Source of the DNA: Thermomonas brevis | Lineage (GTDB): Bacteria > Pseudomonadota > Gammaproteobacteria > Xanthomonadales > Xanthomonadaceae | Direction of reading: 5' to 3' | DNA: 64,000 nucleotides | Assembly (NCBI RefSeq): GCF_014395425.1 | Contig: NZ_CP060711.1 | Coordinates: 1,984,001-2,048,000 of the forward strand | The notes under the pieces: generated by a model | The model's database searches: none | What the model was told of the DNA's origin: nothing | The model's input: the letters and a program-made list of their open reading frames with translations, nothing else | Shown here: positions 1 through 64,000 of the stretch, piece after piece | Numbering within the stretch: the stretch's first letter is position 1 | Layout of the letters: each line of letters begins with the position of its first letter | Translations under genes and position numbers: made by a program

Positions 1-1213
1 CGGGCGTCGCTTCGCGCAGCAGGCGCAGCAGCGGTTCGCGTTCATCGGCATCGACCTGCGCGAACAGCGCGACGATGCGCGGCCAGAATCGGCCCAGCTG
101 CGGCCCCAGGTGCCAGCCGCGGTGGGCGTCGAACGGCAGCTGCGCGTAGCGGCTGCGCAGCGCTTCCTGTTGGTCGATGGGCAACGCGTCGAAGCGGGCG
201 GCGGTGGCGCGCAGGGTGGCGCGCTCGGTGTCGGTCAGCGCCTGCCATTCGGTCCAGGCGCCGCGCTGCGCCGCACGCGCCTGCGGCGACAGGCGATCCC
301 AGGCCTGCATGCGGCCGGCGATGTCGCCGTCTTCCGCGATGAGCGCGGGGGTGGCGGCGTCCAGCGGCAGGGCGTCGCTGGCTTCCGCGTGCAGCCAAGC
401 CAGCAGCGGCAATCGAAGGGCCAACTGCAACTCGTATGGCGCGGCCAGCAGGTCGCGGTCGGGATGCAGGGCCGGATCGGCGGCGTCGAAGCGCGCCTTC
501 GGCGCATCGGCCGGCGGCAGCGCTTCGCGCTTCACCTGGTTGCGCCATTCGTCCAACAGCTCGCGTCCGCGCGGATGCAGGAAGAAGGTCGCGGCCAGCG
601 CCACCGCGCAGGCGGCGACGCCCAGCCACAGCCAGCGCAGGCGGCGGCGATGGGGCGGGCCGGCGTCGGTGCCGGGAGCTTGCGCCGGCGACGAGGCGTC
701 GGCGATGGGCGCGGCTTCCGGTGGCGTGTCAGGCAATGCGTCCAGCGCGCGCTGCGCGGTGGCGCGCCACGCGCGCCAGACGTCCACGTCCGGCTGGCCG
801 AGCGGGGTGCGCGGCAGGGCGTCGCGGATCCGCTGCTGGTAGGCGTCGATGCCGATGCCCAGCGCGGCCGCCGCGTCGGCGTCCTCCAGTGCGGCTACCA
901 GATGCAGCAGGACGGCGGCCCGCACCGGCGGGGCGAGCCGGGCGACGCCGGGCAGCGGGCCCGGCGTGCCGGCGACGGTCTGCGCCATCGCCGGGACCGA
1001 CAGCAGCAGGCGCCAGTATTGCCGGGGCCACTGCGCCAGCGGCCATTGGCCGGCATCCGCGGCGAAGACCCGCGCGGCCACCGCCAGCGCGCGCCGCGCG
1101 GCGTCGGCATCGCCGGCCTGGACCTGGACCAGCAGGCGGGCGCGTCGGTCCAGGCCGCGCAGGAACGCGGCCACCGCCGCAGGTCGTGGGGATGGGGGCG
1201 TATTCGCGGTCAT
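1..1213 (-). CDS. DUF3106-type membrane protein, 3' end outside the window
   Basis: The reading frame runs without a stop from ATG at 1213 to the left edge (404 codons), so the C-terminus is missing. The N-terminal half resembles a soluble helical domain rich in Ala and Arg. A Pro/Ala linker follows, then one membrane segment (WLWLGVAACAVALAATFFL, roughly residues 200-218). After the membrane there is a Trp-containing segment with the pattern LSPQARAAQRGAWTEWQALT, which is typical of DUF3106 proteins. The function is unknown. It is transcribed away from priA, and both genes share the repeat-filled intergenic region. The start was chosen because this frame is open and the opposite-strand ORFs here have only low-complexity Arg/Ala products. 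Confidence 0.7.
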   Translation of the reverse strand, partial: MTANTPPSPRPAAVAAFLRGLDRRARLLVQVQAGDADAARRALAVAARVFAADAGQWPLAQWPRQYWRLLLSVPAMAQTVAGTPGPLPGVARLAPPVRAAVLLHLVAALEDADAAAALGIGIDAYQQRIRDALPRTPLGQPDVDVWRAWRATAQRALDALPDTPPEAAPIADASSPAQAPGTDAGPPHRRRLRWLWLGVAACAVALAATFFLHPRGRELLDEWRNQVKREALPPADAPKARFDAADPALHPDRDLLAAPYELQLALRLPLLAWLHAEASDALPLDAATPALIAEDGDIAGRMQAWDRLSPQARAAQRGAWTEWQALTDTERATLRATAARFDALPIDQQEALRSRYAQLPFDAHRGWHLGPQLGRFWPRIVALFAQVDADEREPLLRLLREATP

Positions 1214-1547
1214 GGCAGGCGGGCAGGCACGCTGCATCTTAATGAGGAAGGTCTGAACCGGTCCGCGCACAAGCCGGGCTTGGGGTGCCAACGGATGCTT
1301 GACAGGCCGGAACGCGCAAGCTCCGCAAGCCACCGTGCGGGCTGCGGCCTTGGCGGTTGTGCACAGCCGTGAAAAAACCGTCACATCTGCCTGTTCCACG
1401 CCCGAGGGTTGTCGGCGGGGTACCGGGTTCCACGCTCAACCGATTGATTTCAATGGAGATTGAGAGTGTGGCGGTTTTTTGTCCATCGGGGCCGGAAGTC
1501 CATTGGAACGGGACCTGCGCACCCCCTTCCCGGGCGCATGCACAGAG

Positions 1548-1570
1548 TTATCCACAGCAAGTGTGGATAA
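1548..1570. promoter_or_regulatory. Palindromic DnaA-box pair, unit 1
   Basis: TTATCCACA at 1548-1556 and its exact reverse complement TGTGGATAA at 1562-1570 are separated by 5 bp. Both match the strong DnaA box consensus TTATNCACA. Binding by DnaA is inferred. Confidence 0.65.
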
Positions 1571-1918
1571 GGACAGTTTCCTTTTGGAAACATGAGCTTG
1601 CTGGAATTTCGTGCGCGATTTCTCAACTTTGCGCGGTAGCTGAACGGAGGCGGGGTATCCGATGGCCGCTTGACAGCCGCGTGGACGGCGGCTCCGCGAG
1701 CCGGCGGGCGGGTCGCGGGCGAACCGGTTGTGCACAGCCGGGAAAGAACCGCCCTCAACCCTGGTTCCACGATTTCGGGATGCGATCTCGCTGCCGCGTT
1801 CCACGCGCAACCTATTGATATTAAATTACTTTGCCGGCGTGGCACTTTTTTGACCATGCGCTTGGGAGCGCTGCTGGAACGGCCCTCGCGCACCCGTGCC
1901 GGCCACACATGCACAGCG

Positions 1919-1941
1919 TTATCCACAGGCGATGTGGATAA
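1919..1941. promoter_or_regulatory. Palindromic DnaA-box pair, unit 2
   Basis: TTATCCACA at 1919-1927 and TGTGGATAA at 1933-1941 repeat the unit 1 geometry with a 5-bp spacer of different sequence. Conservation of both boxes and of the spacing while the surroundings diverged argues for a selected function. The site is 110 bp upstream of priA. Confidence 0.65.
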
Positions 1942-2050
1942 GGGCGATTCCCCAGCAACAACAATGCGTTGCGTCATGTTCGTGCGGGATTCGTCAGGTG
2001 TGGCGCGCAAGCCGGCCATGCGGAGTTGCGGCCACCGCTAGACTGGCGCG

Positions 2051-4258
2051 ATGCCGATCCCGCTTCCCGTGCTGCGCGTCGCCCTGCCGGTGCCGCTGCC
2101 GCGCCTGTTCGGCTACCTGCCGCCGCCAGGCGCGGAGGCCGGGGCGGTGGCGGTCGGGCAGCGCCTGCGGGTGCCGTTCGGGCAGCGCGAGGTCTGCGGC
2201 GTCGTGGTCGGGCACGGCGAGGCGGAGCCGGGCGTGGAACTGCGCGCCGCGCTGGAGATTCTGGACGACGGCCCGCTGCTGCACGGCGAACTGCTCGCCT
2301 CGCTGCGCTGGCTGGCCGGCTACCTGCACGCGCCGCTGGGCGAGGTGCTGGCGACCGCGCTGCCGGCGTCGCTGCGCCGCGGCGAACCGCTGCCGGACAT
2401 CGCCCGCCACGGCTGGGTATTGAACGAGGCCGGCCGCACCGCGCTGCCGGCGATGCGCGCGGGCAAGCCGAAAGCGCTGGCCGCGCTGTTGGCGGAAGCG
2501 CGCGGCGAAGACTGGCTGGACGATGCCTCGCCGGGCTGGCGCACGCCGCTGCGGGGGCTGCGCGAGCGCGGGCTGGTGGAGCGCGTCGTGCCGGAGGAGA
2601 AAGTGGGGTCGGAGTCGCCTTTCCGAGGCAAAGGCGACTCCGACCCCACTTTCTCGCCCAACGCCGAACAGCAGCTCGCCATCGATGCGATCCGCGCGGC
2701 CGACGGCTTCGCCCCGTTCCTGCTCGACGGCGTCACCGGCAGCGGCAAGACCGAGGTCTACCTGCAGGCCATCGCCGACTGCCTCGCGCGCGGCAAACAG
2801 GCGCTGGTGCTGGTGCCGGAGATCGGCCTGACCCCGCAGGCGCTGGCGCGTTTCCGCGCGCGGCTGGGCGTGCCGGTGCACGCGCTGCATTCGGGATTGA
2901 ACGACGGCGAGCGCGCGGCGGCCTGGTGGGCGGCGGCCAGCGGGCAGGCGCGGGTGGTCGTCGGCACGCGCTCGGCGATCTTCGTGCCGCTGCCGGAGGC
3001 CGGACTGGTCGTGGTGGACGAGGAACACGACGGCAGCTACAAGCAGTTCGACGGCATCCGCTACCACGCCCGCGATTTCGCCATCGTCCGCGCGCGCGCG
3101 CTGGGCGTGCCCATCGTGCTGGGCAGCGCCACGCCCTCGCTGGAGACGCTGCACAACGCGCAGGCCGGGCGCTACGCGCATCTGCGCCTGCGCCAGCGGG
3201 CCGGCGCCGCGCAGCCGCCGCGCGTGCGCGTGCTGGACGTGCGCAAGCGGCCGCTGCAGGCCGGCCTGTCGGAAGACGCGCTGGGTGCGATCAGGAGCGC
3301 GCTGGACGCCGGCGGCCAAGTGCTGGTGTTCCGCAACCGCCGCGGCTACGCGCCGGTGCTGCTCTGCCACGACTGCGGCTGGAGCGCGCACTGCCCGCGC
3401 TGCAGCACGGAGGACAAGCCCACGCCGATGACCGTGCACGCGCACGGCAAGCGCCTGCAATGCCACCACTGCGGCTACCGCAAGCCGTCGCCGCCGGCCT
3501 GTCCCGACTGCGCCAGCCTGGCGTTGCAGCCGCAGGGCAACGGCACCGAGCGGATCGAGGAGGAATTGGGGGCACGCTTCTCCGACGTGCCGGTGCTGCG
3601 CATCGACCGCGGCAGCACCGGTCATCGCGACGCGCTGCAAAAGCATTTCGATGCGCTGGGCGCCAGGCCCGGCGTCCTGATCGGCACGCAGATGCTGGCG
3701 AAGGGACACGATCTGCCGAACCTCACCTTGGTCGTGGTGGTCGGCATCGACGAAGGCCTGTTCTCCGCCGATTTCCGCAGCGGCGAAAAACTCGCGCAAC
3801 TCTTGGTGCAGGTGGCCGGCCGCGCGGGCCGCGCCGACAAGCCCGGCGAAGTGCTGTTGCAGACCCATCATCCCGAGCATCCGCTGCTGCAAACGCTGGT
3901 GGGCGGCGGCTACCACGCCTTCGCCGAAGCGGAACTGGCGATGCGCGAACTGGCCGGCTTCCCGCCGTTCGCGCACCTGGCGCTGCTGCGCGCGGAGGCG
4001 AAGCACGCCGATCCGCCGCTGCGCTTCCTGCACGAAGCGAAGGAGGCGCTGCGCGAATTTCCGGTCGACGCCTCCGGCCCGCTGCCCGCCCCGATGCCGC
4101 GCCGCGCCGGCTACCAGCGCGCGCAGCTGATCCTGTCCGCGCCGCAGCGCCGCGACTTGCACGCGGCGCTGGATGCGCTGGTCCCGACGCTGTACGCCTC
4201 GCCCGAGGCGAGGCGGGTGCGCTGGTCGCTGGACGTGGATCCGGTCGACCTGTACTAG
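2051..4258 (+). CDS. priA: Primosomal protein N' (replication restart helicase PriA)
   Basis: PriA is the 3'-to-5' helicase that recognises stalled forks and loads the replisome away from oriC. The 735-residue product has the N-terminal DNA-binding domain, Walker A GVTGSGKT (227-234), the DEEH box (323-326), and eight zinc-binding cysteines in the PriA spacing (439, 442, 448, 451, 471, 474, 484, 487). The length is normal for the family except for residues about 183-202, which are encoded by a perfect palindrome inserted in frame between the N-terminal domain and the helicase core. The ATG at 2051 gives the canonical N-terminus with LPRLFGYLPP. It reads away from the DUF3106 gene across the DnaA-box duplication. 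Confidence 0.96.
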   Translation: MPIPLPVLRVALPVPLPRLFGYLPPPGAEAGAVAVGQRLRVPFGQREVCGVVVGHGEAEPGVELRAALEILDDGPLLHGELLASLRWLAGYLHAPLGEVLATALPASLRRGEPLPDIARHGWVLNEAGRTALPAMRAGKPKALAALLAEARGEDWLDDASPGWRTPLRGLRERGLVERVVPEEKVGSESPFRGKGDSDPTFSPNAEQQLAIDAIRAADGFAPFLLDGVTGSGKTEVYLQAIADCLARGKQALVLVPEIGLTPQALARFRARLGVPVHALHSGLNDGERAAAWWAAASGQARVVVGTRSAIFVPLPEAGLVVVDEEHDGSYKQFDGIRYHARDFAIVRARALGVPIVLGSATPSLETLHNAQAGRYAHLRLRQRAGAAQPPRVRVLDVRKRPLQAGLSEDALGAIRSALDAGGQVLVFRNRRGYAPVLLCHDCGWSAHCPRCSTEDKPTPMTVHAHGKRLQCHHCGYRKPSPPACPDCASLALQPQGNGTERIEEELGARFSDVPVLRIDRGSTGHRDALQKHFDALGARPGVLIGTQMLAKGHDLPNLTLVVVVGIDEGLFSADFRSGEKLAQLLVQVAGRAGRADKPGEVLLQTHHPEHPLLQTLVGGGYHAFAEAELAMRELAGFPPFAHLALLRAEAKHADPPLRFLHEAKEALREFPVDASGPLPAPMPRRAGYQRAQLILSAPQRRDLHAALDALVPTLYASPEARRVRWSLDVDPVDLY
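2597..2655. repeat. Perfect inverted repeat (26-bp arms) inside priA
   Basis: The left arm (2597-2622) and right arm (2630-2655) are exact reverse complements around a 7-bp loop. The element begins on a codon boundary (codon 183) and adds about 20 residues (EKVGSESP, then KGDSDPTF) without breaking the frame. The opposite strand reads nearly the same peptide, as expected for a palindrome. It resembles in-frame palindromic elements described in other bacteria, such as those of Rickettsia. Family membership is inferred; no second copy was seen in the window. Confidence 0.85.
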
Positions 4259-4262
4259 CGCG

Positions 4263-5699
4263 TCACCACGTCCGCTTCAGCGGATGCGCCTCGGTGTTGA
4301 ACACGATGCCGTCGAAGTCCAGCGCCGTCGCCGGGGCGAACAGCAGGTAGTAGTACTTGAACGTCTCGGCGAACAGGAAGCTCTCCATCGAGTCGAGCTT
4401 CTCCTTCGTGCGCACGTCCTTCAGCGCGGCGAAGCCGTGCTCGGTGCGGGTGGCGCGCACGAAATCCTCGAAGAACACCTTGCCCATGCCGCGGTAGCGC
4501 GCGTCGCCGGTGTAGTGATGCAGGTAATAGGCGGATTCGACGATCTCCGGCCGCAGCGCGTAGCCCGGCGAGCGCACGTCCATCGCCGCGTAATCCAGCG
4601 ATTCCGGCTCGATGCCGTGCAGCCGCCACATCTTCAAACCGGATTCCTGCAGGCGTTTGGCGCGGTCGAGATCGCCGCCCAGCGCCAGCAGGCCGGGCAT
4701 GAACGCATCCAGCGCGCCGTAGGTGGTGGAGGTGCGCTGGCCGCTGTCCATGTCGGCGTGGCCGTACCAGAGTTCGCCGTCGCGCACCTCGTCGGCGAGG
4801 TACTTGTTCACCGGGCCGATGCTGTCGTCCCACATGCGCTTGCAGTCCTCGTCGCCGAACAGCTTCCAGCACTTCAGCAGATATTCGTAGTACGAGTCGA
4901 TGCCGCCGGCGATCGAGCTGTCGGTGTTTGTCCACTTGCCGGTTTCGACGTCGATGTTCAGGCCGACCAGGCCGATCTTCGAGCGGCGCTTGTACGTCTC
5001 CATCAGCGCGCGCTTGGCCTTGTCGTAGTACGCCTGCTTGCCGGTCAGCTTGGCCAGCGTGCCGAACTCCAGCAGCAGGGTGCCGGTCTCGGCCGGGTTG
5101 CTGACCTTGCCGCTCACCTTGCCGGTGCGCAGGTTGACGTGGGTGTAGGGCAGGCCGGTGGGGCTGTCGAACACGGGCGACAGGCGCGTGCCGAGGTCGT
5201 CGGCCAGCGCCAGCAGGCGCTTGTCGCCGGTCATCTGGTAGCCGGACAGCAGGCCGCCGAGCAGGCGGATGGTGACCTCGAAGTTCTGCACGTCGATGTC
5301 CTGGTCGAACGAGAGCTGGGTAACGATCAGCTCGCGCGCCTCGTTCGCCTCCTTGTCCATGCCGAGCAGCAGCAGCGTGTCCAGCGCATCCACCGGCGAC
5401 ATCAGCAGCGGCACCGGGTACCAGTCGCGCGGTGCGGCGCTGATCGGCTTCAGGTCGTCGTGGCCCTTGGCGTACTGCATGTAGCCCTGCCAGGCATGGC
5501 GGACTTCGGCGCGCACCTGTTCGGCGAGGCGGGCGGCTTCGACGTCGTCCACCTTCGGCACCTCGGCCAGCGCGGCGGGTCCGGCGGTGGCCGTCGCGGC
5601 GGCGGGAGCGGAAGCGGCGGGCGCCTGTCCGTTGCAGGCGGACAGCGCCAGCAGCAGGGCGGCGACCAGCGGGGCGGTGCGCAGGGCTCGGGTCATCAT
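4263..5699 (-). CDS. GH47 family alpha-1,2-mannosidase, lipoprotein
   Basis: GH47 enzymes are Ca-dependent inverting alpha-1,2-mannosidases that trim high-mannose glycans. The 478-residue product starts with a lipoprotein signal (LLLALSAC, Cys22) and an Ala/Pro linker. It then has GH47 hallmarks: PLLMSPVDALDTLLLLGM, FAETFKYYYLLF near the C-terminus, and FNTEAHPL (467-474), whose Thr is the Ca ligand in characterised members. The ATG at 5699 follows GAGGA and overlaps the GH2 stop in ATGA, so the two are translationally linked. Lipidation suggests attachment to the cell envelope facing the periplasm or the cell surface. GH47 is mainly a eukaryotic family, so this is notable. The exact linkage specificity is inferred. 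Confidence 0.88.
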   Translation of the reverse strand: MMTRALRTAPLVAALLLALSACNGQAPAASAPAAATATAGPAALAEVPKVDDVEAARLAEQVRAEVRHAWQGYMQYAKGHDDLKPISAAPRDWYPVPLLMSPVDALDTLLLLGMDKEANEARELIVTQLSFDQDIDVQNFEVTIRLLGGLLSGYQMTGDKRLLALADDLGTRLSPVFDSPTGLPYTHVNLRTGKVSGKVSNPAETGTLLLEFGTLAKLTGKQAYYDKAKRALMETYKRRSKIGLVGLNIDVETGKWTNTDSSIAGGIDSYYEYLLKCWKLFGDEDCKRMWDDSIGPVNKYLADEVRDGELWYGHADMDSGQRTSTTYGALDAFMPGLLALGGDLDRAKRLQESGLKMWRLHGIEPESLDYAAMDVRSPGYALRPEIVESAYYLHHYTGDARYRGMGKVFFEDFVRATRTEHGFAALKDVRTKEKLDSMESFLFAETFKYYYLLFAPATALDFDGIVFNTEAHPLKRTW

Positions 5700-8392
5700 C
5701 GTGTCCTCGTCGGGGAAGCGGTGTCGCGTGGAAGGGAAGCGGAATGCAGGACGTCGCCCAGCGTCTGCACGCGCAGCGCGGCGCGCAGGGCGGGCAGGTC
5801 GGCGCTGCTGCGCACGGCCAGCTCGCGGGTTTCGCCGGGCAGCAGGTCGATAGCGTTGTCGTCGATGACGGCGTCGAGGCCGTCGAACGCGATCCATGCC
5901 GCGCGCACTAGCTGGTTGGCGTGCAGGCGCAGGACGGCGTGGTCGCCTTCGGTGCGGAGTTCGGCCTGCCACTGGTGGGCGGCCAGCGCTTGTTCTTTTG
6001 CCGGTACGAAGTGCACCAGCCGCCGCGCCAACACTGCGCCGTCGCGCAGCAGCTCGAATACGGCCACGCTGCGCTTCGGATCGTGGCCCATGAGCAGGTC
6101 GGCATCGACGAAGCGCGCCACGTCGGTGACGCCCATCGGCGACAGGGTGACGGTTTCCTGCTGGCGCGCGAACTCGCGGCCCTCGACGTCCATCACCCGC
6201 ACGCGCCATTGCGCGGTGACCGCGTCGCGACCGTCGTTGAGCAGGCTGAAGCGGGTGACGCCGTCGTCGTCGCGCAGCGCCGCCACCGCCACGTCGGCGA
6301 AGAAGCGGCGCGCGTGGAAGTGCAGCGCCTTCCAGTGGCCGAAATAATCGAGACTCGACCACGACGCGCCCGGCCACACGTCGTTGAGCTGCCAGTACAG
6401 CGAGCCCATCGTGTAAGGACGCGAAGCGCGATGGTGCAGCGCGGCCAGTTCGATGCCCTCGGCCTGCATCACCTGGCTGAGGTAGATGAAGTCGGGGAAC
6501 GAGCGTGGCGTGCCGTAGTCGCGCTCGATGTAGAGCAGCAGGCGCTCGTTGCCCTTGCCGGCCATGAACTTCTGGTGGGCGCGGATCACCGGGCCGTCGA
6601 TGCGTTGCTCATCGCGTGCGGCGAACGCATCCACGGTGGAAAGCTGCGGCCACGCCTGCAACCCGTATTCGGACATGAAGCGCGGCGTCTCGCGCAGGTA
6701 GGCGGTCGGCGGCAGCGCCGGGCCGCCCCACACGTCCCAGTAGTGCTTGTCGCCGCGCCTGGAATCGTTGGCCTTGGCATCGAGATCGTTGCTCGGCGAA
6801 CTCGACCAGTACGGCACGCCCAAGCCTTCCTCGGCCACCACCTTGCGCAAGTCGTTGCCGAACAACTCGGCGTAGCCCTGCCAAACCGTGGCGGCGAACC
6901 CGGGATCGGCGGCGGTCAGCGCCTTGCCGTGGCCCCAATCCTTCCACGCGGTTTCTTCCTCGTTGTTGCCGCACCACAGCACGAGGCTGGGGTGATGGCG
7001 CAGGCGGCGGATGTTGTCGCGCGCCTCGGCCACCACGCTGGCGCGGAACGTGGGATCGAAGGCGGGCTGCATGCCGCCGCCGAACATGAAGTCCTGCCAG
7101 ACCAGCAGGCCGAGTTCGTCGGCGATGTCGAAGAAGTCGTCGCTCTCGTAATAGCCGCCGCCCCAGTTGCGCAGCATGTTCATGTTGGCGTCGCGCGCGG
7201 CCTGCAGGTCGCGGCGCAGGCGCTCGCGGGTGACCCGCGCCGGGAACATGTCGAACGGAATCACGTTCGCGCCCTTGGCGAACACCGGCACGCCGTTGAC
7301 GACGAAGGCGAAGCCCTGCCCGCCGTCGGCGTCCTCGTCGCGGCGCAGTTCGACGGTGCGCAGGCCGGTGCGCAGCGAAGCGTCCTGTGCGCCTTCCACG
7401 GTCGCCTGCACGCGGTAGCGATCCTGCGCGCCGTAGCCCACCGGCCACCAGCGGCGCGGCTGCGCGATCTGCACGGGCAGTTGCAGCGCGTTGTCGCCGA
7501 TTTGCAGCATCACGCGGCGTTCGCTGCGGGCGACGCGCTTGCCGTCGGGATCGAACATCTCCACCGCCACGCGCACCTTGCCCGCCGCCGCGTTGTCCAT
7601 CTGCAACTGCACGGTCAGCGCCGCGCGCTGCGCGTCCAGCGCGTCGGTGCGCACCGCGAGATCGGTGATGCGGCGTTCGTTCCAGCTTTCCAGATGCACC
7701 TCGCGCCACACGCCGGCGGTGACGTAGCGCGGCCCCCAGTCCCAGCCGAAGTGATAGGCCGGCTTGCGCACGAAGTTGCCGACCATCGCGTCCGCCGGTT
7801 CGTCGCCGTAGGGCGAGGGGTAGTTGCCGGCGATCTTGTGCGGCATCGCCTGCACGCGCGGCAGCAGGGTGCGGATCGGCGAGCGGAACACGATGCGCAG
7901 TTCATTGTCTTTCGCGCGCAGGCGGCCATCGACGCGCGCGCGCCAGATGCGGTGCGCGTTGTCGGCGTCCAGCAGCGGCGCGCCGTTGAGGCTGACCTCG
8001 GCGAAGGTGTCGAGGCCGTCGAAGCGCAGTTCGGCGTGTGGGCGCGCCAGCGTCTCAGCATCCACGTCGAAGCGCGCGCGGTATTCCCAGTCGGCGAGGC
8101 CGATCCATTGCAGGCCGGCTTCGGCCGCGCCGACATAGGGATCGCCGATGACGCCGGCCGCCAGCAGATCGGTGTGCACGCTGCCCGGCACCTGCGCCGG
8201 CCGCCATGCGTCGAGGCCGGGATGCGCTTGAAGCTGTGCATCGCCGGGCAGCAGGCGGAAGCTCCACTGCGCGCGCAGTGGAGCGGCGGTGGCGATGCCG
8301 ACGACGCCGCACAGGGCAAGCAGCAGCGCGGCCTGCCACAGCCGGAAGGCGCGGGCTTGCATCGATCCAAATCGAGTGCGTCTGTGCTGCAT
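5696..8392 (-). CDS. GH2 family beta-mannosidase, exported
   Basis: The enzyme is predicted to hydrolyse terminal beta-mannosides such as the Man-beta-1,4-GlcNAc core of N-glycans. The 898-residue product has a signal peptide (hydrophobic stretch QAALLLALCGVVGIATAA), an N-terminal jelly-roll domain with YEYRARF-like strands, an immunoglobulin-like domain, and the TIM barrel. The acid/base sits in WCGNNEE (Glu about 478) and the nucleophile in MSEYG (Glu about 575), both as in beta-mannosidases. The ATG at 8392 has AGGAGG 10 bp upstream. An in-frame ATG at 8362 would also give a good signal peptide. The putative LacI operator at 8357-8370 lies just inside the longer reading frame. Its stop overlaps the GH47 start. 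Confidence 0.88.
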   Translation of the reverse strand: MQHRRTRFGSMQARAFRLWQAALLLALCGVVGIATAAPLRAQWSFRLLPGDAQLQAHPGLDAWRPAQVPGSVHTDLLAAGVIGDPYVGAAEAGLQWIGLADWEYRARFDVDAETLARPHAELRFDGLDTFAEVSLNGAPLLDADNAHRIWRARVDGRLRAKDNELRIVFRSPIRTLLPRVQAMPHKIAGNYPSPYGDEPADAMVGNFVRKPAYHFGWDWGPRYVTAGVWREVHLESWNERRITDLAVRTDALDAQRAALTVQLQMDNAAAGKVRVAVEMFDPDGKRVARSERRVMLQIGDNALQLPVQIAQPRRWWPVGYGAQDRYRVQATVEGAQDASLRTGLRTVELRRDEDADGGQGFAFVVNGVPVFAKGANVIPFDMFPARVTRERLRRDLQAARDANMNMLRNWGGGYYESDDFFDIADELGLLVWQDFMFGGGMQPAFDPTFRASVVAEARDNIRRLRHHPSLVLWCGNNEEETAWKDWGHGKALTAADPGFAATVWQGYAELFGNDLRKVVAEEGLGVPYWSSSPSNDLDAKANDSRRGDKHYWDVWGGPALPPTAYLRETPRFMSEYGLQAWPQLSTVDAFAARDEQRIDGPVIRAHQKFMAGKGNERLLLYIERDYGTPRSFPDFIYLSQVMQAEGIELAALHHRASRPYTMGSLYWQLNDVWPGASWSSLDYFGHWKALHFHARRFFADVAVAALRDDDGVTRFSLLNDGRDAVTAQWRVRVMDVEGREFARQQETVTLSPMGVTDVARFVDADLLMGHDPKRSVAVFELLRDGAVLARRLVHFVPAKEQALAAHQWQAELRTEGDHAVLRLHANQLVRAAWIAFDGLDAVIDDNAIDLLPGETRELAVRSSADLPALRAALRVQTLGDVLHSASLPRDTASPTRTR
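8357..8370. promoter_or_regulatory. Putative LacI-family operator at the GH2 5' end
   Basis: TTGCATCGATCCAA is a near-perfect 14-bp palindrome centred on CG at 8363-8364. It closely matches three sites in the receptor/GH92 intergenic region. It overlaps the alternative GH2 start codon (8362), where a bound repressor could block transcription or translation. Confidence 0.55.
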
Positions 8393-8417
8393 GCTGCCTT
8401 TGCCTCCTGTCCACTCA

Positions 8418-8463
8418 ATCCCCGCGAAGGCGGGAGTTGCTCTGATGACGAGCTTCACTCGTC
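8418..8463. repeat. Short hairpins upstream of GH2
   Basis: CCCGC-gaag-GCGGG (8421-8434) is the core of an intergenic repeat common in this bacterial family. GACGAG-cttca-CTCGTC (8447-8463) is a second small hairpin. Both lie between the isomerase stop and the GH2 start. No function is assigned. Confidence 0.4.
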
Positions 8464-8483
8464 GTCGCCGCGTCTCGCGAAAA

Positions 8484-8588
8484 CTCCCTCCCTTTCGCCG
8501 CAGGCGAAGGGGAGGGTTGGGGAGGGGTTGCTGTTCGCGCGAAAAGCGACTCCCTCCCGACCTCCCCCTGCGCTGCGCGCAAGGGGAG
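8484..8588. repeat. Dispersed repeat element, copy 1 (intergenic)
   Basis: This roughly 105-bp GC-rich element begins CTCCCTCCCTT, contains TTGGGGAGGGG and ends CTCCCCCTGCGCTGCGCGC followed by AAGGGGAG. The same order of motifs recurs at 60544-60650 in the 5' end of lipB. Its ends are complementary (CTCCC...GGGAG), suggesting a non-autonomous miniature element or structured repeat. Here it separates the isomerase gene from GH2. Confidence 0.7.
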
Positions 8589-8597
8589 AAGCAAAGC

Positions 8598-9836
8598 TCA
8601 GCCCACCACGTTCAACACTTCGTAGCAGGCGCCCATCGTGTGGTAATCGGTCTTGCCGGCCGGACTCTTCTCGTCGTCGTACTTGCGGTTGTCGGCGTCG
8701 AGGATGCGGAACCACGCGCCGTACTGGTGATCGACCATGTGTCGCCACACATACGCCCACAGCCTGTCGTACTGCTGCCAGTACGCGGCATCGCCGGTGC
8801 GGTGCGCGAGCAGCGCGGCGACGGCCAGCGATTCGGCCTGCACCCAGAAATACTTGTCGTCGTCGCAGACGAAGCTGTCGCCGCCGATGGGTGCGCCGTC
8901 CATGCCGGGCTGGCGGCGCACTTCCGGCGCGAAGCCGTAGTACAGCCCGCCGCGCGCCTCGTCCCACGAGCGCGCGACCGCCGTGTCGAACAGCTGCCGC
9001 GCGGTCGGCACCAGCCAGTCGGCATCGACGTGGCGGTCGAGGATCAGCAGCAGCTTGGCCCATTCGGTCTGGTGGCCGGGCTGGAAGCCCCAAGGGCGGA
9101 ACAGGTGCTTGGGGTTGTCGAGGTTGTAGTTCCAGTCGATGTTCCAGTCGCGGTCGTAGTGCTCCCACACCAGTCCGCCGGCCTTGGCCGCCTGCCGGCG
9201 GGTCATGTTGTCGGCCAGTTGCAGCGCGCGTTGCAGGTAGCGTTGCTCGCCGCTGGCCTCGAACGCCGCCAGCATCGCCTCGCACATGTGCATGTTGGCG
9301 TTCTGGCCGCGATAGCCGGTGAAGTTCCACTGCGCGTCGGCCTCGTCGCGGTACAGGCCGTGCTGCGGTTCCCAGAAGTGGCGCTCCAGCAGCTGCCAAG
9401 TCTCGTCCATCCAGCCGCGCGCGTCCTCGATGCCGACCTTCAGGCCGCAGGAATAGGCCAGCAGCACGAAGGCCACGCCGTAGCAGTGGTTCATGTCGTC
9501 CTCGACCCGGCCGTCGCGCAGCGTCCACGCATAGCCGCCGGTGGCGGGATTGCGGTGCACGTCGCGCAGGTAGTGCAGGCCGTGCTTCACCGCATCCAGA
9601 TACTCGGGATTGCCGAACGCGCGGTACGCCATCGCGTAGTTGAAGACGAAGCGCGTGCTGCTGACGAGGTGGCGATGGCCGGCGTCGTAGACCGTGCCGT
9701 CGTCCTTGAAGTAGTGGAAGAAGCCGCCGGCGGGATCGATGCAGCGCGGGTGGTAGAAGGCCAGGGTGTCGGCGATGTGCGCGCGCAGGACAGCGGGCGA
9801 GCGGAAATCGGGCATGGGCGTGGCGGGCAGGTTCAT
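8598..9836 (-). CDS. AGE-family sugar isomerase/epimerase, probable mannose isomerase
   Basis: The 412-residue product belongs to the N-acylglucosamine 2-epimerase superfamily, an alpha/alpha barrel that interconverts sugars at C1/C2. Family features are the N-terminal HPRCIDPAGGFFHYFKDDG segment, RFVFNYAMAYRAFG, GQNANMHMCEAMLAAFEA, and a late HTEWAKLLLIL-like segment (here QTEWAKLLLIL). Genes for a fructokinase, a sugar transporter and three mannosidases lie alongside, so mannose-to-fructose isomerisation is the most likely reaction. N-acylglucosamine or mannobiose 2-epimerase activity is the alternative. The ATG at 9836 overlaps the fructokinase stop in ATGA. It is probably cytoplasmic, as no signal peptide is present. 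Confidence 0.82.
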   Translation of the reverse strand: MNLPATPMPDFRSPAVLRAHIADTLAFYHPRCIDPAGGFFHYFKDDGTVYDAGHRHLVSSTRFVFNYAMAYRAFGNPEYLDAVKHGLHYLRDVHRNPATGGYAWTLRDGRVEDDMNHCYGVAFVLLAYSCGLKVGIEDARGWMDETWQLLERHFWEPQHGLYRDEADAQWNFTGYRGQNANMHMCEAMLAAFEASGEQRYLQRALQLADNMTRRQAAKAGGLVWEHYDRDWNIDWNYNLDNPKHLFRPWGFQPGHQTEWAKLLLILDRHVDADWLVPTARQLFDTAVARSWDEARGGLYYGFAPEVRRQPGMDGAPIGGDSFVCDDDKYFWVQAESLAVAALLAHRTGDAAYWQQYDRLWAYVWRHMVDHQYGAWFRILDADNRKYDDEKSPAGKTDYHTMGACYEVLNVVG

Positions 9837-10828
9837 GCGATGGCGTCCTGTTGTTCCAGCAGCTGGTGCACTTCGTCGAGCGTGGGCATGGCGGCGAACG
9901 CGCCCTTGCGGGTGACCGCCAGCGCGCCGACCGCCGCGCCGAAGCGCAGCACTTCGGCGATGGCGTCGCGGTCGCGGCAGAACGCCGCGAAACCCGCGCC
10001 GCTGGCGCCGCGTTCGGCCAGCGCGTGCAGCACGCCGCCGACGAAGGCGTCGCCGGCGGCGGTGGTGTCCAAGCAGGGCACGCGGAAGCTGGGAGCGATG
10101 CCCTGCACGTCGCGCGTCCACCAGCGCAGCGGCGCGGCGCCGTCGGTGACGATCACCCAGCGCGCGCGCGCGGCCAGCAGCCGGTGCAGCACTTGCGCTT
10201 CGCCTTCATGGCCGAGCGGCTGTGCCAGATAGTCCAGCTCCTCGCGCGAGAGTTTCACCAGCTCGGCGCGCTCCAGCGCCTGCCACAGCCGCGGTATCGG
10301 ATCGACGGCGGCATGCCACAGTGCGGGGCGCAGGTTGAGGTCGAGGCTGACCAGCGCGCCGGCATCGCGCGCGCGCTCCATGCCGGCGAAGGTGGCGTCC
10401 GCGATGCCGGCTTCGGTCAGGCTGTTGGAGCAGACGTGGAAGCAGCCGGTGCCGTCGAAGCAGCCCGGCCGGAAGTGTTCGTCGCGGAACAGCAGGTCGG
10501 CGGCGGGCGGGCGGTAGAAGCTGAAGCTGCGCTCGCCGTGCGCGTCCAGCGCGACGAAGGCCAGCGCGGTCTTGGCGGCGTCGGTGCGCACGATCAGGTC
10601 GGTGGCGACGCCGGCCTCGGCGAGGCTTTCGACGAGGAAGTCGCCGAACATGTCGCGCCCGACCATGCCGGCGAAATGGCTGCGTGCGCCCAGCCGCGCC
10701 GCCGCCACCGCGACGTTGGCCGGCGCGCCGCCCGCGTACTGCAGGAACGCGCGCGGCGCGTCCGCCGTGGCCGGCGGCTGCGCCAGCATGTCGATCAGGA
10801 TTTCGCCGAAGCAGACGATCTTGCCCAT
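9833..10828 (-). CDS. PfkB-family carbohydrate kinase, probable fructokinase
   Basis: This 331-residue cytoplasmic kinase of the ribokinase family has the N-terminal sugar-binding GGAPANVA motif (33-40) and the C-terminal DTTAAGDAF motif with the catalytic Asp about residue 260. In this locus it would phosphorylate fructose made by the downstream isomerase, delivering fructose-6-phosphate to glycolysis. The gene starts 7 bp after the transporter stop and overlaps the isomerase by 4 bp, so all three are likely co-transcribed. 2-keto-3-deoxygluconate or another sugar cannot be excluded as substrate. Confidence 0.85.
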   Translation of the reverse strand: MGKIVCFGEILIDMLAQPPATADAPRAFLQYAGGAPANVAVAAARLGARSHFAGMVGRDMFGDFLVESLAEAGVATDLIVRTDAAKTALAFVALDAHGERSFSFYRPPAADLLFRDEHFRPGCFDGTGCFHVCSNSLTEAGIADATFAGMERARDAGALVSLDLNLRPALWHAAVDPIPRLWQALERAELVKLSREELDYLAQPLGHEGEAQVLHRLLAARARWVIVTDGAAPLRWWTRDVQGIAPSFRVPCLDTTAAGDAFVGGVLHALAERGASGAGFAAFCRDRDAIAEVLRFGAAVGALAVTRKGAFAAMPTLDEVHQLLEQQDAIA

Positions 10829-10835
10829 CGTGGAA

Positions 10836-12146
10836 TCATTCGCCCTGTTGGATGGCGGCAGGCAGGCGCGAACCCGACAAGCCGTAGAAGATGATGTAGC
10901 CGTAGCACAGCAGCGGCAGCACGAAGCTGCGGTGCAGGCCGATCGCGTCGGCCAGCAGCCCTTGCAGGAACGGCACCGCGGCGCCGCCGACGATGGCCAT
11001 GATCAGCAGGCTGGAGCCCTTGTTGGTCAGCGGGCCGAGGCGTTCGATGCCGAGCGCGAAGATGGTCGGGAACATGATCGAGTTGAACAGTCCGATCGCC
11101 ACCACCGAGTACGTCGCGAGCTGTCCGCCGCTGGCCATGGTGGCCGCCAGCAGGGCCATGTTGACCGCGGCGAACAGGGCGAGCAGCAGGCGCGGCGAGA
11201 AGCGCGCCAGCAGCGCCGAGCCGGCGAAGCGGCCGACCATCGCCATCGTCCAGTAGGCCGAGACGTAGCGGGTGGCGTCCTGTTCGCTGATGCCGCCGAT
11301 GTCCGGCATCGACAGGTAGTTGACCAGGAAGCTGCCGATGGCGACTTCCGCGCCGACATAGAAGAAGATCGCCAGCACGCCGTAGCGCAGGTGGCGGTGG
11401 CGCAGCGCCTCGCCGTAGCCGTGGCGGGCGGGATCGGCTTGCTCGGTGCTTTCGCGCAGCAGCGGCAGGCGGAACAGGAACACGAACAGCGCCAGCAGGA
11501 ACAGCGCGACCGCCAGGCCGAGATATGGCCCCTGCACCGATTGCGCTTCGGCCGCGCGATAGGCGGCCTGTTCAGCCAGCGGCAGCGCCGCCAGTTCGTC
11601 GCCGCTTCTGATCGTGCCGCCGAGGATCAGCATGCCGCCGAAGATCGGGGCGATGGCGGTGCCCAGCGAATTCAGCGCCTGCGCCAGGGTCAGCCGGCTG
11701 GAGGCGGTGCGGGTCGGTCCCAGCAGCGCGACGTAGGGATTGGCCGCGACCTGCAACACGGTGATGCCGGTGGCGAGCACGAACAGCGCGGCGAGGAAGG
11801 CGGGGTATTCTCGCATCGCCGCCGCCGGCCAGAAGCCGAGCGCACCGATGCCGGCGATCACCAGCCCGGCGACGATGCCCAGCTTGTAGCCCAGGTGCGC
11901 CACCAGCCGGCCGGCCGGCAGCGACATCAGGAAGTACGCGCCGAAGAAGGTGAACTGCACCAGCATCGCGCGGGCGTAGTTGAGCTCGAAGATCGCCTTC
12001 AGGTGCGGGATCAGGATGTCGTTGAGGCAGGTCAGGAAGCCCCACATGAAGAAGATGCTGGTGACCACCGCCAGCGCCACGCGTTGGGTGGCCGCCGGCG
12101 GGTTGTCGGATGCGAGCGGCGCGGGCTGGAGCGGAGGTGCGGACAT
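10836..12146 (-). CDS. MFS sugar transporter, FucP/GluP type
   Basis: This is an inner-membrane sugar/proton symporter of the FucP subfamily. The product (436 residues from ATG 12146) has about 12 hydrophobic segments. Family features are FFMWGFLTCLNDILIPHLK at the first helix, FFGAYFLMSLPAGRL, and LQVAANPYVALLGP. Mannose or glucose uptake is inferred from the neighbouring mannosidases and mannose isomerase. An upstream in-frame ATG (12188) would overlap the LacI stop by 11 bp and adds a polar MPTDPSIHRHQG tail. The start at 12146 was preferred because it puts a short hydrophilic tail before helix 1. Confidence 0.88.
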   Translation of the reverse strand: MSAPPLQPAPLASDNPPAATQRVALAVVTSIFFMWGFLTCLNDILIPHLKAIFELNYARAMLVQFTFFGAYFLMSLPAGRLVAHLGYKLGIVAGLVIAGIGALGFWPAAAMREYPAFLAALFVLATGITVLQVAANPYVALLGPTRTASSRLTLAQALNSLGTAIAPIFGGMLILGGTIRSGDELAALPLAEQAAYRAAEAQSVQGPYLGLAVALFLLALFVFLFRLPLLRESTEQADPARHGYGEALRHRHLRYGVLAIFFYVGAEVAIGSFLVNYLSMPDIGGISEQDATRYVSAYWTMAMVGRFAGSALLARFSPRLLLALFAAVNMALLAATMASGGQLATYSVVAIGLFNSIMFPTIFALGIERLGPLTNKGSSLLIMAIVGGAAVPFLQGLLADAIGLHRSFVLPLLCYGYIIFYGLSGSRLPAAIQQGE

Positions 12147-12177
12147 CGGCGGGCCTTGGTGGCGGTGGATGGAAGGG

Positions 12178-13242
12178 TCAGTCGGCATGCGCGGCGCTGC
12201 TGTCGCGCACGCACAATCGCACCGGGGCGACCGTACGCAAGGCGGGCGCGTCGGGGGCGTCGAGGCGTTGCAGCAGCAGCAGCGCCGCCTGCCGGCCGCG
12301 TTCGCGCGGATCGACGGCGAGCGTGGTCAGTGAGGGCGTGGCGAGCGCGGCTTCGGAGATGTCGTCGAAGCCGGTGACGGCGAAGTCGCGGCCCGGATGG
12401 ATGCCGCGCGCGGCCAGGCCCAGCATCAGGCCCAGCGCCACCGAATCGTTGTAGCAGACCGCCGCGCTGGGGTGACCGGCGCCGGCGAACAGGTCGCCGG
12501 CGCGCGCCGCCGCGTCCACCCGGTTCGGCGCGGATTCCACCAACCACTGCGCGCGCGGCGCGATGCCGGCTTCGTCCAGCGCCTGCCGGTAGCCGGCGCG
12601 GCGCTGGTGGCAGGAGCTCGATTGGTCGTGGCCGCCGAAGAAGGCGATGTCGCGGTGGCCGCGCTCGATCAGGTGGCGGGTGGCCTGGTAGGCGCCCTGC
12701 TGGTTGTCCAGCGCGAGGAAGTCCCAGTCGTCCGCGCCCGGCAGTTCGCGATTGAACAGCAGCACATTGGCGTGCGCGCCCAGCACTTGCTTCAACTGCG
12801 CCGCATCGCTGCCCTCGGCTGGCGAGAGGATGAAGCCGCTGGGGGTGTGTTCCATCAGCGTCGCCAGCACCGCCTGCTGGCGCTCCGGCGATTCGCCGGT
12901 GCTGCCGAGCAAGGTGACGTAGCCCTTGCCGCCCAGTGCCCCGTCGACGCCCGAGGCGAATTCGGCGAAGAACGGATTGGACAGGTCGTTGATGACCAGC
13001 GCGATGCTGGACGAAGTGCGCCGGCGCAGGTTGGCGGCGGTGCGGTTGTAGACGTAGCGCTGCCTGCGCAGTTCGGCCTCGACCCGGGCGCGGGTGTTGG
13101 CGCCCACCAGCGGGCTGCCGCGCAGCACCAGCGACACGGTGGCGCGCGAGACGCCGGCCGCGCGGGCGATGTCGGTCACGGTGACCGCGCGCTTGCCGGG
13201 CTTGCGCGTTGTCTTGCCGGTGGTGGTGGAATCGTTGCTCAT
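12178..13242 (-). CDS. LacI-family transcriptional regulator of the mannose locus
   Basis: The 354-residue product has a LacI helix-turn-helix (VTVTDIARAAGVSRATVSLVL, split here as residues 21-40) followed by a periplasmic-binding-protein-like effector domain with DLSNPFFAEFASGVD and VTGFDDISEAALATPSLTT. It lies inside the catabolic cluster, between GH92 and the transporter. It probably represses the locus until mannose or a manno-oligosaccharide binds. The TTnGATCGATCnAA palindromes at 8357, 15808, 16023 and 16143 are its likely operators. The ATG at 13242 gives the normal short tail before the HTH; the frame upstream of it is a GH92 shadow. Confidence 0.92.
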   Translation of the reverse strand: MSNDSTTTGKTTRKPGKRAVTVTDIARAAGVSRATVSLVLRGSPLVGANTRARVEAELRRQRYVYNRTAANLRRRTSSSIALVINDLSNPFFAEFASGVDGALGGKGYVTLLGSTGESPERQQAVLATLMEHTPSGFILSPAEGSDAAQLKQVLGAHANVLLFNRELPGADDWDFLALDNQQGAYQATRHLIERGHRDIAFFGGHDQSSSCHQRRAGYRQALDEAGIAPRAQWLVESAPNRVDAAARAGDLFAGAGHPSAAVCYNDSVALGLMLGLAARGIHPGRDFAVTGFDDISEAALATPSLTTLAVDPRERGRQAALLLLQRLDAPDAPALRTVAPVRLCVRDSSAAHAD

Positions 13243-13294
13243 CGTCGCTCGGGTGTTGGCGGAAACGTCGCAGCCTAAAGGATTGCCCGACGGG

Positions 13295-15754
13295 TCATTC
13301 CAGCATCGCGCCCGGCGCGGCGCAGGCGGAGGCGGGCAGGGCATCGGGGGAGGTGCCCCAGCCGTTTTCATGCACCTGCCGGCCCAGCTGGAAGCGCAAC
13401 TCGCCGCCCTGGCGCAGGCGCGCCACGTCCAGCCAGACGTTGCGCTGCGGCTGGCCGTCGACGCGCACGCCGTCGACGTAGCGCACGCCGCGCGGATCGG
13501 CGCCGGGCGCGTCGATGCGCAGGCGGCGGCCGTCGCCGAGGTCGATATCGGCATGCGCATAGCGCGGCGCGTGCAGCAGCACCTGGCCGCTGCCCGGCAC
13601 GGCGGGATACAGGCCCAGCGCGCTGAACAGGTACCACGCCGACATCGTGCCGAGGTCGTCGTTGCCGGTGACGCCGTTGGGCGCGTTGGTGAACAGCGCC
13701 TGCGCCGCGCGCAGCACGGTCGCGGTTTTCCACGGCTGGCCGAGCAGGGTGTACATCCACGGCGCGTGCAGGTCGGGCTCGTTGTTCGGGTTGTAGCGGT
13801 ACTGGTTGTAGTAGCTGTACGGGCCCACCACCCACAGCTTGCGCGCGCCGCCGGCGACGTCCTTCGCCAGCGCGTCGTAGCCGAAGAACGCGTCCAGCCG
13901 GTCGCGCGTCCGCGCCAGCCCGCCCATCGCCGCGACCATCCCCGGCACGTCCTGCTGGGTCAGCCACTGGTACTGCCACGCCGTGCCTTCGTGGAAGCCG
14001 TGGTTGGAGCGCGGGTCGTAGGCGCCGTGCGCGGGAACGTAGAAGCCGCCGCCTTCCACGCGCGGGCGTGGGAAGCCGCGAAAGCCGAGTTCCTTGTCCG
14101 CCGTGTCGGCGTCCCACACGCGCCGCCAGTTGCGGCCGCGTTCGCGCAGCGTCGCCGCCGCGTCGGTTTCGCCCAGCGCGCTCGCCATCTGCGCCAGTGC
14201 GCAGTCGGCCAGCGCGTATTCCAGCGTCGCCGAACCGCCGTGGTGCTGGTCCACGTCCATGCCCTTCGACGGATACGCGCGGTCGTAGGGCACGAAGCCG
14301 TCGGCGAGGTAGGTGTCGTTGCCGGCGCGGCCCTGCGCGCGATTCATCGCCGGCGGCCGGCCGCTGGCGTTCTGCCACAGCGCGCTCCACGCCTCGCGCT
14401 CGCGCCCATCCAGCGCGCCGAAGCGCCACAGGTCGACCAGCCACGGCGTCACCGGGTCGCCGGTCATGATGTTGGTGTCGAAATTGGCGTAGCCCCAGCG
14501 CGGCAGCCAGCCCATCTGGTCGTGGATCGCCAGCATCGTGCGGGCGATGTCGCGCGCCACCGCCGGCTGGGTCAGCGCCAGCCACTGGTTCTGCGCGCGG
14601 TAGGTGTCCCACAGCGAGAAATACTCGTAGTACGTCCAGCCGTCGGCGCGGTGGATGGCCTCGTCGTAGCCGCGATAGCGGCCGTCGGCGTCGCTGCCGG
14701 TCATCGGGTGCAGCAGCGCGTGATAGAGCGCGGTGTAGAACACTGTGCGGTCGTCGGGCGATGCGCCGTCGATGCGCACGCGTTGCAGCTCCTTTCGCCA
14801 CGCGGCCTGCGCCTGCGCGCGCATCGCGTCGAACGCCAGCAGCCTGCCGTCGCGCTTGCCTTCGGCGTCGAGGTTGCGGCGCGCGCCCTCGGCATCGACG
14901 TGCGAAATCGCGCTGGTCGCGGTCACGCTGCGCGCACCGGTGAGGTCGAAGCTCAGCCACGCGCCGTTGGCGACTTCCCACTGCGTGCCGACGCTGTGGC
15001 GTCCGCCGGGCACGCCGCCGTCCTTGTCCCACGTGCCGAAAGTCTGGAACGGGCGGTCGAATTCGATGCGGAACCACGTCGTGTACTGCTTGCCGCCGCA
15101 GAAGCTCTTGGTGACCAGCTTGCCTTCGACCGTGCGGTCGCCGACAACCTCGATGACGCTGCCGACGACTTCATGCTTCTCGTTGGCCTGCCCGACGTTG
15201 ACCAGCACGTGGCCGGTCTTCGCATCCGCCGCGAAGGTGTAGCGCTCGGCGGCGGCGCGGGTCAGCGCGGTGGTTTCGGCATCGATGCCGCCGTAGTCGG
15301 TGAGCCGCACGCGGTAATAGCCGGCCTGCCCGGTTTCGCCGTCGTGGGTGTAAGCGGAGGCGTAGCGCTTGTAGTCGAACGACGCGGCCTTCGCGTCGCT
15401 GGTGTCGAACGCGCCGCCCGGCCCGATGCTGCCGGTCACCGGCAGCACCGCCACCTGCCCGCCCTGTTCCCAGCAGCCCGCGCCGGAGACGAAGGAATGG
15501 CCGAAGCCGCGGATCTTCGGATCGCCGTAGCGGTAGCCGGCGTAGTGCTCGGCGATCGGGCTCACCTGGATCATGCCGAACGGCGCGGACGCGCCGGGGA
15601 AGGTGTTGCCCTCGTCCTGAGTGCCGATGAAGCTGTTGACCTCGCGCTCGGGCGCGCGCTGCGCGGCGGCCGGCGTGGAGGCCAGTCCCAGCAGCAGCGT
15701 GCAGGCCAGGCCGGCGACGACGGGATGCGCAAGGCGGGTCGGGAGGACGGGCAT
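13295..15754 (-). CDS. GH92 family alpha-mannosidase, exported
   Basis: GH92 enzymes are Ca-dependent inverting exo-alpha-mannosidases that strip mannose from N-glycans. The 819-residue product has a signal peptide ending near STPAAAQ. The N-terminal signature is GTQDEGNTFPGASAPFGMIQ. The C-terminal catalytic signature is GNDDLGTMSAWYLFSALG (from about residue 697), followed by YPAVPGSG. The ATG at 15754 has AGGAG 7 bp upstream. The longer open frame to 16171 crosses the operator region and is rejected. It is the first gene of the minus-strand operon and has an operator-like palindrome 54 bp upstream of its start. The linkage (alpha-1,2, 1,3 or 1,6) cannot be read from sequence. Confidence 0.93.
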   Translation of the reverse strand: MPVLPTRLAHPVVAGLACTLLLGLASTPAAAQRAPEREVNSFIGTQDEGNTFPGASAPFGMIQVSPIAEHYAGYRYGDPKIRGFGHSFVSGAGCWEQGGQVAVLPVTGSIGPGGAFDTSDAKAASFDYKRYASAYTHDGETGQAGYYRVRLTDYGGIDAETTALTRAAAERYTFAADAKTGHVLVNVGQANEKHEVVGSVIEVVGDRTVEGKLVTKSFCGGKQYTTWFRIEFDRPFQTFGTWDKDGGVPGGRHSVGTQWEVANGAWLSFDLTGARSVTATSAISHVDAEGARRNLDAEGKRDGRLLAFDAMRAQAQAAWRKELQRVRIDGASPDDRTVFYTALYHALLHPMTGSDADGRYRGYDEAIHRADGWTYYEYFSLWDTYRAQNQWLALTQPAVARDIARTMLAIHDQMGWLPRWGYANFDTNIMTGDPVTPWLVDLWRFGALDGREREAWSALWQNASGRPPAMNRAQGRAGNDTYLADGFVPYDRAYPSKGMDVDQHHGGSATLEYALADCALAQMASALGETDAAATLRERGRNWRRVWDADTADKELGFRGFPRPRVEGGGFYVPAHGAYDPRSNHGFHEGTAWQYQWLTQQDVPGMVAAMGGLARTRDRLDAFFGYDALAKDVAGGARKLWVVGPYSYYNQYRYNPNNEPDLHAPWMYTLLGQPWKTATVLRAAQALFTNAPNGVTGNDDLGTMSAWYLFSALGLYPAVPGSGQVLLHAPRYAHADIDLGDGRRLRIDAPGADPRGVRYVDGVRVDGQPQRNVWLDVARLRQGGELRFQLGRQVHENGWGTSPDALPASACAAPGAMLE

Positions 15755-15807
15755 GCGGAGGCTCCTGGCACGGGAGAGAAGCGGCTGCGGATGGATACGG
15801 CAAATTT

Positions 15808-15821
15808 TTAGATCGATCCAA
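15808..15821. promoter_or_regulatory. Putative LacI-family operator, GH92 side
   Basis: TTAGATCGATCCAA is centred on CG at 15814-15815 and lies 54 bp upstream of the GH92 start. It differs from the perfect palindrome at 16023 by one base. Confidence 0.6.
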
Positions 15822-16022
15822 GTAAAGCACAAAACCCGGCAACGGCATCTTGCGGTGCACAAACCGATCCCAAGCCGGCTTTCATCCGAATGGAGCAGGC
15901 CGGCGGCGCTGTTTGGCCGAGCAGCGCTTGCTGTTTCCGATCCGCGAAGCGAACCAATCCGTGACGTGCTGCACGGCAGCATGCAGGGCGCGTTGCGCTG
16001 TGCTAATAATTTTTCGCGCAGA

Positions 16023-16036
16023 TTGGATCGATCCAA
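16023..16036. promoter_or_regulatory. Putative LacI-family operator, perfect palindrome
   Basis: TTGGATCGATCCAA is a perfect 14-bp palindrome with the central CG pair typical of LacI-family operators. It lies just after the AT-rich TAATAAT. Confidence 0.65.
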
Positions 16037-16142
16037 ATCGATGCGGCTGCGGACCGGGCCAAGGGGGTGGCGCGGTCCGGCAGGCCCGTCCCGTGTGGAG
16101 ACGATCCCGTTGCTACGCCGCGCCCTGTTCTGCAACCACGAT

Positions 16143-16156
16143 TTGAATCGATCTAA
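16143..16156. promoter_or_regulatory. Putative LacI-family operator near the receptor start
   Basis: TTGAATCGATCTAA is centred on CG at 16149-16150, with two extra symmetric base pairs on each side. It lies 37 bp upstream of the receptor ATG, where it could act as a roadblock. Confidence 0.55.
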
Positions 16157-16193
16157 ATTTTCCGCCGCCATCTTTCATCCGAGGGGATTCGCC

Positions 16194-19100
16194 ATGAAAC
16201 CGATGCCACGCCTGCACACCCGGAATCCGCTGTCCGCCGCGCTCGCGCTCGCCCTGACCGCCGTCGTGGCGACCCCCGCGGTCGCCTTCGCCCAGCAGGC
16301 CGACCAGGCCGGGGCCAAGACCGCCACCGACCTCGACAAGGTCACCGTCACCGGCTACCGCTACTCCATCGAAAAGAGCCTCGACCAGAAGCGCGAAGCG
16401 AACGCGGTGGTGGAAATCATCACCGCCGAGGACGTGGGCAAGTTCCCCGACAAGAACGTGGCCGATGCGCTGCAGCGCGTGCCGGGCGTGATCGTCAGCC
16501 GCAGCGGCGGCGAGGGCAAGAACGTCAGCGTGCGCGGCCTGTCCTCGGAGCTGACCCTGACCGAGTTGAACGGCAACTACATCGCCACCGCGGAATCCAA
16601 CGGCGATCCGTCGCGCTCGTTCAACTACACGCTGCTGCCGTCGAACATGCTGTCCAGCGCCGAGCTGTTCAAGACGCCGGAAGCGCGCATCGACGAGGGC
16701 GGCGTCGGCGGCACCGTGATCCTGCACACGCGCCGCCCGCTGGAGATGGAGGCCAACACCGGCTTCGTGTCCGTCGAAGGCACCTGGGCCGACACCACCA
16801 AGACGACCGACGGCCAGTTCTCCGGCTCGTACGCCTGGCACGACCGGGACGACCGCTTCGGCGTGTTCGTCGGCTACACCCAGCAGAAGCGCACCACCCG
16901 CACCATGGGCGCCAGCACCGAGAGCTGGACGTGGTACGGCGACGACTACAACGCGCATCCGGCCACCGACGTCAACGGCAAGCCGTCGGACTTCAATTCC
17001 TACTGGTGGGGCTGGTCCGGCTTCAACGACCAGAACCATCCCTACACCGGCGCCTACGAAGACGGCTGGCCCACGCAGTGCGGCCAGTACTGCAACTTCA
17101 TGATGCCGACCTCGGTCAACCTCAGCGTCAAGGAAGAACAGCGCGAGCGCAAGGGCGGGCAGGTGACCCTGCAGTTCAAGCCGACCGACCGGCTGACGCT
17201 GACCGCGAACTACTTCCGCTTCGAGCTTTCGCAGAATTCGCAGACCAACACGCTGAAGATCCCGGAGTGGAACATCGCCCGCTATGCCGGCGACGGCAAC
17301 TGGGCCGGCGGCCGCCTGCTGGACGGCCTGACCTTCGATCCCAGCGGCACGGTAGTCACCGGCGCGCAGTACAGCAAGCACGCCGGCAAGGCGTACTACT
17401 GCAGCGAGGACGAGGCCGCCGACGCCGGCATGCCGTCGGGCGGCTGGGGCTCGGACGATTGCACCATCCCGACGCCGCAGATCACCGGCAGCTACAACCT
17501 CGAAAAGGCGCTGTCGCAAACCATGGACTTCGAGGCCGAATGGCTGGGCGAGTCGATCGACGCCCGCTTCAAGGCCGGCCGCACCTGGGCCAAGGGCGGT
17601 CCCTCGCTGCAGTTCTCGGTGCCGCTCAAGCCGCGCCGGCAGAACGAGGACGGCAGCTGGAGCCTGGGCAACTACCTCAGCGCGTGGAGCCTGACGGGCA
17701 CGCCGACGATGACGTTCTCGCCGGAACTGATGGAGAACCTGAAAGCCGGCATCCTGCAAGTCGATCTGGGTTCGACCGGTTCGTCGTGGACGCGCAACGA
17801 CACCGAGCAGAAGTACGCGCAGGCCGATTTCACGTGGCACAACGGCAACGACGATTTCCTCGACTCGTTGCAGTTCGGCGCGAAGTACCGCGATGGCGGC
17901 ATCCACCGCAGCACCGGCAACAGCTATTGGGCGTGCCCGGGTACCGATCCCGGCAACTACGAAAACCGCTACTGGAACGGCGGCTGCAACAGCGTTGCCA
18001 CCCAATTCTCGCCGGATTTCCTGTACGCGATGTCCAATCTTGCCGGCGGCATCAACGCCAGCGCGTATCCGGCCATCGATTTCCCGGCCTACATCGCCTA
18101 CCTCAACAGCACCTACGGCGACATGCAGACCCACGAGGAGGACAACTTCGTCTACAACGTCGACGAGAAGATCTTCTCCACCTATCTGCAGGCCAACTTC
18201 AAGACCGAGCGCCTGCGCGGCAACGTCGGCGTGCGTTTCGTGCGCACCAGGCAGCATGCCGATTCGACCGACAAGGTGACGTCCTACAACGACTATTTCT
18301 TCGACGATGCCAACGGCAATCCGCTGGCCTGCCAGCAGGGCGATGCGACACCGACGGGTGCGCCCGCCGGCACCAACTGCGGCAGCGAGGGGTACTGGAA
18401 GCTGTCGGACAGCCAGCAGCGCAGCGAATCGTTCGCGGTCAGCGGCATCGACCGCATCTACGACGACGTGCTGCCCAGCTTCAACATCGCCTACGACCTG
18501 ACCGACAACCTGCTGCTGCGCGCGGCGGCGTCCAAGGTGATCTCGCGCCCGAGCTATGGCGACATCGCCTATCCCGGCAGCCTGCAGTACTACAGCCAGG
18601 AATACGTCAACGACCGCCGCCTGACCGGCGGTGCGAACGAGGTGGGTTGGTATGGCTCGGGCAGCAACAAGAACCTGGAGCCGTATAGCGCCGACCAGTT
18701 CGACGTGGGGCTGGAGTGGTACTTCCATCCGGGCTCGGTGCTCGGCATGGGCGTGTTCCGCAAGAACGTCAGTAACTTCGCGGTGCCGGTCATCAACGAC
18801 GTGCAGATGGACGTCGGCGGCCAGACCGTGACGGTGCAGAACTACTCGACCAGCGCCGGCGGCCGCGACGCGGTGTCGCAGGGCGTCGAGCTTTACGCGC
18901 AGCACACGCTGTCCTTCGGCCTCGGCTTCCAGTTCAACTACACCTACAACGACACCAACGAGGCTGCCATCACGCTTGAGGACGGCACCGAGATCGGCAA
19001 GTCGCCGCTGGTCGGCAGCGCCAAGAACCAGACCAACTTCACCGTGTTCTACGAAACCGACAAGTTCCTGGCGCGCGCGTCCTACAACCGCCGCGGCGAA

Positions 19101-19328
19101 GTGGTGGACGGCCTGGTCAACGGCCTGAACGTGTACGAGGAACCGTACAGCCAGGTCGACCTCAACGTGGCGTACAGCTTCACCCCGGCGCTGAGCCTGA
19201 CCGCCTCGGTGCTGAACCTGACGCAGGAAGAATCGCGCTCGCACCTGGGCAACGACACCAAGGACCGCTTCTATTCCAACGGCTACACCGGCCGCATCCT
19301 CTACTTGGGCGCGACCTGGAAGTTCTGA
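16194..19328 (+). CDS. TonB-dependent receptor of the mannose locus
   Basis: This outer-membrane active transporter takes up large glycans using energy from TonB. The 1044-residue product has a signal peptide (to about AFAQ, residue 33), a plug domain with [20 protein letters not shown] and [10 protein letters not shown], and a beta-barrel ending in the aromatic C-terminus [10 protein letters not shown]. This plug pattern is characteristic of the Xanthomonas/Caulobacter receptor subfamily tied to carbohydrate loci. The ATG at 16194 follows GAGGGG. It is divergent from the mannosidase operon and flanked by operator-like palindromes, so mannosylated glycans are the likely cargo. A strong terminator follows. 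Confidence 0.94.
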
Positions 19329-19371
19329 GCTCTCTCCTCCAGGGCTGTGTGGCGACACGCAGCCATTCTCC

Positions 19372-19408
19372 CGGCAGCCACATCCCCCAGGCGGCTGCCG
19401 TTTTTTTT
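19372..19408 (+). terminator. Rho-independent terminator after the receptor gene
   Basis: CGGCAGCC (19372-19379) pairs with GGCTGCCG (19393-19400) across a 13-nt loop and is followed directly by eight T residues. It ends the receptor transcript and isolates it from transaldolase. Confidence 0.9.
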
Positions 19409-19480
19409 CGCCGACCACCGCGCGGATCGATACGGCGCAAATGCGCGACAATCGCCGCATTCCCCACACTGCACGCACCC

Positions 19481-20422
19481 GTGACCAACCAGCTCGAACA
19501 GCTCCGCACCTTGTCCGCCGTGGTCGCCGACACCGGCGACATCGAGGCCATCGCCCGCTTCCGGCCGATGGACGCCACCACCAATCCCTCGCTGCTGCTG
19601 AAGGCGGCAGCGCTGCCGGCCTACGCTTCACACATCGACGCGGCGGTGGCGGCGGCCAGCGGCGACGACAAGGTGGGCGACGCCTGCGACCGCCTCGCCG
19701 TCGCCATCGGCGGCGAGATCCTCAAGCTGATCCCCGGCCGCGTCTCCACCGAAGTCGATGCGCGGCTGAGCTTCGACACCGAGGCCACCGTCGCCAAGGC
19801 CAGGCGCCTGGTGCAGCTGTATGCCGATGCCGGCATCGGTACCGACCGCCTGCTGATCAAGATCGCTTCGACCTGGGAAGGCATCCGCGCCGCCGAACGC
19901 CTGGAGCGCGAAGGCATCCACTGCAACCTGACCCTGCTGTTCTCGTTCGCGCAGGCGGTGGCCTGCGCCGAAGCGGGCGTGTTCCTGATCTCGCCGTTCG
20001 TGGGCCGCATCCTCGACTGGCATCTCGCCAACGGCATGGCCAAGCCGGCCGCGCCGCAGGACGATCCCGGCGTGCAGTCGGTGACGCGCATCTGGCAGCA
20101 CTACAAGCGCCACGGCTACGGCACGGTGGTGATGGGCGCGAGCTTCCGCAACACCGGCGAGGTGCTGGCGCTGGCCGGCTGCGACCGGCTGACGATCTCG
20201 CCCGAGCTGCTGGGCGAACTCGCGCAATCCGACGCCGCCGTGGAGCGCGCCCTGGCCGACGACGGGCAGCGCGCCGCGCCGCCGGCCGCGCTGGACGAAG
20301 CCGCGTTCCGCTGGCAGCACAACGAGGACGCGATGGCGACCGAGAAGCTCGCCGACGGCATCCGCAAGTTCGCCGCCGACCAGCGCAAGCTGGAAGCGCT
20401 GCTGGCGGCGAAGCTGGGCTGA
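19481..20422 (+). CDS. tal: Transaldolase
   Basis: This pentose-phosphate enzyme transfers dihydroxyacetone from sedoheptulose-7-phosphate to glyceraldehyde-3-phosphate. The 313-residue product has DATTNPSLL (31-39), the Schiff-base Lys in [11 protein letters not shown] (Lys127) and [11 protein letters not shown], as in TalB-type enzymes. The GTG at 19481 gives the canonical N-terminus (TNQLEQLR). The longer frame from 19349 includes the terminator and is rejected. No Shine-Dalgarno sequence is visible, so translation may be weak or leaderless. It ends 10 bp before ndh, suggesting an operon. Confidence 0.95.
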
Positions 20423-20432
20423 GGACGCGGCG

Positions 20433-21710
20433 ATGACGGCCGTCCGTCCGCGCGTGGCGATCGTCGGCGGCGGTTTCGCCGGCCTGTGGGCGGCGCGCGC
20501 GCTGGCGTCGGCGCCGGTGGAGATCGTGCTGGTCGATCGCGGCAACCACCACCTGTTCCAGCCGCTGCTCTACCAGGTCGCCACCGCCGGCCTGTCCGCG
20601 CCCGACATCGCCGCGCCGCTTCGGCATATTTTGCGGAAGCAGAAGAACGTCGAAGTGCGGATGGCGACAGTGATCGGCATCGATGCCGGCGCGAAGCGCA
20701 TCGCCCTGGACGACGGCGATACGCTCGAGTTCGACTACCTGCTGCTGGCCAGCGGTGCGACCCACGCCTACTTCGGCAACGACCAGTGGGCGCGGCACGC
20801 GCCGGGCCTGAAGACGCTGGACGACGCGCTGGACCTGCGCCGCAAGCTGCTGCTCGCGTTCGAGCGCGCCGAAGCGGCGACCGATCCGGCCGAGCGCGCC
20901 GCGTGGCTGAGCTTCGCCATCGTCGGCGGCGGCCCCACCGGCGTGGAGCTGGCCGGCACGCTGGCGGAGATCGCGCGCCATACGCTGAAGGACGAGTTCC
21001 GCCGCATCGACCCGGCCAGCGCGCGGGTGCGCCTGGTCGAAGCTGGGCCGCGCGTGCTGGCGGCGTTTCCGGAAGACCTGTCGGCGCAGGCGAAACGGCA
21101 GCTGGAAAAACTCGGCGTGGAAGTCTCGCTGGGCACGCCGGTGAAGGACATCACCTCAGACGGCTACGTGCTGGGCGATGCCTTCGTGCCGGCGAAGACG
21201 GTGGTGTGGGCGGCGGGCGTGGCGGCCTCGCCGCTGGGCGCGATGCTCGGCGTGCCGCTGGATCGCGCCGGCCGCGTGCAGGTGCGGCCCGACCTCGGCG
21301 TGCCGGGGCATCCGGACATCTTCGTCGCTGGCGACCTCGCCTCGCTGATGCAGGCCAACGGCCGGCCCGTGCCCGGCGTCGCGCCGGCGGCCAAGCAGAT
21401 GGGGCGCTATGTCGCGCAGGTCATTCGCGCGCGTCTGTTGGGCGGTGCGTCGCCGCCGCCGTTTGCTTACAAGGACTACGGCAATCTCGCCACCATTGGC
21501 CGCATGGCTGCGGTGGTCGACCTCGGCCGGCTGCGCTTCTCCGGCCTGCTGGCGTGGTGGTTCTGGCTGGTGATGCACGTGTTCTTCCTGATCGGCTTCC
21601 GCAACCGGCTGGTCGTGCTGCTCAACTGGTGGTGGGCGTACTGGAGCTACCAGCGCGCGGCGCGGATCATCCTCGGCGACGACGGCCGCGAGCCGTCGGC
21701 CTCGGAGTAG
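20433..21710 (+). CDS. ndh: Type II NADH:quinone oxidoreductase (NDH-2)
   Basis: This is a non-proton-pumping NADH dehydrogenase on the inner membrane. The 425-residue flavoprotein has two Rossmann motifs, IVGGGFAGL (about 9-17, FAD) and IVGGGPTGVE (about 165, NADH), plus DIFVAGDLA for flavin binding. It has a hydrophobic C-terminal tail with WWFWLVMHVFFLIGF and a Trp-rich WWWAYWSY segment that anchors it in the membrane. GAGGA precedes the start. It lies between tal and the TRIC-like gene in the same orientation with short gaps. Confidence 0.93.
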   Translation: MTAVRPRVAIVGGGFAGLWAARALASAPVEIVLVDRGNHHLFQPLLYQVATAGLSAPDIAAPLRHILRKQKNVEVRMATVIGIDAGAKRIALDDGDTLEFDYLLLASGATHAYFGNDQWARHAPGLKTLDDALDLRRKLLLAFERAEAATDPAERAAWLSFAIVGGGPTGVELAGTLAEIARHTLKDEFRRIDPASARVRLVEAGPRVLAAFPEDLSAQAKRQLEKLGVEVSLGTPVKDITSDGYVLGDAFVPAKTVVWAAGVAASPLGAMLGVPLDRAGRVQVRPDLGVPGHPDIFVAGDLASLMQANGRPVPGVAPAAKQMGRYVAQVIRARLLGGASPPPFAYKDYGNLATIGRMAAVVDLGRLRFSGLLAWWFWLVMHVFFLIGFRNRLVVLLNWWWAYWSYQRAARIILGDDGREPSASE

Positions 21711-21719
21711 GACGGAGCC

Positions 21720-22334
21720 ATGACCACGCTGCTGCTCGCCTTCGATCTGATCGGCACCTTCGTGTTCGCGCTCAGTGGCGGCACCCTGGCGGTGCGCCAG
21801 CGGCTGGACCTGTTCGGCGTGCTGGTGCTGTCCTGCGCGGCGGCGGTGTCCGGCGGCATCGTCCGCGACGTGCTGATCGGCGCGCATCCGCCGGCCTCGC
21901 TGGCCGACTGGCGCTACCTGGTCACGGCGATGGCGGCCGGGCTGGTCACGTTCCGCTGGCACGGCCTGATCGAGCGCCTGCGCAATCCGGTGCAGCTGTT
22001 CGACGCCGCTGGCCTCGCCCTGTTCGCGGTGCTCGGCACCGGCAAAGCGCTGGCGTTCGGGCTGTCGCCGTTCGCGGCGATGCTGCTGGGGATGGTGACG
22101 GGCATCGGCGGCGGCATCGCACGCGACGTGCTGGTGGCGCGCACGCCCGTCGTGCTGCAGGCCGAGCTGTACGCGGTGGCCGCGCTGGCCGGCGGCGGCG
22201 TGGTCGCGCTGGCCTCGGCCCTGCACCTGCCGCAGCATCCGGCGATGGTCGCCGGCGCGCTGGCCTGCTTCGGCCTGCGCTGGATGGCGCTGCGCCACGG
22301 CTGGCGGTTGCCGGTGGCGCGGCCGCGGGAGTAG
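21720..22334 (+). CDS. TRIC-like cation channel family protein (UPF0126)
   Basis: This 204-residue protein has about seven hydrophobic helices and two repeated halves, each with the family glycine motif: SGGIVRDVLIGAHPPA in the first half and GGGIARDVLVARTP in the second. Prokaryotic members of this family form trimeric potassium channels. The ATG lies 10 bp after the ndh stop, so it is likely the last gene of the tal-ndh operon. Its physiological role in this organism is unknown. Confidence 0.88.
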   Translation: MTTLLLAFDLIGTFVFALSGGTLAVRQRLDLFGVLVLSCAAAVSGGIVRDVLIGAHPPASLADWRYLVTAMAAGLVTFRWHGLIERLRNPVQLFDAAGLALFAVLGTGKALAFGLSPFAAMLLGMVTGIGGGIARDVLVARTPVVLQAELYAVAALAGGGVVALASALHLPQHPAMVAGALACFGLRWMALRHGWRLPVARPRE

Positions 22335-22344
22335 TCGTGCCCGT

Positions 22345-22812
22345 CTAGGCGCGATCGATGCGGCAGGCATAGCAGCCGCGGCGCGCGTAGTGCGCCTGCA
22401 GGAAGGCGACCTGCGGATCGGCGAAGAACCTGGCGATCAGGGCTTCGAGGCCGGTGCCCTCGACCACGTCCGCGTCGCGCATCCAGCCGCCGCCATCGTA
22501 GGCGCGTACCGAGAGCAGGCGGCCGAGCTGTTGCCGGGGGATAGCGTTGCGCACCCGCGCGGCGGTGCGCGCCCATTCGCCGACGAAGATCGGGCCGTCG
22601 GCGCGGTAGGGGGAGTCGGCGTCGAGGTGCCGCCAGTTCAACAGCAGCAAGGTCTGGCCCGGCGCGGCGTCTTGCAGGGTGATGCGGCAGGGGAACCCCG
22701 ATTCGCTGTCGGCGTGGATGCGCTGGATGCCGCGGGAACGCAACGCGGCGTCGTCCAGCCCGAACAGCGGCGCGAAGGGCTCGGGCGGCAATCCGGAAAC
22801 GATGTAGTTCAT
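22345..22812 (-). CDS. DUF1203 family protein
   Basis: This 155-residue soluble protein matches the DUF1203 pattern: LLLNWRHLDADSPYRADGPIFV in the middle (only part is quoted per motif), LSVRAYDGGGWMRDADVVEG, and a C-terminal HYARRGCYACRIDR. No biochemical function is known to me for the family. It is convergent with the TRIC-like gene (10-bp gap) and not obviously linked to it. Confidence 0.8.
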   Translation of the reverse strand: MNYIVSGLPPEPFAPLFGLDDAALRSRGIQRIHADSESGFPCRITLQDAAPGQTLLLLNWRHLDADSPYRADGPIFVGEWARTAARVRNAIPRQQLGRLLSVRAYDGGGWMRDADVVEGTGLEALIARFFADPQVAFLQAHYARRGCYACRIDRA

Positions 22813-22882
22813 GGCGGCGCTCCTGCAGTGGGAGCGCCAGCGTCGCAGGCGGGCCGGATTCGCGAACCCCGTTTCTTGCGCG

Positions 22883-23743
22883 CTATTTCTTCTTCGTGGC
22901 CGCGGGCGCGGCGGTCTTCGCCGTCTTCTTCGCGGCTTTCTTGGCGGTGTTGCCGACCGGCCTGGCGCGGAGGTGGTTGCCGTCCTCGTGCAATTCGAAC
23001 AGCTCGGTCGCGACGATCAGCGGCTTCAGCGTGCTGTAGCCGTAGTTCTTCGGGGTGAAGGAGCTGCGGTTGACGAGGTATTGGCCGACCGTTCCCAGGT
23101 GCGACCAGCCGTCTTCCCGCTTGCTCGCCTCGGTTGCGTTGCGTAGCAGGTTGACCAGCCCGGTATCGCCGCGCAGTTCGTTCTTCGTCTTCTTGCTGGG
23201 CTGGACCAGCCGGATCGTCGCCGTGCCGGCGGGCGCGGGCTGTGGCGTTGCCGCCGGAGCCGCCGCCGGGGCGGTAGGTTCCGCCCTCTGTTCCGGAGCG
23301 GGCGCGCTGTCTTCCTGCGCATCGACGTAGAAGAACACCGAGCACGCCCGCTTGAACGCCGTCGGCGCCTGCGATTTGCCGAAGCCGTAGACCTGCATGT
23401 TGGCGCTGCGCAGGCGCATCACCAGCGGGGTGAAATCCGAATCGCTGGACATCAGCGCGAAGGCGTCGAAGTCGCCGCCGTGCAGCAGGTCCATCGCCTC
23501 GATCACCATCGCCATGTCGGAGGCGTTGCCCTTGCTGGTGTAGGCGATCTGCTGCACCGGCTGGATGGCGTTGGATAGCAGCGCCTCGCGCCAGCCGCGG
23601 AGGTGCGGGCTGCCCCAGTCGCCGTAGGCGCGGCGCACGTTGGCCATGCCGAGGTCGGCGATCTCGCCCAGCACGTAGTCGAGGGTGGACACCGAGGCGT
23701 TGTCGGCATCGATCAGCAGGGCGATCCGCAGGCTGTTCTTCAT
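22883..23743 (-). CDS. NYN domain protein, putative nuclease with C-terminal OST-HTH-like domain
   Basis: The 286-residue product begins with a NYN/PIN-like domain: LRIALLIDADNAS (acidic Asp pair), KGNASDMAMVIEAMDLL and LMSSDSDFTPLVMRLR. These carry the conserved acidic residues of a metal-dependent ribonuclease fold. A Pro/Ala linker leads to a second domain (about 185-260) with LVNLLRNATEASKREDGW and the YSTLKPLI pattern of OST-HTH/LOTUS domains. It ends in a Lys/Ala-rich tail. RNA cleavage is inferred from family, not shown. It is transcribed after rpoH, separated by a terminator hairpin. Confidence 0.85.
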   Translation of the reverse strand: MKNSLRIALLIDADNASVSTLDYVLGEIADLGMANVRRAYGDWGSPHLRGWREALLSNAIQPVQQIAYTSKGNASDMAMVIEAMDLLHGGDFDAFALMSSDSDFTPLVMRLRSANMQVYGFGKSQAPTAFKRACSVFFYVDAQEDSAPAPEQRAEPTAPAAAPAATPQPAPAGTATIRLVQPSKKTKNELRGDTGLVNLLRNATEASKREDGWSHLGTVGQYLVNRSSFTPKNYGYSTLKPLIVATELFELHEDGNHLRARPVGNTAKKAAKKTAKTAAPAATKKK

Positions 23744-23785
23744 CGGCTGTCCTCCCCGGAAGACGGCAGCCTAGCAGCTAGAACG

Positions 23786-23815
23786 CGAACGGCCCGGATC
23801 GCTCCGGGCCGTTCG
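23786..23815 (-). terminator. Hairpin terminator after rpoH
   Basis: A perfect 13-bp stem (23786-23798 with 23803-23815) and a 4-nt loop lie 26 bp past the rpoH stop and before the NYN gene. No long T-run follows on the minus strand, so termination may be partial. Confidence 0.6.
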
Positions 23816-23841
23816 GTGTTGCATCGATGGCGAAGCGGCGC

Positions 23842-24708
<867 letters not shown>

Positions 24709-24733
24709 GGCGGGTTCCCTCATGCGGTCGATT

Positions 24734-24760
24734 CTAGCAGTCGCCATCTATGACTGCTAA
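24734..24760 (-). promoter_or_regulatory. CIRCE-like inverted repeat before rpoH
   Basis: On the minus strand TTAGCAGTC-N9-GACTGCTAG matches the HrcA operator TTAGCACTC-N9-GAGTGCTAA in layout, spacer length and 15 of 18 arm positions. The inner C-to-G change occurs in both arms, so symmetry is kept. The minus strand also offers TTAGCA and TAGAAT 18 bp apart as a possible promoter overlapping the site. Confidence 0.5.
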
Positions 24761-24880
24761 CCGGGCCGGAAGTTCTGAGCGTTGCATCCGTGGAACGCTG
24801 GCCCGTTCAACTTCCATTGGGCCATGCACCCCGTCAAGGCGATGTGGGGACGTTCCGGGCGGGGACAAGCCCGGCCCGGC

Positions 24881-24909
24881 TTGACAGCGCCGGCGACCGC
24901 GCCGATCCT
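24881..24909 (+). promoter_or_regulatory. Possible sigma-70 promoter of the thi operon
   Basis: A consensus TTGACA (24881-24886) is followed after 17 bp by GATCCT. This places transcription start just before the first riboswitch helix at 24918. The -10 match is weak. Confidence 0.4.
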
Positions 24910-24917
24910 CCCGCACA

Positions 24918-27862
<2,945 letters not shown>

Positions 27863-27863
<1 letters not shown>

Positions 27864-28060
27864 TGCGGCTGCGGGTCAACGGCGAATCGCGCGACGTTGC
27901 CGCCGGCACATTGGCCGCCGCGCTGGAGGAACTCGGCTACCTCGGCGCGCACGTCGCCACCGCGGTGAACGGCGCGTTCGTGCCGGCCTCCGCGCGTGCG
28001 GCCTGGCCGCTGCGCGAGGGCGACGCGCTGGAAATTCTCGCGCCGATGCAGGGAGGTTGA
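27863..28060 (+). CDS. thiS: Sulfur carrier protein ThiS
   Basis: This 65-residue ubiquitin-like protein carries sulfur as a C-terminal thiocarboxylate for thiazole synthesis. It starts [12 protein letters not shown] and ends in the required Gly-Gly (LAPMQGG). Its start overlaps the thiO stop in TGATG, and thiG begins one base after its stop. Confidence 0.96.
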
Positions 28061-28061
28061 G

Positions 28062-28832
28062 ATGCGCGTCTACGATGTCGAACTGGCTTCGCGGCTGTGG
28101 CTGGGGACATCCCGCTATCCCTCGCCGGCCGTCCTCGCCGAGGTCGTGCGCGGCGCGGGCTGCGATCTGGTCACCGTGTCGCTGCGCCGGGAAAGCGCGG
28201 CGCAGCGCGCCGGGCAGGACTTCTGGGCGCTGGTCGGCGGCCTCGGCGTGCGGGTGCTGCCCAACACCGCCGGCTGCCACACGGTGAAGGAGGCCGTCGC
28301 CACCGCGCACATGGCGCGCGAAGTGTTCGGAACAACGTGGATCAAGCTGGAAGTGATCGGCGAGGGCGAATTGCTGCAGCCGGAGGTGTTCGGGCTGGTC
28401 GAGGCCGCGCGCATCCTCGGCGAGGACGGCTTCCGGGTGTTCCCTTACACCACCGCCGACCTCGGCGTGGCCGAACGCCTGCTCGATGCCGGCTGCCGCG
28501 TGCTGATGCCGTGGGGCGCGCCGATCGGCAGCGGACGCGGGCTGGTCGATCCCTTCGCGCTGCGTGCGCTGCGCGCGCGCTTTCCCAGCGTGCCGATGGT
28601 GGTCGACGCCGGCCTCGGCCTGCCGTCGCACGCGGCGGCGGCGATGGAGCTGGGCTTCGATGCGGTGCTCGCCAACACCGCGGTCGCGCTGGCCGCCGAT
28701 CCGGCGCGCATGGCCGCGGCCTTCGCCGACGCGGTGCGCGCCGGCCATGCCGCGCACGCGGCCGGGCCGATGCCGCCGCGCGATTTCGCCGAACCGTCCA
28801 CGCCGGTCGTGGGCCAGGCGTGGCGGCCATGA
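28062..28832 (+). CDS. thiG: Thiazole synthase ThiG
   Basis: ThiG condenses deoxyxylulose-5-phosphate, dehydroglycine and ThiS-thiocarboxylate to the thiazole phosphate. The 256-residue TIM-barrel product has the Schiff-base Lys in [11 protein letters not shown] (Lys95). Other family motifs are [28 protein letters not shown], and [25 protein letters not shown] lies before the ATG. The stop overlaps the thiE start in ATGA. Confidence 0.97.
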
Positions 28833-29437
28833 TCCGGCTCGACCCGTTCTATCCGGTAGTGGACAGCGCCGCCTGGGTGCGGCGGCTGCTGCCGCTGGGC
28901 GTGAAACTGGTGCAACTGCGCATCAAGGCGCAGCCGCCGGAGGCGATCCGCCGCGAAGTGGATGACGCGCTCGCCTGCGCCCGCCGCCACGGCGCGCAGC
29001 TGGTGGTGAACGATCACTGGCGGATCGCCCTCGATGCCGGCGCCGATTTCGTGCACCTGGGACAGGAGGATCTGGACGGGGCCGACCTGCCCGCGCTGTG
29101 CCGGCATGCGCTGCGGCTGGGCATCAGTACGCACAGCCATGAGGAACTGGAGCGCGCGCTGGCGCTGGCTCCGGACTACATCGCGCTCGGCCCGGTGTAT
29201 CCGACCGCGCTGAAGGCGATGCCGTGGGCGCCGCAGGGGCTGGCGCGATTGCGCGAATGGAAGCGGCGGATCGGCGCGCTGCCGCTGGTCGCGATCGGCG
29301 GCCTCACCCTGGAGCGTGCGGCGGGCTGTTTCGATGCCGGCGCGGACGCGCTGGCGATGGTCGGCGACATCGTGCTGCATCCGGATCCGGAGGCGCGCGC
29401 CGCGGCCTGGCTGCGGGCGACGCGGCCGCGCGCATGA
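28829..29437 (+). CDS. thiE: Thiamine phosphate synthase ThiE
   Basis: ThiE joins HMP-PP and thiazole phosphate to thiamin phosphate. The 202-residue barrel has [51 protein letters not shown] and the phosphate-binding AIGGLTLE. These are close to canonical; the usual T(K/X)TK loop reads PTALKAMPW here. It overlaps both thiG and thiD by 4 bp, so the order thiC-O-S-G-E-D forms one translationally coupled unit. Confidence 0.93.
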
Positions 29438-30186
29438 GGCCGGTCGCGCTCAGCATCGCCGGATCGGACTCGTCGGGCGGCGCCGGCATCCAGGCCGACC
29501 TGTCCGCGTTCGCGGCGTTCGGCGTGCACGGCGCCACCGCGATCACCGCCGTCACTGCGCAGAACCGCGCGGGCGTGCGCGCGGTGCAGACAGTGCCGCC
29601 GGCGCTGGTGCGCGCGCAGATCGATGCGGTGTTCGACGACGGCGAGGTGCGTGCGGCCAAGCTGGGCATGCTGGCCGAAGCCGGGATCGTGGACGCGGTG
29701 GCGGACGCGCTGGTGCGGCGTCGCCCGCGCTGGCTGGTGATCGATTCGGTGATGGTCGCCAGCAGCGGCGCGTGCCTGCTGCGCGAGGACGCCGTCGCGG
29801 CGCTGCGCGCCAGGCTGCTGCCGCTGGCCGACTGCCTCACCCCCAACCTCGACGAGGCCGTCGCGCTGCTGGATGTCCCGCGCGCGGCGAACGAAGCGCA
29901 GATGCTCGAACAGGGCCGCGCCCTGCTGGCGCTGGGCGCCCGCGCGGTGCTGATGAAGGGAGGCCACGCGCCGCTGCCGGAGGCGGTCGACCTGCTGGTG
30001 CAGCCGCAGGGCGCGCGCCGTTTTTCCGCGCCGTGGGTCGTCGGCGCCGATACCCACGGCACCGGTTGCAGGCTGTCCGCCGCCATCGCCGCCGGCCTGG
30101 CCCGCGGCGACGCGCTGGAAGCGGCGGTGGACGCGGCCAAGCGCCACCTGGGCGAACACCTGCGCGGCAGGCTCAGTCCAGCTTGA
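29434..30186 (+). CDS. thiD: Hydroxymethylpyrimidine/phosphomethylpyrimidine kinase ThiD
   Basis: ThiD phosphorylates HMP and HMP-P to HMP-PP, the pyrimidine substrate of ThiE. The 250-residue ribokinase-fold protein has [17 protein letters not shown] at the N-terminus, LTPNLDEA, and [15 protein letters not shown] containing the catalytic Cys/anion hole. It ends the thi operon and overlaps the convergent ung gene by 14 bp. Confidence 0.96.
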
Positions 30187-30889
30187 GCTCCGCGCGTGGC
30201 GGCAGCGACCAGTCGACCGGCGCCTGCCCGGTGCGGGTCAGATATTCGTTGGTGGTGGAGAAATGCCGGCAACCGAGGAAGCCGCGGTGCGCGGACAGCG
30301 GCGACGGATGCGGCGCCTTCAGCACGCGATGCCGGCGCGGGTCGATCACTGCGCCCTTCTTCTGCGCGTAGCTGCCCCAGAGCAGGAACACCAGGTGCTC
30401 GCGCTCGCGGTTCAGCACATCGACCACGTGATCGGTAAAGCCTTCCCAGCCCTTGCCCTGATGCGAACCGGGCTGGCCGGCCTCCACCGTCAGCACGCTG
30501 TTGAGCAGCAGCACGCCGCGCCGCGCCCACGGCAGCAGACAGCCGTGGTCCGGGCGCACGAAGCCGGCGTCCTGCGCCAGCTCCTTGTAGATGTTGTCCA
30601 ACGACGGCGGCACCGGCACGCCCGGCAGCACCGAGAAGCACAGCCCGTGCGCCTGCCCCGGCCCGTGGTACGGGTCCTGGCCGAGGATGACCACCTTCAC
30701 CGCGTCGAACGGCGTGGCGTCGAAGGCGGCGAAGATCTGCGGACCCGGCGGATAGATCGTCGCCCCCGCCGCCTTGCGCTGGCGCAGGAAGGCGGACAGC
30801 TGGCGCATGTCCTCGCGCGCGAACCAGTCGCCGACGCGCGCTTTCCAGCTCGGTTCCAGGCGGACGTCGGGCGGGCCGGAAGCGCTCAT
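30173..30889 (-). CDS. ung: Uracil-DNA glycosylase
   Basis: Ung removes uracil from DNA in base excision repair. The 238-residue family 1 enzyme has the catalytic water-activating motif [18 protein letters not shown] (Asp72) and the DNA-intercalating [11 protein letters not shown] motif (His194). It also has LLLNSVLTV and the [10 protein letters not shown] block. The ATG at 30889 lies in a TGATG overlap with the stop of the upstream small membrane protein gene. Its 3' end overlaps thiD on the other strand. Confidence 0.97.
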
Positions 30890-31077
30890 CAGATCACGCC
30901 GCGCTTCTTTTCCAGCAGCAGGTAGCCGATGCCGACCACCGCGCCGATGCCCAGCGACGCCGGCCAGCCCAGCGGGCTCAGCCACTTCGCCAGTCCCGCC
31001 GCGATCAGGCCGAGGATCACGAACTGCGAATAGCGCCAGGGGCTGTCGCGGAAACTGCGGAGCGGTGCGTCGGCCAT
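30889..31077 (-). CDS. Small two-helix membrane protein, function unknown
   Basis: This 62-residue protein has two hydrophobic segments ([16 protein letters not shown] and [15 protein letters not shown]) and a basic C-terminus KKRGVI. I do not recognise a function. It sits between ubiE and ung in the same orientation (4-bp gap to ubiE, TGATG overlap with ung), so it is likely co-transcribed with both. Confidence 0.7.
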
Positions 31078-31081
31078 GGCG

Positions 31082-31843
31082 TCAGACCTTGTAGCCGGTG
31101 TGGATGGCGACGATGCCGGCGCTCATGTTGCGGAAACTGCAACGCGCAAGGCCCGCCGCTTCCATCATCGCCTTCAATTCGGCCTGCGGCGGATGCTTGC
31201 GGATCGACTCGGCGAGGTACTGGTAGCTGTCTGCATCGCCGGCGAACAGGCTGCCCAGCTTCGGCAGCACCTTGAACGAATGGAAGTCGTAAATCGGCTT
31301 GAACCACTCCGCCTGCACTTCCGAAAACTCCAGCACCCGCGCCTGCCCGCCGGGTTTCAGCACGCGCGCGATCTCGCGCAGCGCCGCGTCCTTGTCGGTG
31401 ACGTTGCGCAAGCCGAACGCCATCGTCACCAGATCGAAGCTGGCGTCGGGGAAGGGCAGGGCCTCGGCGTTGCACTGCACGTACTCGAAGCCGCGCACGT
31501 TGCCGCGATCGGTCATGCGGTCGCGGCCGACGCGCAGCATGTCGCCGTTGATGTCGCCCAAGACCAGTTCGCCGGTCTCGCCCACGCGCTCCTTCAGCAG
31601 CGCGGCGATGTCGCCGGTGCCGCCGGCCAGATCCAGCACGCGGTCGCCCTTGCGTACCTGCGAGGTGGCGACGAAGAAGCGCTTCCACAGGCGATGAATG
31701 CCCAGGCTCATCGCGTCGTTCATCAGGTCGTACTTGCCGGCCACCGAGGAGAACACCTCGCCGACCAGCTTCTGCTTCTCCGCCACCGGCACGTCGCGGT
31801 AGCCGAAGTGGGTGGTGCCGGCCTTGCCTGTCGATTCGCTCAT
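31082..31843 (-). CDS. ubiE: Ubiquinone/menaquinone biosynthesis C-methyltransferase UbiE
   Basis: UbiE is a SAM-dependent C-methyltransferase of quinone synthesis. The 253-residue product has the UbiE signature [17 protein letters not shown], the SAM motif [27 protein letters not shown] and RVLKPGG. The ATG at 31843 is the only start that gives the family N-terminus with [15 protein letters not shown]. The upstream region is taken up by the large nested inverted repeat at 31881-31978, which must therefore overlap its promoter or leader. Confidence 0.97.
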
Positions 31844-31880
31844 GCGGCGATTATCGCACCGGCGGCGGAACTGTCGCGTG

Positions 31881-31978
31881 CATCGGCGGCGGGCAGGCCC
31901 CGCAGCGAATGTCCCCCGACAGCGGCCGGGCCGCTGTCTCCTCCTTGATTTCGCTGCGGGACCTGCCCGCCGCCGATG
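31881..31978. repeat. Nested 98-bp inverted repeat between ubiE and the mutarotase gene
   Basis: The outer arms (31881-31909 and 31950-31978) match at 28 of 29 positions. Inside lies a second perfect palindrome, GACAGCGGCC-G-GGCCGCTGTC (31918-31938). The element occupies most of the divergent intergenic region and could form a cruciform or a strong RNA hairpin in either leader. It does not look like a terminator, since genes diverge from it and no T-run follows. Confidence 0.8.
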
Positions 31979-32004
31979 TGCATATCGCGTGCGACACTCC
32001 CACC

Positions 32005-32823
32005 ATGCAAATCGAACCAATCACCTTCCGCGACACGTCCTGCATCCGCATCCAGGCCGAGGGCGCCACTGCGCTGGTCGCCCTGCACGGCGCGCAGGTG
32101 CTGTCGTGGACGCCGGCCGACGGCCGCGAGCGCCTGTTCCTCTCCGAACGCGCGGTGTTCGATGGCCGCGCCGCCATCCGCGGCGGCATTCCGGTGATCT
32201 TCCCGCAGTTCGGCGAACGCGGCCCGCTGCAAAAGCACGGCTTCGCCCGCAGCCGCGAATGGCGGTTCGAAGGCGCGGAGGGCGACGAAGCCGTGTTCGC
32301 GCTGGCCGGCGACGGTCGCGACGCCGGCTGGCCGCATTCCTTCCGCGCCCGCCTGCGCATCGGCCTGACCGCGACCCGGCTGACGGTGGCGCTGGAGATC
32401 GAAAACACCGGCGCTGCGCCGCTGGCCTTCACCGCCGCCCTGCACACCTACCTGCGCGTGGATGACATCGCCCAGGCCGCCATCGAAGGCTTGCAGGGCT
32501 GCGACTACGAGGACAGCGCCAACGGCGGCACCCTGCACCGCCAGCACGACTACGAAGTCACGTTCGAGGGGGAGACGGACCGCATCTACAACGACGTGGT
32601 GGCCCCGCTGGCGTTGATCGACGGCGATCGCAGCCTCGCCATCGAGCAGGACGGCTTCGGCGACGCCGTGGTCTGGAATCCTGGCGAGCACCTGTGCGCC
32701 CGCATCGCCGATCTCGCGCCCGACGACTGGCGGCGCTTCGCCTGCGTGGAGGCGGGGCAGGTGCTGCAGGCGGCGGTACTGGCGCCGGGCGAACGGTGGA
32801 GCGGAAGCCAGACGCTGGAGTGA
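32005..32823 (+). CDS. D-hexose-6-phosphate mutarotase (YeaD-type aldose 1-epimerase)
   Basis: The family interconverts alpha and beta anomers of glucose-6-phosphate and related sugars. The 272-residue beta-sandwich protein has [39 protein letters not shown], the catalytic His region [14 protein letters not shown], and VWNPGEH near the C-terminus, all typical of the YeaD group. It is probably cytoplasmic. The ATG at 32005 begins the canonical core; the longer frame from 31909 reads through the inverted repeat. Confidence 0.9.
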
Positions 32824-32885
32824 GCCGGGAGCGGCGGAGCAGGCGCAGTTCTATACTTTTCCGCAGGTTTCCATTGGGGAATGTG

Positions 32886-33725
32886 ATGCTGCGCTTCTTC
32901 CTGTTTTCGCTCGCGTTGCTGGTGGCCCTGCCGCTGTCGGCGCAAAACGCGCGTGCCGTGCGCAGGCAGGCCGAATCCAGCCTGCGCTTGAGCGGCTCGC
33001 TGGTCATCGGCACCGATGGTGCGGTGCAGGAGCATCAGCTTGATCCAGGCGCGCCGCTGTCGCCGGCGCTGGCGGCCTTCGTCGACCAGGCCATCGGGCA
33101 GTGGCGCTTCCAGCCGGTCGAGGTGAACGGTTCGGCGGTGCGCGCCAAGGTGGCGATGTCCCTGCGGCTGGTCGCACGGCGAGCCGAAGACGGCAAATAC
33201 AGCGTCCGCATCGCCAGCACGCACTTCGGCGACAACACGCCGAAACAGGGGCCGAAGCTGATCCCCGAAAATCCGCCCCGATATCCCAAGGAAGTCGCGA
33301 TCGCGGGAGGCGAAGGCACGGTCTATCTGGTCGCGCAGGTGGGCGCGGACGGCAAGGTGCGGAATGTCGATGCCGAACAGGTCAACCTGTACTCGGTGGG
33401 CACGGAAAAGCAGATGGCATGGATGCGCAAGCTGCTTGCCGATGCGTCGATCAGTGCGGCGCGGACGTGGAGGTTCACGCTGCCCGCCGATGCCGCCGCG
33501 TCCGGCAAGGACAGCTGGCTGGTGCGCCTGCCGGTGCAGTTCCTGGTGCGCCAGGAAAAGCCGAAGCCGGGGGATTGGGAAACCTACATTCCCGGCCCGC
33601 GCAACATGAACATGCCATGGGCGCAGCAGCAGCTGAAGATGGCCGGCAATCCGGATGCCTTGCCGGATAACGGCGTGTTCCCGCTCGAAGAGGGCGCGAA
33701 ATTGCTGACGCCGTCCGCGCCCTGA
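32886..33725 (+). CDS. Exported protein with TonB C-terminal-like segments
   Basis: The 279-residue product has a signal peptide (FFLFSLALLVALPLSAQ). It then has two stretches resembling TonB C-terminal repeats: one with LVIGTDGAVQEHQL and WRFQPVEVNG (about 35-85), and one with PPRYPKEVAIAGGEGTVYLV and GADGKVRNVD (about 130-175). It has no N-terminal Pro-rich spacer or retained membrane anchor of a true TonB, so it is probably a periplasmic relative. An in-frame GTG three bases upstream is an alternative start. It is followed by the bidirectional terminator shared with rho. Confidence 0.7.
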   Translation: MLRFFLFSLALLVALPLSAQNARAVRRQAESSLRLSGSLVIGTDGAVQEHQLDPGAPLSPALAAFVDQAIGQWRFQPVEVNGSAVRAKVAMSLRLVARRAEDGKYSVRIASTHFGDNTPKQGPKLIPENPPRYPKEVAIAGGEGTVYLVAQVGADGKVRNVDAEQVNLYSVGTEKQMAWMRKLLADASISAARTWRFTLPADAAASGKDSWLVRLPVQFLVRQEKPKPGDWETYIPGPRNMNMPWAQQQLKMAGNPDALPDNGVFPLEEGAKLLTPSAP

Positions 33726-33734
33726 ATCCCGGCG

Positions 33735-33774
33735 CCCGAAAAACGAAACGCCCCGCAGAAATGCGGGGCGTTTC
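33735..33774 (-). terminator. Terminator between the TonB-like gene and rho
   Basis: A perfect 13-bp stem (33745-33757 with 33762-33774) and a GAAA loop lie between convergent genes. On the minus strand it is followed by GTTTTTCG, so it terminates rho. It may also serve the plus-strand gene, but there is no T-run on that side. Confidence 0.85.
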
Positions 33775-33798
33775 ATCATGCAGCGATGGAGCGACGGA

Positions 33799-35490
33799 TC
33801 ACTTCCGCATCGAACTGAAGAACTCGTCGTTGGACTTGGTGTTCTTCATCTTGTCGAGCAGGAACTCCATCGCCGCGATTTCGTCCATCGGGTGCAGCAG
33901 CTTGCGCAGGATCCAGATCTTCTGCAGCAGGTCGGGTTCGATCAGCAGGTCCTCGCGGCGGGTGCCGGAGAGGTTCACGCCGATCGCCGGATAGACGCGC
34001 TTCTCGGTGATGCGACGATCCAGATGCACTTCGCTGTTGCCGGTGCCCTTGAACTCCTCGTAGATCACCTTGTCCATCGCGCTGCCGGTATCGACCAGCG
34101 CGGTGGCGATGATGGTCAAGCTGCCGCCTTCCTCGACGTTGCGGGCCGCGCCGAAGAAGCGCTTCGGGCGATGCATCGCGTTGGAGTCCACGCCGCCGGT
34201 CAGCACCTTGCCGCTGCTCGGCATGACGTTGTTGTAGGCGCGGGCGAGGCGGGTGATCGAGTCGAGCAGGATCACCACGTCCTTCTTGTGTTCGACCAGG
34301 CGCTTGGCGCGTTCGATCACCATTTCGGCGACCTGCACGTGGCGCGCGGCCGGCTCGTCGAAGGTGGAGGAGATGACCTCGCCGCGCACGGTGCGCTGCA
34401 TTTCGGTCACTTCTTCCGGACGCTCGTCGATCAGCAGCACGATCAGGTGGACATCGGGATGGTTGTAGGTAATCGCGCTGGCGATCTGCTGCATCATCAT
34501 CGTCTTGCCGGCCTTCGGCGGGCTGACGATCAGGGCACGCTGGCCCTTGCCCTGCGGGGCCATCAGGTCGAGGATGCGGCCGGTGATGTCCTCGCTGGAA
34601 CCGTCGCCGCGCTCCAGCTTGAAGCGCTTGCGCGGGAACAGCGGGGTGAGGTTCTCGAACAGGGTCTTGTTCTTGGACGCTTCCAGCGGCTCGCCGTTGA
34701 TGGTGTCCACGATGTTGAGCGCGAAGTAGCGTTCGCCGTCCTTGGGCCAGCGGATGCGGCCGGAGACGTGGTCGCCGGTGCGCAGGTTGAAGCGGCGGAT
34801 CTGCGACGGGCTGATGTAGGTATCGTCGGGGCCGGCCAGATAGCTGGCCTCGGCGGCGCGCAGGAAGCCGAAGCCGTCCGGCAGGATTTCCAGCACGCCG
34901 TCGGCCTGCACGCCTTCGCCGTGGCGGGTCAGCACCTTCAGGATCGCGAAGATGATGTCCTGCTTGCGGGCGCGGGCCACGCCTTCGCTGATCTGCAATT
35001 GATCGGCGATTTCCAGCAGCTTGTGCGCGGCCATGCGCTTGAGGTCGCCCAGCGAGTAGGTCGGGAAGCCTTCCGGCACCTGCGGATGCGGGCGCGGCAC
35101 GAAGGGTTCGCCGTTGCCGCCGTCGTCCTGCATGCCGCCGTCGCGGTAGCGTTCGCGCTGGCGGTCGCGGCGGTTCTTGAAGCGCTCGCGGCGGCTGTTG
35201 CGCTGGCCGTCGTGCTGCTGGCCGCCTTGGCCGTGCTGCGCGGGATGCGGGTTGGCGCCTTCGGCCTGTTGGCCTTCGCGCTGCGGCTGGCCGTTGCCGG
35301 CATCGGCGGCGGGCTGCGGCGCGGCGGGGGCCGGGGCGGACGCTTCGGGCGCGGCCGGCGGCGGAGTCGGCGCGGGCGCGTCGGCCAGCGCGATCTCGGA
35401 TTGTTCGGGGGCGCGCGGCTTGGCCACGCGGGGCTTGCGCACGCGCTTCTCGGCGACTTCGCCGGTGGCGTCGTTGGTGGTATCGGACAA
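33799..35490 (-). CDS. rho: Transcription termination factor Rho
   Basis: Rho is the hexameric RNA helicase that ends untranslated transcripts. The 563-residue product is about 140 residues longer than E. coli Rho. Residues about 30-140 form a disordered Pro/Ala then Gln/Arg/Asn-rich insert (for example [20 protein letters not shown]). The cold-shock RNA-binding domain follows (LPDGFGFLR), then Walker A SPPKAGKT (323-330), [13 protein letters not shown] and [14 protein letters not shown]. The start is a TTG at 35490 with GAGG 9 bp upstream, because the family begins SDTT here and the upstream ATG frame has no such match. A terminator follows the gene. Confidence 0.95.
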
Positions 35491-35729
35491 GGGGAAAAAC
35501 CTCGCTTCGTTGCGAGCGCCTGCGGGTGCGCAGGCGGGATCGTCGGGGAGTGGATCAGATGGGTGCGGCGCGCCGGGAAAAGCGACGGGGCGGGCCGGGT
35601 GGGCAGAAACTAGCACCGGCGCGGCATCGCGCGCAACTGGCTTCGTTCAGCTTGGGCGGGCGGCAGGCCGCCCGCGGGTGCGGCGCCTGCGGGAAAGGCG
35701 GCGTCCGCCCTTCCCGCGGGGAATACGGA

Positions 35730-36056
35730 TCAGAGCGACTTGTCGATCATCTGCGCCAGCTGGGCCTTGCCCACCGCGCCGATCTGGGTGGCCTGTACCT
35801 GGCCGCCCTTGAACAGCAGCAGCATCGGGATGCTGCGCACGTGGTACTTCAGCGCGGTCTGCTGGTTCTGGTCGACGTCGACCTTCACGATCTTGGCCCT
35901 GCCGGCGTAGTCGGTGGCCAGCTGGTCCAGCGCCGGGGCGATCATCTTGCACGGGCCGCACCAGGGCGCCCAGAAATCCACCAGCACCGGCTGGTCGGAG
36001 GCCAGCACCATGTCGGAGAAATCGGCGTCGGTGGCGTGCAGGACGGTATCGCTCAT
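35730..36056 (-). CDS. trxA: Thioredoxin
   Basis: This 108-residue cytoplasmic disulfide reductase has the active site WCGPC (32-36), the buried Asp in LVDFWAPW, and the cis-Pro in [10 protein letters not shown]. It is complete and canonical. It lies between rho and the divergently transcribed rhlB, an arrangement also familiar from other gammaproteobacteria. Confidence 0.98.
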
Positions 36057-36265
36057 GGGGGCTCCAATATGGCTGCGGGACGCGGCAGGCCGCGCCGGTG
36101 GTAGACTTGGGAGGTTGCGCCGGCTTTTTCAAGGCGCCGTGCCGGGAACGACCAGCCCCGGAACTCTTCCCGGCAGTCTGCGTGGCTGCCCTCCATTCAT
36201 GCAAGTGGCGCAACGTAACGCGGTGTTCCATCGCAGCGCGCGCAGCCACGCCCGAGGCCGCCTCC

Positions 36266-37978
36266 GTGTCCGACAAGCCCCTGACCGACATCACCTTTTC
36301 CACCTTCGAACTGGCCCCCGCGCTGCAAACCGGGCTGGAGACCGCCGGCTTCACCCGCTGCACGCCGATCCAGGCGATGACCCTGCCGGTGGCGCTGGCC
36401 GGCGGCGACGTCGCCGGTCAGGCGCAGACCGGCACCGGCAAGACCCTGGCCTTCCTGGTCGCGGTGATCGACCGCCTGCTCAAGCGCCCGGCGCTGGCCG
36501 ACCGCAAGCCGGAAGACCCGCGCGCGCTGATCCTGGCGCCGACCCGCGAGCTGGCGATCCAGATCCACAAGGACGCGATGAAGTTCGCCTCCGACCTCGG
36601 CCTGAAGTTCGCGCTGGTCTACGGCGGCGTCGATTACGACAAGCAGCGCGAGCAGCTGCAGCGCGGCGCCGACGTCATCATCGCCACGCCGGGCCGGCTG
36701 ATCGACTACGTCAAGCAGCACAAGGTGGTCAGCCTGCACGCCTGCGAGGTGTGCGTGCTGGACGAGGCCGACCGCATGTTCGACCTCGGCTTCATCAAGG
36801 ACATCCGCTTCCTGCTGCGGCGCATGCCGGAGCGCGGCACCCGCCAGACCCTGCTGTTCTCGGCCACGCTCAGCCACCGCGTGCTGGAGCTGGCCTACGA
36901 ACACATGAACGAGCCGCAGAAGCTCGTGGTCGAGGCCGAGACCATCACCGCCGCGCGCGTCCGCCAGAAGCTCTACTACCCGGCCGACGACGAGAAGCTG
37001 CCGCTGCTGCTGGGCCTGCTGTCGCGCAGCGAAGGCGCGCGGACGATGGTGTTCGTCAACACCAAGGCGTTCGTGGAGCGCGTCGCGCGCGCGCTGGAGC
37101 GGGCCGGCTACCGCGTCGGCGTGCTGTCCGGCGACGTGCCGCAGAAGAAGCGCGAGTCGTTGCTGAAGAAGTTCCAGGCCGGCCAGCTGGAAATCCTGGT
37201 CGCCACCGACGTGGCCGCGCGCGGCCTGCACATCGACGGCATCAAGTACGTCTACAACTACGACCTGCCGTTCGACGCCGAGGACTACGTGCACCGCATC
37301 GGCCGCACCGCACGGCTGGGCGAGGAAGGCGACGCGATCAGCTTCGCCTGCGAGCGCTACGCGATGTCGCTGCCGGACATCGAGGCCTACATCGAGCAGA
37401 AGATCCCGTCCGAGCCGGTCACGCAGGAGCTGATGACCGCGCTGCCGCGCCCGGAACGGCCGAAGCCGGCCGAGGGCGAAAGCGACGACGGCGACAGCAT
37501 CGGCGAGATCTTCCGCGAGGTGCGCGAGGCGCGCGCCGCCGAGGACGCCAAGCGCGGCGGTGGCCGCGGCGGGCGCAGCAGCGGCGGGCGTTCCGGCGAG
37601 CGCAGCGGGTCCGGCGAACGCCGCAGCGGCGAGGGCCGCGGCCCGCGTCCGCCGCGCAAGCCTCGCGTGGAAGGCGAGGCCGCCGCGCCGCCGAAGCCCG
37701 TCGTCCCCGCGCCGGCGCAGGCGGCGGTGGCCGAGGGCGATGCGCCGGCGCGCAAGCGTCGCCGCCGTCGTCGCGGCCGTCCGGTCGAGGGCGCGGAAGG
37801 CGCGGTGCAGGCGCACGCGCAGGCGGGGCAGCCCGCCAAGCCCGCGTCGCCGAAGTACGTGCCGGCGAACCGGTCCGCCTCCGCTGCCGCGCCGGCCGCC
37901 GACAAGCCGTCGCTGCTCAGCCGCATCGGCCGCGGCCTGAAGTCGCTGGTGACGCGCTCGCCCAGCAAGCAGCACTGA
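36266..37978 (+). CDS. rhlB: ATP-dependent RNA helicase RhlB
   Basis: RhlB is a DEAD-box helicase that unwinds RNA, often with the degradosome. The 570-residue product has the Q motif ([13 protein letters not shown]), AQTGTGKT (53-60), DEAD (166-169), SAT, and the C-terminal HRIGRTAR motif. Beyond about residue 420 it has a long low-complexity tail rich in Arg, Gly, Ala and Pro with RKRRRRRRG, likely an RNA-binding extension. The GTG at 36266 gives the canonical start [11 protein letters not shown]. The 209-bp gap to trxA must hold both divergent promoters. Confidence 0.93.
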
Positions 37979-38054
37979 ACGCGGTAGCGGCCGCGCTGGC
38001 CGCAGGCCGTGGCTCGGGCGATACTGCGCACTCGCCCGTCCGCCTTCCTCCCGC

Positions 38055-38744
38055 ATGCCGGTCCTGCGTTTCGACAACGTCAGCAAGCTCTATCCCGGCG
38101 GCCATGCCGCGCTGTCCGAGGTCGGCTTCGCCGTGGACGCGGGCGAGATGCTGTTCGTCACCGGCCATTCCGGCGCCGGCAAGAGCACGCTGCTCAAGCT
38201 GATCCAGCTGGCCGAGCGGCCCAGCCGCGGCGCGGTGCTGTTCGAGGAGCGCAACCTGGCGAAGGTGCGCGGCGGCCGCATCGCCCGCCACCGCCGCGAC
38301 GTCGGCGTGGTCTACCAGAACCACCAGCTGCTGATGGACCGCAGCGTCGCCGAGAACGTGGCGCTGCCGCTGGTGCTGCGCGGGATGAAGCGCGCCGAGA
38401 TCGGCAAGCGGGTGCGCTCGATCCTCGGCCGGGTCGGGTTGGAGGCGCGCGCGAATGCCTTGCCGACGCAGCTCTCGGCCGGCGAACAGCAGCGCGTCGG
38501 CATCGCCCGCGCGGTGGTCGCCGAGCCGCCGCTGCTGATCGCCGACGAACCCACCGGCAACCTCGATCCCACGTTGTCGGCGGAAATCATGGCGCTATTC
38601 GCCGCGCTGCCCGAACGCGGCACCAGCGTGCTGGTCGCCAGCCACGACCTGGCGCTGGTCAAGCGCATGCGCAAGCGCGTGCTGGTGCTGGACCACGGCC
38701 GGCTGGTGGACGACATCGCCCCGGAGGACCTGGTCGATGGCTAA
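38055..38744 (+). CDS. ftsE: Cell division ATP-binding protein FtsE
   Basis: FtsE is the ATPase of the FtsEX complex, which activates peptidoglycan hydrolases at the septum. The 229-residue ABC protein has Walker A GHSGAGKS (37-44), the Q-loop VVYQNHQLL, signature LSAGEQQR, and Walker B LLIADEPTGNLDP. It overlaps ftsX by 8 bp. Confidence 0.96.
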   Translation: MPVLRFDNVSKLYPGGHAALSEVGFAVDAGEMLFVTGHSGAGKSTLLKLIQLAERPSRGAVLFEERNLAKVRGGRIARHRRDVGVVYQNHQLLMDRSVAENVALPLVLRGMKRAEIGKRVRSILGRVGLEARANALPTQLSAGEQQRVGIARAVVAEPPLLIADEPTGNLDPTLSAEIMALFAALPERGTSVLVASHDLALVKRMRKRVLVLDHGRLVDDIAPEDLVDG

Positions 38745-39699
38745 GCAGGACAACCAGCGCGTCGCCAACGTGCATTCCAGCCGCGCCGGCGCGTGGCTGG
38801 AGCACCACGGCTACAGCGTCGTCGCCAGCCTTGGCCGCATGCTGCGCAAGCCGTGGGCGAGCCTGCTCACGGTGGGCGTGATGGCGATGGCGCTGGCGCT
38901 GCCGCTGGGCCTGTGGGTGGTGCTGCACAACGTGCAGCGGCTGGGCGGGCAGGTGCAGGCCGCGCGCGAGGTGACGGTGTTCCTGAAGCCCGGCATCGAC
39001 GCGGCGCAGGCGGACGCGCTGGCCGACATGCTGCGCGCGCGCGCCGACGTGGCGAAGGTGGAACGCGTCGCGCCGGAACAGGCGCTGGCGCAGTTGCGCC
39101 AGCGCGAGGATCTGGCGGCGGCGATCGACGCGCTGGGCGCGGACGCGGCGCGTGCGGCGCTGCCGCAGGTGCTGCGGGCGACGCCGCGCGACGACGAGCG
39201 CGCGCTGGTCGAGGCCGCGCAGGCGCTGCCGGAAACCGACCGCGTCCAGTTCGATGCGCTGTGGCGCGAGCGTCTGCAAGCGTGGCTGGGCTTCGGCGCG
39301 CGCGCGGTGCAGGTGCTGGCGGCGCTGCTGGGGCTGGGCGCGCTGCTGGTGGTCGGCAACACCGTGCGCCTGGACATCCAGTCGCGGCGCGAGGAGATCG
39401 GCGTGCTGCAACTGCTGGGCGCCAGCGACGGCTTCGTGCGCCGGCCCTTCCTCTACCTCGGCGCCTGGTACGGGCTGGCGGCGGGCGCGCTGGCGCTGGG
39501 CATCCTCACCCTGGCGTGGAAGGCGCTGCAATCGCCGCTGGCCGCGCTGGCCGCGCGTTACGGCAGCACGTTCGCGCTGCGCGGGCTCGATCCGCTGGCC
39601 GCGATCTGCGTGCTGGCCGGCGCCGGCCTGCTCGGCTGGCTCGGCGCCGGCCTCGTGACCGGGCACTATCTGCGGCAAACCCGCCCGCTGGAGCATTGA
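38737..39699 (+). CDS. ftsX: Cell division protein FtsX
   Basis: FtsX is the membrane subunit of FtsEX. The 320-residue product has an N-terminal cytoplasmic segment, TM1 (LLTVGVMAMALALPLGLWVV), and a periplasmic loop with the EVTVFLKPG strand. A cluster of three C-terminal TM helices follows, with the conserved NTVRLDIQSRREEIGVLQLLGA segment between them (only part is quoted per motif). It overlaps ftsE and is followed after one base by the response regulator gene. Confidence 0.95.
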   Translation: MAKQDNQRVANVHSSRAGAWLEHHGYSVVASLGRMLRKPWASLLTVGVMAMALALPLGLWVVLHNVQRLGGQVQAAREVTVFLKPGIDAAQADALADMLRARADVAKVERVAPEQALAQLRQREDLAAAIDALGADAARAALPQVLRATPRDDERALVEAAQALPETDRVQFDALWRERLQAWLGFGARAVQVLAALLGLGALLVVGNTVRLDIQSRREEIGVLQLLGASDGFVRRPFLYLGAWYGLAAGALALGILTLAWKALQSPLAALAARYGSTFALRGLDPLAAICVLAGAGLLGWLGAGLVTGHYLRQTRPLEH

Positions 39700-39700
39700 G

Positions 39701-40537
39701 ATGGCTGGCAAACAGGATCTTCGCCACGTGGTCAGCGACGCGCCGCGGGTGATGGTGGTCGACGGCAGCAAGCTGGTGCGCAAGCTGGTCGGCGACACGC
39801 TGCTGAAGGAGCTGCCGGGCGCGCAGGTGATCGGCTGCTCCGGCATTGCCGAGGCGCGCAAGGCGCTGGAGGACGGCGCGGTCGATCTGGTGACCACCGC
39901 GCTGGTGCTGCCGGACGGCGACGGCCTGGCGCTGGCGCGCAGCGTGCGCGAGGCGTCGGGGCAGGCCTACGTGCCGGTGATCGTGATCTCCGGCAACGCG
40001 CAGGAAGCGCTGGAGACGCGCGCCTTCACCGAGGACATCACCGACTACTTCGACAAGTCGCTGGGGCAGGGCGCGCTGGCCGCGTTCATCCGCGGCTACG
40101 TGCATCCGGCGCCGATCGAGGGCGCGCGCGTGCTGTACGTCGAGGACAGCAAGGTGGTGGCGGTGGCGACCAAGCGCATGCTGGAGCGCCACGGCATGCA
40201 GGTGCTGCACATGATCAGCGCCGAGGACGCGCTGGACCACCTGCACAAGTTCCTCGGCCGCAAGGACGGCGACGTCGGCGCCGACCTGCTGCTCAGCGAC
40301 GTGTACCTGAAGGGCGCGCTCAGCGGCCGCGAACTGCTCAACCAGATCCGCGGCGTGTTCCGCTACGGCAAGCGCCGCCTGCCGATGGTGATGATGACCG
40401 GCGACGACAACCGCGACAACCAGGCCGCGCTGCTGCGCGAGGGTGCCAACGACCTGGTGCTCAAGCCGATCGAGGAACGGCTGCTGGTGACCAAGGTGCT
40501 GTTCCAGCTGCGGTTGGCGAAGATGAAGCAGGAGTGA
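39701..40537 (+). CDS. Response regulator with two receiver domains, the first degenerate
   Basis: The 278-residue product is two tandem receiver domains with no recognisable output domain. The second (about 142-275) is canonical: acidic Glu148/Asp149, phosphoacceptor Asp200 in LLLSDVYLKG, and Lys255 in LVLKPI. In the first (about 15-130) the phosphoacceptor position is Ala67 (DLVTTALVLPDGDG) and only one acidic residue remains in VMVVDGSK, while Lys119 is kept. The first domain is therefore probably a pseudo-receiver for protein contacts. It begins one base after ftsX, so it may be expressed with cell division genes. The partner kinase is unknown. Confidence 0.87.
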   Translation: MAGKQDLRHVVSDAPRVMVVDGSKLVRKLVGDTLLKELPGAQVIGCSGIAEARKALEDGAVDLVTTALVLPDGDGLALARSVREASGQAYVPVIVISGNAQEALETRAFTEDITDYFDKSLGQGALAAFIRGYVHPAPIEGARVLYVEDSKVVAVATKRMLERHGMQVLHMISAEDALDHLHKFLGRKDGDVGADLLLSDVYLKGALSGRELLNQIRGVFRYGKRRLPMVMMTGDDNRDNQAALLREGANDLVLKPIEERLLVTKVLFQLRLAKMKQE

Positions 40538-40542
40538 GCGAA

Positions 40543-40598
40543 GAGGAGTGAGGAGTGAGCGAGAGCAATCCACCGCTTTTCCTCACTCCTCACTCCTC
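40543..40598. repeat. Purine/pyrimidine inverted repeat after the response regulator gene
   Basis: GAGGAGTGAGGAGTGAG (40543-40559) is the exact reverse complement of 40582-40598, with more imperfect GAGTGAGGA-type repeats on both sides (about 40531-40626). One strand is nearly all purine and the other all pyrimidine. It lies between two convergent genes and may act as a terminator. A related element is at 51801-51912. Confidence 0.75.
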
Positions 40599-40624
40599 AC
40601 TTCTCTCCACTCACTCCTCGCTCC

Positions 40625-42895
40625 TCAAGGCTGCCAGCCGTAGCTCAATTTCAGGAACACGCTGCGGGTGCTGCCGAACATGGTCGGGTTGTCGTCGTCC
40701 ATGAACGCGCCGTAGGACGCGCCGGCGTACAGCGCGGTGCGCGGGTTGATCTTGTACGAATAGACCAGCTGCGCGGCCCAGTCGCGCGCGGTCTCGTTGA
40801 CCGTATCCACGTACAGCGCCTGGTCGCGCTTCACCTCGCTGCCCTGCAGGGTCACGCGCAGGCGCTGGCGCGGGTCGAACTGCCAGCTGCCGCCGGCGTT
40901 GAGCACGGTGGCGGTGAACGCGGTGCCGCCGTCGCGGCGCATGCGCTGGCGGATCAGGTCCCAGTCCACCGCGATGCCGCGGCCGACGTTGGCGTTGCCG
41001 AACAGCTCCAGCATCGTCCGCTGGCCGGTCTTGCTGGCGTCGCGGTCGATCATCGTGCCGGCCTGCAGGTAGGCGCCCAGCTGCAGGTTGCCGGTCGGGC
41101 GGAAGTTGGCGTTGAGGTCGACGTAGTGCTCGTCGAACAGCTTGCCGTTCCAGTACGCGATGCGGGTCATGCCGTGCAGGCTGGCGAAGCTCTGCATCGG
41201 CCCGTTCACGCCGACCTGCGCTTCCAGCTCGCGCTCCAGCAGCTGGCCGTCGAAGCGATGGGTGATGTCCCAGTCGGCGTACAGGCTGATGCGCTCGAAC
41301 GCCTTGCCGTCGCGATACCACATGCGCTGTCCGCCGACCAGCGATTTGTCGTAGCCGACCATGCCGATGAAGCCGAGGTCGGCGCGAAAGCCGGGATCGA
41401 TGCTCTCGTGCCAGGCGTCGAAGTTCCAGTTGCGGTTGCTGAACCCGTACTGCGCGCGCCAGGCGTTGCCGGACGGGGTGGCGTCGTTGCCCAGGTCGTC
41501 CTTGTACAGATCGACGATGTCGTCCGGGTATTCGGACTGGCTGTGCAGGAACTGCGCGGTCGCGGTGTGCGCGCCCTTGCGCCAGCGCGCGTCGACGCCG
41601 GCCACGTTGTTGGCGTAGTCGTCGCCCTGGCGGAAGGTGCCGATCGCGCCGAGGCTGAGCTCGGTGCCGATGTCGTAGCGATAGCGGCCCACCGCCACGT
41701 CCGCCTTTTCTTCGAGCGCCTGGAACTGCGAGCCCTGGGTGCCGGGGATCAGCACCTGCGGCGCGGCGTCGCGGGCGACGATCGCGCCGTAGGTGTTGCC
41801 GCCGTCGCGGCCGGTGACGCGCAGGCCGTAGTCCGGATCGGCGATCTGGCGGGTGTAGAGCACGTCGAACTGGCTGGTGAAGTAGTCCGCGCCTTCGAGG
41901 AAGAACGGCCGCTTCTCCTGGTAGAACAGGGCGAAGCTGTTGTTGATGTCCAGCTGCAGCTGGTCGGTTTCGACCTGCGAGAAGTCCGGGTTGATCGTCG
42001 CGTTGAGGGTCATCGCCGGCGATGGCGCCCAGCTCACGTCGATGCCCGGCTCGATGCTGGTGTCGCCGCTGCGCCACGGATCGCCCGCGGCGTCGCGGGT
42101 CTGGGTCTTGCCCATGGTCAGGGTCGGCACGACTTCCAGGTTGCGGCCCTGCTGCGCCCCGGCCATGCCGTCGTACTTGCCCCATTCGCACTGGAAGCAG
42201 TTGGAGTCGCGCGGCACCTTGTGGCTGGCCAGCTGGTGGCGCTTGTCGCGCGGCCAGTTGCGGTACAGCGAGATGCCCCAGCGCTGGTCGCCGCCGCCGG
42301 TGGGGAAGCGCAGGGTGGAGAACGGGATGCGGAACTCGACGTCGTAGCCGTCGGCGGTGAGCTGGCCGGCGCTCTGCCACAGGCCGTCCCAGCTGGAGTC
42401 TTCCTGGTTGTTGGTATTGGTCTCGTCGCGGATGATGTCGCCCTGCACGCCGAGCGGATTCACCACCAGCTCGTAGCCGCGGCGGTGGTCGTTGAAGGTG
42501 TCGAGGAACACGCCCACCCAGTCGTCGTTGAACATCGCGTCGCGGTCGCGCAGGTGCGCGCGGATCTTCGACGGGTCCGGGTCGGTGGCGTGGAAGGCCA
42601 CGTACAGCGCGTCGGCGGTGTAGCCGATGCGCACGACGGTCTTCACCGGCGCCGGCGTGTTGTCGCCGGGCCGGGTGTCGTAGGCGATTTCCTGCACCAG
42701 CGCGCCCTGCCACGCGGCATCGTCGAGCTTGCCGTCGATGGCGATCTCGCCCTGCAACTGCGGGATGCGGCCGCCGGGCACGTAGTTGGCGGGCGGCGGC
42801 TGCGCGCCGGCGTCCTGGCTGGCGGCGTGGGCGAACGGGGCGCACAGTAGCAGCGCGGCGGCCAGGGCATGCGGCGTTGGAACGAACGGCTTCAA
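40625..42895 (-). CDS. DUF5916 outer-membrane protein with N-terminal CBM9-like domain
   Basis: The 756-residue product has a signal peptide (LAAALLLCAPFAHAA). A CBM9-like beta-sandwich follows (IAIDGKLDDAAWQGA, DALYVAFHATDPDPSKIRAH), then a long region with NPDFSQVETD, FFLEGADYF and YTRQI. It ends in alternating strands with a C-terminal aromatic pattern (LKLSYGWQP), indicating a beta-barrel. Such proteins are widespread in Xanthomonadaceae and Bacteroidetes. The substrate is unknown. The start is a TTG at 42895 with GGAGA upstream; no ATG gives a signal peptide. Its 3' end abuts the purine/pyrimidine repeat. Confidence 0.83.
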   Translation of the reverse strand: MKPFVPTPHALAAALLLCAPFAHAASQDAGAQPPPANYVPGGRIPQLQGEIAIDGKLDDAAWQGALVQEIAYDTRPGDNTPAPVKTVVRIGYTADALYVAFHATDPDPSKIRAHLRDRDAMFNDDWVGVFLDTFNDHRRGYELVVNPLGVQGDIIRDETNTNNQEDSSWDGLWQSAGQLTADGYDVEFRIPFSTLRFPTGGGDQRWGISLYRNWPRDKRHQLASHKVPRDSNCFQCEWGKYDGMAGAQQGRNLEVVPTLTMGKTQTRDAAGDPWRSGDTSIEPGIDVSWAPSPAMTLNATINPDFSQVETDQLQLDINNSFALFYQEKRPFFLEGADYFTSQFDVLYTRQIADPDYGLRVTGRDGGNTYGAIVARDAAPQVLIPGTQGSQFQALEEKADVAVGRYRYDIGTELSLGAIGTFRQGDDYANNVAGVDARWRKGAHTATAQFLHSQSEYPDDIVDLYKDDLGNDATPSGNAWRAQYGFSNRNWNFDAWHESIDPGFRADLGFIGMVGYDKSLVGGQRMWYRDGKAFERISLYADWDITHRFDGQLLERELEAQVGVNGPMQSFASLHGMTRIAYWNGKLFDEHYVDLNANFRPTGNLQLGAYLQAGTMIDRDASKTGQRTMLELFGNANVGRGIAVDWDLIRQRMRRDGGTAFTATVLNAGGSWQFDPRQRLRVTLQGSEVKRDQALYVDTVNETARDWAAQLVYSYKINPRTALYAGASYGAFMDDDNPTMFGSTRSVFLKLSYGWQP

Positions 42896-43089
42896 GCGGT
42901 CTCTCCGTGTGGATCGTCGTCGTTGCCTGCTGGGATGCGGCGCGATCCGCGCGGGTTGCCATGACTGATGGCAGGGGTTCGCATGCCCGCAGGGCGCGGC
43001 CAGTCTTGCGTGCAACGGCCGGCGCGCGCGCCGGGCATGCGACGGACGCCCGCCCGCGGCGATAAACTCGGGTTTTCCGCCACCGGATC

Positions 43090-45045
43090 GTGTCCATGCG
43101 CCAATTGCTTCTGTCCGTTTCCATCGCCGCCGCGCTCGGCGTCTCCGCCACCGGCTGCCAGGGCAACCAGAGCCCGGCACCCGCCGCCCAAGCCCCGGCC
43201 GCGCCGGCCGCCGCCGCGGAGAAGGTCGTGGACGAACATTCCTTCTCGCAGCCGGACAAGGTCCGCACCAACGACCTGGCGCTGGATCTGGCCATCGACT
43301 TCGACAAGAAGACGATCGGCGGCACCGCCACCTACACGCTGGACTGGGTCGACAAGACCGCCACCCAGCTGGTGCTGGACACCCGCGACCTGACCATCGA
43401 CAAGGCCGAGGGCCTGGGCGCCGACGGCCAGTGGAGCCCGCTGACGTTCGCGCTGTCGGACAAGGACAAGGTGCTGGGCAGCGCGCTGACCATCGAGACG
43501 CCGACCCGCCCGGCCAAGGTGCGCGTCACCTATGCCACCTCGCCGGACGCCTCCGGCCTGCAGTGGCTGGCGCCGTCGATGACCGAGGGCGGCAAGCAGC
43601 CCTTCATGTTCAGCCAGTCGCAGCAGATTCATGCCCGCTCGTGGGTGCCGCTGCAGGACACGCCGCAGATCCGCTTCACCTACAGCGCGCACGTCGTCGC
43701 GCCTGCCGACGCGATGGTGCTGATGAGCGCCGACAACGACCCGAAGGCGGCGCGCGACGGCGACTACAGCTTCAAGATGCCGCAGAAGATCCCGTCCTAC
43801 CTGCTCGCCATCGCCGCCGGCGACCTGGTGTTCAAGCCGATCTCCGAGCGCAGCGGCGTGTGGGCCGAGCCGGCGATGGTGGACAAGGCGACCGCCGAGT
43901 TCGAAGACACCGAAAAGATGATCGACACCGCCGAGTCGCTGTACGGCCCGTACCGCTGGGGCCGCTACGACCTGCTGGTGCTGCCGCCGTCGTTCCCCTA
44001 CGGCGGCATGGAGAACCCGCGTCTGACCTTCGCCACGCCCACCGTGATCGTCGGCGACAAGTCGCTGGTGTCGCTGGTCGCGCACGAGTTGGCGCACAGC
44101 TGGTCCGGCAACCTGGTCACCTTCGCCACCGACAAGGACAGCTGGCTCAACGAAGGCACCACCACCTACGTGCAGGGCCGCATCACCGAGGCGCTGTACG
44201 GCAAGGACATGGCCGAGATGGAGGAGGTGATCGACCGCGACGAGCTCAAGCAGGAGTTCGCCTCCATCGATCCCAAGCTGCAGCGCCTGTCGCTCAAGCC
44301 CGGCACCCTGGCCGACCCGGACGACCAGTCCAGCGCCACCGTCTATACCAAGGGCGCGTGGTTCCTGCAGTTCCTGGAGAAGCGTTTCGGCCGCGAGGTG
44401 TTCGATCCGTGGCTGAAGGGCTACTTCGACCACTTCTCATTCCAGAGCATCACCACGTCGCAGTTCCGCGACTACCTGAAAGCCAACCTGATCGACAAGC
44501 ATCCGAACGTGGTGACGATGCAGGAAGTCGACCAGTGGCTGTACGAGCCGGGCATCCCCGGCAACGCGCCGCAGGTGGAGTCGGGCAGGTTCAGCACGGT
44601 GAACGCCGCGCGCATCGCCTGGCAGGGCAGCGCCAAGCTGCCGGACAAGAGCATCACCGGCGCGTGGGGCACGCAGGAATGGGTGCACTTCCTCGAAGGC
44701 ATGCCGGAGACGCTGAAGCCGGAGCAGCTCCAGCAGCTGGACGAGGCCTACCACTTCACCGGTACGCCCAACGGCGAGATCGCGATGCGCTGGTATCCGC
44801 TGGCCGAACGCAGCGGCTACGCCGCCGCGCGCGAGGAGATGGGCAAGTTCCTGGAGCGGGTGGGCCGCCGCAAGCTGATCCTGCCGGTCTACAAGGCGCT
44901 GGTGGCGACGCCTGACGGCCTGGCGTTCGCCGAGCAGGTGTTCGCGAAGGCCAGGCCGGGCACGCACCCGATCACCGCGGGGTCGGTCGAGGCGATCATC
45001 GACGGCGCCAAGGCCAAGGCGCCGGCCGCGCCCGTCGCGCAGTAA
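43090..45045 (+). CDS. M1 family aminopeptidase, putative lipoprotein
   Basis: This zinc metallopeptidase is predicted to remove N-terminal residues from peptides in the cell envelope. The 651-residue product has a signal peptide ending SATGC (Cys23, a weak lipobox) and an Ala/Pro linker. The M1 core follows: the exopeptidase motif GGMENP (305-310), zinc ligands HELAH (332-336), and the third ligand Glu355 in WLNEGTTTY. A C-terminal helical domain resembles leukotriene A4 hydrolase. The start is GTG at 43090; the ATG two codons later (43096) is equally plausible. Confidence 0.92.
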   Translation: MSMRQLLLSVSIAAALGVSATGCQGNQSPAPAAQAPAAPAAAAEKVVDEHSFSQPDKVRTNDLALDLAIDFDKKTIGGTATYTLDWVDKTATQLVLDTRDLTIDKAEGLGADGQWSPLTFALSDKDKVLGSALTIETPTRPAKVRVTYATSPDASGLQWLAPSMTEGGKQPFMFSQSQQIHARSWVPLQDTPQIRFTYSAHVVAPADAMVLMSADNDPKAARDGDYSFKMPQKIPSYLLAIAAGDLVFKPISERSGVWAEPAMVDKATAEFEDTEKMIDTAESLYGPYRWGRYDLLVLPPSFPYGGMENPRLTFATPTVIVGDKSLVSLVAHELAHSWSGNLVTFATDKDSWLNEGTTTYVQGRITEALYGKDMAEMEEVIDRDELKQEFASIDPKLQRLSLKPGTLADPDDQSSATVYTKGAWFLQFLEKRFGREVFDPWLKGYFDHFSFQSITTSQFRDYLKANLIDKHPNVVTMQEVDQWLYEPGIPGNAPQVESGRFSTVNAARIAWQGSAKLPDKSITGAWGTQEWVHFLEGMPETLKPEQLQQLDEAYHFTGTPNGEIAMRWYPLAERSGYAAAREEMGKFLERVGRRKLILPVYKALVATPDGLAFAEQVFAKARPGTHPITAGSVEAIIDGAKAKAPAAPVAQ

Positions 45046-45093
45046 CCGCCGCGCCCGCGCCGGCCGCTGCCGGCGCGGGGCGGTCCGGACGCG

Positions 45094-46038
45094 ATGGCGC
45101 TGCTTTTCTTTGCATCGGTACTGATCGCGGCGCTGTTGGCCGCGATCGTCGCGCTGTGGCGCGATCCCATGCGGCTGGTGCGCGGCGAGTTCGCGCGCCA
45201 GCGCCGCGCCGCCGGGCTGTCGCGCGGCATGGTCGAGGCGGCGGGCCATCGCTGGGTGTATGCGCACCGCGCCGCCGCCGATCCGGCCGCGCCGGTCGTG
45301 GTGATGGTCCACGGCTTCACCGGCAGCAAGGAGAACTGGTATCCGCTGGCGCGCGCGCTGGGCGGCCGCTATCGCCTGCTGATTCCGGACCTGCCCGGCT
45401 GGGGCGAATCCGAACGCAGGCCCGGCGCGGCTTACGGCTTCGTCGAGCAGGCGGCGAACGTGGCCGCGTTCATCGATGCGCTGTCGCCGGAGCGGCCCGT
45501 CGTATTGCTGGGGCATTCGATGGGCGGCGGCATCGCCGCGCTGGTGGCGGCGCGCTGGCCGGAGCGCATCGCCAAAGTGGGATTGTTCAACGCCGCCGGC
45601 GTGCGCTTCGACGACAATCAATTCGGCCTGGACGTGCTGGCCGGGAAGAACCCGTTCGCGGTGGAGGACGCGGCGACGCTGCGGCGCTTCGTCGACACGG
45701 TGTTCTTCGACGACGCGGCCAAGCCGTGGATTCCGTGGCCGGCCTCCGCCGCGCTGATCGCCAAGCGCCGCGCCGACGCCGCCTTCGAGCAGACGGTGCT
45801 GGACCGCATCGGCCGCGGCGACGAGAGCCTGCTGCCCGGCGAGGAAGCCAGCCGCATCCGCCAACCCGCGCTGCTGCTGTGGGGCCGGCAGGACGCGGTG
45901 ATCGACCCCAGCGCGCTGGCGCTGTACGCCGCGCGCATTCCGCAGGCGCGCCAGGTCCTGCTGGACGGCTGCGGCCACATGTCGATCGCGGAGCGCCCGC
46001 GCGAGGTGGCCGAAGCGCTGGTGAGATTCCTGCAATAA
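45094..46038 (+). CDS. Alpha/beta hydrolase, membrane-anchored
   Basis: The 314-residue product has an N-terminal hydrophobic segment (LLFFASVLIAALLAAIVAL) that could be a signal anchor. The alpha/beta hydrolase fold follows: oxyanion motif HGFTG (73-77), nucleophile elbow GHSMGG (Ser142), an acid in LWGRQDAVID, and His in DGCGHMS. Carboxylesterase or lipase activity is likely, but the substrate is unknown. It lies 48 bp after the aminopeptidase and is the last GC-rich gene before the AT-rich island. Confidence 0.85.
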   Translation: MALLFFASVLIAALLAAIVALWRDPMRLVRGEFARQRRAAGLSRGMVEAAGHRWVYAHRAAADPAAPVVVMVHGFTGSKENWYPLARALGGRYRLLIPDLPGWGESERRPGAAYGFVEQAANVAAFIDALSPERPVVLLGHSMGGGIAALVAARWPERIAKVGLFNAAGVRFDDNQFGLDVLAGKNPFAVEDAATLRRFVDTVFFDDAAKPWIPWPASAALIAKRRADAAFEQTVLDRIGRGDESLLPGEEASRIRQPALLLWGRQDAVIDPSALALYAARIPQARQVLLDGCGHMSIAERPREVAEALVRFLQ

Positions 46039-46130
46039 GTTTTTAGAATGCAAAGATTTATGAAGATAATTTGCTATTTCTTTTTCTATTTTTAGAGTTG
46101 GTCAGTCATTCTAAATTCAGGATCGAGAGC

Positions 46131-46654
46131 GTGCGCGGATTCGTTGGAGTCGTATGTGTTGGAATTGCATTGATACTTGCGCCGATATCGTCGCCAGCGC
46201 GTATAGCGGATATGGGCGGCGGATATGTATGCAACATAGCGTCAACCACTTCGGGTGATACGACGTGGTATTTCGTTGGTGATTGCTTTTATATGGATGA
46301 TACGGGTGGAGGGGGAGGGGAGGGGGTGGATATCCACCAGATCCGCCGCCAAGTGGCGGCGGTGGGGGAGGGGCTGGTTCTTACACCGTGCCGAGGGATT
46401 CGAATAATCCCGAGAATGTAAAGTGTAGCGCAGATGGTCCGGCCCGTTATTTGTCTGCAAGACAAGATTTCCTGAAATGGAAAGCCTCGACTCGGACGAC
46501 TCAAATCTACGGAAAGGGCGAAATCTTAAAGATATCGTATCTTGGAGGTGGAGATGAAAGATATGTTTGGATTCCTGGAACAATGGCGAGTCCAACGGCG
46601 CCAGCGGAAGATATGCTTGCGCGCGTTCCTGATTCGCTGAACTGCCCGCGGTGA
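46131..46654 (+). pseudogene. Exported Gly/Pro-rich protein broken by a frameshift
   Basis: The first part (GTG at 46131, SD-like GAGAG) encodes a signal peptide (GFVGVVCVGIALILAPISS) and YVCNIASTTSGDTTWYFVGD. The G-rich tract at 46304-46327 follows. Staying in this frame gives an unnatural tail ending at 46421. Adding one G in the tract joins it to the frame that runs GYPPDPPPSGGGGGG, SYTVPRDSNNPENVKC and on to a stop at 46654. The intended protein would be about 175 residues with a Gly/Pro linker. Function is not recognised. The break may be phase variation, a real mutation or a sequencing error. The stop overlaps the next start in TGATG. Confidence 0.6.
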
Positions 46655-47475
46655 TGGAAATGAAAAAAATCGTTATGCCTCTGGTTTGCTCGCTGCTTCT
46701 TTTTGTAATTGGAGCTTATGCTTTGTGGAAGAATTTTCCGCTAGGGCATGAGCAAAGGCAGACTCATGAAAAGACTGTTGAGAATCGGCGGCCTGAAAGT
46801 GGCGACGAAATATTCTCTACCGATAAGGGGCGCAGCCCTGGAAAATATACGGAGTTGTATGATAAGTATTCGACTGGAGCCTTGAGTGGTGATCCGGTTT
46901 CAATAGATAAATTCATACGCCTTGAAGGGGCATGTGAAAGTGGAGTAAGTGTCATTCCGGGTGTCGAAATTCCTGTGGAAGTCAAGAGGTTGCGAGATTT
47001 TTGCGCTATGCATTATTCGAGCAAAGAGGAGTTCGATTATCGTGTAAATGTGCTTCGAAAGCAGTCCTATAGCGCAAAATTAGAGGCTAGGCTCCGAAAG
47101 GTAGAGGAGGTGGCGGGAAAGGATGTTGCCAGACGAGAATTGTCAGCTGAGCTTCGGAGTGCTAACGCGGATCAAGCTCAAATGATTCTGGAATATGCTT
47201 CAAATGCGGATCTTGTTCCTGAAGAGTTGAGTTCTGAGGCTGATATCAGAGCCGATCCGTCACTAGCAGAAAAATTGTCGATCTTGAGTTATATAGAGTT
47301 TTGTAGACGCGGTGGCGAGTGCGGTGATTCAGATTTTCCCGCATTGGCTGCGTGTGTATCTTTGCCCCCATGTTCGAGCAAATTTGGTTTGCTGGAAGTA
47401 ATTAGGAGGGCTTCAGCGCCACGAGATTACGAGGCGGCTCAGTCAATGAGTGAAATGCTGCATGGAAGGCGCTGA
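46654..47475 (+). CDS. Unrecognised membrane-anchored protein of the AT-rich island
   Basis: The 273-residue product has one N-terminal membrane segment (IVMPLVCSLLLFVIGAYALW) and a presumably periplasmic remainder. It contains a charged, likely helical central part (LEARLRKVEEVAGKDVARRE) and a Cys-containing C-terminal part (IEFCRRGGECGD, AACVSLPPCSS) that may form disulfides. I recognise no family. The start overlaps the stop of the frameshifted gene (TGATG), so the two were probably co-translated. ATG 46660 is an alternative start. Confidence 0.65.
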   Translation: MEMKKIVMPLVCSLLLFVIGAYALWKNFPLGHEQRQTHEKTVENRRPESGDEIFSTDKGRSPGKYTELYDKYSTGALSGDPVSIDKFIRLEGACESGVSVIPGVEIPVEVKRLRDFCAMHYSSKEEFDYRVNVLRKQSYSAKLEARLRKVEEVAGKDVARRELSAELRSANADQAQMILEYASNADLVPEELSSEADIRADPSLAEKLSILSYIEFCRRGGECGDSDFPALAACVSLPPCSSKFGLLEVIRRASAPRDYEAAQSMSEMLHGRR

Positions 47476-47743
47476 GAGAGTGTGACTTCAGTATTTAATG
47501 CGCGACGTAATTTAGCTTGGCCTGTATTTTGTTCTTCCGGCATCAGATGAAAAAGATTCAGTTAGTGGGTCAGTGCAAAAGTGCAAATTTTTGCTTTTCA
47601 ATCGGAAGCGTTAATTTTGATTTTCAGGACTTAATTTCTTGGGTGGAAACCGTCAGTTCCATTGAAAATAAATCTAACATGATCGAAAAGAATAGAAAGT
47701 GCGCGTTGTGGCGGCAGGATGTGCGTACCGCTGGGTGTGTTCC

Positions 47744-48493
47744 ATGAGCGAAAGAAATCGATATTGGCTATCTGCATTACTGTTGCTAGTGTTGGCTATT
47801 GTTGCACTTGTGTGCTTGCTTGTTCGTCAGCAAGAGGGAAAAGCGAAAAGTGAGCGGCTGGGAATGATTGCCGATGTCAATGTCCCGGAACGCAATGAAA
47901 AATTTTCTTTGGGCGTAGAAAGGCCTTCTGCCAGTGTGAAAGAGGAGGATGGACTTGAAGAATATGTGTGCGCCATCAGGAAAGAGCTTTGTCTCGATGA
48001 TCCGATTAGTGCTGCTACGGAAGCCGAGGCGCGCTGGTTGAAGCAGTTTGGTTACCCATCGCATCGTCGTCTTGAACAACTTGAGGCGATGTCATTGTCT
48101 GAGCTGGAGGCGCTTGCCCATAAAGGTGATCTTTCTGCAAGAGTGGTGCTTGGAAGAAAGCGAATCGAGATGAAGGATCACATTGCTGGGCGCTCTGATT
48201 TGATGGGCGCCCTGCTGGATGGGAGTACATATGCAGCTATTGAGATGGCGAGAAGCAATACTCCAGATATTCCAAGCTCTTCTTTGTCCGAAGCGCGATC
48301 CTATTATAGAGTTGCTTATCTTCTGGGTGACTGGAAAGCGCCAAGAGAGGCATATATTTCACAACAGAAGTACGGCGGCTTCGATAGCTGGGAAATGGTG
48401 AGATCCGACGAGCGTGCCATGGAGCTGTATCGGAATATCCTGAAGTACAGAGGTGAGAATCATATTCCGCTTCGAGTCTGGCCGAGGCCGTGA
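47744..48493 (+). CDS. Unrecognised membrane-anchored protein with faint Sel1-like pattern
   Basis: The 249-residue product has an N-terminal membrane segment (YWLSALLLLVLAIVALVCLLV) and a helical exported part. The stretch LEALAHKGDLSARVVLG resembles a single Sel1-type repeat, but one copy is weak evidence. A Cys pair (YVCAIRKELC) may form a disulfide. The layout resembles the preceding island gene (anchor plus about 220 residues), suggesting related roles. The 268 bp between them (47476-47743) hold only a 76-codon ORF with no features I trust. Confidence 0.6.
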   Translation: MSERNRYWLSALLLLVLAIVALVCLLVRQQEGKAKSERLGMIADVNVPERNEKFSLGVERPSASVKEEDGLEEYVCAIRKELCLDDPISAATEAEARWLKQFGYPSHRRLEQLEAMSLSELEALAHKGDLSARVVLGRKRIEMKDHIAGRSDLMGALLDGSTYAAIEMARSNTPDIPSSSLSEARSYYRVAYLLGDWKAPREAYISQQKYGGFDSWEMVRSDERAMELYRNILKYRGENHIPLRVWPRP

Positions 48494-48568
48494 TGCTCAT
48501 GGGACCGCGTTTTTAGGCATGCTTGGTCTCGGCTTCACCTGCTTTCATTTTCGTTATACGGTATCCCG

Positions 48569-49291
48569 ATGATGAAACAGATTGCTGTGCTCGCCCTGTG
48601 CCTGCTCCTGCCCGCCTGCAAGCGCGACGATCCCGAGGCCGCGGCGCGCGCCGCGGCCGAGCAGGCCGCGGCGAAGGAACAGGCCGCCGAGACGATGGAG
48701 AAGCAGTTCGAGGAGGCGGTGGCGGCGCAGAACTGGCGGCTGGCGAAGGGCTACGGCGACGTGCTGCAGATGGACCATCCCACCAGCGCGGCGGCGGCGC
48801 GGGTCAAGCCGAAGCTCGACGACGTGCGCGCCCGCGCCGAGGCGCAGCAGCGGCAGGAACGGCTGGCCGCGCTGTGGAGCTACGGCGACGAACCCGTCGG
48901 CAAGGACGGCCACCAGCTGTCGGCGTCGATCTATTCGCAGGAGCCGGTGGACACCGACGGCGGCGGCGCGCATCCGGTGCGGCTGATCTTCCGCGACCAT
49001 CCGGAATGGGGCCGCAGCGCCTACCTGGTGCTGCAGGCCGGCGACTTCGACTGCTATTCCGGTTGCAAGCTCAAGGTCGTGGTCGACGGCAAGACGCACA
49101 CGCTGCCCGGCTCGCGGCCGAAGACCGACGAGGCCATCGCGATGTTCATCGACGACTGGAAGGGCCTGTGGAAACTGGCGAAGGCCGGCCAGCAGCTGTC
49201 GATCGAGTTCCCGACCAAGCCCGTGGGCCGGCGCACCGCCGAGTTCGAGGTCGGCGGGCTGGAGCCGTCGAAGCTGCCGAAGTGGAATTGA
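48569..49291 (+). CDS. Putative lipoprotein, function unknown
   Basis: The 240-residue product has a lipoprotein signal (LALCLLLPAC), then an Ala/Glu-rich helical segment with coiled-coil character (AAAEQAAAKEQAAETMEKQF). A C-terminal globular domain follows, with FDCYSGCKLKVVVDG and IEFPTKPVGRR; the two close Cys may form a disulfide. GC content is back to that of the core genome. I do not recognise the family. Confidence 0.75.
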   Translation: MMKQIAVLALCLLLPACKRDDPEAAARAAAEQAAAKEQAAETMEKQFEEAVAAQNWRLAKGYGDVLQMDHPTSAAAARVKPKLDDVRARAEAQQRQERLAALWSYGDEPVGKDGHQLSASIYSQEPVDTDGGGAHPVRLIFRDHPEWGRSAYLVLQAGDFDCYSGCKLKVVVDGKTHTLPGSRPKTDEAIAMFIDDWKGLWKLAKAGQQLSIEFPTKPVGRRTAEFEVGGLEPSKLPKWN

Positions 49292-49311
49292 GGCGCTGAC
49301 GCGAAGCTAGG

Positions 49312-49581
49312 GTGGTGCGGGGTTTCGACATCGCCGTCGTCGCGCTGGTCAGCGCCGCCGCGCTGGCGCTGCACGTCGGCCTGTTCGTGCTGATCCGGCG
49401 CTGGATGGACCGCGACCTGGCGCTGTCGTTCGCCGGCGATGACGCGCACCGGCGCGACTACATGCTGCGCTGCCTGCGGCGGGCGAAGGCGGAAGACGTG
49501 AAGCGCCGCGACCTGCCGGCCTGGCTGGAGCGCGCGGCGGCGGAATGCCCCGCGCGCGCCGAACCTCAGGCCAGCGCGTAG
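49312..49581 (+). CDS. Small membrane protein, function unknown
   Basis: This 89-residue protein starts at GTG and has one membrane segment (IAVVALVSAAALALHVGLFVL), followed by a basic cytoplasmic tail with DYMLRCLRRAKAEDVKRRDL. It starts 20 bp after the lipoprotein stop and its 3' end overlaps the convergent PfkB kinase by 16 bp. The start could be one codon downstream. Confidence 0.55.
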   Translation: MVRGFDIAVVALVSAAALALHVGLFVLIRRWMDRDLALSFAGDDAHRRDYMLRCLRRAKAEDVKRRDLPAWLERAAAECPARAEPQASA

Positions 49582-50501
49582 CTGAACTGCTGGCGGAACT
49601 GCTCCGCGAATTCCTCGTAGTCGAAGCGCTGGTTCTGGGTGCCCGGGTGCTCGACCTTGAGCGCGCCCATCAGGTTGCCCATGCGGCCGATGGTCATCCA
49701 GTCGTAGCCCTTCTCGATGCCGAAGATCAGGCCGGCGCGGAACGCGTCGCCGCAGCCGGTCGGGTCGGTGACGCGGCTCTCGTGCGCGGGCGGGATGCGG
49801 TAGGTCTGGCCGTCGGCGTGGATCTCGGCGCCCTTGGGGCCGCGGGTGGTGATGTAGGCCTTGACCTTGCCGGCGATGTCGCGCTCGCTCCAGCCGGTGC
49901 GTTCCTGCAGCAGGTTGGACTCGTAGTCGTTCACGCAGACGTAGTCGGCCTGCTCGATGAAGTGGCGCAGCTCCTCGCCGTTGAACAGCGGCATCGCCTG
50001 GCCCGGATCGAAGATGAAGGGAATGCCGGCCTCGGCGAATTCCTTCGCGTTCTGCAGCATGCCCTCGTAGCCGTCCGGGCTGACGATGCCGATGGTCACG
50101 CCCGGCACGTCGCGCACGTGGTTCTCGTAGCTGCGCATCATCGCGCCCGGGTGGAAGGCGGTGATCTGGTTGTTGTCGTGGTCGGTGGTGATGAAGGCCT
50201 GCGGGGTGAACAGCTCGTCGATCACCTTGACGTGGTCCAGGGTGATGCCCTGTTCGTCGAACCACTCGCGGTACGGGCCGAAGTCGGCGCCGACGGTGGC
50301 CATCGGGATCGGGTCGCCGCCCAGCAGCTTGAGGTTGTAGGCGATGTTGCCGGCGCAGCCGCCGAACTCGCGGCGCATCCGCGGCACCAGGAACGAGACG
50401 TTCAGGATGTGCACCTTGTCCGGCAGGATGTGGTTCTTGAACTGGTCGGGGAACACCATGATGGTGTCGTAAGCCAGGGAACCGCAGATCAGCGCAGCCA
50501 T
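49566..50501 (-). CDS. PfkB-family kinase, adenosine-kinase-like
   Basis: The 311-residue ribokinase-family protein has the N-terminal GGCAGNIAYNLKLLGG block and the C-terminal DPTGCGDAFRAGL motif with the catalytic Asp. Similar Xanthomonadaceae proteins are often called adenosine kinase, but substrate specificity cannot be read here. It is unrelated in sequence detail to the fructokinase at 9833. It is divergent from mreB across a 249-bp gap in which I could not place promoters with confidence. Confidence 0.82.
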   Translation of the reverse strand: MAALICGSLAYDTIMVFPDQFKNHILPDKVHILNVSFLVPRMRREFGGCAGNIAYNLKLLGGDPIPMATVGADFGPYREWFDEQGITLDHVKVIDELFTPQAFITTDHDNNQITAFHPGAMMRSYENHVRDVPGVTIGIVSPDGYEGMLQNAKEFAEAGIPFIFDPGQAMPLFNGEELRHFIEQADYVCVNDYESNLLQERTGWSERDIAGKVKAYITTRGPKGAEIHADGQTYRIPPAHESRVTDPTGCGDAFRAGLIFGIEKGYDWMTIGRMGNLMGALKVEHPGTQNQRFDYEEFAEQFRQQFSYALA

Positions 50502-50537
50502 CGGGACGTCCGTCGAGGATGAATGAGGGGATGTTAA

Positions 50538-51794
<1,257 letters not shown>

Positions 51795-51800
51795 GATGGG

Positions 51801-51912
51801 GCGAGGAGTGAGCGGAGAGAAGTGAGGAGCGAGTAAAAGCGCTGCCTCGTTTCCTCCGTTCCGCTCGCTTCCGATCTTCCTCACTTCTTACTTCTCTCCG
51901 CTCACTCCTCGC
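51801..51912. repeat. Purine/pyrimidine inverted repeat between mreB and mreC
   Basis: A 23-bp purine arm (51801-51823, starting GCGAGGAGTGAGCGG) is the exact reverse complement of 51890-51912. The intervening 66 bp are mixed. It resembles the element at 40543-40598 in sequence and strand asymmetry. It fills nearly the entire mreB-mreC gap. Confidence 0.8.
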
Positions 51913-51915
51913 TCA

Positions 51916-52896
51916 ATGCCCCACGCCGGCCCTTCCGCTTCCCGCCCCGGCGACATCGCCGGCGTGCTGCGGCTGCTGGCGTTCCTGGTGCTGGGCGTCG
52001 CGCTGATGCTGCTGGACCATCGCGGCGGCTGGCTGCGCTCCACGCGCGTCCACGCCGAGGCGGCGGTGCAGCCGTTGTGGTGGCTGGCCGGGCTGCCGTC
52101 GCGGGCAGGCGAGAGCCTGCGCGAGAACGCGGTCACCCGCACCCAGCTGGCCAGCGACAACGCGCGCCTGCGCCAGGCCCTGCTGCTCACCGAAGCGCGC
52201 AACGCCCGGCTGCGCACCGCCGCCGCCGAGAACGCGCGCCTGCGCGGCCTGCTGGACAGCGCCGAGCGCGGCCGCCTCGACGTGCAGCTGGCCGGCGTCA
52301 TCGACATCGACCTCGATCCCACCCGCCAGCGCCTGCTGCTGGACGCCGGCAGCGGCAGCGGCGTGCGCGCCGGCCAGCCGGTGATCGACGCCGGCGGGCT
52401 GATGGGGCAGGTCATCGCCACCACCCCGACCACCGCCACCGTGCTGCTGCTGACCGATCCCGACCATGCGGTGCCGGTGATGGTGGCGCGCAGCGGCGTG
52501 CGGCTGGTGGTCTACGGCACCGGCCGCAGCGACGCGCTGCGGCTGGCCGACGTGCCGCTGTCGGCCGACGTGCGCGAGGGCGACGAGCTGCTGACCTCGG
52601 GGCTGGGCGACCGCTTTCCCCCGGGCTTTGCGGTGGGCAAGGTCGGCGCGTTGCGCGCCGACGATACCCGCGCCTTCCTCGAAGCCGATGTCGCTCCGGC
52701 CGCGCAGCTCGACCGCGGCCGCGACGTGCTGCTGCTGCGCGGCTACAAGCCGGCCGAGGCGGGCGCGCCGGCCGCCGCCGCATCGACGTCCGCGGCTTCG
52801 ACCGCCGCGCCCGCCGCATCGGCGGCTTCCGCTTCCGCGCCGCCTCCGGCATCGAAGCCGACCGCATCCGTACCCCCTGCGGAGCGCGCGCGATGA
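51916..52896 (+). CDS. mreC: Rod shape-determining protein MreC
   Basis: MreC is the periplasmic scaffold of the elongasome. The 326-residue product has a TM helix (LLAFLVLGVALMLL), a coiled coil (about 75-115), and beta-domains with LLLDAGSGSGVRAGQPVI and LTSGLGDRFPPGFAVG. An Ala/Ser/Pro tail of about 50 residues (from about 280) is a low-complexity extension. Its stop overlaps mreD in ATGA. Confidence 0.95.
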   Translation: MPHAGPSASRPGDIAGVLRLLAFLVLGVALMLLDHRGGWLRSTRVHAEAAVQPLWWLAGLPSRAGESLRENAVTRTQLASDNARLRQALLLTEARNARLRTAAAENARLRGLLDSAERGRLDVQLAGVIDIDLDPTRQRLLLDAGSGSGVRAGQPVIDAGGLMGQVIATTPTTATVLLLTDPDHAVPVMVARSGVRLVVYGTGRSDALRLADVPLSADVREGDELLTSGLGDRFPPGFAVGKVGALRADDTRAFLEADVAPAAQLDRGRDVLLLRGYKPAEAGAPAAAASTSAASTAAPAASAASASAPPPASKPTASVPPAERAR

Positions 52897-53372
52897 GCCG
52901 CCTGCGCAACGGCTGGGTGCTGCCGGCCAGCCTGGTACTGGCGCTGCTGCTGGGGCTGGTGCCGCTGCCGGGCGTGCTGCAGGCGCTGCGGCCGTACTGG
53001 CTGGCGCTGGTGCTGGCCTACTGGCTGCTGGAGGCGCCGCACCGGGTCGGGCTGGGCACGGCGTTCCTGCTCGGCCTGCTGGCCGACCTCGCCTTCGGCA
53101 GCCTGCTCGGCGAGCAGTCGCTGCGGCTGGTGGTGCTGGCCTTCATCCTCGAACGCTTCCGCGCGCGGCTGCGGTTCTTCCCGGTGTCGCAGCAGGCGCT
53201 GACCATCGGCGTGCTGCTGCTCAACGACCGTGTCATCACCGCGGGCATCCACCTGGCGATGGGCGTGCCGCAGCTGCCCTGGCCGTACTGGGCCGCGCCG
53301 GTGGTGGGGATGCTGCTGTGGCCGCCGCTGCACCTGCTGCTGGACGTGCTGCGCCTGCGCCGGCGCGGTTGA
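52893..53372 (+). CDS. mreD: Rod shape-determining protein MreD
   Basis: This 159-residue integral membrane protein has about five hydrophobic segments and the typical LRPYWLALVLAYWLLEAPHR and GLLADLAFGSLLGEQSL patterns. It starts in the mreC stop codon and is followed 3 bp later by mrdA. Confidence 0.94.
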   Translation: MSRLRNGWVLPASLVLALLLGLVPLPGVLQALRPYWLALVLAYWLLEAPHRVGLGTAFLLGLLADLAFGSLLGEQSLRLVVLAFILERFRARLRFFPVSQQALTIGVLLLNDRVITAGIHLAMGVPQLPWPYWAAPVVGMLLWPPLHLLLDVLRLRRRG

Positions 53373-53375
53373 GCG

Positions 53376-55319
53376 ATGCAGCGCCGCGCCCGCCAGATCA
53401 AGGACCACGCCGCCGAAGCCGCGCTGTTCCGGCGCCGCGCGTTGGCCGGCTTCCTCGGCGTGCTGGCCGGGCTGGGCATGCTGGGCGGCTGGTATTTCCG
53501 CCTGCAGGTGCTGCGCCACGACGAGTTCGCCACCCGCTCCGAGGCCAACCGCCTGCGGCTGGTGCCGGTGGCGCCGGCGCGCGGCCTGATCTACGACCGC
53601 AAGGGCCGCATCCTCGCCGACAACGTGGCGGCGTGGCGGCTGGAGGCGGTGCCTGAGCGCGCCGGCGACGGCGCGAAACTGCTGGCGAGCCTGCAGGGCG
53701 TGGTCGCCCTCGACGACGAGCAGAAGGCGCAGTTCCTGCGCGACTACCGGGCGGCGCGGCCGTTCAAGCCGGTGACGATCAAGCTGCGCGTGCCGGACGA
53801 GGAAGTGGCGCGCTTCGCGGTGGACCGCTGGCGCTTTCCCGGCGTCGAATTGGTGCCCTACCTCGGCCGCATCTATCCCTACGGCGCGCTATTCGCGCAC
53901 GTGGTCGGCTACGTCGGCCGCATCGACGAGAAGGACATGGCCGCGCTGGGCGATGCCGGCGGCGCCTACAGCCACACCGGCAAGACCGGGCTGGAGCGCC
54001 ATTACGAGCAGCAGCTGCGCGGCAAGCCCGGCTACCGGCGGCTGGAAACCAACGTGGCCGGGCGCACCGTGCGCGCGCTGGACACGGTGCCGGCCACGCC
54101 GGGCACCGACCTGCGACTGTCGATCGACGCCGAACTGCAGCAGGCGATGGTGGACGCCTTCGGCCAGCTGGAAGGTTCGGGGGTGGCGGTCGATCCGCGC
54201 AGCGGCGAGATCCTGGCGATGGTCAGCCTGCCGGGATTCGATCCCAACCTGTTCGTCAACGGCATCAGCCACGCCGACTTCAAGGCGCTGAACGACAACC
54301 CCTCGCGCCCGCAGTTCAACCGCGTGGTGCTGGGCGGCGTCGCGCCGGGCTCCACGATCAAGCCGCTGACCGCGCTGGCCGGGCTCGACAGCGGCCTGCG
54401 CACGCCCGGCGACCGGGTCCTGTCCACCGGCGTGTTCCGCCTGCCCGGCATGCGCGGCCGCGGCTGGCTGGACGGCGTGCACGGCTGGACCGATGCGCGC
54501 AAGTCGATCTACGAATCGGTCAATACCTACTATTACGAACTGGCGCTGGACATGGGCGTGCAGCGCTACGACGCGTACATGACGAAGTACGGCTTCGGGC
54601 AGAAGACCGATATCGATCTGGCCGGCGAGATCGAAGGCATCGTGCCGTCGCCCGCGTCGAAGATGAAATACGCCAAGCAGCGCTGGTATCCGGGCGACCT
54701 GGTCAACTCGTCCATCGGCCAGGGCCTGTGGAAGGTGACGCCGCTGCAGCTGGCGCGCGGCGTGGCCGCGATCGCCGACGGCGGCTGGATGCGGCGCCCG
54801 CACCTGGCGGCCGAGCAGCGCGCGGGGTTCGACGCCCCGTGGCAACCGCTGCCGCAGTCGCCGGCGGTGCGCATCAGCGATCGTCCGGACAACGTGCGCG
54901 TGATCCAGGAAGGCATGGCGATGACCACGACGGGCTCCGGCACGGCGGCGCGCGTGTTCCGCGGTTCGCCGTACCGTTCGGCGGGCAAGACCGGCACGGC
55001 GCAGGTGGTCAACCGCGCCGCGGCCGCCGTCGATCCGCGCTCGCTGCCGCTGTGGAAGCGCCATCGCGCGCTGTACATCGGCTATGCGCCGGCGGACGAG
55101 CCGACCATCGCGGTGGCGGTGGCGGTGGAAGGCGGCGGCTTCGGCGCGGATACCGCCGCGCCGATCGTGCGCAAGGTGTTCGACGCCTGGCTGCTCGGCA
55201 GGATGCCGGCGCCGCCGCAGCCGGCGGACGCGCTGGCGCCGGCGACGCGGCCCGATTTCTCCGACGTGCGCGGCACGCCGGGCGCGACGCCGGTGGCGCG
55301 GGAGGCCAAGACCCCATGA
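53376..55319 (+). CDS. mrdA: Penicillin-binding protein 2 (peptidoglycan transpeptidase)
   Basis: PBP2 cross-links lateral wall peptidoglycan. The 647-residue product has an N-terminal TM, a dimerisation domain (APARGLIYDRKGRILADN), and the transpeptidase domain with SxxK at Ser326 (GSTIK), SVN (381-383) and KTG (538-540). All catalytic motifs are intact. A Pro/Ala-rich C-terminal tail follows. Its stop overlaps rodA in ATGA. Confidence 0.97.
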   Translation: MQRRARQIKDHAAEAALFRRRALAGFLGVLAGLGMLGGWYFRLQVLRHDEFATRSEANRLRLVPVAPARGLIYDRKGRILADNVAAWRLEAVPERAGDGAKLLASLQGVVALDDEQKAQFLRDYRAARPFKPVTIKLRVPDEEVARFAVDRWRFPGVELVPYLGRIYPYGALFAHVVGYVGRIDEKDMAALGDAGGAYSHTGKTGLERHYEQQLRGKPGYRRLETNVAGRTVRALDTVPATPGTDLRLSIDAELQQAMVDAFGQLEGSGVAVDPRSGEILAMVSLPGFDPNLFVNGISHADFKALNDNPSRPQFNRVVLGGVAPGSTIKPLTALAGLDSGLRTPGDRVLSTGVFRLPGMRGRGWLDGVHGWTDARKSIYESVNTYYYELALDMGVQRYDAYMTKYGFGQKTDIDLAGEIEGIVPSPASKMKYAKQRWYPGDLVNSSIGQGLWKVTPLQLARGVAAIADGGWMRRPHLAAEQRAGFDAPWQPLPQSPAVRISDRPDNVRVIQEGMAMTTTGSGTAARVFRGSPYRSAGKTGTAQVVNRAAAAVDPRSLPLWKRHRALYIGYAPADEPTIAVAVAVEGGGFGADTAAPIVRKVFDAWLLGRMPAPPQPADALAPATRPDFSDVRGTPGATPVAREAKTP

Positions 55320-56443
55320 AGACCCTGCTGCGCCTGCTGCTGGACCTGCTGCTGCGCTTCGCGCGCACCCTCGACCTGCCGCTGCTGGCCGCGCTGCTGG
55401 CGCTGATGGGGATCGGGCTGGCGACCCAGTACAGCGCCGGCAACGAGTCGCTGCGCGGGGTGGCGATGCAGGGCGCGTTCTTCTGCGTGGGCCTGGGCGC
55501 GCTGTGGGTGGCGTCGCGGATTCCCGCGCACCTGCTCAAGCAGGCGACGCCGGCGATCTTCGCGCTGTCGCTGCTGCCGATGGTGCTGGTGCTGTTCATC
55601 GGCAGCGGCAAGTACGGCAACCACTGGATCAACCTCGGCTTCTTCAACGTGCAGCCGTCGGAACTCGCCAAGCTGACCCTGCCGATGATGCTGGCTTGGC
55701 ATTTCGACCGCCAACGGCTGCCGCCGCGCTTCGGCGTGCTGCTGGGCGGGGTGGCGATCATCGCGCTGCCGGTGGGGCTGACCCTGCTCCAGCACGACCT
55801 CGGCACCGCGGTGCTGATCCTCGCCACCGGCGTGTTCGTGCTGTTCCTGGCCGGCACCTCGTGGTGGTGGTGGGGCGCGGCCGGCGTGGTGGGCGGCGGC
55901 GGCTTCGCGCTGGCGATGTTCGCGCCAATCCGCTGGTTCTCGTTCCTGCGCCCGTACCAGCAGGACCGCATCCTGACCTTCCGCAATCCCGAGAACGACC
56001 CGATGGGCGCGGGCTGGAACATCCTGCAGTCGCAGATCGCGATCGGCGGCGGCGGCATGACCGGCAAGGGCTGGGGGCAGGGTACCCAGTCGCACCTGAA
56101 CTACCTGCCCGAGCACACCACCGACTTCGCCTTCTCGGTGCTGGCCGAGGACTTCGGCTGGCTCGGCGTGGCGGCGACGCTGGCGCTGTACCTGTTCCTT
56201 GTGGCGCGCTGCCTGTGGATCGCCGCCGACTCGCGCGACGGCTACGCGCGGCTGCTGGCCGGCGCCATCGGCCTGTCGCTGTTCGTGTACGTGCTGGTCA
56301 ACGGCGGCATGATCTCCGGCCTGCTGCCGGTGGTCGGCGTGCCGATGCCGCTGCTGAGCTACGGCGGCACCTCGGCGGTGACCATCCTGCTGGGCTTCGG
56401 CGTGGTGATGGCGCTGAAGGCGCGGCGGCCGATCCACCGCTGA
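55316..56443 (+). CDS. mrdB: Rod shape-determining protein RodA (SEDS glycosyltransferase)
   Basis: RodA polymerises glycan strands with PBP2. The 375-residue product has about ten hydrophobic helices and SEDS-family motifs: FNVQPSELAKL, LQHDLGTAVL, and VPMPLLSYGGTS near the end. It overlaps mrdA by 4 bp. It is preceded in the cluster by mreBCD, giving the full elongasome set. Confidence 0.97.
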   Translation: MKTLLRLLLDLLLRFARTLDLPLLAALLALMGIGLATQYSAGNESLRGVAMQGAFFCVGLGALWVASRIPAHLLKQATPAIFALSLLPMVLVLFIGSGKYGNHWINLGFFNVQPSELAKLTLPMMLAWHFDRQRLPPRFGVLLGGVAIIALPVGLTLLQHDLGTAVLILATGVFVLFLAGTSWWWWGAAGVVGGGGFALAMFAPIRWFSFLRPYQQDRILTFRNPENDPMGAGWNILQSQIAIGGGGMTGKGWGQGTQSHLNYLPEHTTDFAFSVLAEDFGWLGVAATLALYLFLVARCLWIAADSRDGYARLLAGAIGLSLFVYVLVNGGMISGLLPVVGVPMPLLSYGGTSAVTILLGFGVVMALKARRPIHR

Positions 56444-56520
56444 AACGCACCGCCCGCGCCGCATCGAGCTGAATGCGGCGTTCCGGTTCCGCCTTGCGAC
56501 GCGTGCTACCCTCCGCGCCG

Positions 56521-57615
56521 ATGATCCGACGCACCTTGCCCTGCCTCGCCGCGCTGGCGCTCGCCGCCTGTGCGGTGCCGCCGCCGAAATCCATGCCGGA
56601 GGCACCGGCCGCCGTGCTGGCGCCCGATGCTCCCTTGCCGGCGCCGATCCGGGATCCCGCCGTCGCCCGCGCCGAATTCGTGCGCAGCACCTCGCAGCGC
56701 TTCGGCATCCCCGCCGCCGACATCGAGGCGGTGCTGGCCAAGGCGCAGATTCGCGAGCCCATCGTCAAGGCGATGTCGCGTCCCGCCGAAGCGAAGCCGT
56801 GGCGTGACTACCGGCCGATCTTCATCCAGCCGTCGCGCATCGACGGCGGCCGCGCCTTCCTCGAGGCCAACCGCGCCGCGCTGCAGCGTGCCGAGGACGC
56901 CTACGGCGTGCCGAAGGAAATCGTGACCGCCATCATCGGCGTGGAAACCAGCTACGGCGGCAACAAGGGCAGCTGGCCGGTGGTCGATGCGCTGTACACG
57001 CTGGCCTTCGCCTATCCGCGCAGCGGCGACCCGGCGCGCGTGGCCTACGAGGACAGGCGCGAGGCGTTCTTCCGCGACGAACTGGCGCAGCTGTTCGCGC
57101 TGGGCAAGGAGGAAGGCATCGACATCGCGACGCTGAAGGGCAGCTACGCCGGTGCGATGGGCTGGGGCCAGTTCATGCCGTCGAGCTATCGCCAGTACGC
57201 GGTCGATGGCGACGGCGACGGCAAGCGCGACCTGTTCAACGATCTCGACGACGTGATCGCCTCGGTCGCCAACTACTTCGCGCAGAAGGGCCAGTGGCAG
57301 CGCGGCGGCCCGGTGATGCAGCGCGCGGTGCGCGACGCATCGGCCGCCGATTTCGCCAATCCCGGCAACGCGGTGACGCTGGATCGCACCCTGCCGATGC
57401 TGGCGGCGCTGGGCTACCGCCCCGCCGCTGCGCCGCTGGCCGATGCCGCCGCGCCGGCGACGCTGATCACGCTGGAGGGCGTGGCCGGGCCGGAAGACTG
57501 GATCGTGTTCAACAACTTCAAGGCGATCACCAGCTACAACATCTCGCGGCTGTACGCGACCGCGGTGTTCCAGCTCGCCGAAGCCATCGCCGGGCGCAGC
57601 CCGGATCCGGCATGA
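56521..57615 (+). CDS. mltB: Lytic murein transglycosylase B, lipoprotein
   Basis: MltB cleaves the glycan backbone of peptidoglycan. The 364-residue product has a lipobox (LALAAC, Cys17) and the GH103 catalytic Glu in [10 protein letters not shown] (Glu142). It also has [23 protein letters not shown]. The ATG at 56521 puts the lipobox at the usual distance; the upstream ATG at 56473 would bury it. Its stop overlaps rlpA in ATGA. Confidence 0.95.
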
Positions 57616-58724
57616 CGCCGCGCGCGCTGCTGCTGGCCGCATTGCCGCTGGCCTTGGCGGCCTGCGCCACCACCGGCGGCGGCGCGAAGCAGCCGTCCGC
57701 ACCGGCCGCCCACGTGCCGCCCGCTTCGACGGGAGCGTCGGCGTCGGCGCATCCGCCGAAGAAGGCCTCGCCCTACGCGCCGGCCCAGGAAGACCTGTCC
57801 AAGCGCGGCGACTACGTGGCCGGCGGGCTGTTCCGCCCCGGCGTGGCCGACACCGTGCCGGACGAGATTCCCGACGTCGACGCGATTCCCGAGCCGGAAG
57901 TGCGCGACGAGCCGCGCGCCCGCACCGGCAACCGCGACTACGCCGTGCTGGGCACGAAGTACCGCGTGCTCGACGACCACAACGGCTACGTCGAGGAAGG
58001 GCTGGCCTCGTACTACGGCAAGAAATTCCACGGCCGCCGCACCTCCAGCCAGGAGGTGTACGACATGTACGCCTTCACCGCCGCCCACAAGACGCTGCCG
58101 CTGCCGAGCTTCGCCCGCGTCACCAACCTCGACAACGGCAAGTCGGTGGTGGTGCGGGTCAACGACCGCGGGCCGTTCCACAAGGGCCGGGTGATCGATC
58201 TCAGCTACGCGGCGGCGGTCAAGCTGGGCTATCGCGACAAGGGCACCGCGCGGGTGCGCGTGGAGGCGCTGTCGCCGGACGGCGATGCGCCGCTGCTGGC
58301 GTCGGCGAACGGCGCGGCGAGCGGCATGGACCGGTTGGTCGAGAAGCTGCCGGGCGCGGAGCAGGCGGCGGCGACCGCCGGCCATCGCTTCGACATGCGC
58401 CAGGACGGACGCACCATGGGCGCCGAGGAATTCGACGCGTGGATGCGCTCGCGCCGCATCCGCGTGGCGACCGGCAAGCCCGCGCCCGTGCTCGCGGCGG
58501 CGGAGACGGCGCAGATGCCCGCCTCCGCGCCGGCAACCGCAACCGCGATCGCTTCCCCGTCCGTCGCACGGGGCCGTCCGCCGCGCCTGCGGTCACCGCA
58601 CCCGCCGCCGCATCGACGGGCGACGAAGTCACCTTGCAGGTCGCCAGCTTCGGCAACCAGCGCAACGCCGAGCAGGCGCTGTCGATGCTGCAGGGCGCGG
58701 CGATCGCGCGCGCGCAGCTGCTGA
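57612..58724 (+). CDS. rlpA: RlpA family septal lipoprotein, frameshifted before the SPOR domain
   Basis: RlpA is a lytic transglycosylase acting on stem-less glycan strands at the septum. The frame encodes a lipobox (LALAAC, Cys18), a Pro/Ala linker, and an intact double-psi beta-barrel (about 132-225) with [19 protein letters not shown] and [10 protein letters not shown]. After about codon 320 the product turns into low-complexity Arg/Pro and ends at 58724. The missing SPOR domain is found in the next frame up to 58852. Adding one G in the GGGG run at 58570-58573 restores one protein. It overlaps mltB by 4 bp. Confidence 0.88.
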
Positions 58725-58852
58725 ATGCGGACGTCAACGGCAAGAAGGTCTGGCGGCTGCGGATCGGGCCGGTCAGCGAGGCGGCCACGCCGGAACTTGC
58801 GGCGCGCATCGTCGGTCTGGGATTCGGGCAGCCGCAGCGCGTGCGCGACTGA
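58574..58852 (+). other. SPOR domain of RlpA in a shifted frame
   Basis: Read in frame 2 (for example from 58575), this segment gives [15 protein letters not shown], then [37 protein letters not shown] and LGFGQPQRVRD. That is a complete SPOR domain, which binds denuded septal glycan. It has no start of its own and directly follows the rlpA frame break. It is most likely the true C-terminus of RlpA. Confidence 0.8.
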
Positions 58853-58955
58853 TCGCGCGCGTCGCCGATCGGCCCGCCATTCCCGCCTCGCGGCTTAGAA
58901 TGCCCGCTTGAATGTTTCGCGCCGCGCCCGCGCGGCCCATCAGGAGTTTTCGTTG

Positions 58956-60164
58956 ATGCATCCCCGTTCCCTGCTGCCCGTCGCGCTGGCTGCCGCCGGC
59001 GTCGTGTTCGCCTCCGGCTTCGCCGTCGCCCAGACCCCCGCGCCCGCCCGCCCCGCCGCGCTGAGCGACAACCTGCCGGTGCCCGACGCGCCCGCGCCCA
59101 AGGTCAGCAAGGCGTGGCTGCTGATGGACTACGCCACCGGCCAGGTGCTGGCCGGCGAGAACGTCGATGCGCAGGTGGAGCCGGCCAGCATCACCAAGGT
59201 GATGACCAGCTACGTGATCGCCGCGGAAATGGCCGCCGGCAAGGTCAAGGCCACCGATCCGGTGATGATGACCGAGCACGCCTGGCGCGAGGGCGGCGCC
59301 GGCACCGACGGCAGCTACAGCGGCTTCGAGGTCAACAAGACCGCGCCGCTGGAGCAGATGGAAAAGGGCATGGTGGTGCAGTCCGGCAACGACGCCGCGA
59401 TCGCGCTGGCCGAGCACGTCGCCGGCAGCGAGCAGGCATTCGCCCAGCTGATGAACGCCTACGCCAAGCGCATCGGCATGCAGCACTCGCATTTCGTGAA
59501 CCCGCACGGCCTGAGCGCCGAGGGCCACGTCACCACCGCGCACGACCTGGCGCTGCTCGGCCGCGCGCTGATCCGCGACTACCCGGAAGCGTATTCGTAC
59601 AACAAGATCAAGGAATTCACGGTCGGCCCGATCACCCAGCCCAACCGCAATCTGCTGCTGTGGCGCGACGCCAGCGTGGACGGCATCAAGACCGGCCACA
59701 CCTCCAGCGCCGGCTACTGCCTGATGGCCTCGGCCAAGCGCGGCGACCAGCGCCTGATCAGCGTGGTGATGGGCGATTCCAGCGAGAACCAGCGCGCGGT
59801 GGATTCGCAGGCGCTGCTCAACTGGGGCTTCCGCTTCTACGAAACCCACCGCCTGTACGAAGCCGGCAAGCCGCTGGCCTCGCCGAAGGTGTGGAAGGGC
59901 GAGGGCGACACGGTGCCGGTCGGCGTGGCGCAACCGCTGCTGGTGTCGACCCCGCGCGGCAAGTACGACCGCCTGAAGGCGACGATGGACCTGCCGAAGT
60001 CGCTGATCGCGCCGATCGCCAAGGGCCAGCACATCGGCACGGTGAAGGTGACGCTGGACGGCAAGCTGATCGCGCAGGCGCCGCTGGTGGCGACCGCCGC
60101 GGTCGAGGAGGGCGGCTTCTTCAAGCGCCTGTGGCACGAGCTGCTGATGTGGTGGAACGACTAA
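58956..60164 (+). CDS. dacC: D-alanyl-D-alanine carboxypeptidase (PBP5/6 type)
   Basis: This low-molecular-weight PBP trims pentapeptides in the periplasm. The 402-residue product has a signal peptide, SITK (Ser78-Lys81), SGN (143-145) and KTG (245-247). A C-terminal PBP5-type domain and an amphipathic membrane anchor (FFKRLWHELLMWW) follow. AGGAG lies 9 bp before ATG 58956; an upstream ATG at 58908 has no such site. dacA is an equally acceptable name. Confidence 0.95.
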   Translation: MHPRSLLPVALAAAGVVFASGFAVAQTPAPARPAALSDNLPVPDAPAPKVSKAWLLMDYATGQVLAGENVDAQVEPASITKVMTSYVIAAEMAAGKVKATDPVMMTEHAWREGGAGTDGSYSGFEVNKTAPLEQMEKGMVVQSGNDAAIALAEHVAGSEQAFAQLMNAYAKRIGMQHSHFVNPHGLSAEGHVTTAHDLALLGRALIRDYPEAYSYNKIKEFTVGPITQPNRNLLLWRDASVDGIKTGHTSSAGYCLMASAKRGDQRLISVVMGDSSENQRAVDSQALLNWGFRFYETHRLYEAGKPLASPKVWKGEGDTVPVGVAQPLLVSTPRGKYDRLKATMDLPKSLIAPIAKGQHIGTVKVTLDGKLIAQAPLVATAAVEEGGFFKRLWHELLMWWND

Positions 60165-60255
60165 GTCCTTGGATGCGGACGCGGGGCGGATCGACCCCGC
60201 GCCCGCCATTCGGCGGCGGTTGGGGAATGCCCCTGCCGCCCCCATAATCCGGCAC

Positions 60256-60534
60256 ATGGACATTCATTCCGACAATCCCGAGCACGGCTTCCAGTTCCCC
60301 GGCACGTTCGAGCTGTCGGCGATGGGCGCCGCCGACAAGCACCTGGAAAGCGCGCTGCCGCAGCACCTGGCCGACGCCGGCATCGAAGTGCTGCACGAAA
60401 CCGTCAACTGGAGGCATTCGGCCAACGGCAAGTACGTGTCGGTGCGGATCTCGTTCCGCGCCAACTCGCGCGAGGATTACGACCGCGCCCACCAGGCGCT
60501 GCGCGACCATCCGGAAGTGAAGTGGACGCTGTGA
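60256..60534 (+). CDS. ybeD: YbeD/DUF493 family protein
   Basis: This 92-residue cytoplasmic protein has an alpha/beta ferredoxin-like fold, with [26 protein letters not shown] and a C-terminal VKWTL. The family is nearly always found between dacA/dacC and lipB, as here, and is thought to have a regulatory role. The stop overlaps the possible lipB starts. Confidence 0.92.
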
Positions 60535-61316
60535 CGCCCTTTGCTCCCTCCCTTGCGAAGCAGGGAGGGCTGGGGAGGGGTGCTTTTCATGACTCCCAGC
60601 CAGCAGCAACCCCTTCCCGGTCTCCCCCTGCGCTGCGCGCAAGGGAGGAGGCAGGCGTCGCCCGCATCGGCATCGCCCGCGACCTCGGCCGCCAGCCCTA
60701 CGAACCGGTCTGGCGCGCCATGCAGGCGTTCACCGACGCGCGCGACGACGACACCGCCGACGAGGTCTGGCTGGTCGAGCACGACCCGGTGTTCACCCTC
60801 GGCCAGGCCGGCAAGCCCGAGCACGTGCTGATACCGGGCGACATCCCGGTGATCCACGTCGATCGCGGCGGCCAGGTGACCTACCACGGCCCCGGCCAGA
60901 TCGTGGCCTACCCGCTGCTCGACCTGAAGCGGCTGAAGATCGGCGTGCGCGACTACGTCTGCAAGATCGAGCAGGCGATCATCGACACCCTCGCCGAATG
61001 GAACATCGAGGGCGCACGCAAGGACGGCGCGCCGGGCGTGTACGTGGCCGGCGCCAAGATCGCCTCGCTGGGCATCCGCGTGCGCCGCGGCCGCACCTTC
61101 CACGGGCTGGCTTTCAACATCGAAGGCGAAAGCACCGCCGCGTTCGCGCGCATCAATCCCTGCGGCTACGCCGGCCTGCAGGTGGTGGCGCTGTCCGACC
61201 TCGGCGGGCCGTCCTCGCTGGAGGCGGTGAAGCCGGTGCTGCTGGAACAGCTGGGCCGGCGCTTCGGGCTGGACTGGCGGCATGAAGCGGCGCCACCACA
61301 GGCGCTGACCGACTGA
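60522..61316 (+). CDS. lipB: Octanoyl-ACP:protein N-octanoyltransferase LipB
   Basis: LipB starts lipoate synthesis by moving octanoyl groups to target proteins. The 264-residue product has [12 protein letters not shown] (115-126), the catalytic Lys in [10 protein letters not shown] (Lys179) and Cys214 in INPCGYAG. The conserved core begins at about residue 50 ([11 protein letters not shown]). Residues about 8-43 are encoded by a dispersed repeat element. The only starts in frame are GTG 60522 and GTG 60531, the latter in a GTGA overlap with the ybeD stop. Translation must therefore run through the repeat. Confidence 0.93.
60544..60650. repeat. Dispersed repeat element, copy 2 (in the lipB coding region)
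   Basis: It shares with 8484-8588 the start CTCCCTCCCTT, the internal TGGGGAGGGGT and the end CTCCCCCTGCGCTGCGCGC. The middle differs. It also has an internal hairpin, CTCCCTCCCTTGC with GCAGGGAGGG. It stays in frame with lipB and contains no stop codon. Confidence 0.75.
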
Positions 61317-61515
61317 CGCGTCGCCGCGTCGGCGGCCTGCGCCAGCACGCCGGAAAACAGGACGCTTTGGTGCAATCCGCGTTCACATAAGCTCACGCCG
61401 GACGGTTACAGTGCGATAAACCGCGCGGTGCGAACTTCCGGCACTGGCCCGCGGTCGAAAACGCCAGCATCCTGACCGCCACCCTCCACAGCGGCCCCCA
61501 CGCCGCGGAATCCAG

Positions 61516-63699
61516 ATGATCCGCAACCGCCCCCTGATCGTTCTGTCCATCGGCTTGGCGCTGGCCGCGCCGCTGGCCCTGCTGGCCGGCAGCGGCGACA
61601 TCGCGCTGTCCAACGGTCCCACCCAGGACCAGTCCACCACCGCGCGCATGGTCCACGGCCTGCTCTCGGACAGCCGCTACGCCTACCGCCCGCGCGCGCT
61701 GGACGATGCGCTGTCGCGCGAGGTGCTGACCGAATACCTGAAGACGCTCGACCCGGGCAAGGTGTTCCTGACCGCGCAGGACGTGGCCGGTTTCGACAAG
61801 TACGCCACCGCGCTGGACGACGCGATCAAGAGCGGCAAGGTGGAACCGGCATGGGCGATCTTCGCGCTGTACCGGCAGCGGGTGGAGCAGCGCATCGGCT
61901 ATGCGCGCGGCCTGCTCAAGGGCGAGTTCGACTTCAACAAGGACGACCGCTACCAGTACGACCGCGAGGACGCGCCGTGGGCGGACGCGGCCGGGCTGGA
62001 CACGCTGTGGCGGCAGTCGGTGAAGAACGACTGGCTGCGCCTGAAGCTGGCCGGCAAGCAGCCGGACGAGATCCGCAAGACCCTCGACAAGCGCTACGCC
62101 AACCTGCTGACCAGCGTGCAGCAGCTGAAGGGCGACGAGGTGTTCCAGAGCTTCATGAACGCCTACGCGGGCAGCATCGATCCGCACACCGACTACATGA
62201 CCCCGCGCAGCGCGGAGAACTTCAACGTCTCGATGTCCAACTCGCTGGAAGGCATCGGCGCGGTGCTGTTCCGCCAGGACGACGTGGTGGTGATCCGCGA
62301 GATGGTGGCCGGCGGGCCGGCGGCGCGTAGCGGCAAGCTCAAGCCGGGCGACCGCATCGTCGGCGTCGGCCAGGGCACGTCCGGCGAGATCAAGGACGTG
62401 ATCGGCTGGCGCATCGACGACGTGGTCTCGCAGATCCGCGGCGCCGCCGACACCCAGGTGCGGCTGGACGTGGTGCCGGCGGAAGCGCCGCTCGACAGCA
62501 AGCCGCAGCTGGTCCAGCTGACCCGCGCCAAGGTGCGGCTGGAGGACCAGCGCGCCAAGGCCGAGACCATCGTGGTGCCGGCGTCGGGCGATGCGCCCGC
62601 GCGGCGCATCGGCGTGGTCAAGCTGCCCGGCTTCTACCAGGACTTCGAGGCGCGCCGCCGCAACGACGCCAGCTACGCTTCGGCCACCCGCGACGTGGCG
62701 AAGATGCTGGCCGACTTCCGTACGCAGAAGGTCGACGGCGTGGTGCTGGACCTGCGCGGCAACGGCGGCGGCTCGCTGACCGAGGCCGTCGAACTCACCG
62801 GGCTGTTCATCGACAAGGGCCCGGTGGTGCAGGTGCGCGAATCCGGCGGCAAGGTCAGCGTGCAGTACGACCAGGACGCGGGCGTGGCCTGGGACGGGCC
62901 GCTGGCGGTGCTGGTCAACCGCGGCTCGGCCTCGGCCTCGGAAATCGTGGCCGGCGCGATCAAGGACTACGGGCGCGGGCTGGTGATCGGCGAGACCACC
63001 TTCGGCAAGGGCACCGTGCAGACGATGGTGGACCTGGACCGCTGGCCGGCCAACGAGAAGCCGCGCTTCGGCGAGGTCAAGCTGACCGTCGCGCAGTTCT
63101 TCCGCCCGGACGGCAGCAGCACCCAGAACAAGGGCGTGACCCCGGACGTGGCGTTCCCGGCCAGCGTGGATTCCAGCGAGTTCGGCGAGAGCACCTATCC
63201 CAACGCGCTGCCGTGGACGCGCATCGCCTCCGCGCCGCACCTGCGCTACGGCAACTTCGCGCCGCTGCTGGGCGCGCTGGGCGCGCGCCACCAGGCGCGT
63301 TCGGCCAAGGACGTGGAATACCAGTGGTGGGTCGAGGACGTGCGCCGCTTCCGCGAGGAACAGGCGAAGAAGTCGATCTCGCTCAACGAGGCCGAGCGCC
63401 GCGCCGAGCGCGACCGCTTCGACGCGCAGCGCAAGCAGCGCGCCGAGGAGCGCAAGCGGCTCGGCATCGAGCAGGATCCGCTGCTGGAGTCGCGCGCCGA
63501 CGACGGCCTGACCGCCGACGAGCGCAACGTCGCCGACTCGGTGGCGCGCGAGGCGGCGGCGAAGAAGGCCACCGATCCGCTGCTGCGCGAATCCGCGGCG
63601 ATCCTGGCCGACGCCATCGGCCTGCTCGGCAAGGATGCGAACTTGGCGGCGCAGGTGCTGCCGGCGACGCGCAACGCCGCCGGCCACTGGGCCGACTGA
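61516..63699 (+). CDS. prc: Carboxy-terminal (tail-specific) protease Prc
   Basis: This periplasmic serine protease of family S41 processes or degrades proteins from the C-terminus. The 727-residue product has an N-terminal signal segment (LIVLSIGLALAAPLALLA) and a PDZ domain (about 245-330, LKPGDRIVGVGQG). The catalytic pair is Ser473 in GSASASE and Lys498 in FGKGTVQ, by alignment with E. coli Prc. A charged C-terminal helical region (RERDRFDAQRK-like repeats) follows. It is separated from lipB by 199 bp with no evident gene. Confidence 0.95.
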   Translation: MIRNRPLIVLSIGLALAAPLALLAGSGDIALSNGPTQDQSTTARMVHGLLSDSRYAYRPRALDDALSREVLTEYLKTLDPGKVFLTAQDVAGFDKYATALDDAIKSGKVEPAWAIFALYRQRVEQRIGYARGLLKGEFDFNKDDRYQYDREDAPWADAAGLDTLWRQSVKNDWLRLKLAGKQPDEIRKTLDKRYANLLTSVQQLKGDEVFQSFMNAYAGSIDPHTDYMTPRSAENFNVSMSNSLEGIGAVLFRQDDVVVIREMVAGGPAARSGKLKPGDRIVGVGQGTSGEIKDVIGWRIDDVVSQIRGAADTQVRLDVVPAEAPLDSKPQLVQLTRAKVRLEDQRAKAETIVVPASGDAPARRIGVVKLPGFYQDFEARRRNDASYASATRDVAKMLADFRTQKVDGVVLDLRGNGGGSLTEAVELTGLFIDKGPVVQVRESGGKVSVQYDQDAGVAWDGPLAVLVNRGSASASEIVAGAIKDYGRGLVIGETTFGKGTVQTMVDLDRWPANEKPRFGEVKLTVAQFFRPDGSSTQNKGVTPDVAFPASVDSSEFGESTYPNALPWTRIASAPHLRYGNFAPLLGALGARHQARSAKDVEYQWWVEDVRRFREEQAKKSISLNEAERRAERDRFDAQRKQRAEERKRLGIEQDPLLESRADDGLTADERNVADSVAREAAAKKATDPLLRESAAILADAIGLLGKDANLAAQVLPATRNAAGHWAD

Positions 63700-63775
63700 T
63701 CGCGCCGCCGCTTCCGTTTTCCATGGTGTACCGGGCGGGCGTCTTCGGACGCCCGCCGCTGTTCGGGGAATTGCA

Positions 63776-64000
63776 ATGCCGTCTTCCTCACCGCCCGCCG
63801 CCCGCGTCGCGCTGGCGCTGGCCGCCGTCTACGTCATCTGGGGCTCCACCTACCTCGCGATCCGCTTCGCGCTGGAGGGCGGGTTCCCGCCGTTCCTGCT
63901 CGGCGGCATCCGCTTTCTCGTCGCCGGCTCGCTGATGCTGGCGTTCCTGCGCTCGCGCGGCGTGCCGCTGCCGACCCGCGCGCAGTGGCGCAACGCGGCG
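63776..64000 (+). CDS. EamA/DMT family transporter, truncated by the window end
   Basis: The first 75 codons encode the start of an inner-membrane drug/metabolite transporter: VALALAAVYVIWGSTYLAIR (first helix with the WGSTYLAIR motif of the YedA group) and GGIRFLVAGSLMLAFL (second helix). The rest lies outside the window. Substrate unknown. Confidence 0.88.
   Translation, partial: MPSSSPPAARVALALAAVYVIWGSTYLAIRFALEGGFPPFLLGGIRFLVAGSLMLAFLRSRGVPLPTRAQWRNAA

What the first reader, a model, noticed from the sequence alone, without database searches (positions are those of the whole stretch)
1291..2005. 371-bp tandem duplication carrying twin palindromic DnaA-box pairs upstream of priA
Two diverged units keep four landmarks at exactly 371 bp spacing. 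Each holds TTATCCACA-N5-TGTGGATAA, two consensus DnaA boxes in inverted orientation, while the surroundings have drifted. Each unit also has an AT-rich patch and a TTGTGCACA about 190 bp upstream of the boxes. dnaA and dnaN are not in the window, so this is unlikely to be the main oriC. It could be a DnaA titration or reactivation locus (like E. coli datA or DARS), a DnaA-controlled promoter for priA, or an accessory origin. A DnaA-responsive element next to the replication-restart helicase would be a new link.
Basis: partly seen in the sequence, partly recalled or inferred. Interest (0 to 1): 0.78.

Follow-up and report, generated by a model that had tools for sequence, protein, structure and literature searches.

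The report
Twin DnaA-recharging sites beside priA
Upstream of the replication-restart gene priA this bacterium carries two copies of a DNA element laid out like the E. coli sites that recharge the replication-starting protein DnaA; one copy sits beside priA in its relatives and in many other gammaproteobacteria, a place where I found no earlier report of such sites.

Summary
In detail: two diverged ~371-bp units lie between a DUF3106 gene and priA, each with TTATCCACA-N5-TGTGGATAA. E. coli DARS1 and DARS2, read directly, have a core of DnaA boxes III-N3-II-N5-I (inverted); both window units have that geometry. Each unit also has one of the window's only two perfect IHF consensus sites, 111 bp before box II. 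The exact palindrome is in 270 of 296 family genomes; 30 of 30 fetched copies sit at priA. Outside the family, 44 of 120 genera carry it at priA, always with gap 5 (other gaps 0-12: none, but 1 genome at gap 11). A distal DnaA box, IHF site, Fis-like block and third box keep fixed spacing to box II, while the distance to priA varies. 0 of 26 Pseudomonas loci have it. GC skew places oriC near dnaA, 171 kb away. The tandem doubling is limited to some lineages but recurs. DnaA binding, ADP release and any effect on priA are untested. I file it as a new variant of DARS: priA-linked, and near dnaA in most genomes checked.

The parts
1288..1658 (+). Repeat unit 1 (priA-distal DARS-type unit); limits approximate
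   Evidence: Direct repeat at 371-bp spacing; alignment with unit 2
1357..1365 (+). Unit 1 distal DnaA-type box TTGTGCACA, -191 from box II
   Evidence: a TTWTNCACA-type box (up to 1 mismatch) at -195 to -186 in 79 of 82 family-set copies and 37 of 44 class copies
1437..1449 (-). Unit 1 IHF-binding consensus CAACCGATTGATT (YAANNNNTTGATW), -111 from box II
   Evidence: with up to 1 mismatch to YAANNNNYTGATW at -112 to -109 in 79 of 82 and 31 of 44 copies
1470..1484 (.). Unit 1 Fis-like block (G-N13-C round a T-tract), -78 from box II; 2 mismatches to the full Fis consensus
   Evidence: Sequence printed; block position; inferred Fis site
1536..1544 (+). Unit 1 core DnaA box III (GCATGCACA), N3 from box II
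   Evidence: same spacing as E. coli DARS1 and DARS2
1548..1556 (+). Unit 1 core DnaA box II (TTATCCACA)
1562..1570 (-). Unit 1 core DnaA box I (TTATCCACA, inverted, N5 from box II)
1659..2029 (+). Repeat unit 2 (priA-proximal DARS-type unit); limits approximate
1728..1736 (+). Unit 2 distal DnaA-type box TTGTGCACA
1808..1820 (-). Unit 2 IHF-binding consensus CAACCTATTGATA, -111 from box II
1841..1855 (.). Unit 2 Fis-like block, -78 from box II; 2 mismatches to the full consensus
   Evidence: Sequence printed; inferred
1907..1915 (+). Unit 2 core DnaA box III (ACATGCACA)
1919..1927 (+). Unit 2 core DnaA box II (TTATCCACA)
1933..1941 (-). Unit 2 core DnaA box I (inverted)
2051..4258 (+). priA, primosomal helicase, 735 aa; neighbour on the box-I side
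   Evidence: PF17764, PF18074, DEAD, Zn ribbon
2..1213 (-). Divergent DUF3106 protein gene (runs off the window); neighbour on the other side
   Evidence: PF11304; a homologue was detected in 20 of 30 fetched family loci

Best explanation
Each unit is a DARS2-type DnaA-reactivating sequence, and this genome has two in tandem. Proposed mechanism: ADP-DnaA binds boxes III, II and I; the DnaA molecules on boxes I and II, inverted with a 5-bp gap, meet head to head through their AAA+ domains. IHF bends the DNA at -111, and Fis or another protein at -78 helps assemble the complex. ADP is released, and the freed DnaA picks up ATP and becomes able to fire oriC. The distal box at -191 may sense ATP-DnaA, as DARS2 box V does. 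Shown here: the geometry, the conserved parts, their rigid spacing, the priA neighbourhood, and Fis, Hda and IHF-alpha family genes above family cut-off in this genome. Inferred: DnaA, IHF and Fis binding, ADP release, cell-cycle role.
For: E. coli DARS1 (L128: boxes at 208+, 222-, 234-) and DARS2 (L129: 836+, 850-, 862-) both have I-N5-II-N3-III; the window units have the same two gaps. PMC5742627 (passages): boxes I-III have the same spacing in DARS1 and DARS2, box I opposite to II and III. The exact palindrome is in 270 of 296 family genomes, 49 of 54 genera, mostly once, with 0 for the pattern read backwards. At priA in 30 of 30 fetched family loci and, with up to 2 mismatches, in 51 of 51 non-Pseudomonas PriA loci with upstream DNA. 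At priA in 44 of 120 other genera with gap 5; gaps 0-4, 6-10 and 12 gave 0, gap 11 gave 1, reversed motif 0. Third box at N3 on the priA-distal side within 4 mismatches in 126 of 126 scored copies (2 window, 50 named, 30 unnamed family, 44 class), against 6-9 (family set) or 3-9 (class) at the mirror place. IHF in 79 of 82 and 31 of 44; distal DnaA box in 79 of 82 and 37 of 44; exact Fis consensus at -79 to -77 in 23 of 44 class copies. E. coli DARS2 has an IHF-like site on the same side and orientation at -99. Fis, Hda and IHF-alpha genes present.
Against: No binding or ADP-release data. The window's Fis-like blocks have 2 mismatches to the Fis consensus; exact Fis in only 15 of 82 family-set copies. 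The only exact Fis consensus my scan found in E. coli DARS2 (-137) lies beyond IHF, so the order differs. The window's box III has 3 mismatches to TTATCCACA. 76 of 120 class genomes and 26 of 26 Pseudomonas loci lack it at priA. Its place differs from E. coli DARS2. The same motifs could serve a DnaA/IHF/Fis-regulated promoter.
Confidence: 0.83

Rival explanations
1. A DnaA-, IHF- and Fis-controlled operator for priA (and/or the divergent gene) with no DnaA-reactivating activity.
For: Same orientation to priA in 126 of 126 scored copies; box I ends about 104-141 bp before the predicted priA start in 44 of 48 named family-set loci. E. coli DnaA regulates several genes, and DARS1 and DARS2 lie upstream of uvrB and mutH (PMC11317965, parts 1 and 2 of 4 read).
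Against: Internal spacing is rigid, but the distance to the predicted start runs from 15 to 295 bp in 43 class loci and 104 to 279 bp in 48 named loci (starts are predicted, so part of the spread may be error). No sigma-70-like promoter by consensus. Geometry equals that of two proven DARS. Of 30 fetched class palindromes 11 are at priA; of the 19 elsewhere 17 have a third box within 3 mismatches on the better side.
Confidence: 0.1
2. A DnaA titration or ATP-hydrolysis site like datA.
For: High-affinity boxes plus an IHF site, 4-17% of the genome from dnaA in 10 of 11 single-contig genomes (positions), compared with about 10% for datA in E. coli (computed from Table 1 coordinates).
Against: The core has the I-N5-II-N3-III arrangement of DARS; minimal datA is described as boxes 2, 3 and 7 with one IHF site (PMC5742627 passages). 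I did not scan datA itself.
Confidence: 0.04
3. An accessory or alternative chromosomal origin.
For: DnaA boxes and an AT-rich patch; the locus is nearer than dnaA to the antipode (about 1.952 Mb) of the dif-like site; skew between 1.81 and 1.97 Mb is mixed and is steadily positive only from about 1.98 Mb.
Against: Cumulative GC skew minimum of the sampled DNA is at about 1.82 Mb, by dnaA. The AT-rich patch resolves into IHF and Fis-type sites. In one single-contig relative (G292) the palindrome lies nearly opposite dnaA.
Confidence: 0.02
4. A hairpin element (DnaA-box hairpin priming site on single-stranded DNA, or an RNA stem-loop in the priA leader).
For: The 9-bp arms with a 5-nt loop could form a hairpin; DnaA-box hairpin priming sites are recalled from the plasmid R6K literature, not looked up.
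Against: The arms keep the DnaA-box sequence; where class copies differ, one arm usually changes alone. E. coli DARS cores are imperfect palindromes. The third box, IHF site and distal box have no place in a hairpin model.
Confidence: 0.01

Closest known systems
E. coli DARS2 (rppH-mutH region)
   Same: Core III-N3-II-N5-I; IHF-like site on the box-III side in the same orientation (-99); extra DnaA box at -197; Fis involved (literature); core about 160 bp before the rppH start.
   Different: At priA, not mutH; boxes I and II both exact consensus; IHF at -111; Fis-like block lies between IHF and core at -78, whereas the only exact Fis consensus my scan found in DARS2 is at -137, beyond IHF; distal DnaA box in the opposite orientation; duplicated here; closer to dnaA in 10 of 11 single-contig genomes checked.
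E. coli DARS1 (upstream of uvrB)
   Same: Identical core spacing; box pair TTATCCACA-N5-AGTGGATAA differs by one base from the window type.
   Different: No IHF match (up to 1 mismatch) from -320 to +60 of the DARS1 core; other gene neighbour.
E. coli datA
   Same: DnaA boxes with IHF; DnaA-regulating locus outside oriC (literature passages).
   Different: Different box arrangement by description; promotes ATP hydrolysis rather than ADP release. Sequence not compared here.
DnaA-box arrays at 313 kb of this genome
   Same: TTATCCACA boxes with an N5 inverted pair, also doubled (139 bp).
   Different: Box-N14-box-N5-inverted box; no third box at N3 (by eye); several copies in some relatives.

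Membership tests
DARS (DnaA-reactivating sequence) | Core of three 9-mer DnaA boxes, box I opposite to II and III | tested here: met
   Window boxes III, II, I at 1536, 1548, 1562(-) and 1907, 1919, 1933(-); box III is 3 mismatches from TTATCCACA in both units
DARS (DnaA-reactivating sequence) | Spacing of I-II and II-III identical to DARS1 and DARS2 (5 and 3 bp) | tested here: met
   E. coli sequences fetched, scored
DARS (DnaA-reactivating sequence) | Promotes ADP release from DnaA in vitro | not testable with these tools
   Needs purified proteins
DARS (DnaA-reactivating sequence) | Deletion lowers ATP-DnaA and initiation in vivo | not testable with these tools
   Needs strains
DARS2 type | IHF site at conserved distance on the box-III side | tested here: met
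   Perfect consensus at -111 in both units; 79 of 82 and 31 of 44 relatives at -112 to -109 with up to 1 mismatch; E. coli at -99, about one helical turn nearer. Binding untested
DARS2 type | Essential Fis site (FBS2-3) | tested here: inconclusive
   Fis-like block at -78; exact consensus in 23 of 44 class copies and 15 of 82 family-set copies; window units have 2 mismatches (by eye); order differs from E. coli. Fis gene present
DARS2 type | Genomic position near mutH as in E. coli relatives | tested here: not met
   Neighbours are priA and a DUF3106 gene; hence called DARS2-like, not DARS2
datA | datA box arrangement and stimulation of DnaA-ATP hydrolysis | not tested
   datA sequence not compared; activity needs biochemistry
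oriC | Skew minimum and dnaA neighbourhood | tested here: not met
   dnaA 171 kb away; skew minimum of sampled DNA near dnaA

The most novel reading that the evidence does not exclude
An old DARS of the gammaproteobacteria lies in the priA promoter region: one nucleoprotein switch (DnaA, IHF, Fis) both recharges DnaA and sets PriA supply, tying the initiation clock to replication restart. The E. coli sites at mutH and uvrB are relocated descendants or replacements, and some lineages tune the dose by tandem duplication.
Probability: 0.25. Interest if true: 0.87.

Novelty: new variant of a known kind. Interest (0 to 1): 0.74.

Why it matters
DARS sites have been worked out mainly in E. coli and near relatives. 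A DARS-type element with fixed layout at priA in dozens of genera gives a sequence signature for DnaA-reactivating sites in lineages where none is described in the papers I could search, shows which spacings are kept, and makes a possible link between DnaA recharging and replication restart testable. The duplicated version is a natural dose experiment.

Tried and rejected
Main or accessory origin: GC skew, KOPS-like and dif-like scans (dif and KOPS motifs recalled). Skew minimum near dnaA; KOPS counts near the locus are too few to decide.

Dispersed repeat: rejected, the palindrome is single-copy in nearly all relatives that have it.

Sigma-70 promoter in the region: none by consensus.

DARS geometry at the 313-kb boxes: rejected, no third box at N3 (read by eye, not scored by script).

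Exact Fis consensus in the window units: not met (2 mismatches, by eye).

Rows dropped before counts. One search gave 123 priA matches over cut-off; G000 and G010 (own family) and G412 (weak, partial) were left out, leaving 120. Three of the 120 stretches were short because the contig ended (G388, G345, G352), so 44 of 120 is if anything low. L162, L172 and L178 had no upstream DNA; of the 46 class copies (44 genomes) the two of G388 and G345 had too little upstream DNA, leaving 44 copies. L182, L183 and L192 were not in that set. In some searches the 30 unnamed loci were oriented by the third box itself; re-oriented them by priA and the third box was on the priA-distal side in 30 of 30. A helper script translated rpmH and rnpA in a wrong frame; those results are not used. 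My first count of class loci at priA was 12 of 30; the count is 11.

Literature: searches (at most 5-20 papers listed each). No priA-linked DARS seen in listings, abstract starts or the passages opened. PMC12371093 (titration paper) has no mention of priA or Xanthomonas in its main text. The original DARS paper is not held and supplements could not be read, so absence from print is not proven.

Full report
WHAT IS THERE. The window is genome position 1,984,001-2,048,000 of a 3.44-Mb single-contig genome. Two diverged copies of a ~371-bp unit lie between a divergent DUF3106 gene and priA. Each holds TTATCCACA-N5-TGTGGATAA (1548-1570 and 1919-1941); the exact palindrome is found nowhere else in the genome and none is expected by chance in the window. 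Only 9 exact TTATCCACA exist in the genome, 4 of them here. The two units are about 65% identical; in five elements 59 of 69 aligned bases agree, outside them 179 of 276. Among named PriA relatives the first two listed are labelled Thermomonas, while the highest identities (83-85%) belong to MAGs without a genus name, so the genome is perhaps Thermomonas (inference).

WHY DARS. I fetched E. coli K-12 DARS1 and DARS2 and scored boxes. DARS1 has boxes at 208(+), 222(-), 234(-); DARS2 at 836(+), 850(-), 862(-). Both are box I, 5-bp gap, inverted box II, 3-bp gap, box III. The window units read box III at 1536 and 1907, box II at 1548 and 1919, inverted box I at 1562 and 1933: the same two gaps. 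A review (PMC5742627, passages) states that the spacing of boxes I-III is the same in DARS1 and DARS2, that box I is opposite to II and III, and that head-to-head contact of DnaA on I and II is a prominent feature of DARS. The original report (Fujimitsu 2009) was not held.

DARS2 needs IHF and Fis (PMC4245941, passages; PMC8682772, passages, which print the IHF consensus TAAnnnnTTGATW and the Fis consensus GnnYAnnnnnTRnnC). E. coli DARS2 has an IHF-like site on the same side in the same orientation at -99, about one helical turn nearer. The genome has matches over the family cut-off for Fis, Hda and IHF-alpha.

CONSERVATION. In the family, 270 of 296 genomes (49 of 54 genera) hold the exact palindrome, mostly once; the pattern read backwards gives 0. 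In 30 of 30 fetched family loci it lies beside priA; in 20 of these a DUF3106 homologue was also detected. Among 80 named PriA loci, 3 lack upstream DNA, 51 of 51 other non-Pseudomonas loci have the pair with up to 2 mismatches, and 0 of 26 Pseudomonas loci do.

In the class, 116 of 274 genomes have the exact palindrome somewhere. Outside the family I took the DNA before priA in 120 genomes of 120 genera: 25 have the exact pair, 40 with up to 1 mismatch and 44 with up to 2, at gap 5; gaps 0-4, 6-10 and 12 give 0 of 120, gap 11 gives 1, reversed motif 0. So 76 of 120 lack it at priA. Of 30 class palindromes fetched, 11 are at priA by tblastn. Of the 19 elsewhere, 17 have a third box within 3 mismatches (better of the two sides) and 13 an IHF-like site with up to 1 mismatch near -110 or -99; L112 and L126 have neither. 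In the phylum sample, 10 of 90 genomes outside the class have the palindrome; I did not follow these.

RIGID LAYOUT. Anchored on box II: box III at N3 has 1-4 mismatches in 82 of 82 family-set copies and 0-3 in 44 of 44 class copies, while the mirror place has 6-9 and 3-9; with every copy oriented by priA the third box is on the priA-distal side (for the 30 unnamed loci). A distal DnaA box at -195 to -186 (TTWTNCACA with up to 1 mismatch) is in 79 of 82 and 37 of 44. The IHF consensus (YAANNNNYTGATW, up to 1 mismatch) at -112 to -109 is in 79 of 82 and 31 of 44; with the stricter YAANNNNTTGATW at -112 to -110 it is 78 of 82, while 42 control windows between -250 and -125 reached at most 2 of 82. 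An exact Fis consensus at -79 to -77 is in 15 of 82 and 23 of 44; in 77 of 82 family-set copies the best G-N13-C frame round an A/T tract is at -79 to -77. In the window it is 2 mismatches off the full consensus. By contrast the distance from box I to the predicted priA start ranges from 15 to 295 bp in 43 class loci and 104 to 279 bp in 48 named loci. I read this as an autonomous nucleoprotein assembly that happens to sit, or is kept, beside priA.

NOT AN ORIGIN. dnaA is at 1,814,431. The cumulative GC skew over sampled stretches has its minimum near 1.82 Mb; a dif-like site is at 234,541. Skew between 1.81 and 1.97 Mb is mixed, so this is good but not decisive. In 11 single-contig genomes where I had both positions (own, G101, G038, G096, G276, G232, G292, G313, G416, G419, G328; positions), the element is about 4-17% of the genome from dnaA in 10 and nearly opposite dnaA in G292. 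For G096, G276, G232 and G292 only the palindrome position is known and the priA neighbourhood is assumed. A twelfth, G374, has no such element at priA. E. coli values computed from coordinates in PMC11317965 Table 1 are about 21% for DARS2, 33% for DARS1 and 10% for datA.

DUPLICATION. Doubling occurs also in L130 and L134, two of the nearest loci. Two other congeneric genomes, G150 and G260, have two exact palindromes whose spacing I did not see. Elsewhere G526 has two exact palindromes 380 bp apart (neighbourhood not checked) and G300 two copies 272 bp apart before priA. It may raise DARS dose (inference).

VERDICT. A DARS2-like element, duplicated, at priA. Membership in DARS is met on both sequence features I could test; activity is untested. 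It is not filed as DARS2 itself because of place and Fis order. I found no report of a priA-linked DARS, within the limits of that library.

Noticed in passing
Genome 313,372-313,556 (L003 1478-1662): Two DnaA-box arrays, 139 bp apart, TTATCCACA-N14-CCATCCACA-N5-TGTGGACAA, between a response-regulator-like and an alcohol-dehydrogenase-like gene (names by eye), 79 kb from the dif-like site. Similar arrays (up to 3 mismatches), some in tandem, are in 13 of 60 family genomes, several copies in some. Perhaps DnaA titration.
   Followed up: partly
Family-set copies, +43 to +66 from box II; window 1591-1614 and 1962-1985: A further conserved block beyond box I (C at +43, TT at +50, TT at +60, T at +64) matching no motif I know; TT, TT present in both window units.
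   Followed up: no
L130, L134, L182, G300, G526: Tandem or near-tandem doubling of the element, 272-380 bp apart, in several lineages; some copies carry 1-2 mismatches.
   Followed up: partly
Pseudomonas PriA loci L181, L184-L191, L193-L209: No DARS-type core at priA in 26 of 26; where such a site lies in Pseudomonas was not searched.
   Followed up: no
G581, G587, G590, G603, G610, G618, G630, G633, G651, G667: Exact N5 palindrome in 10 of 90 genomes of the phylum outside the class.
   Followed up: no
L101, L102, L120: Non-priA palindromes with the IHF-like site at -99 or -100, as in E. coli DARS2, rather than about -110: two spacing classes about one helical turn apart.
   Followed up: no
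window 2597-2655: A 26-bp perfect inverted repeat with 7-bp loop inside the priA reading frame, perhaps an inserted dispersed repeat.
   Followed up: no
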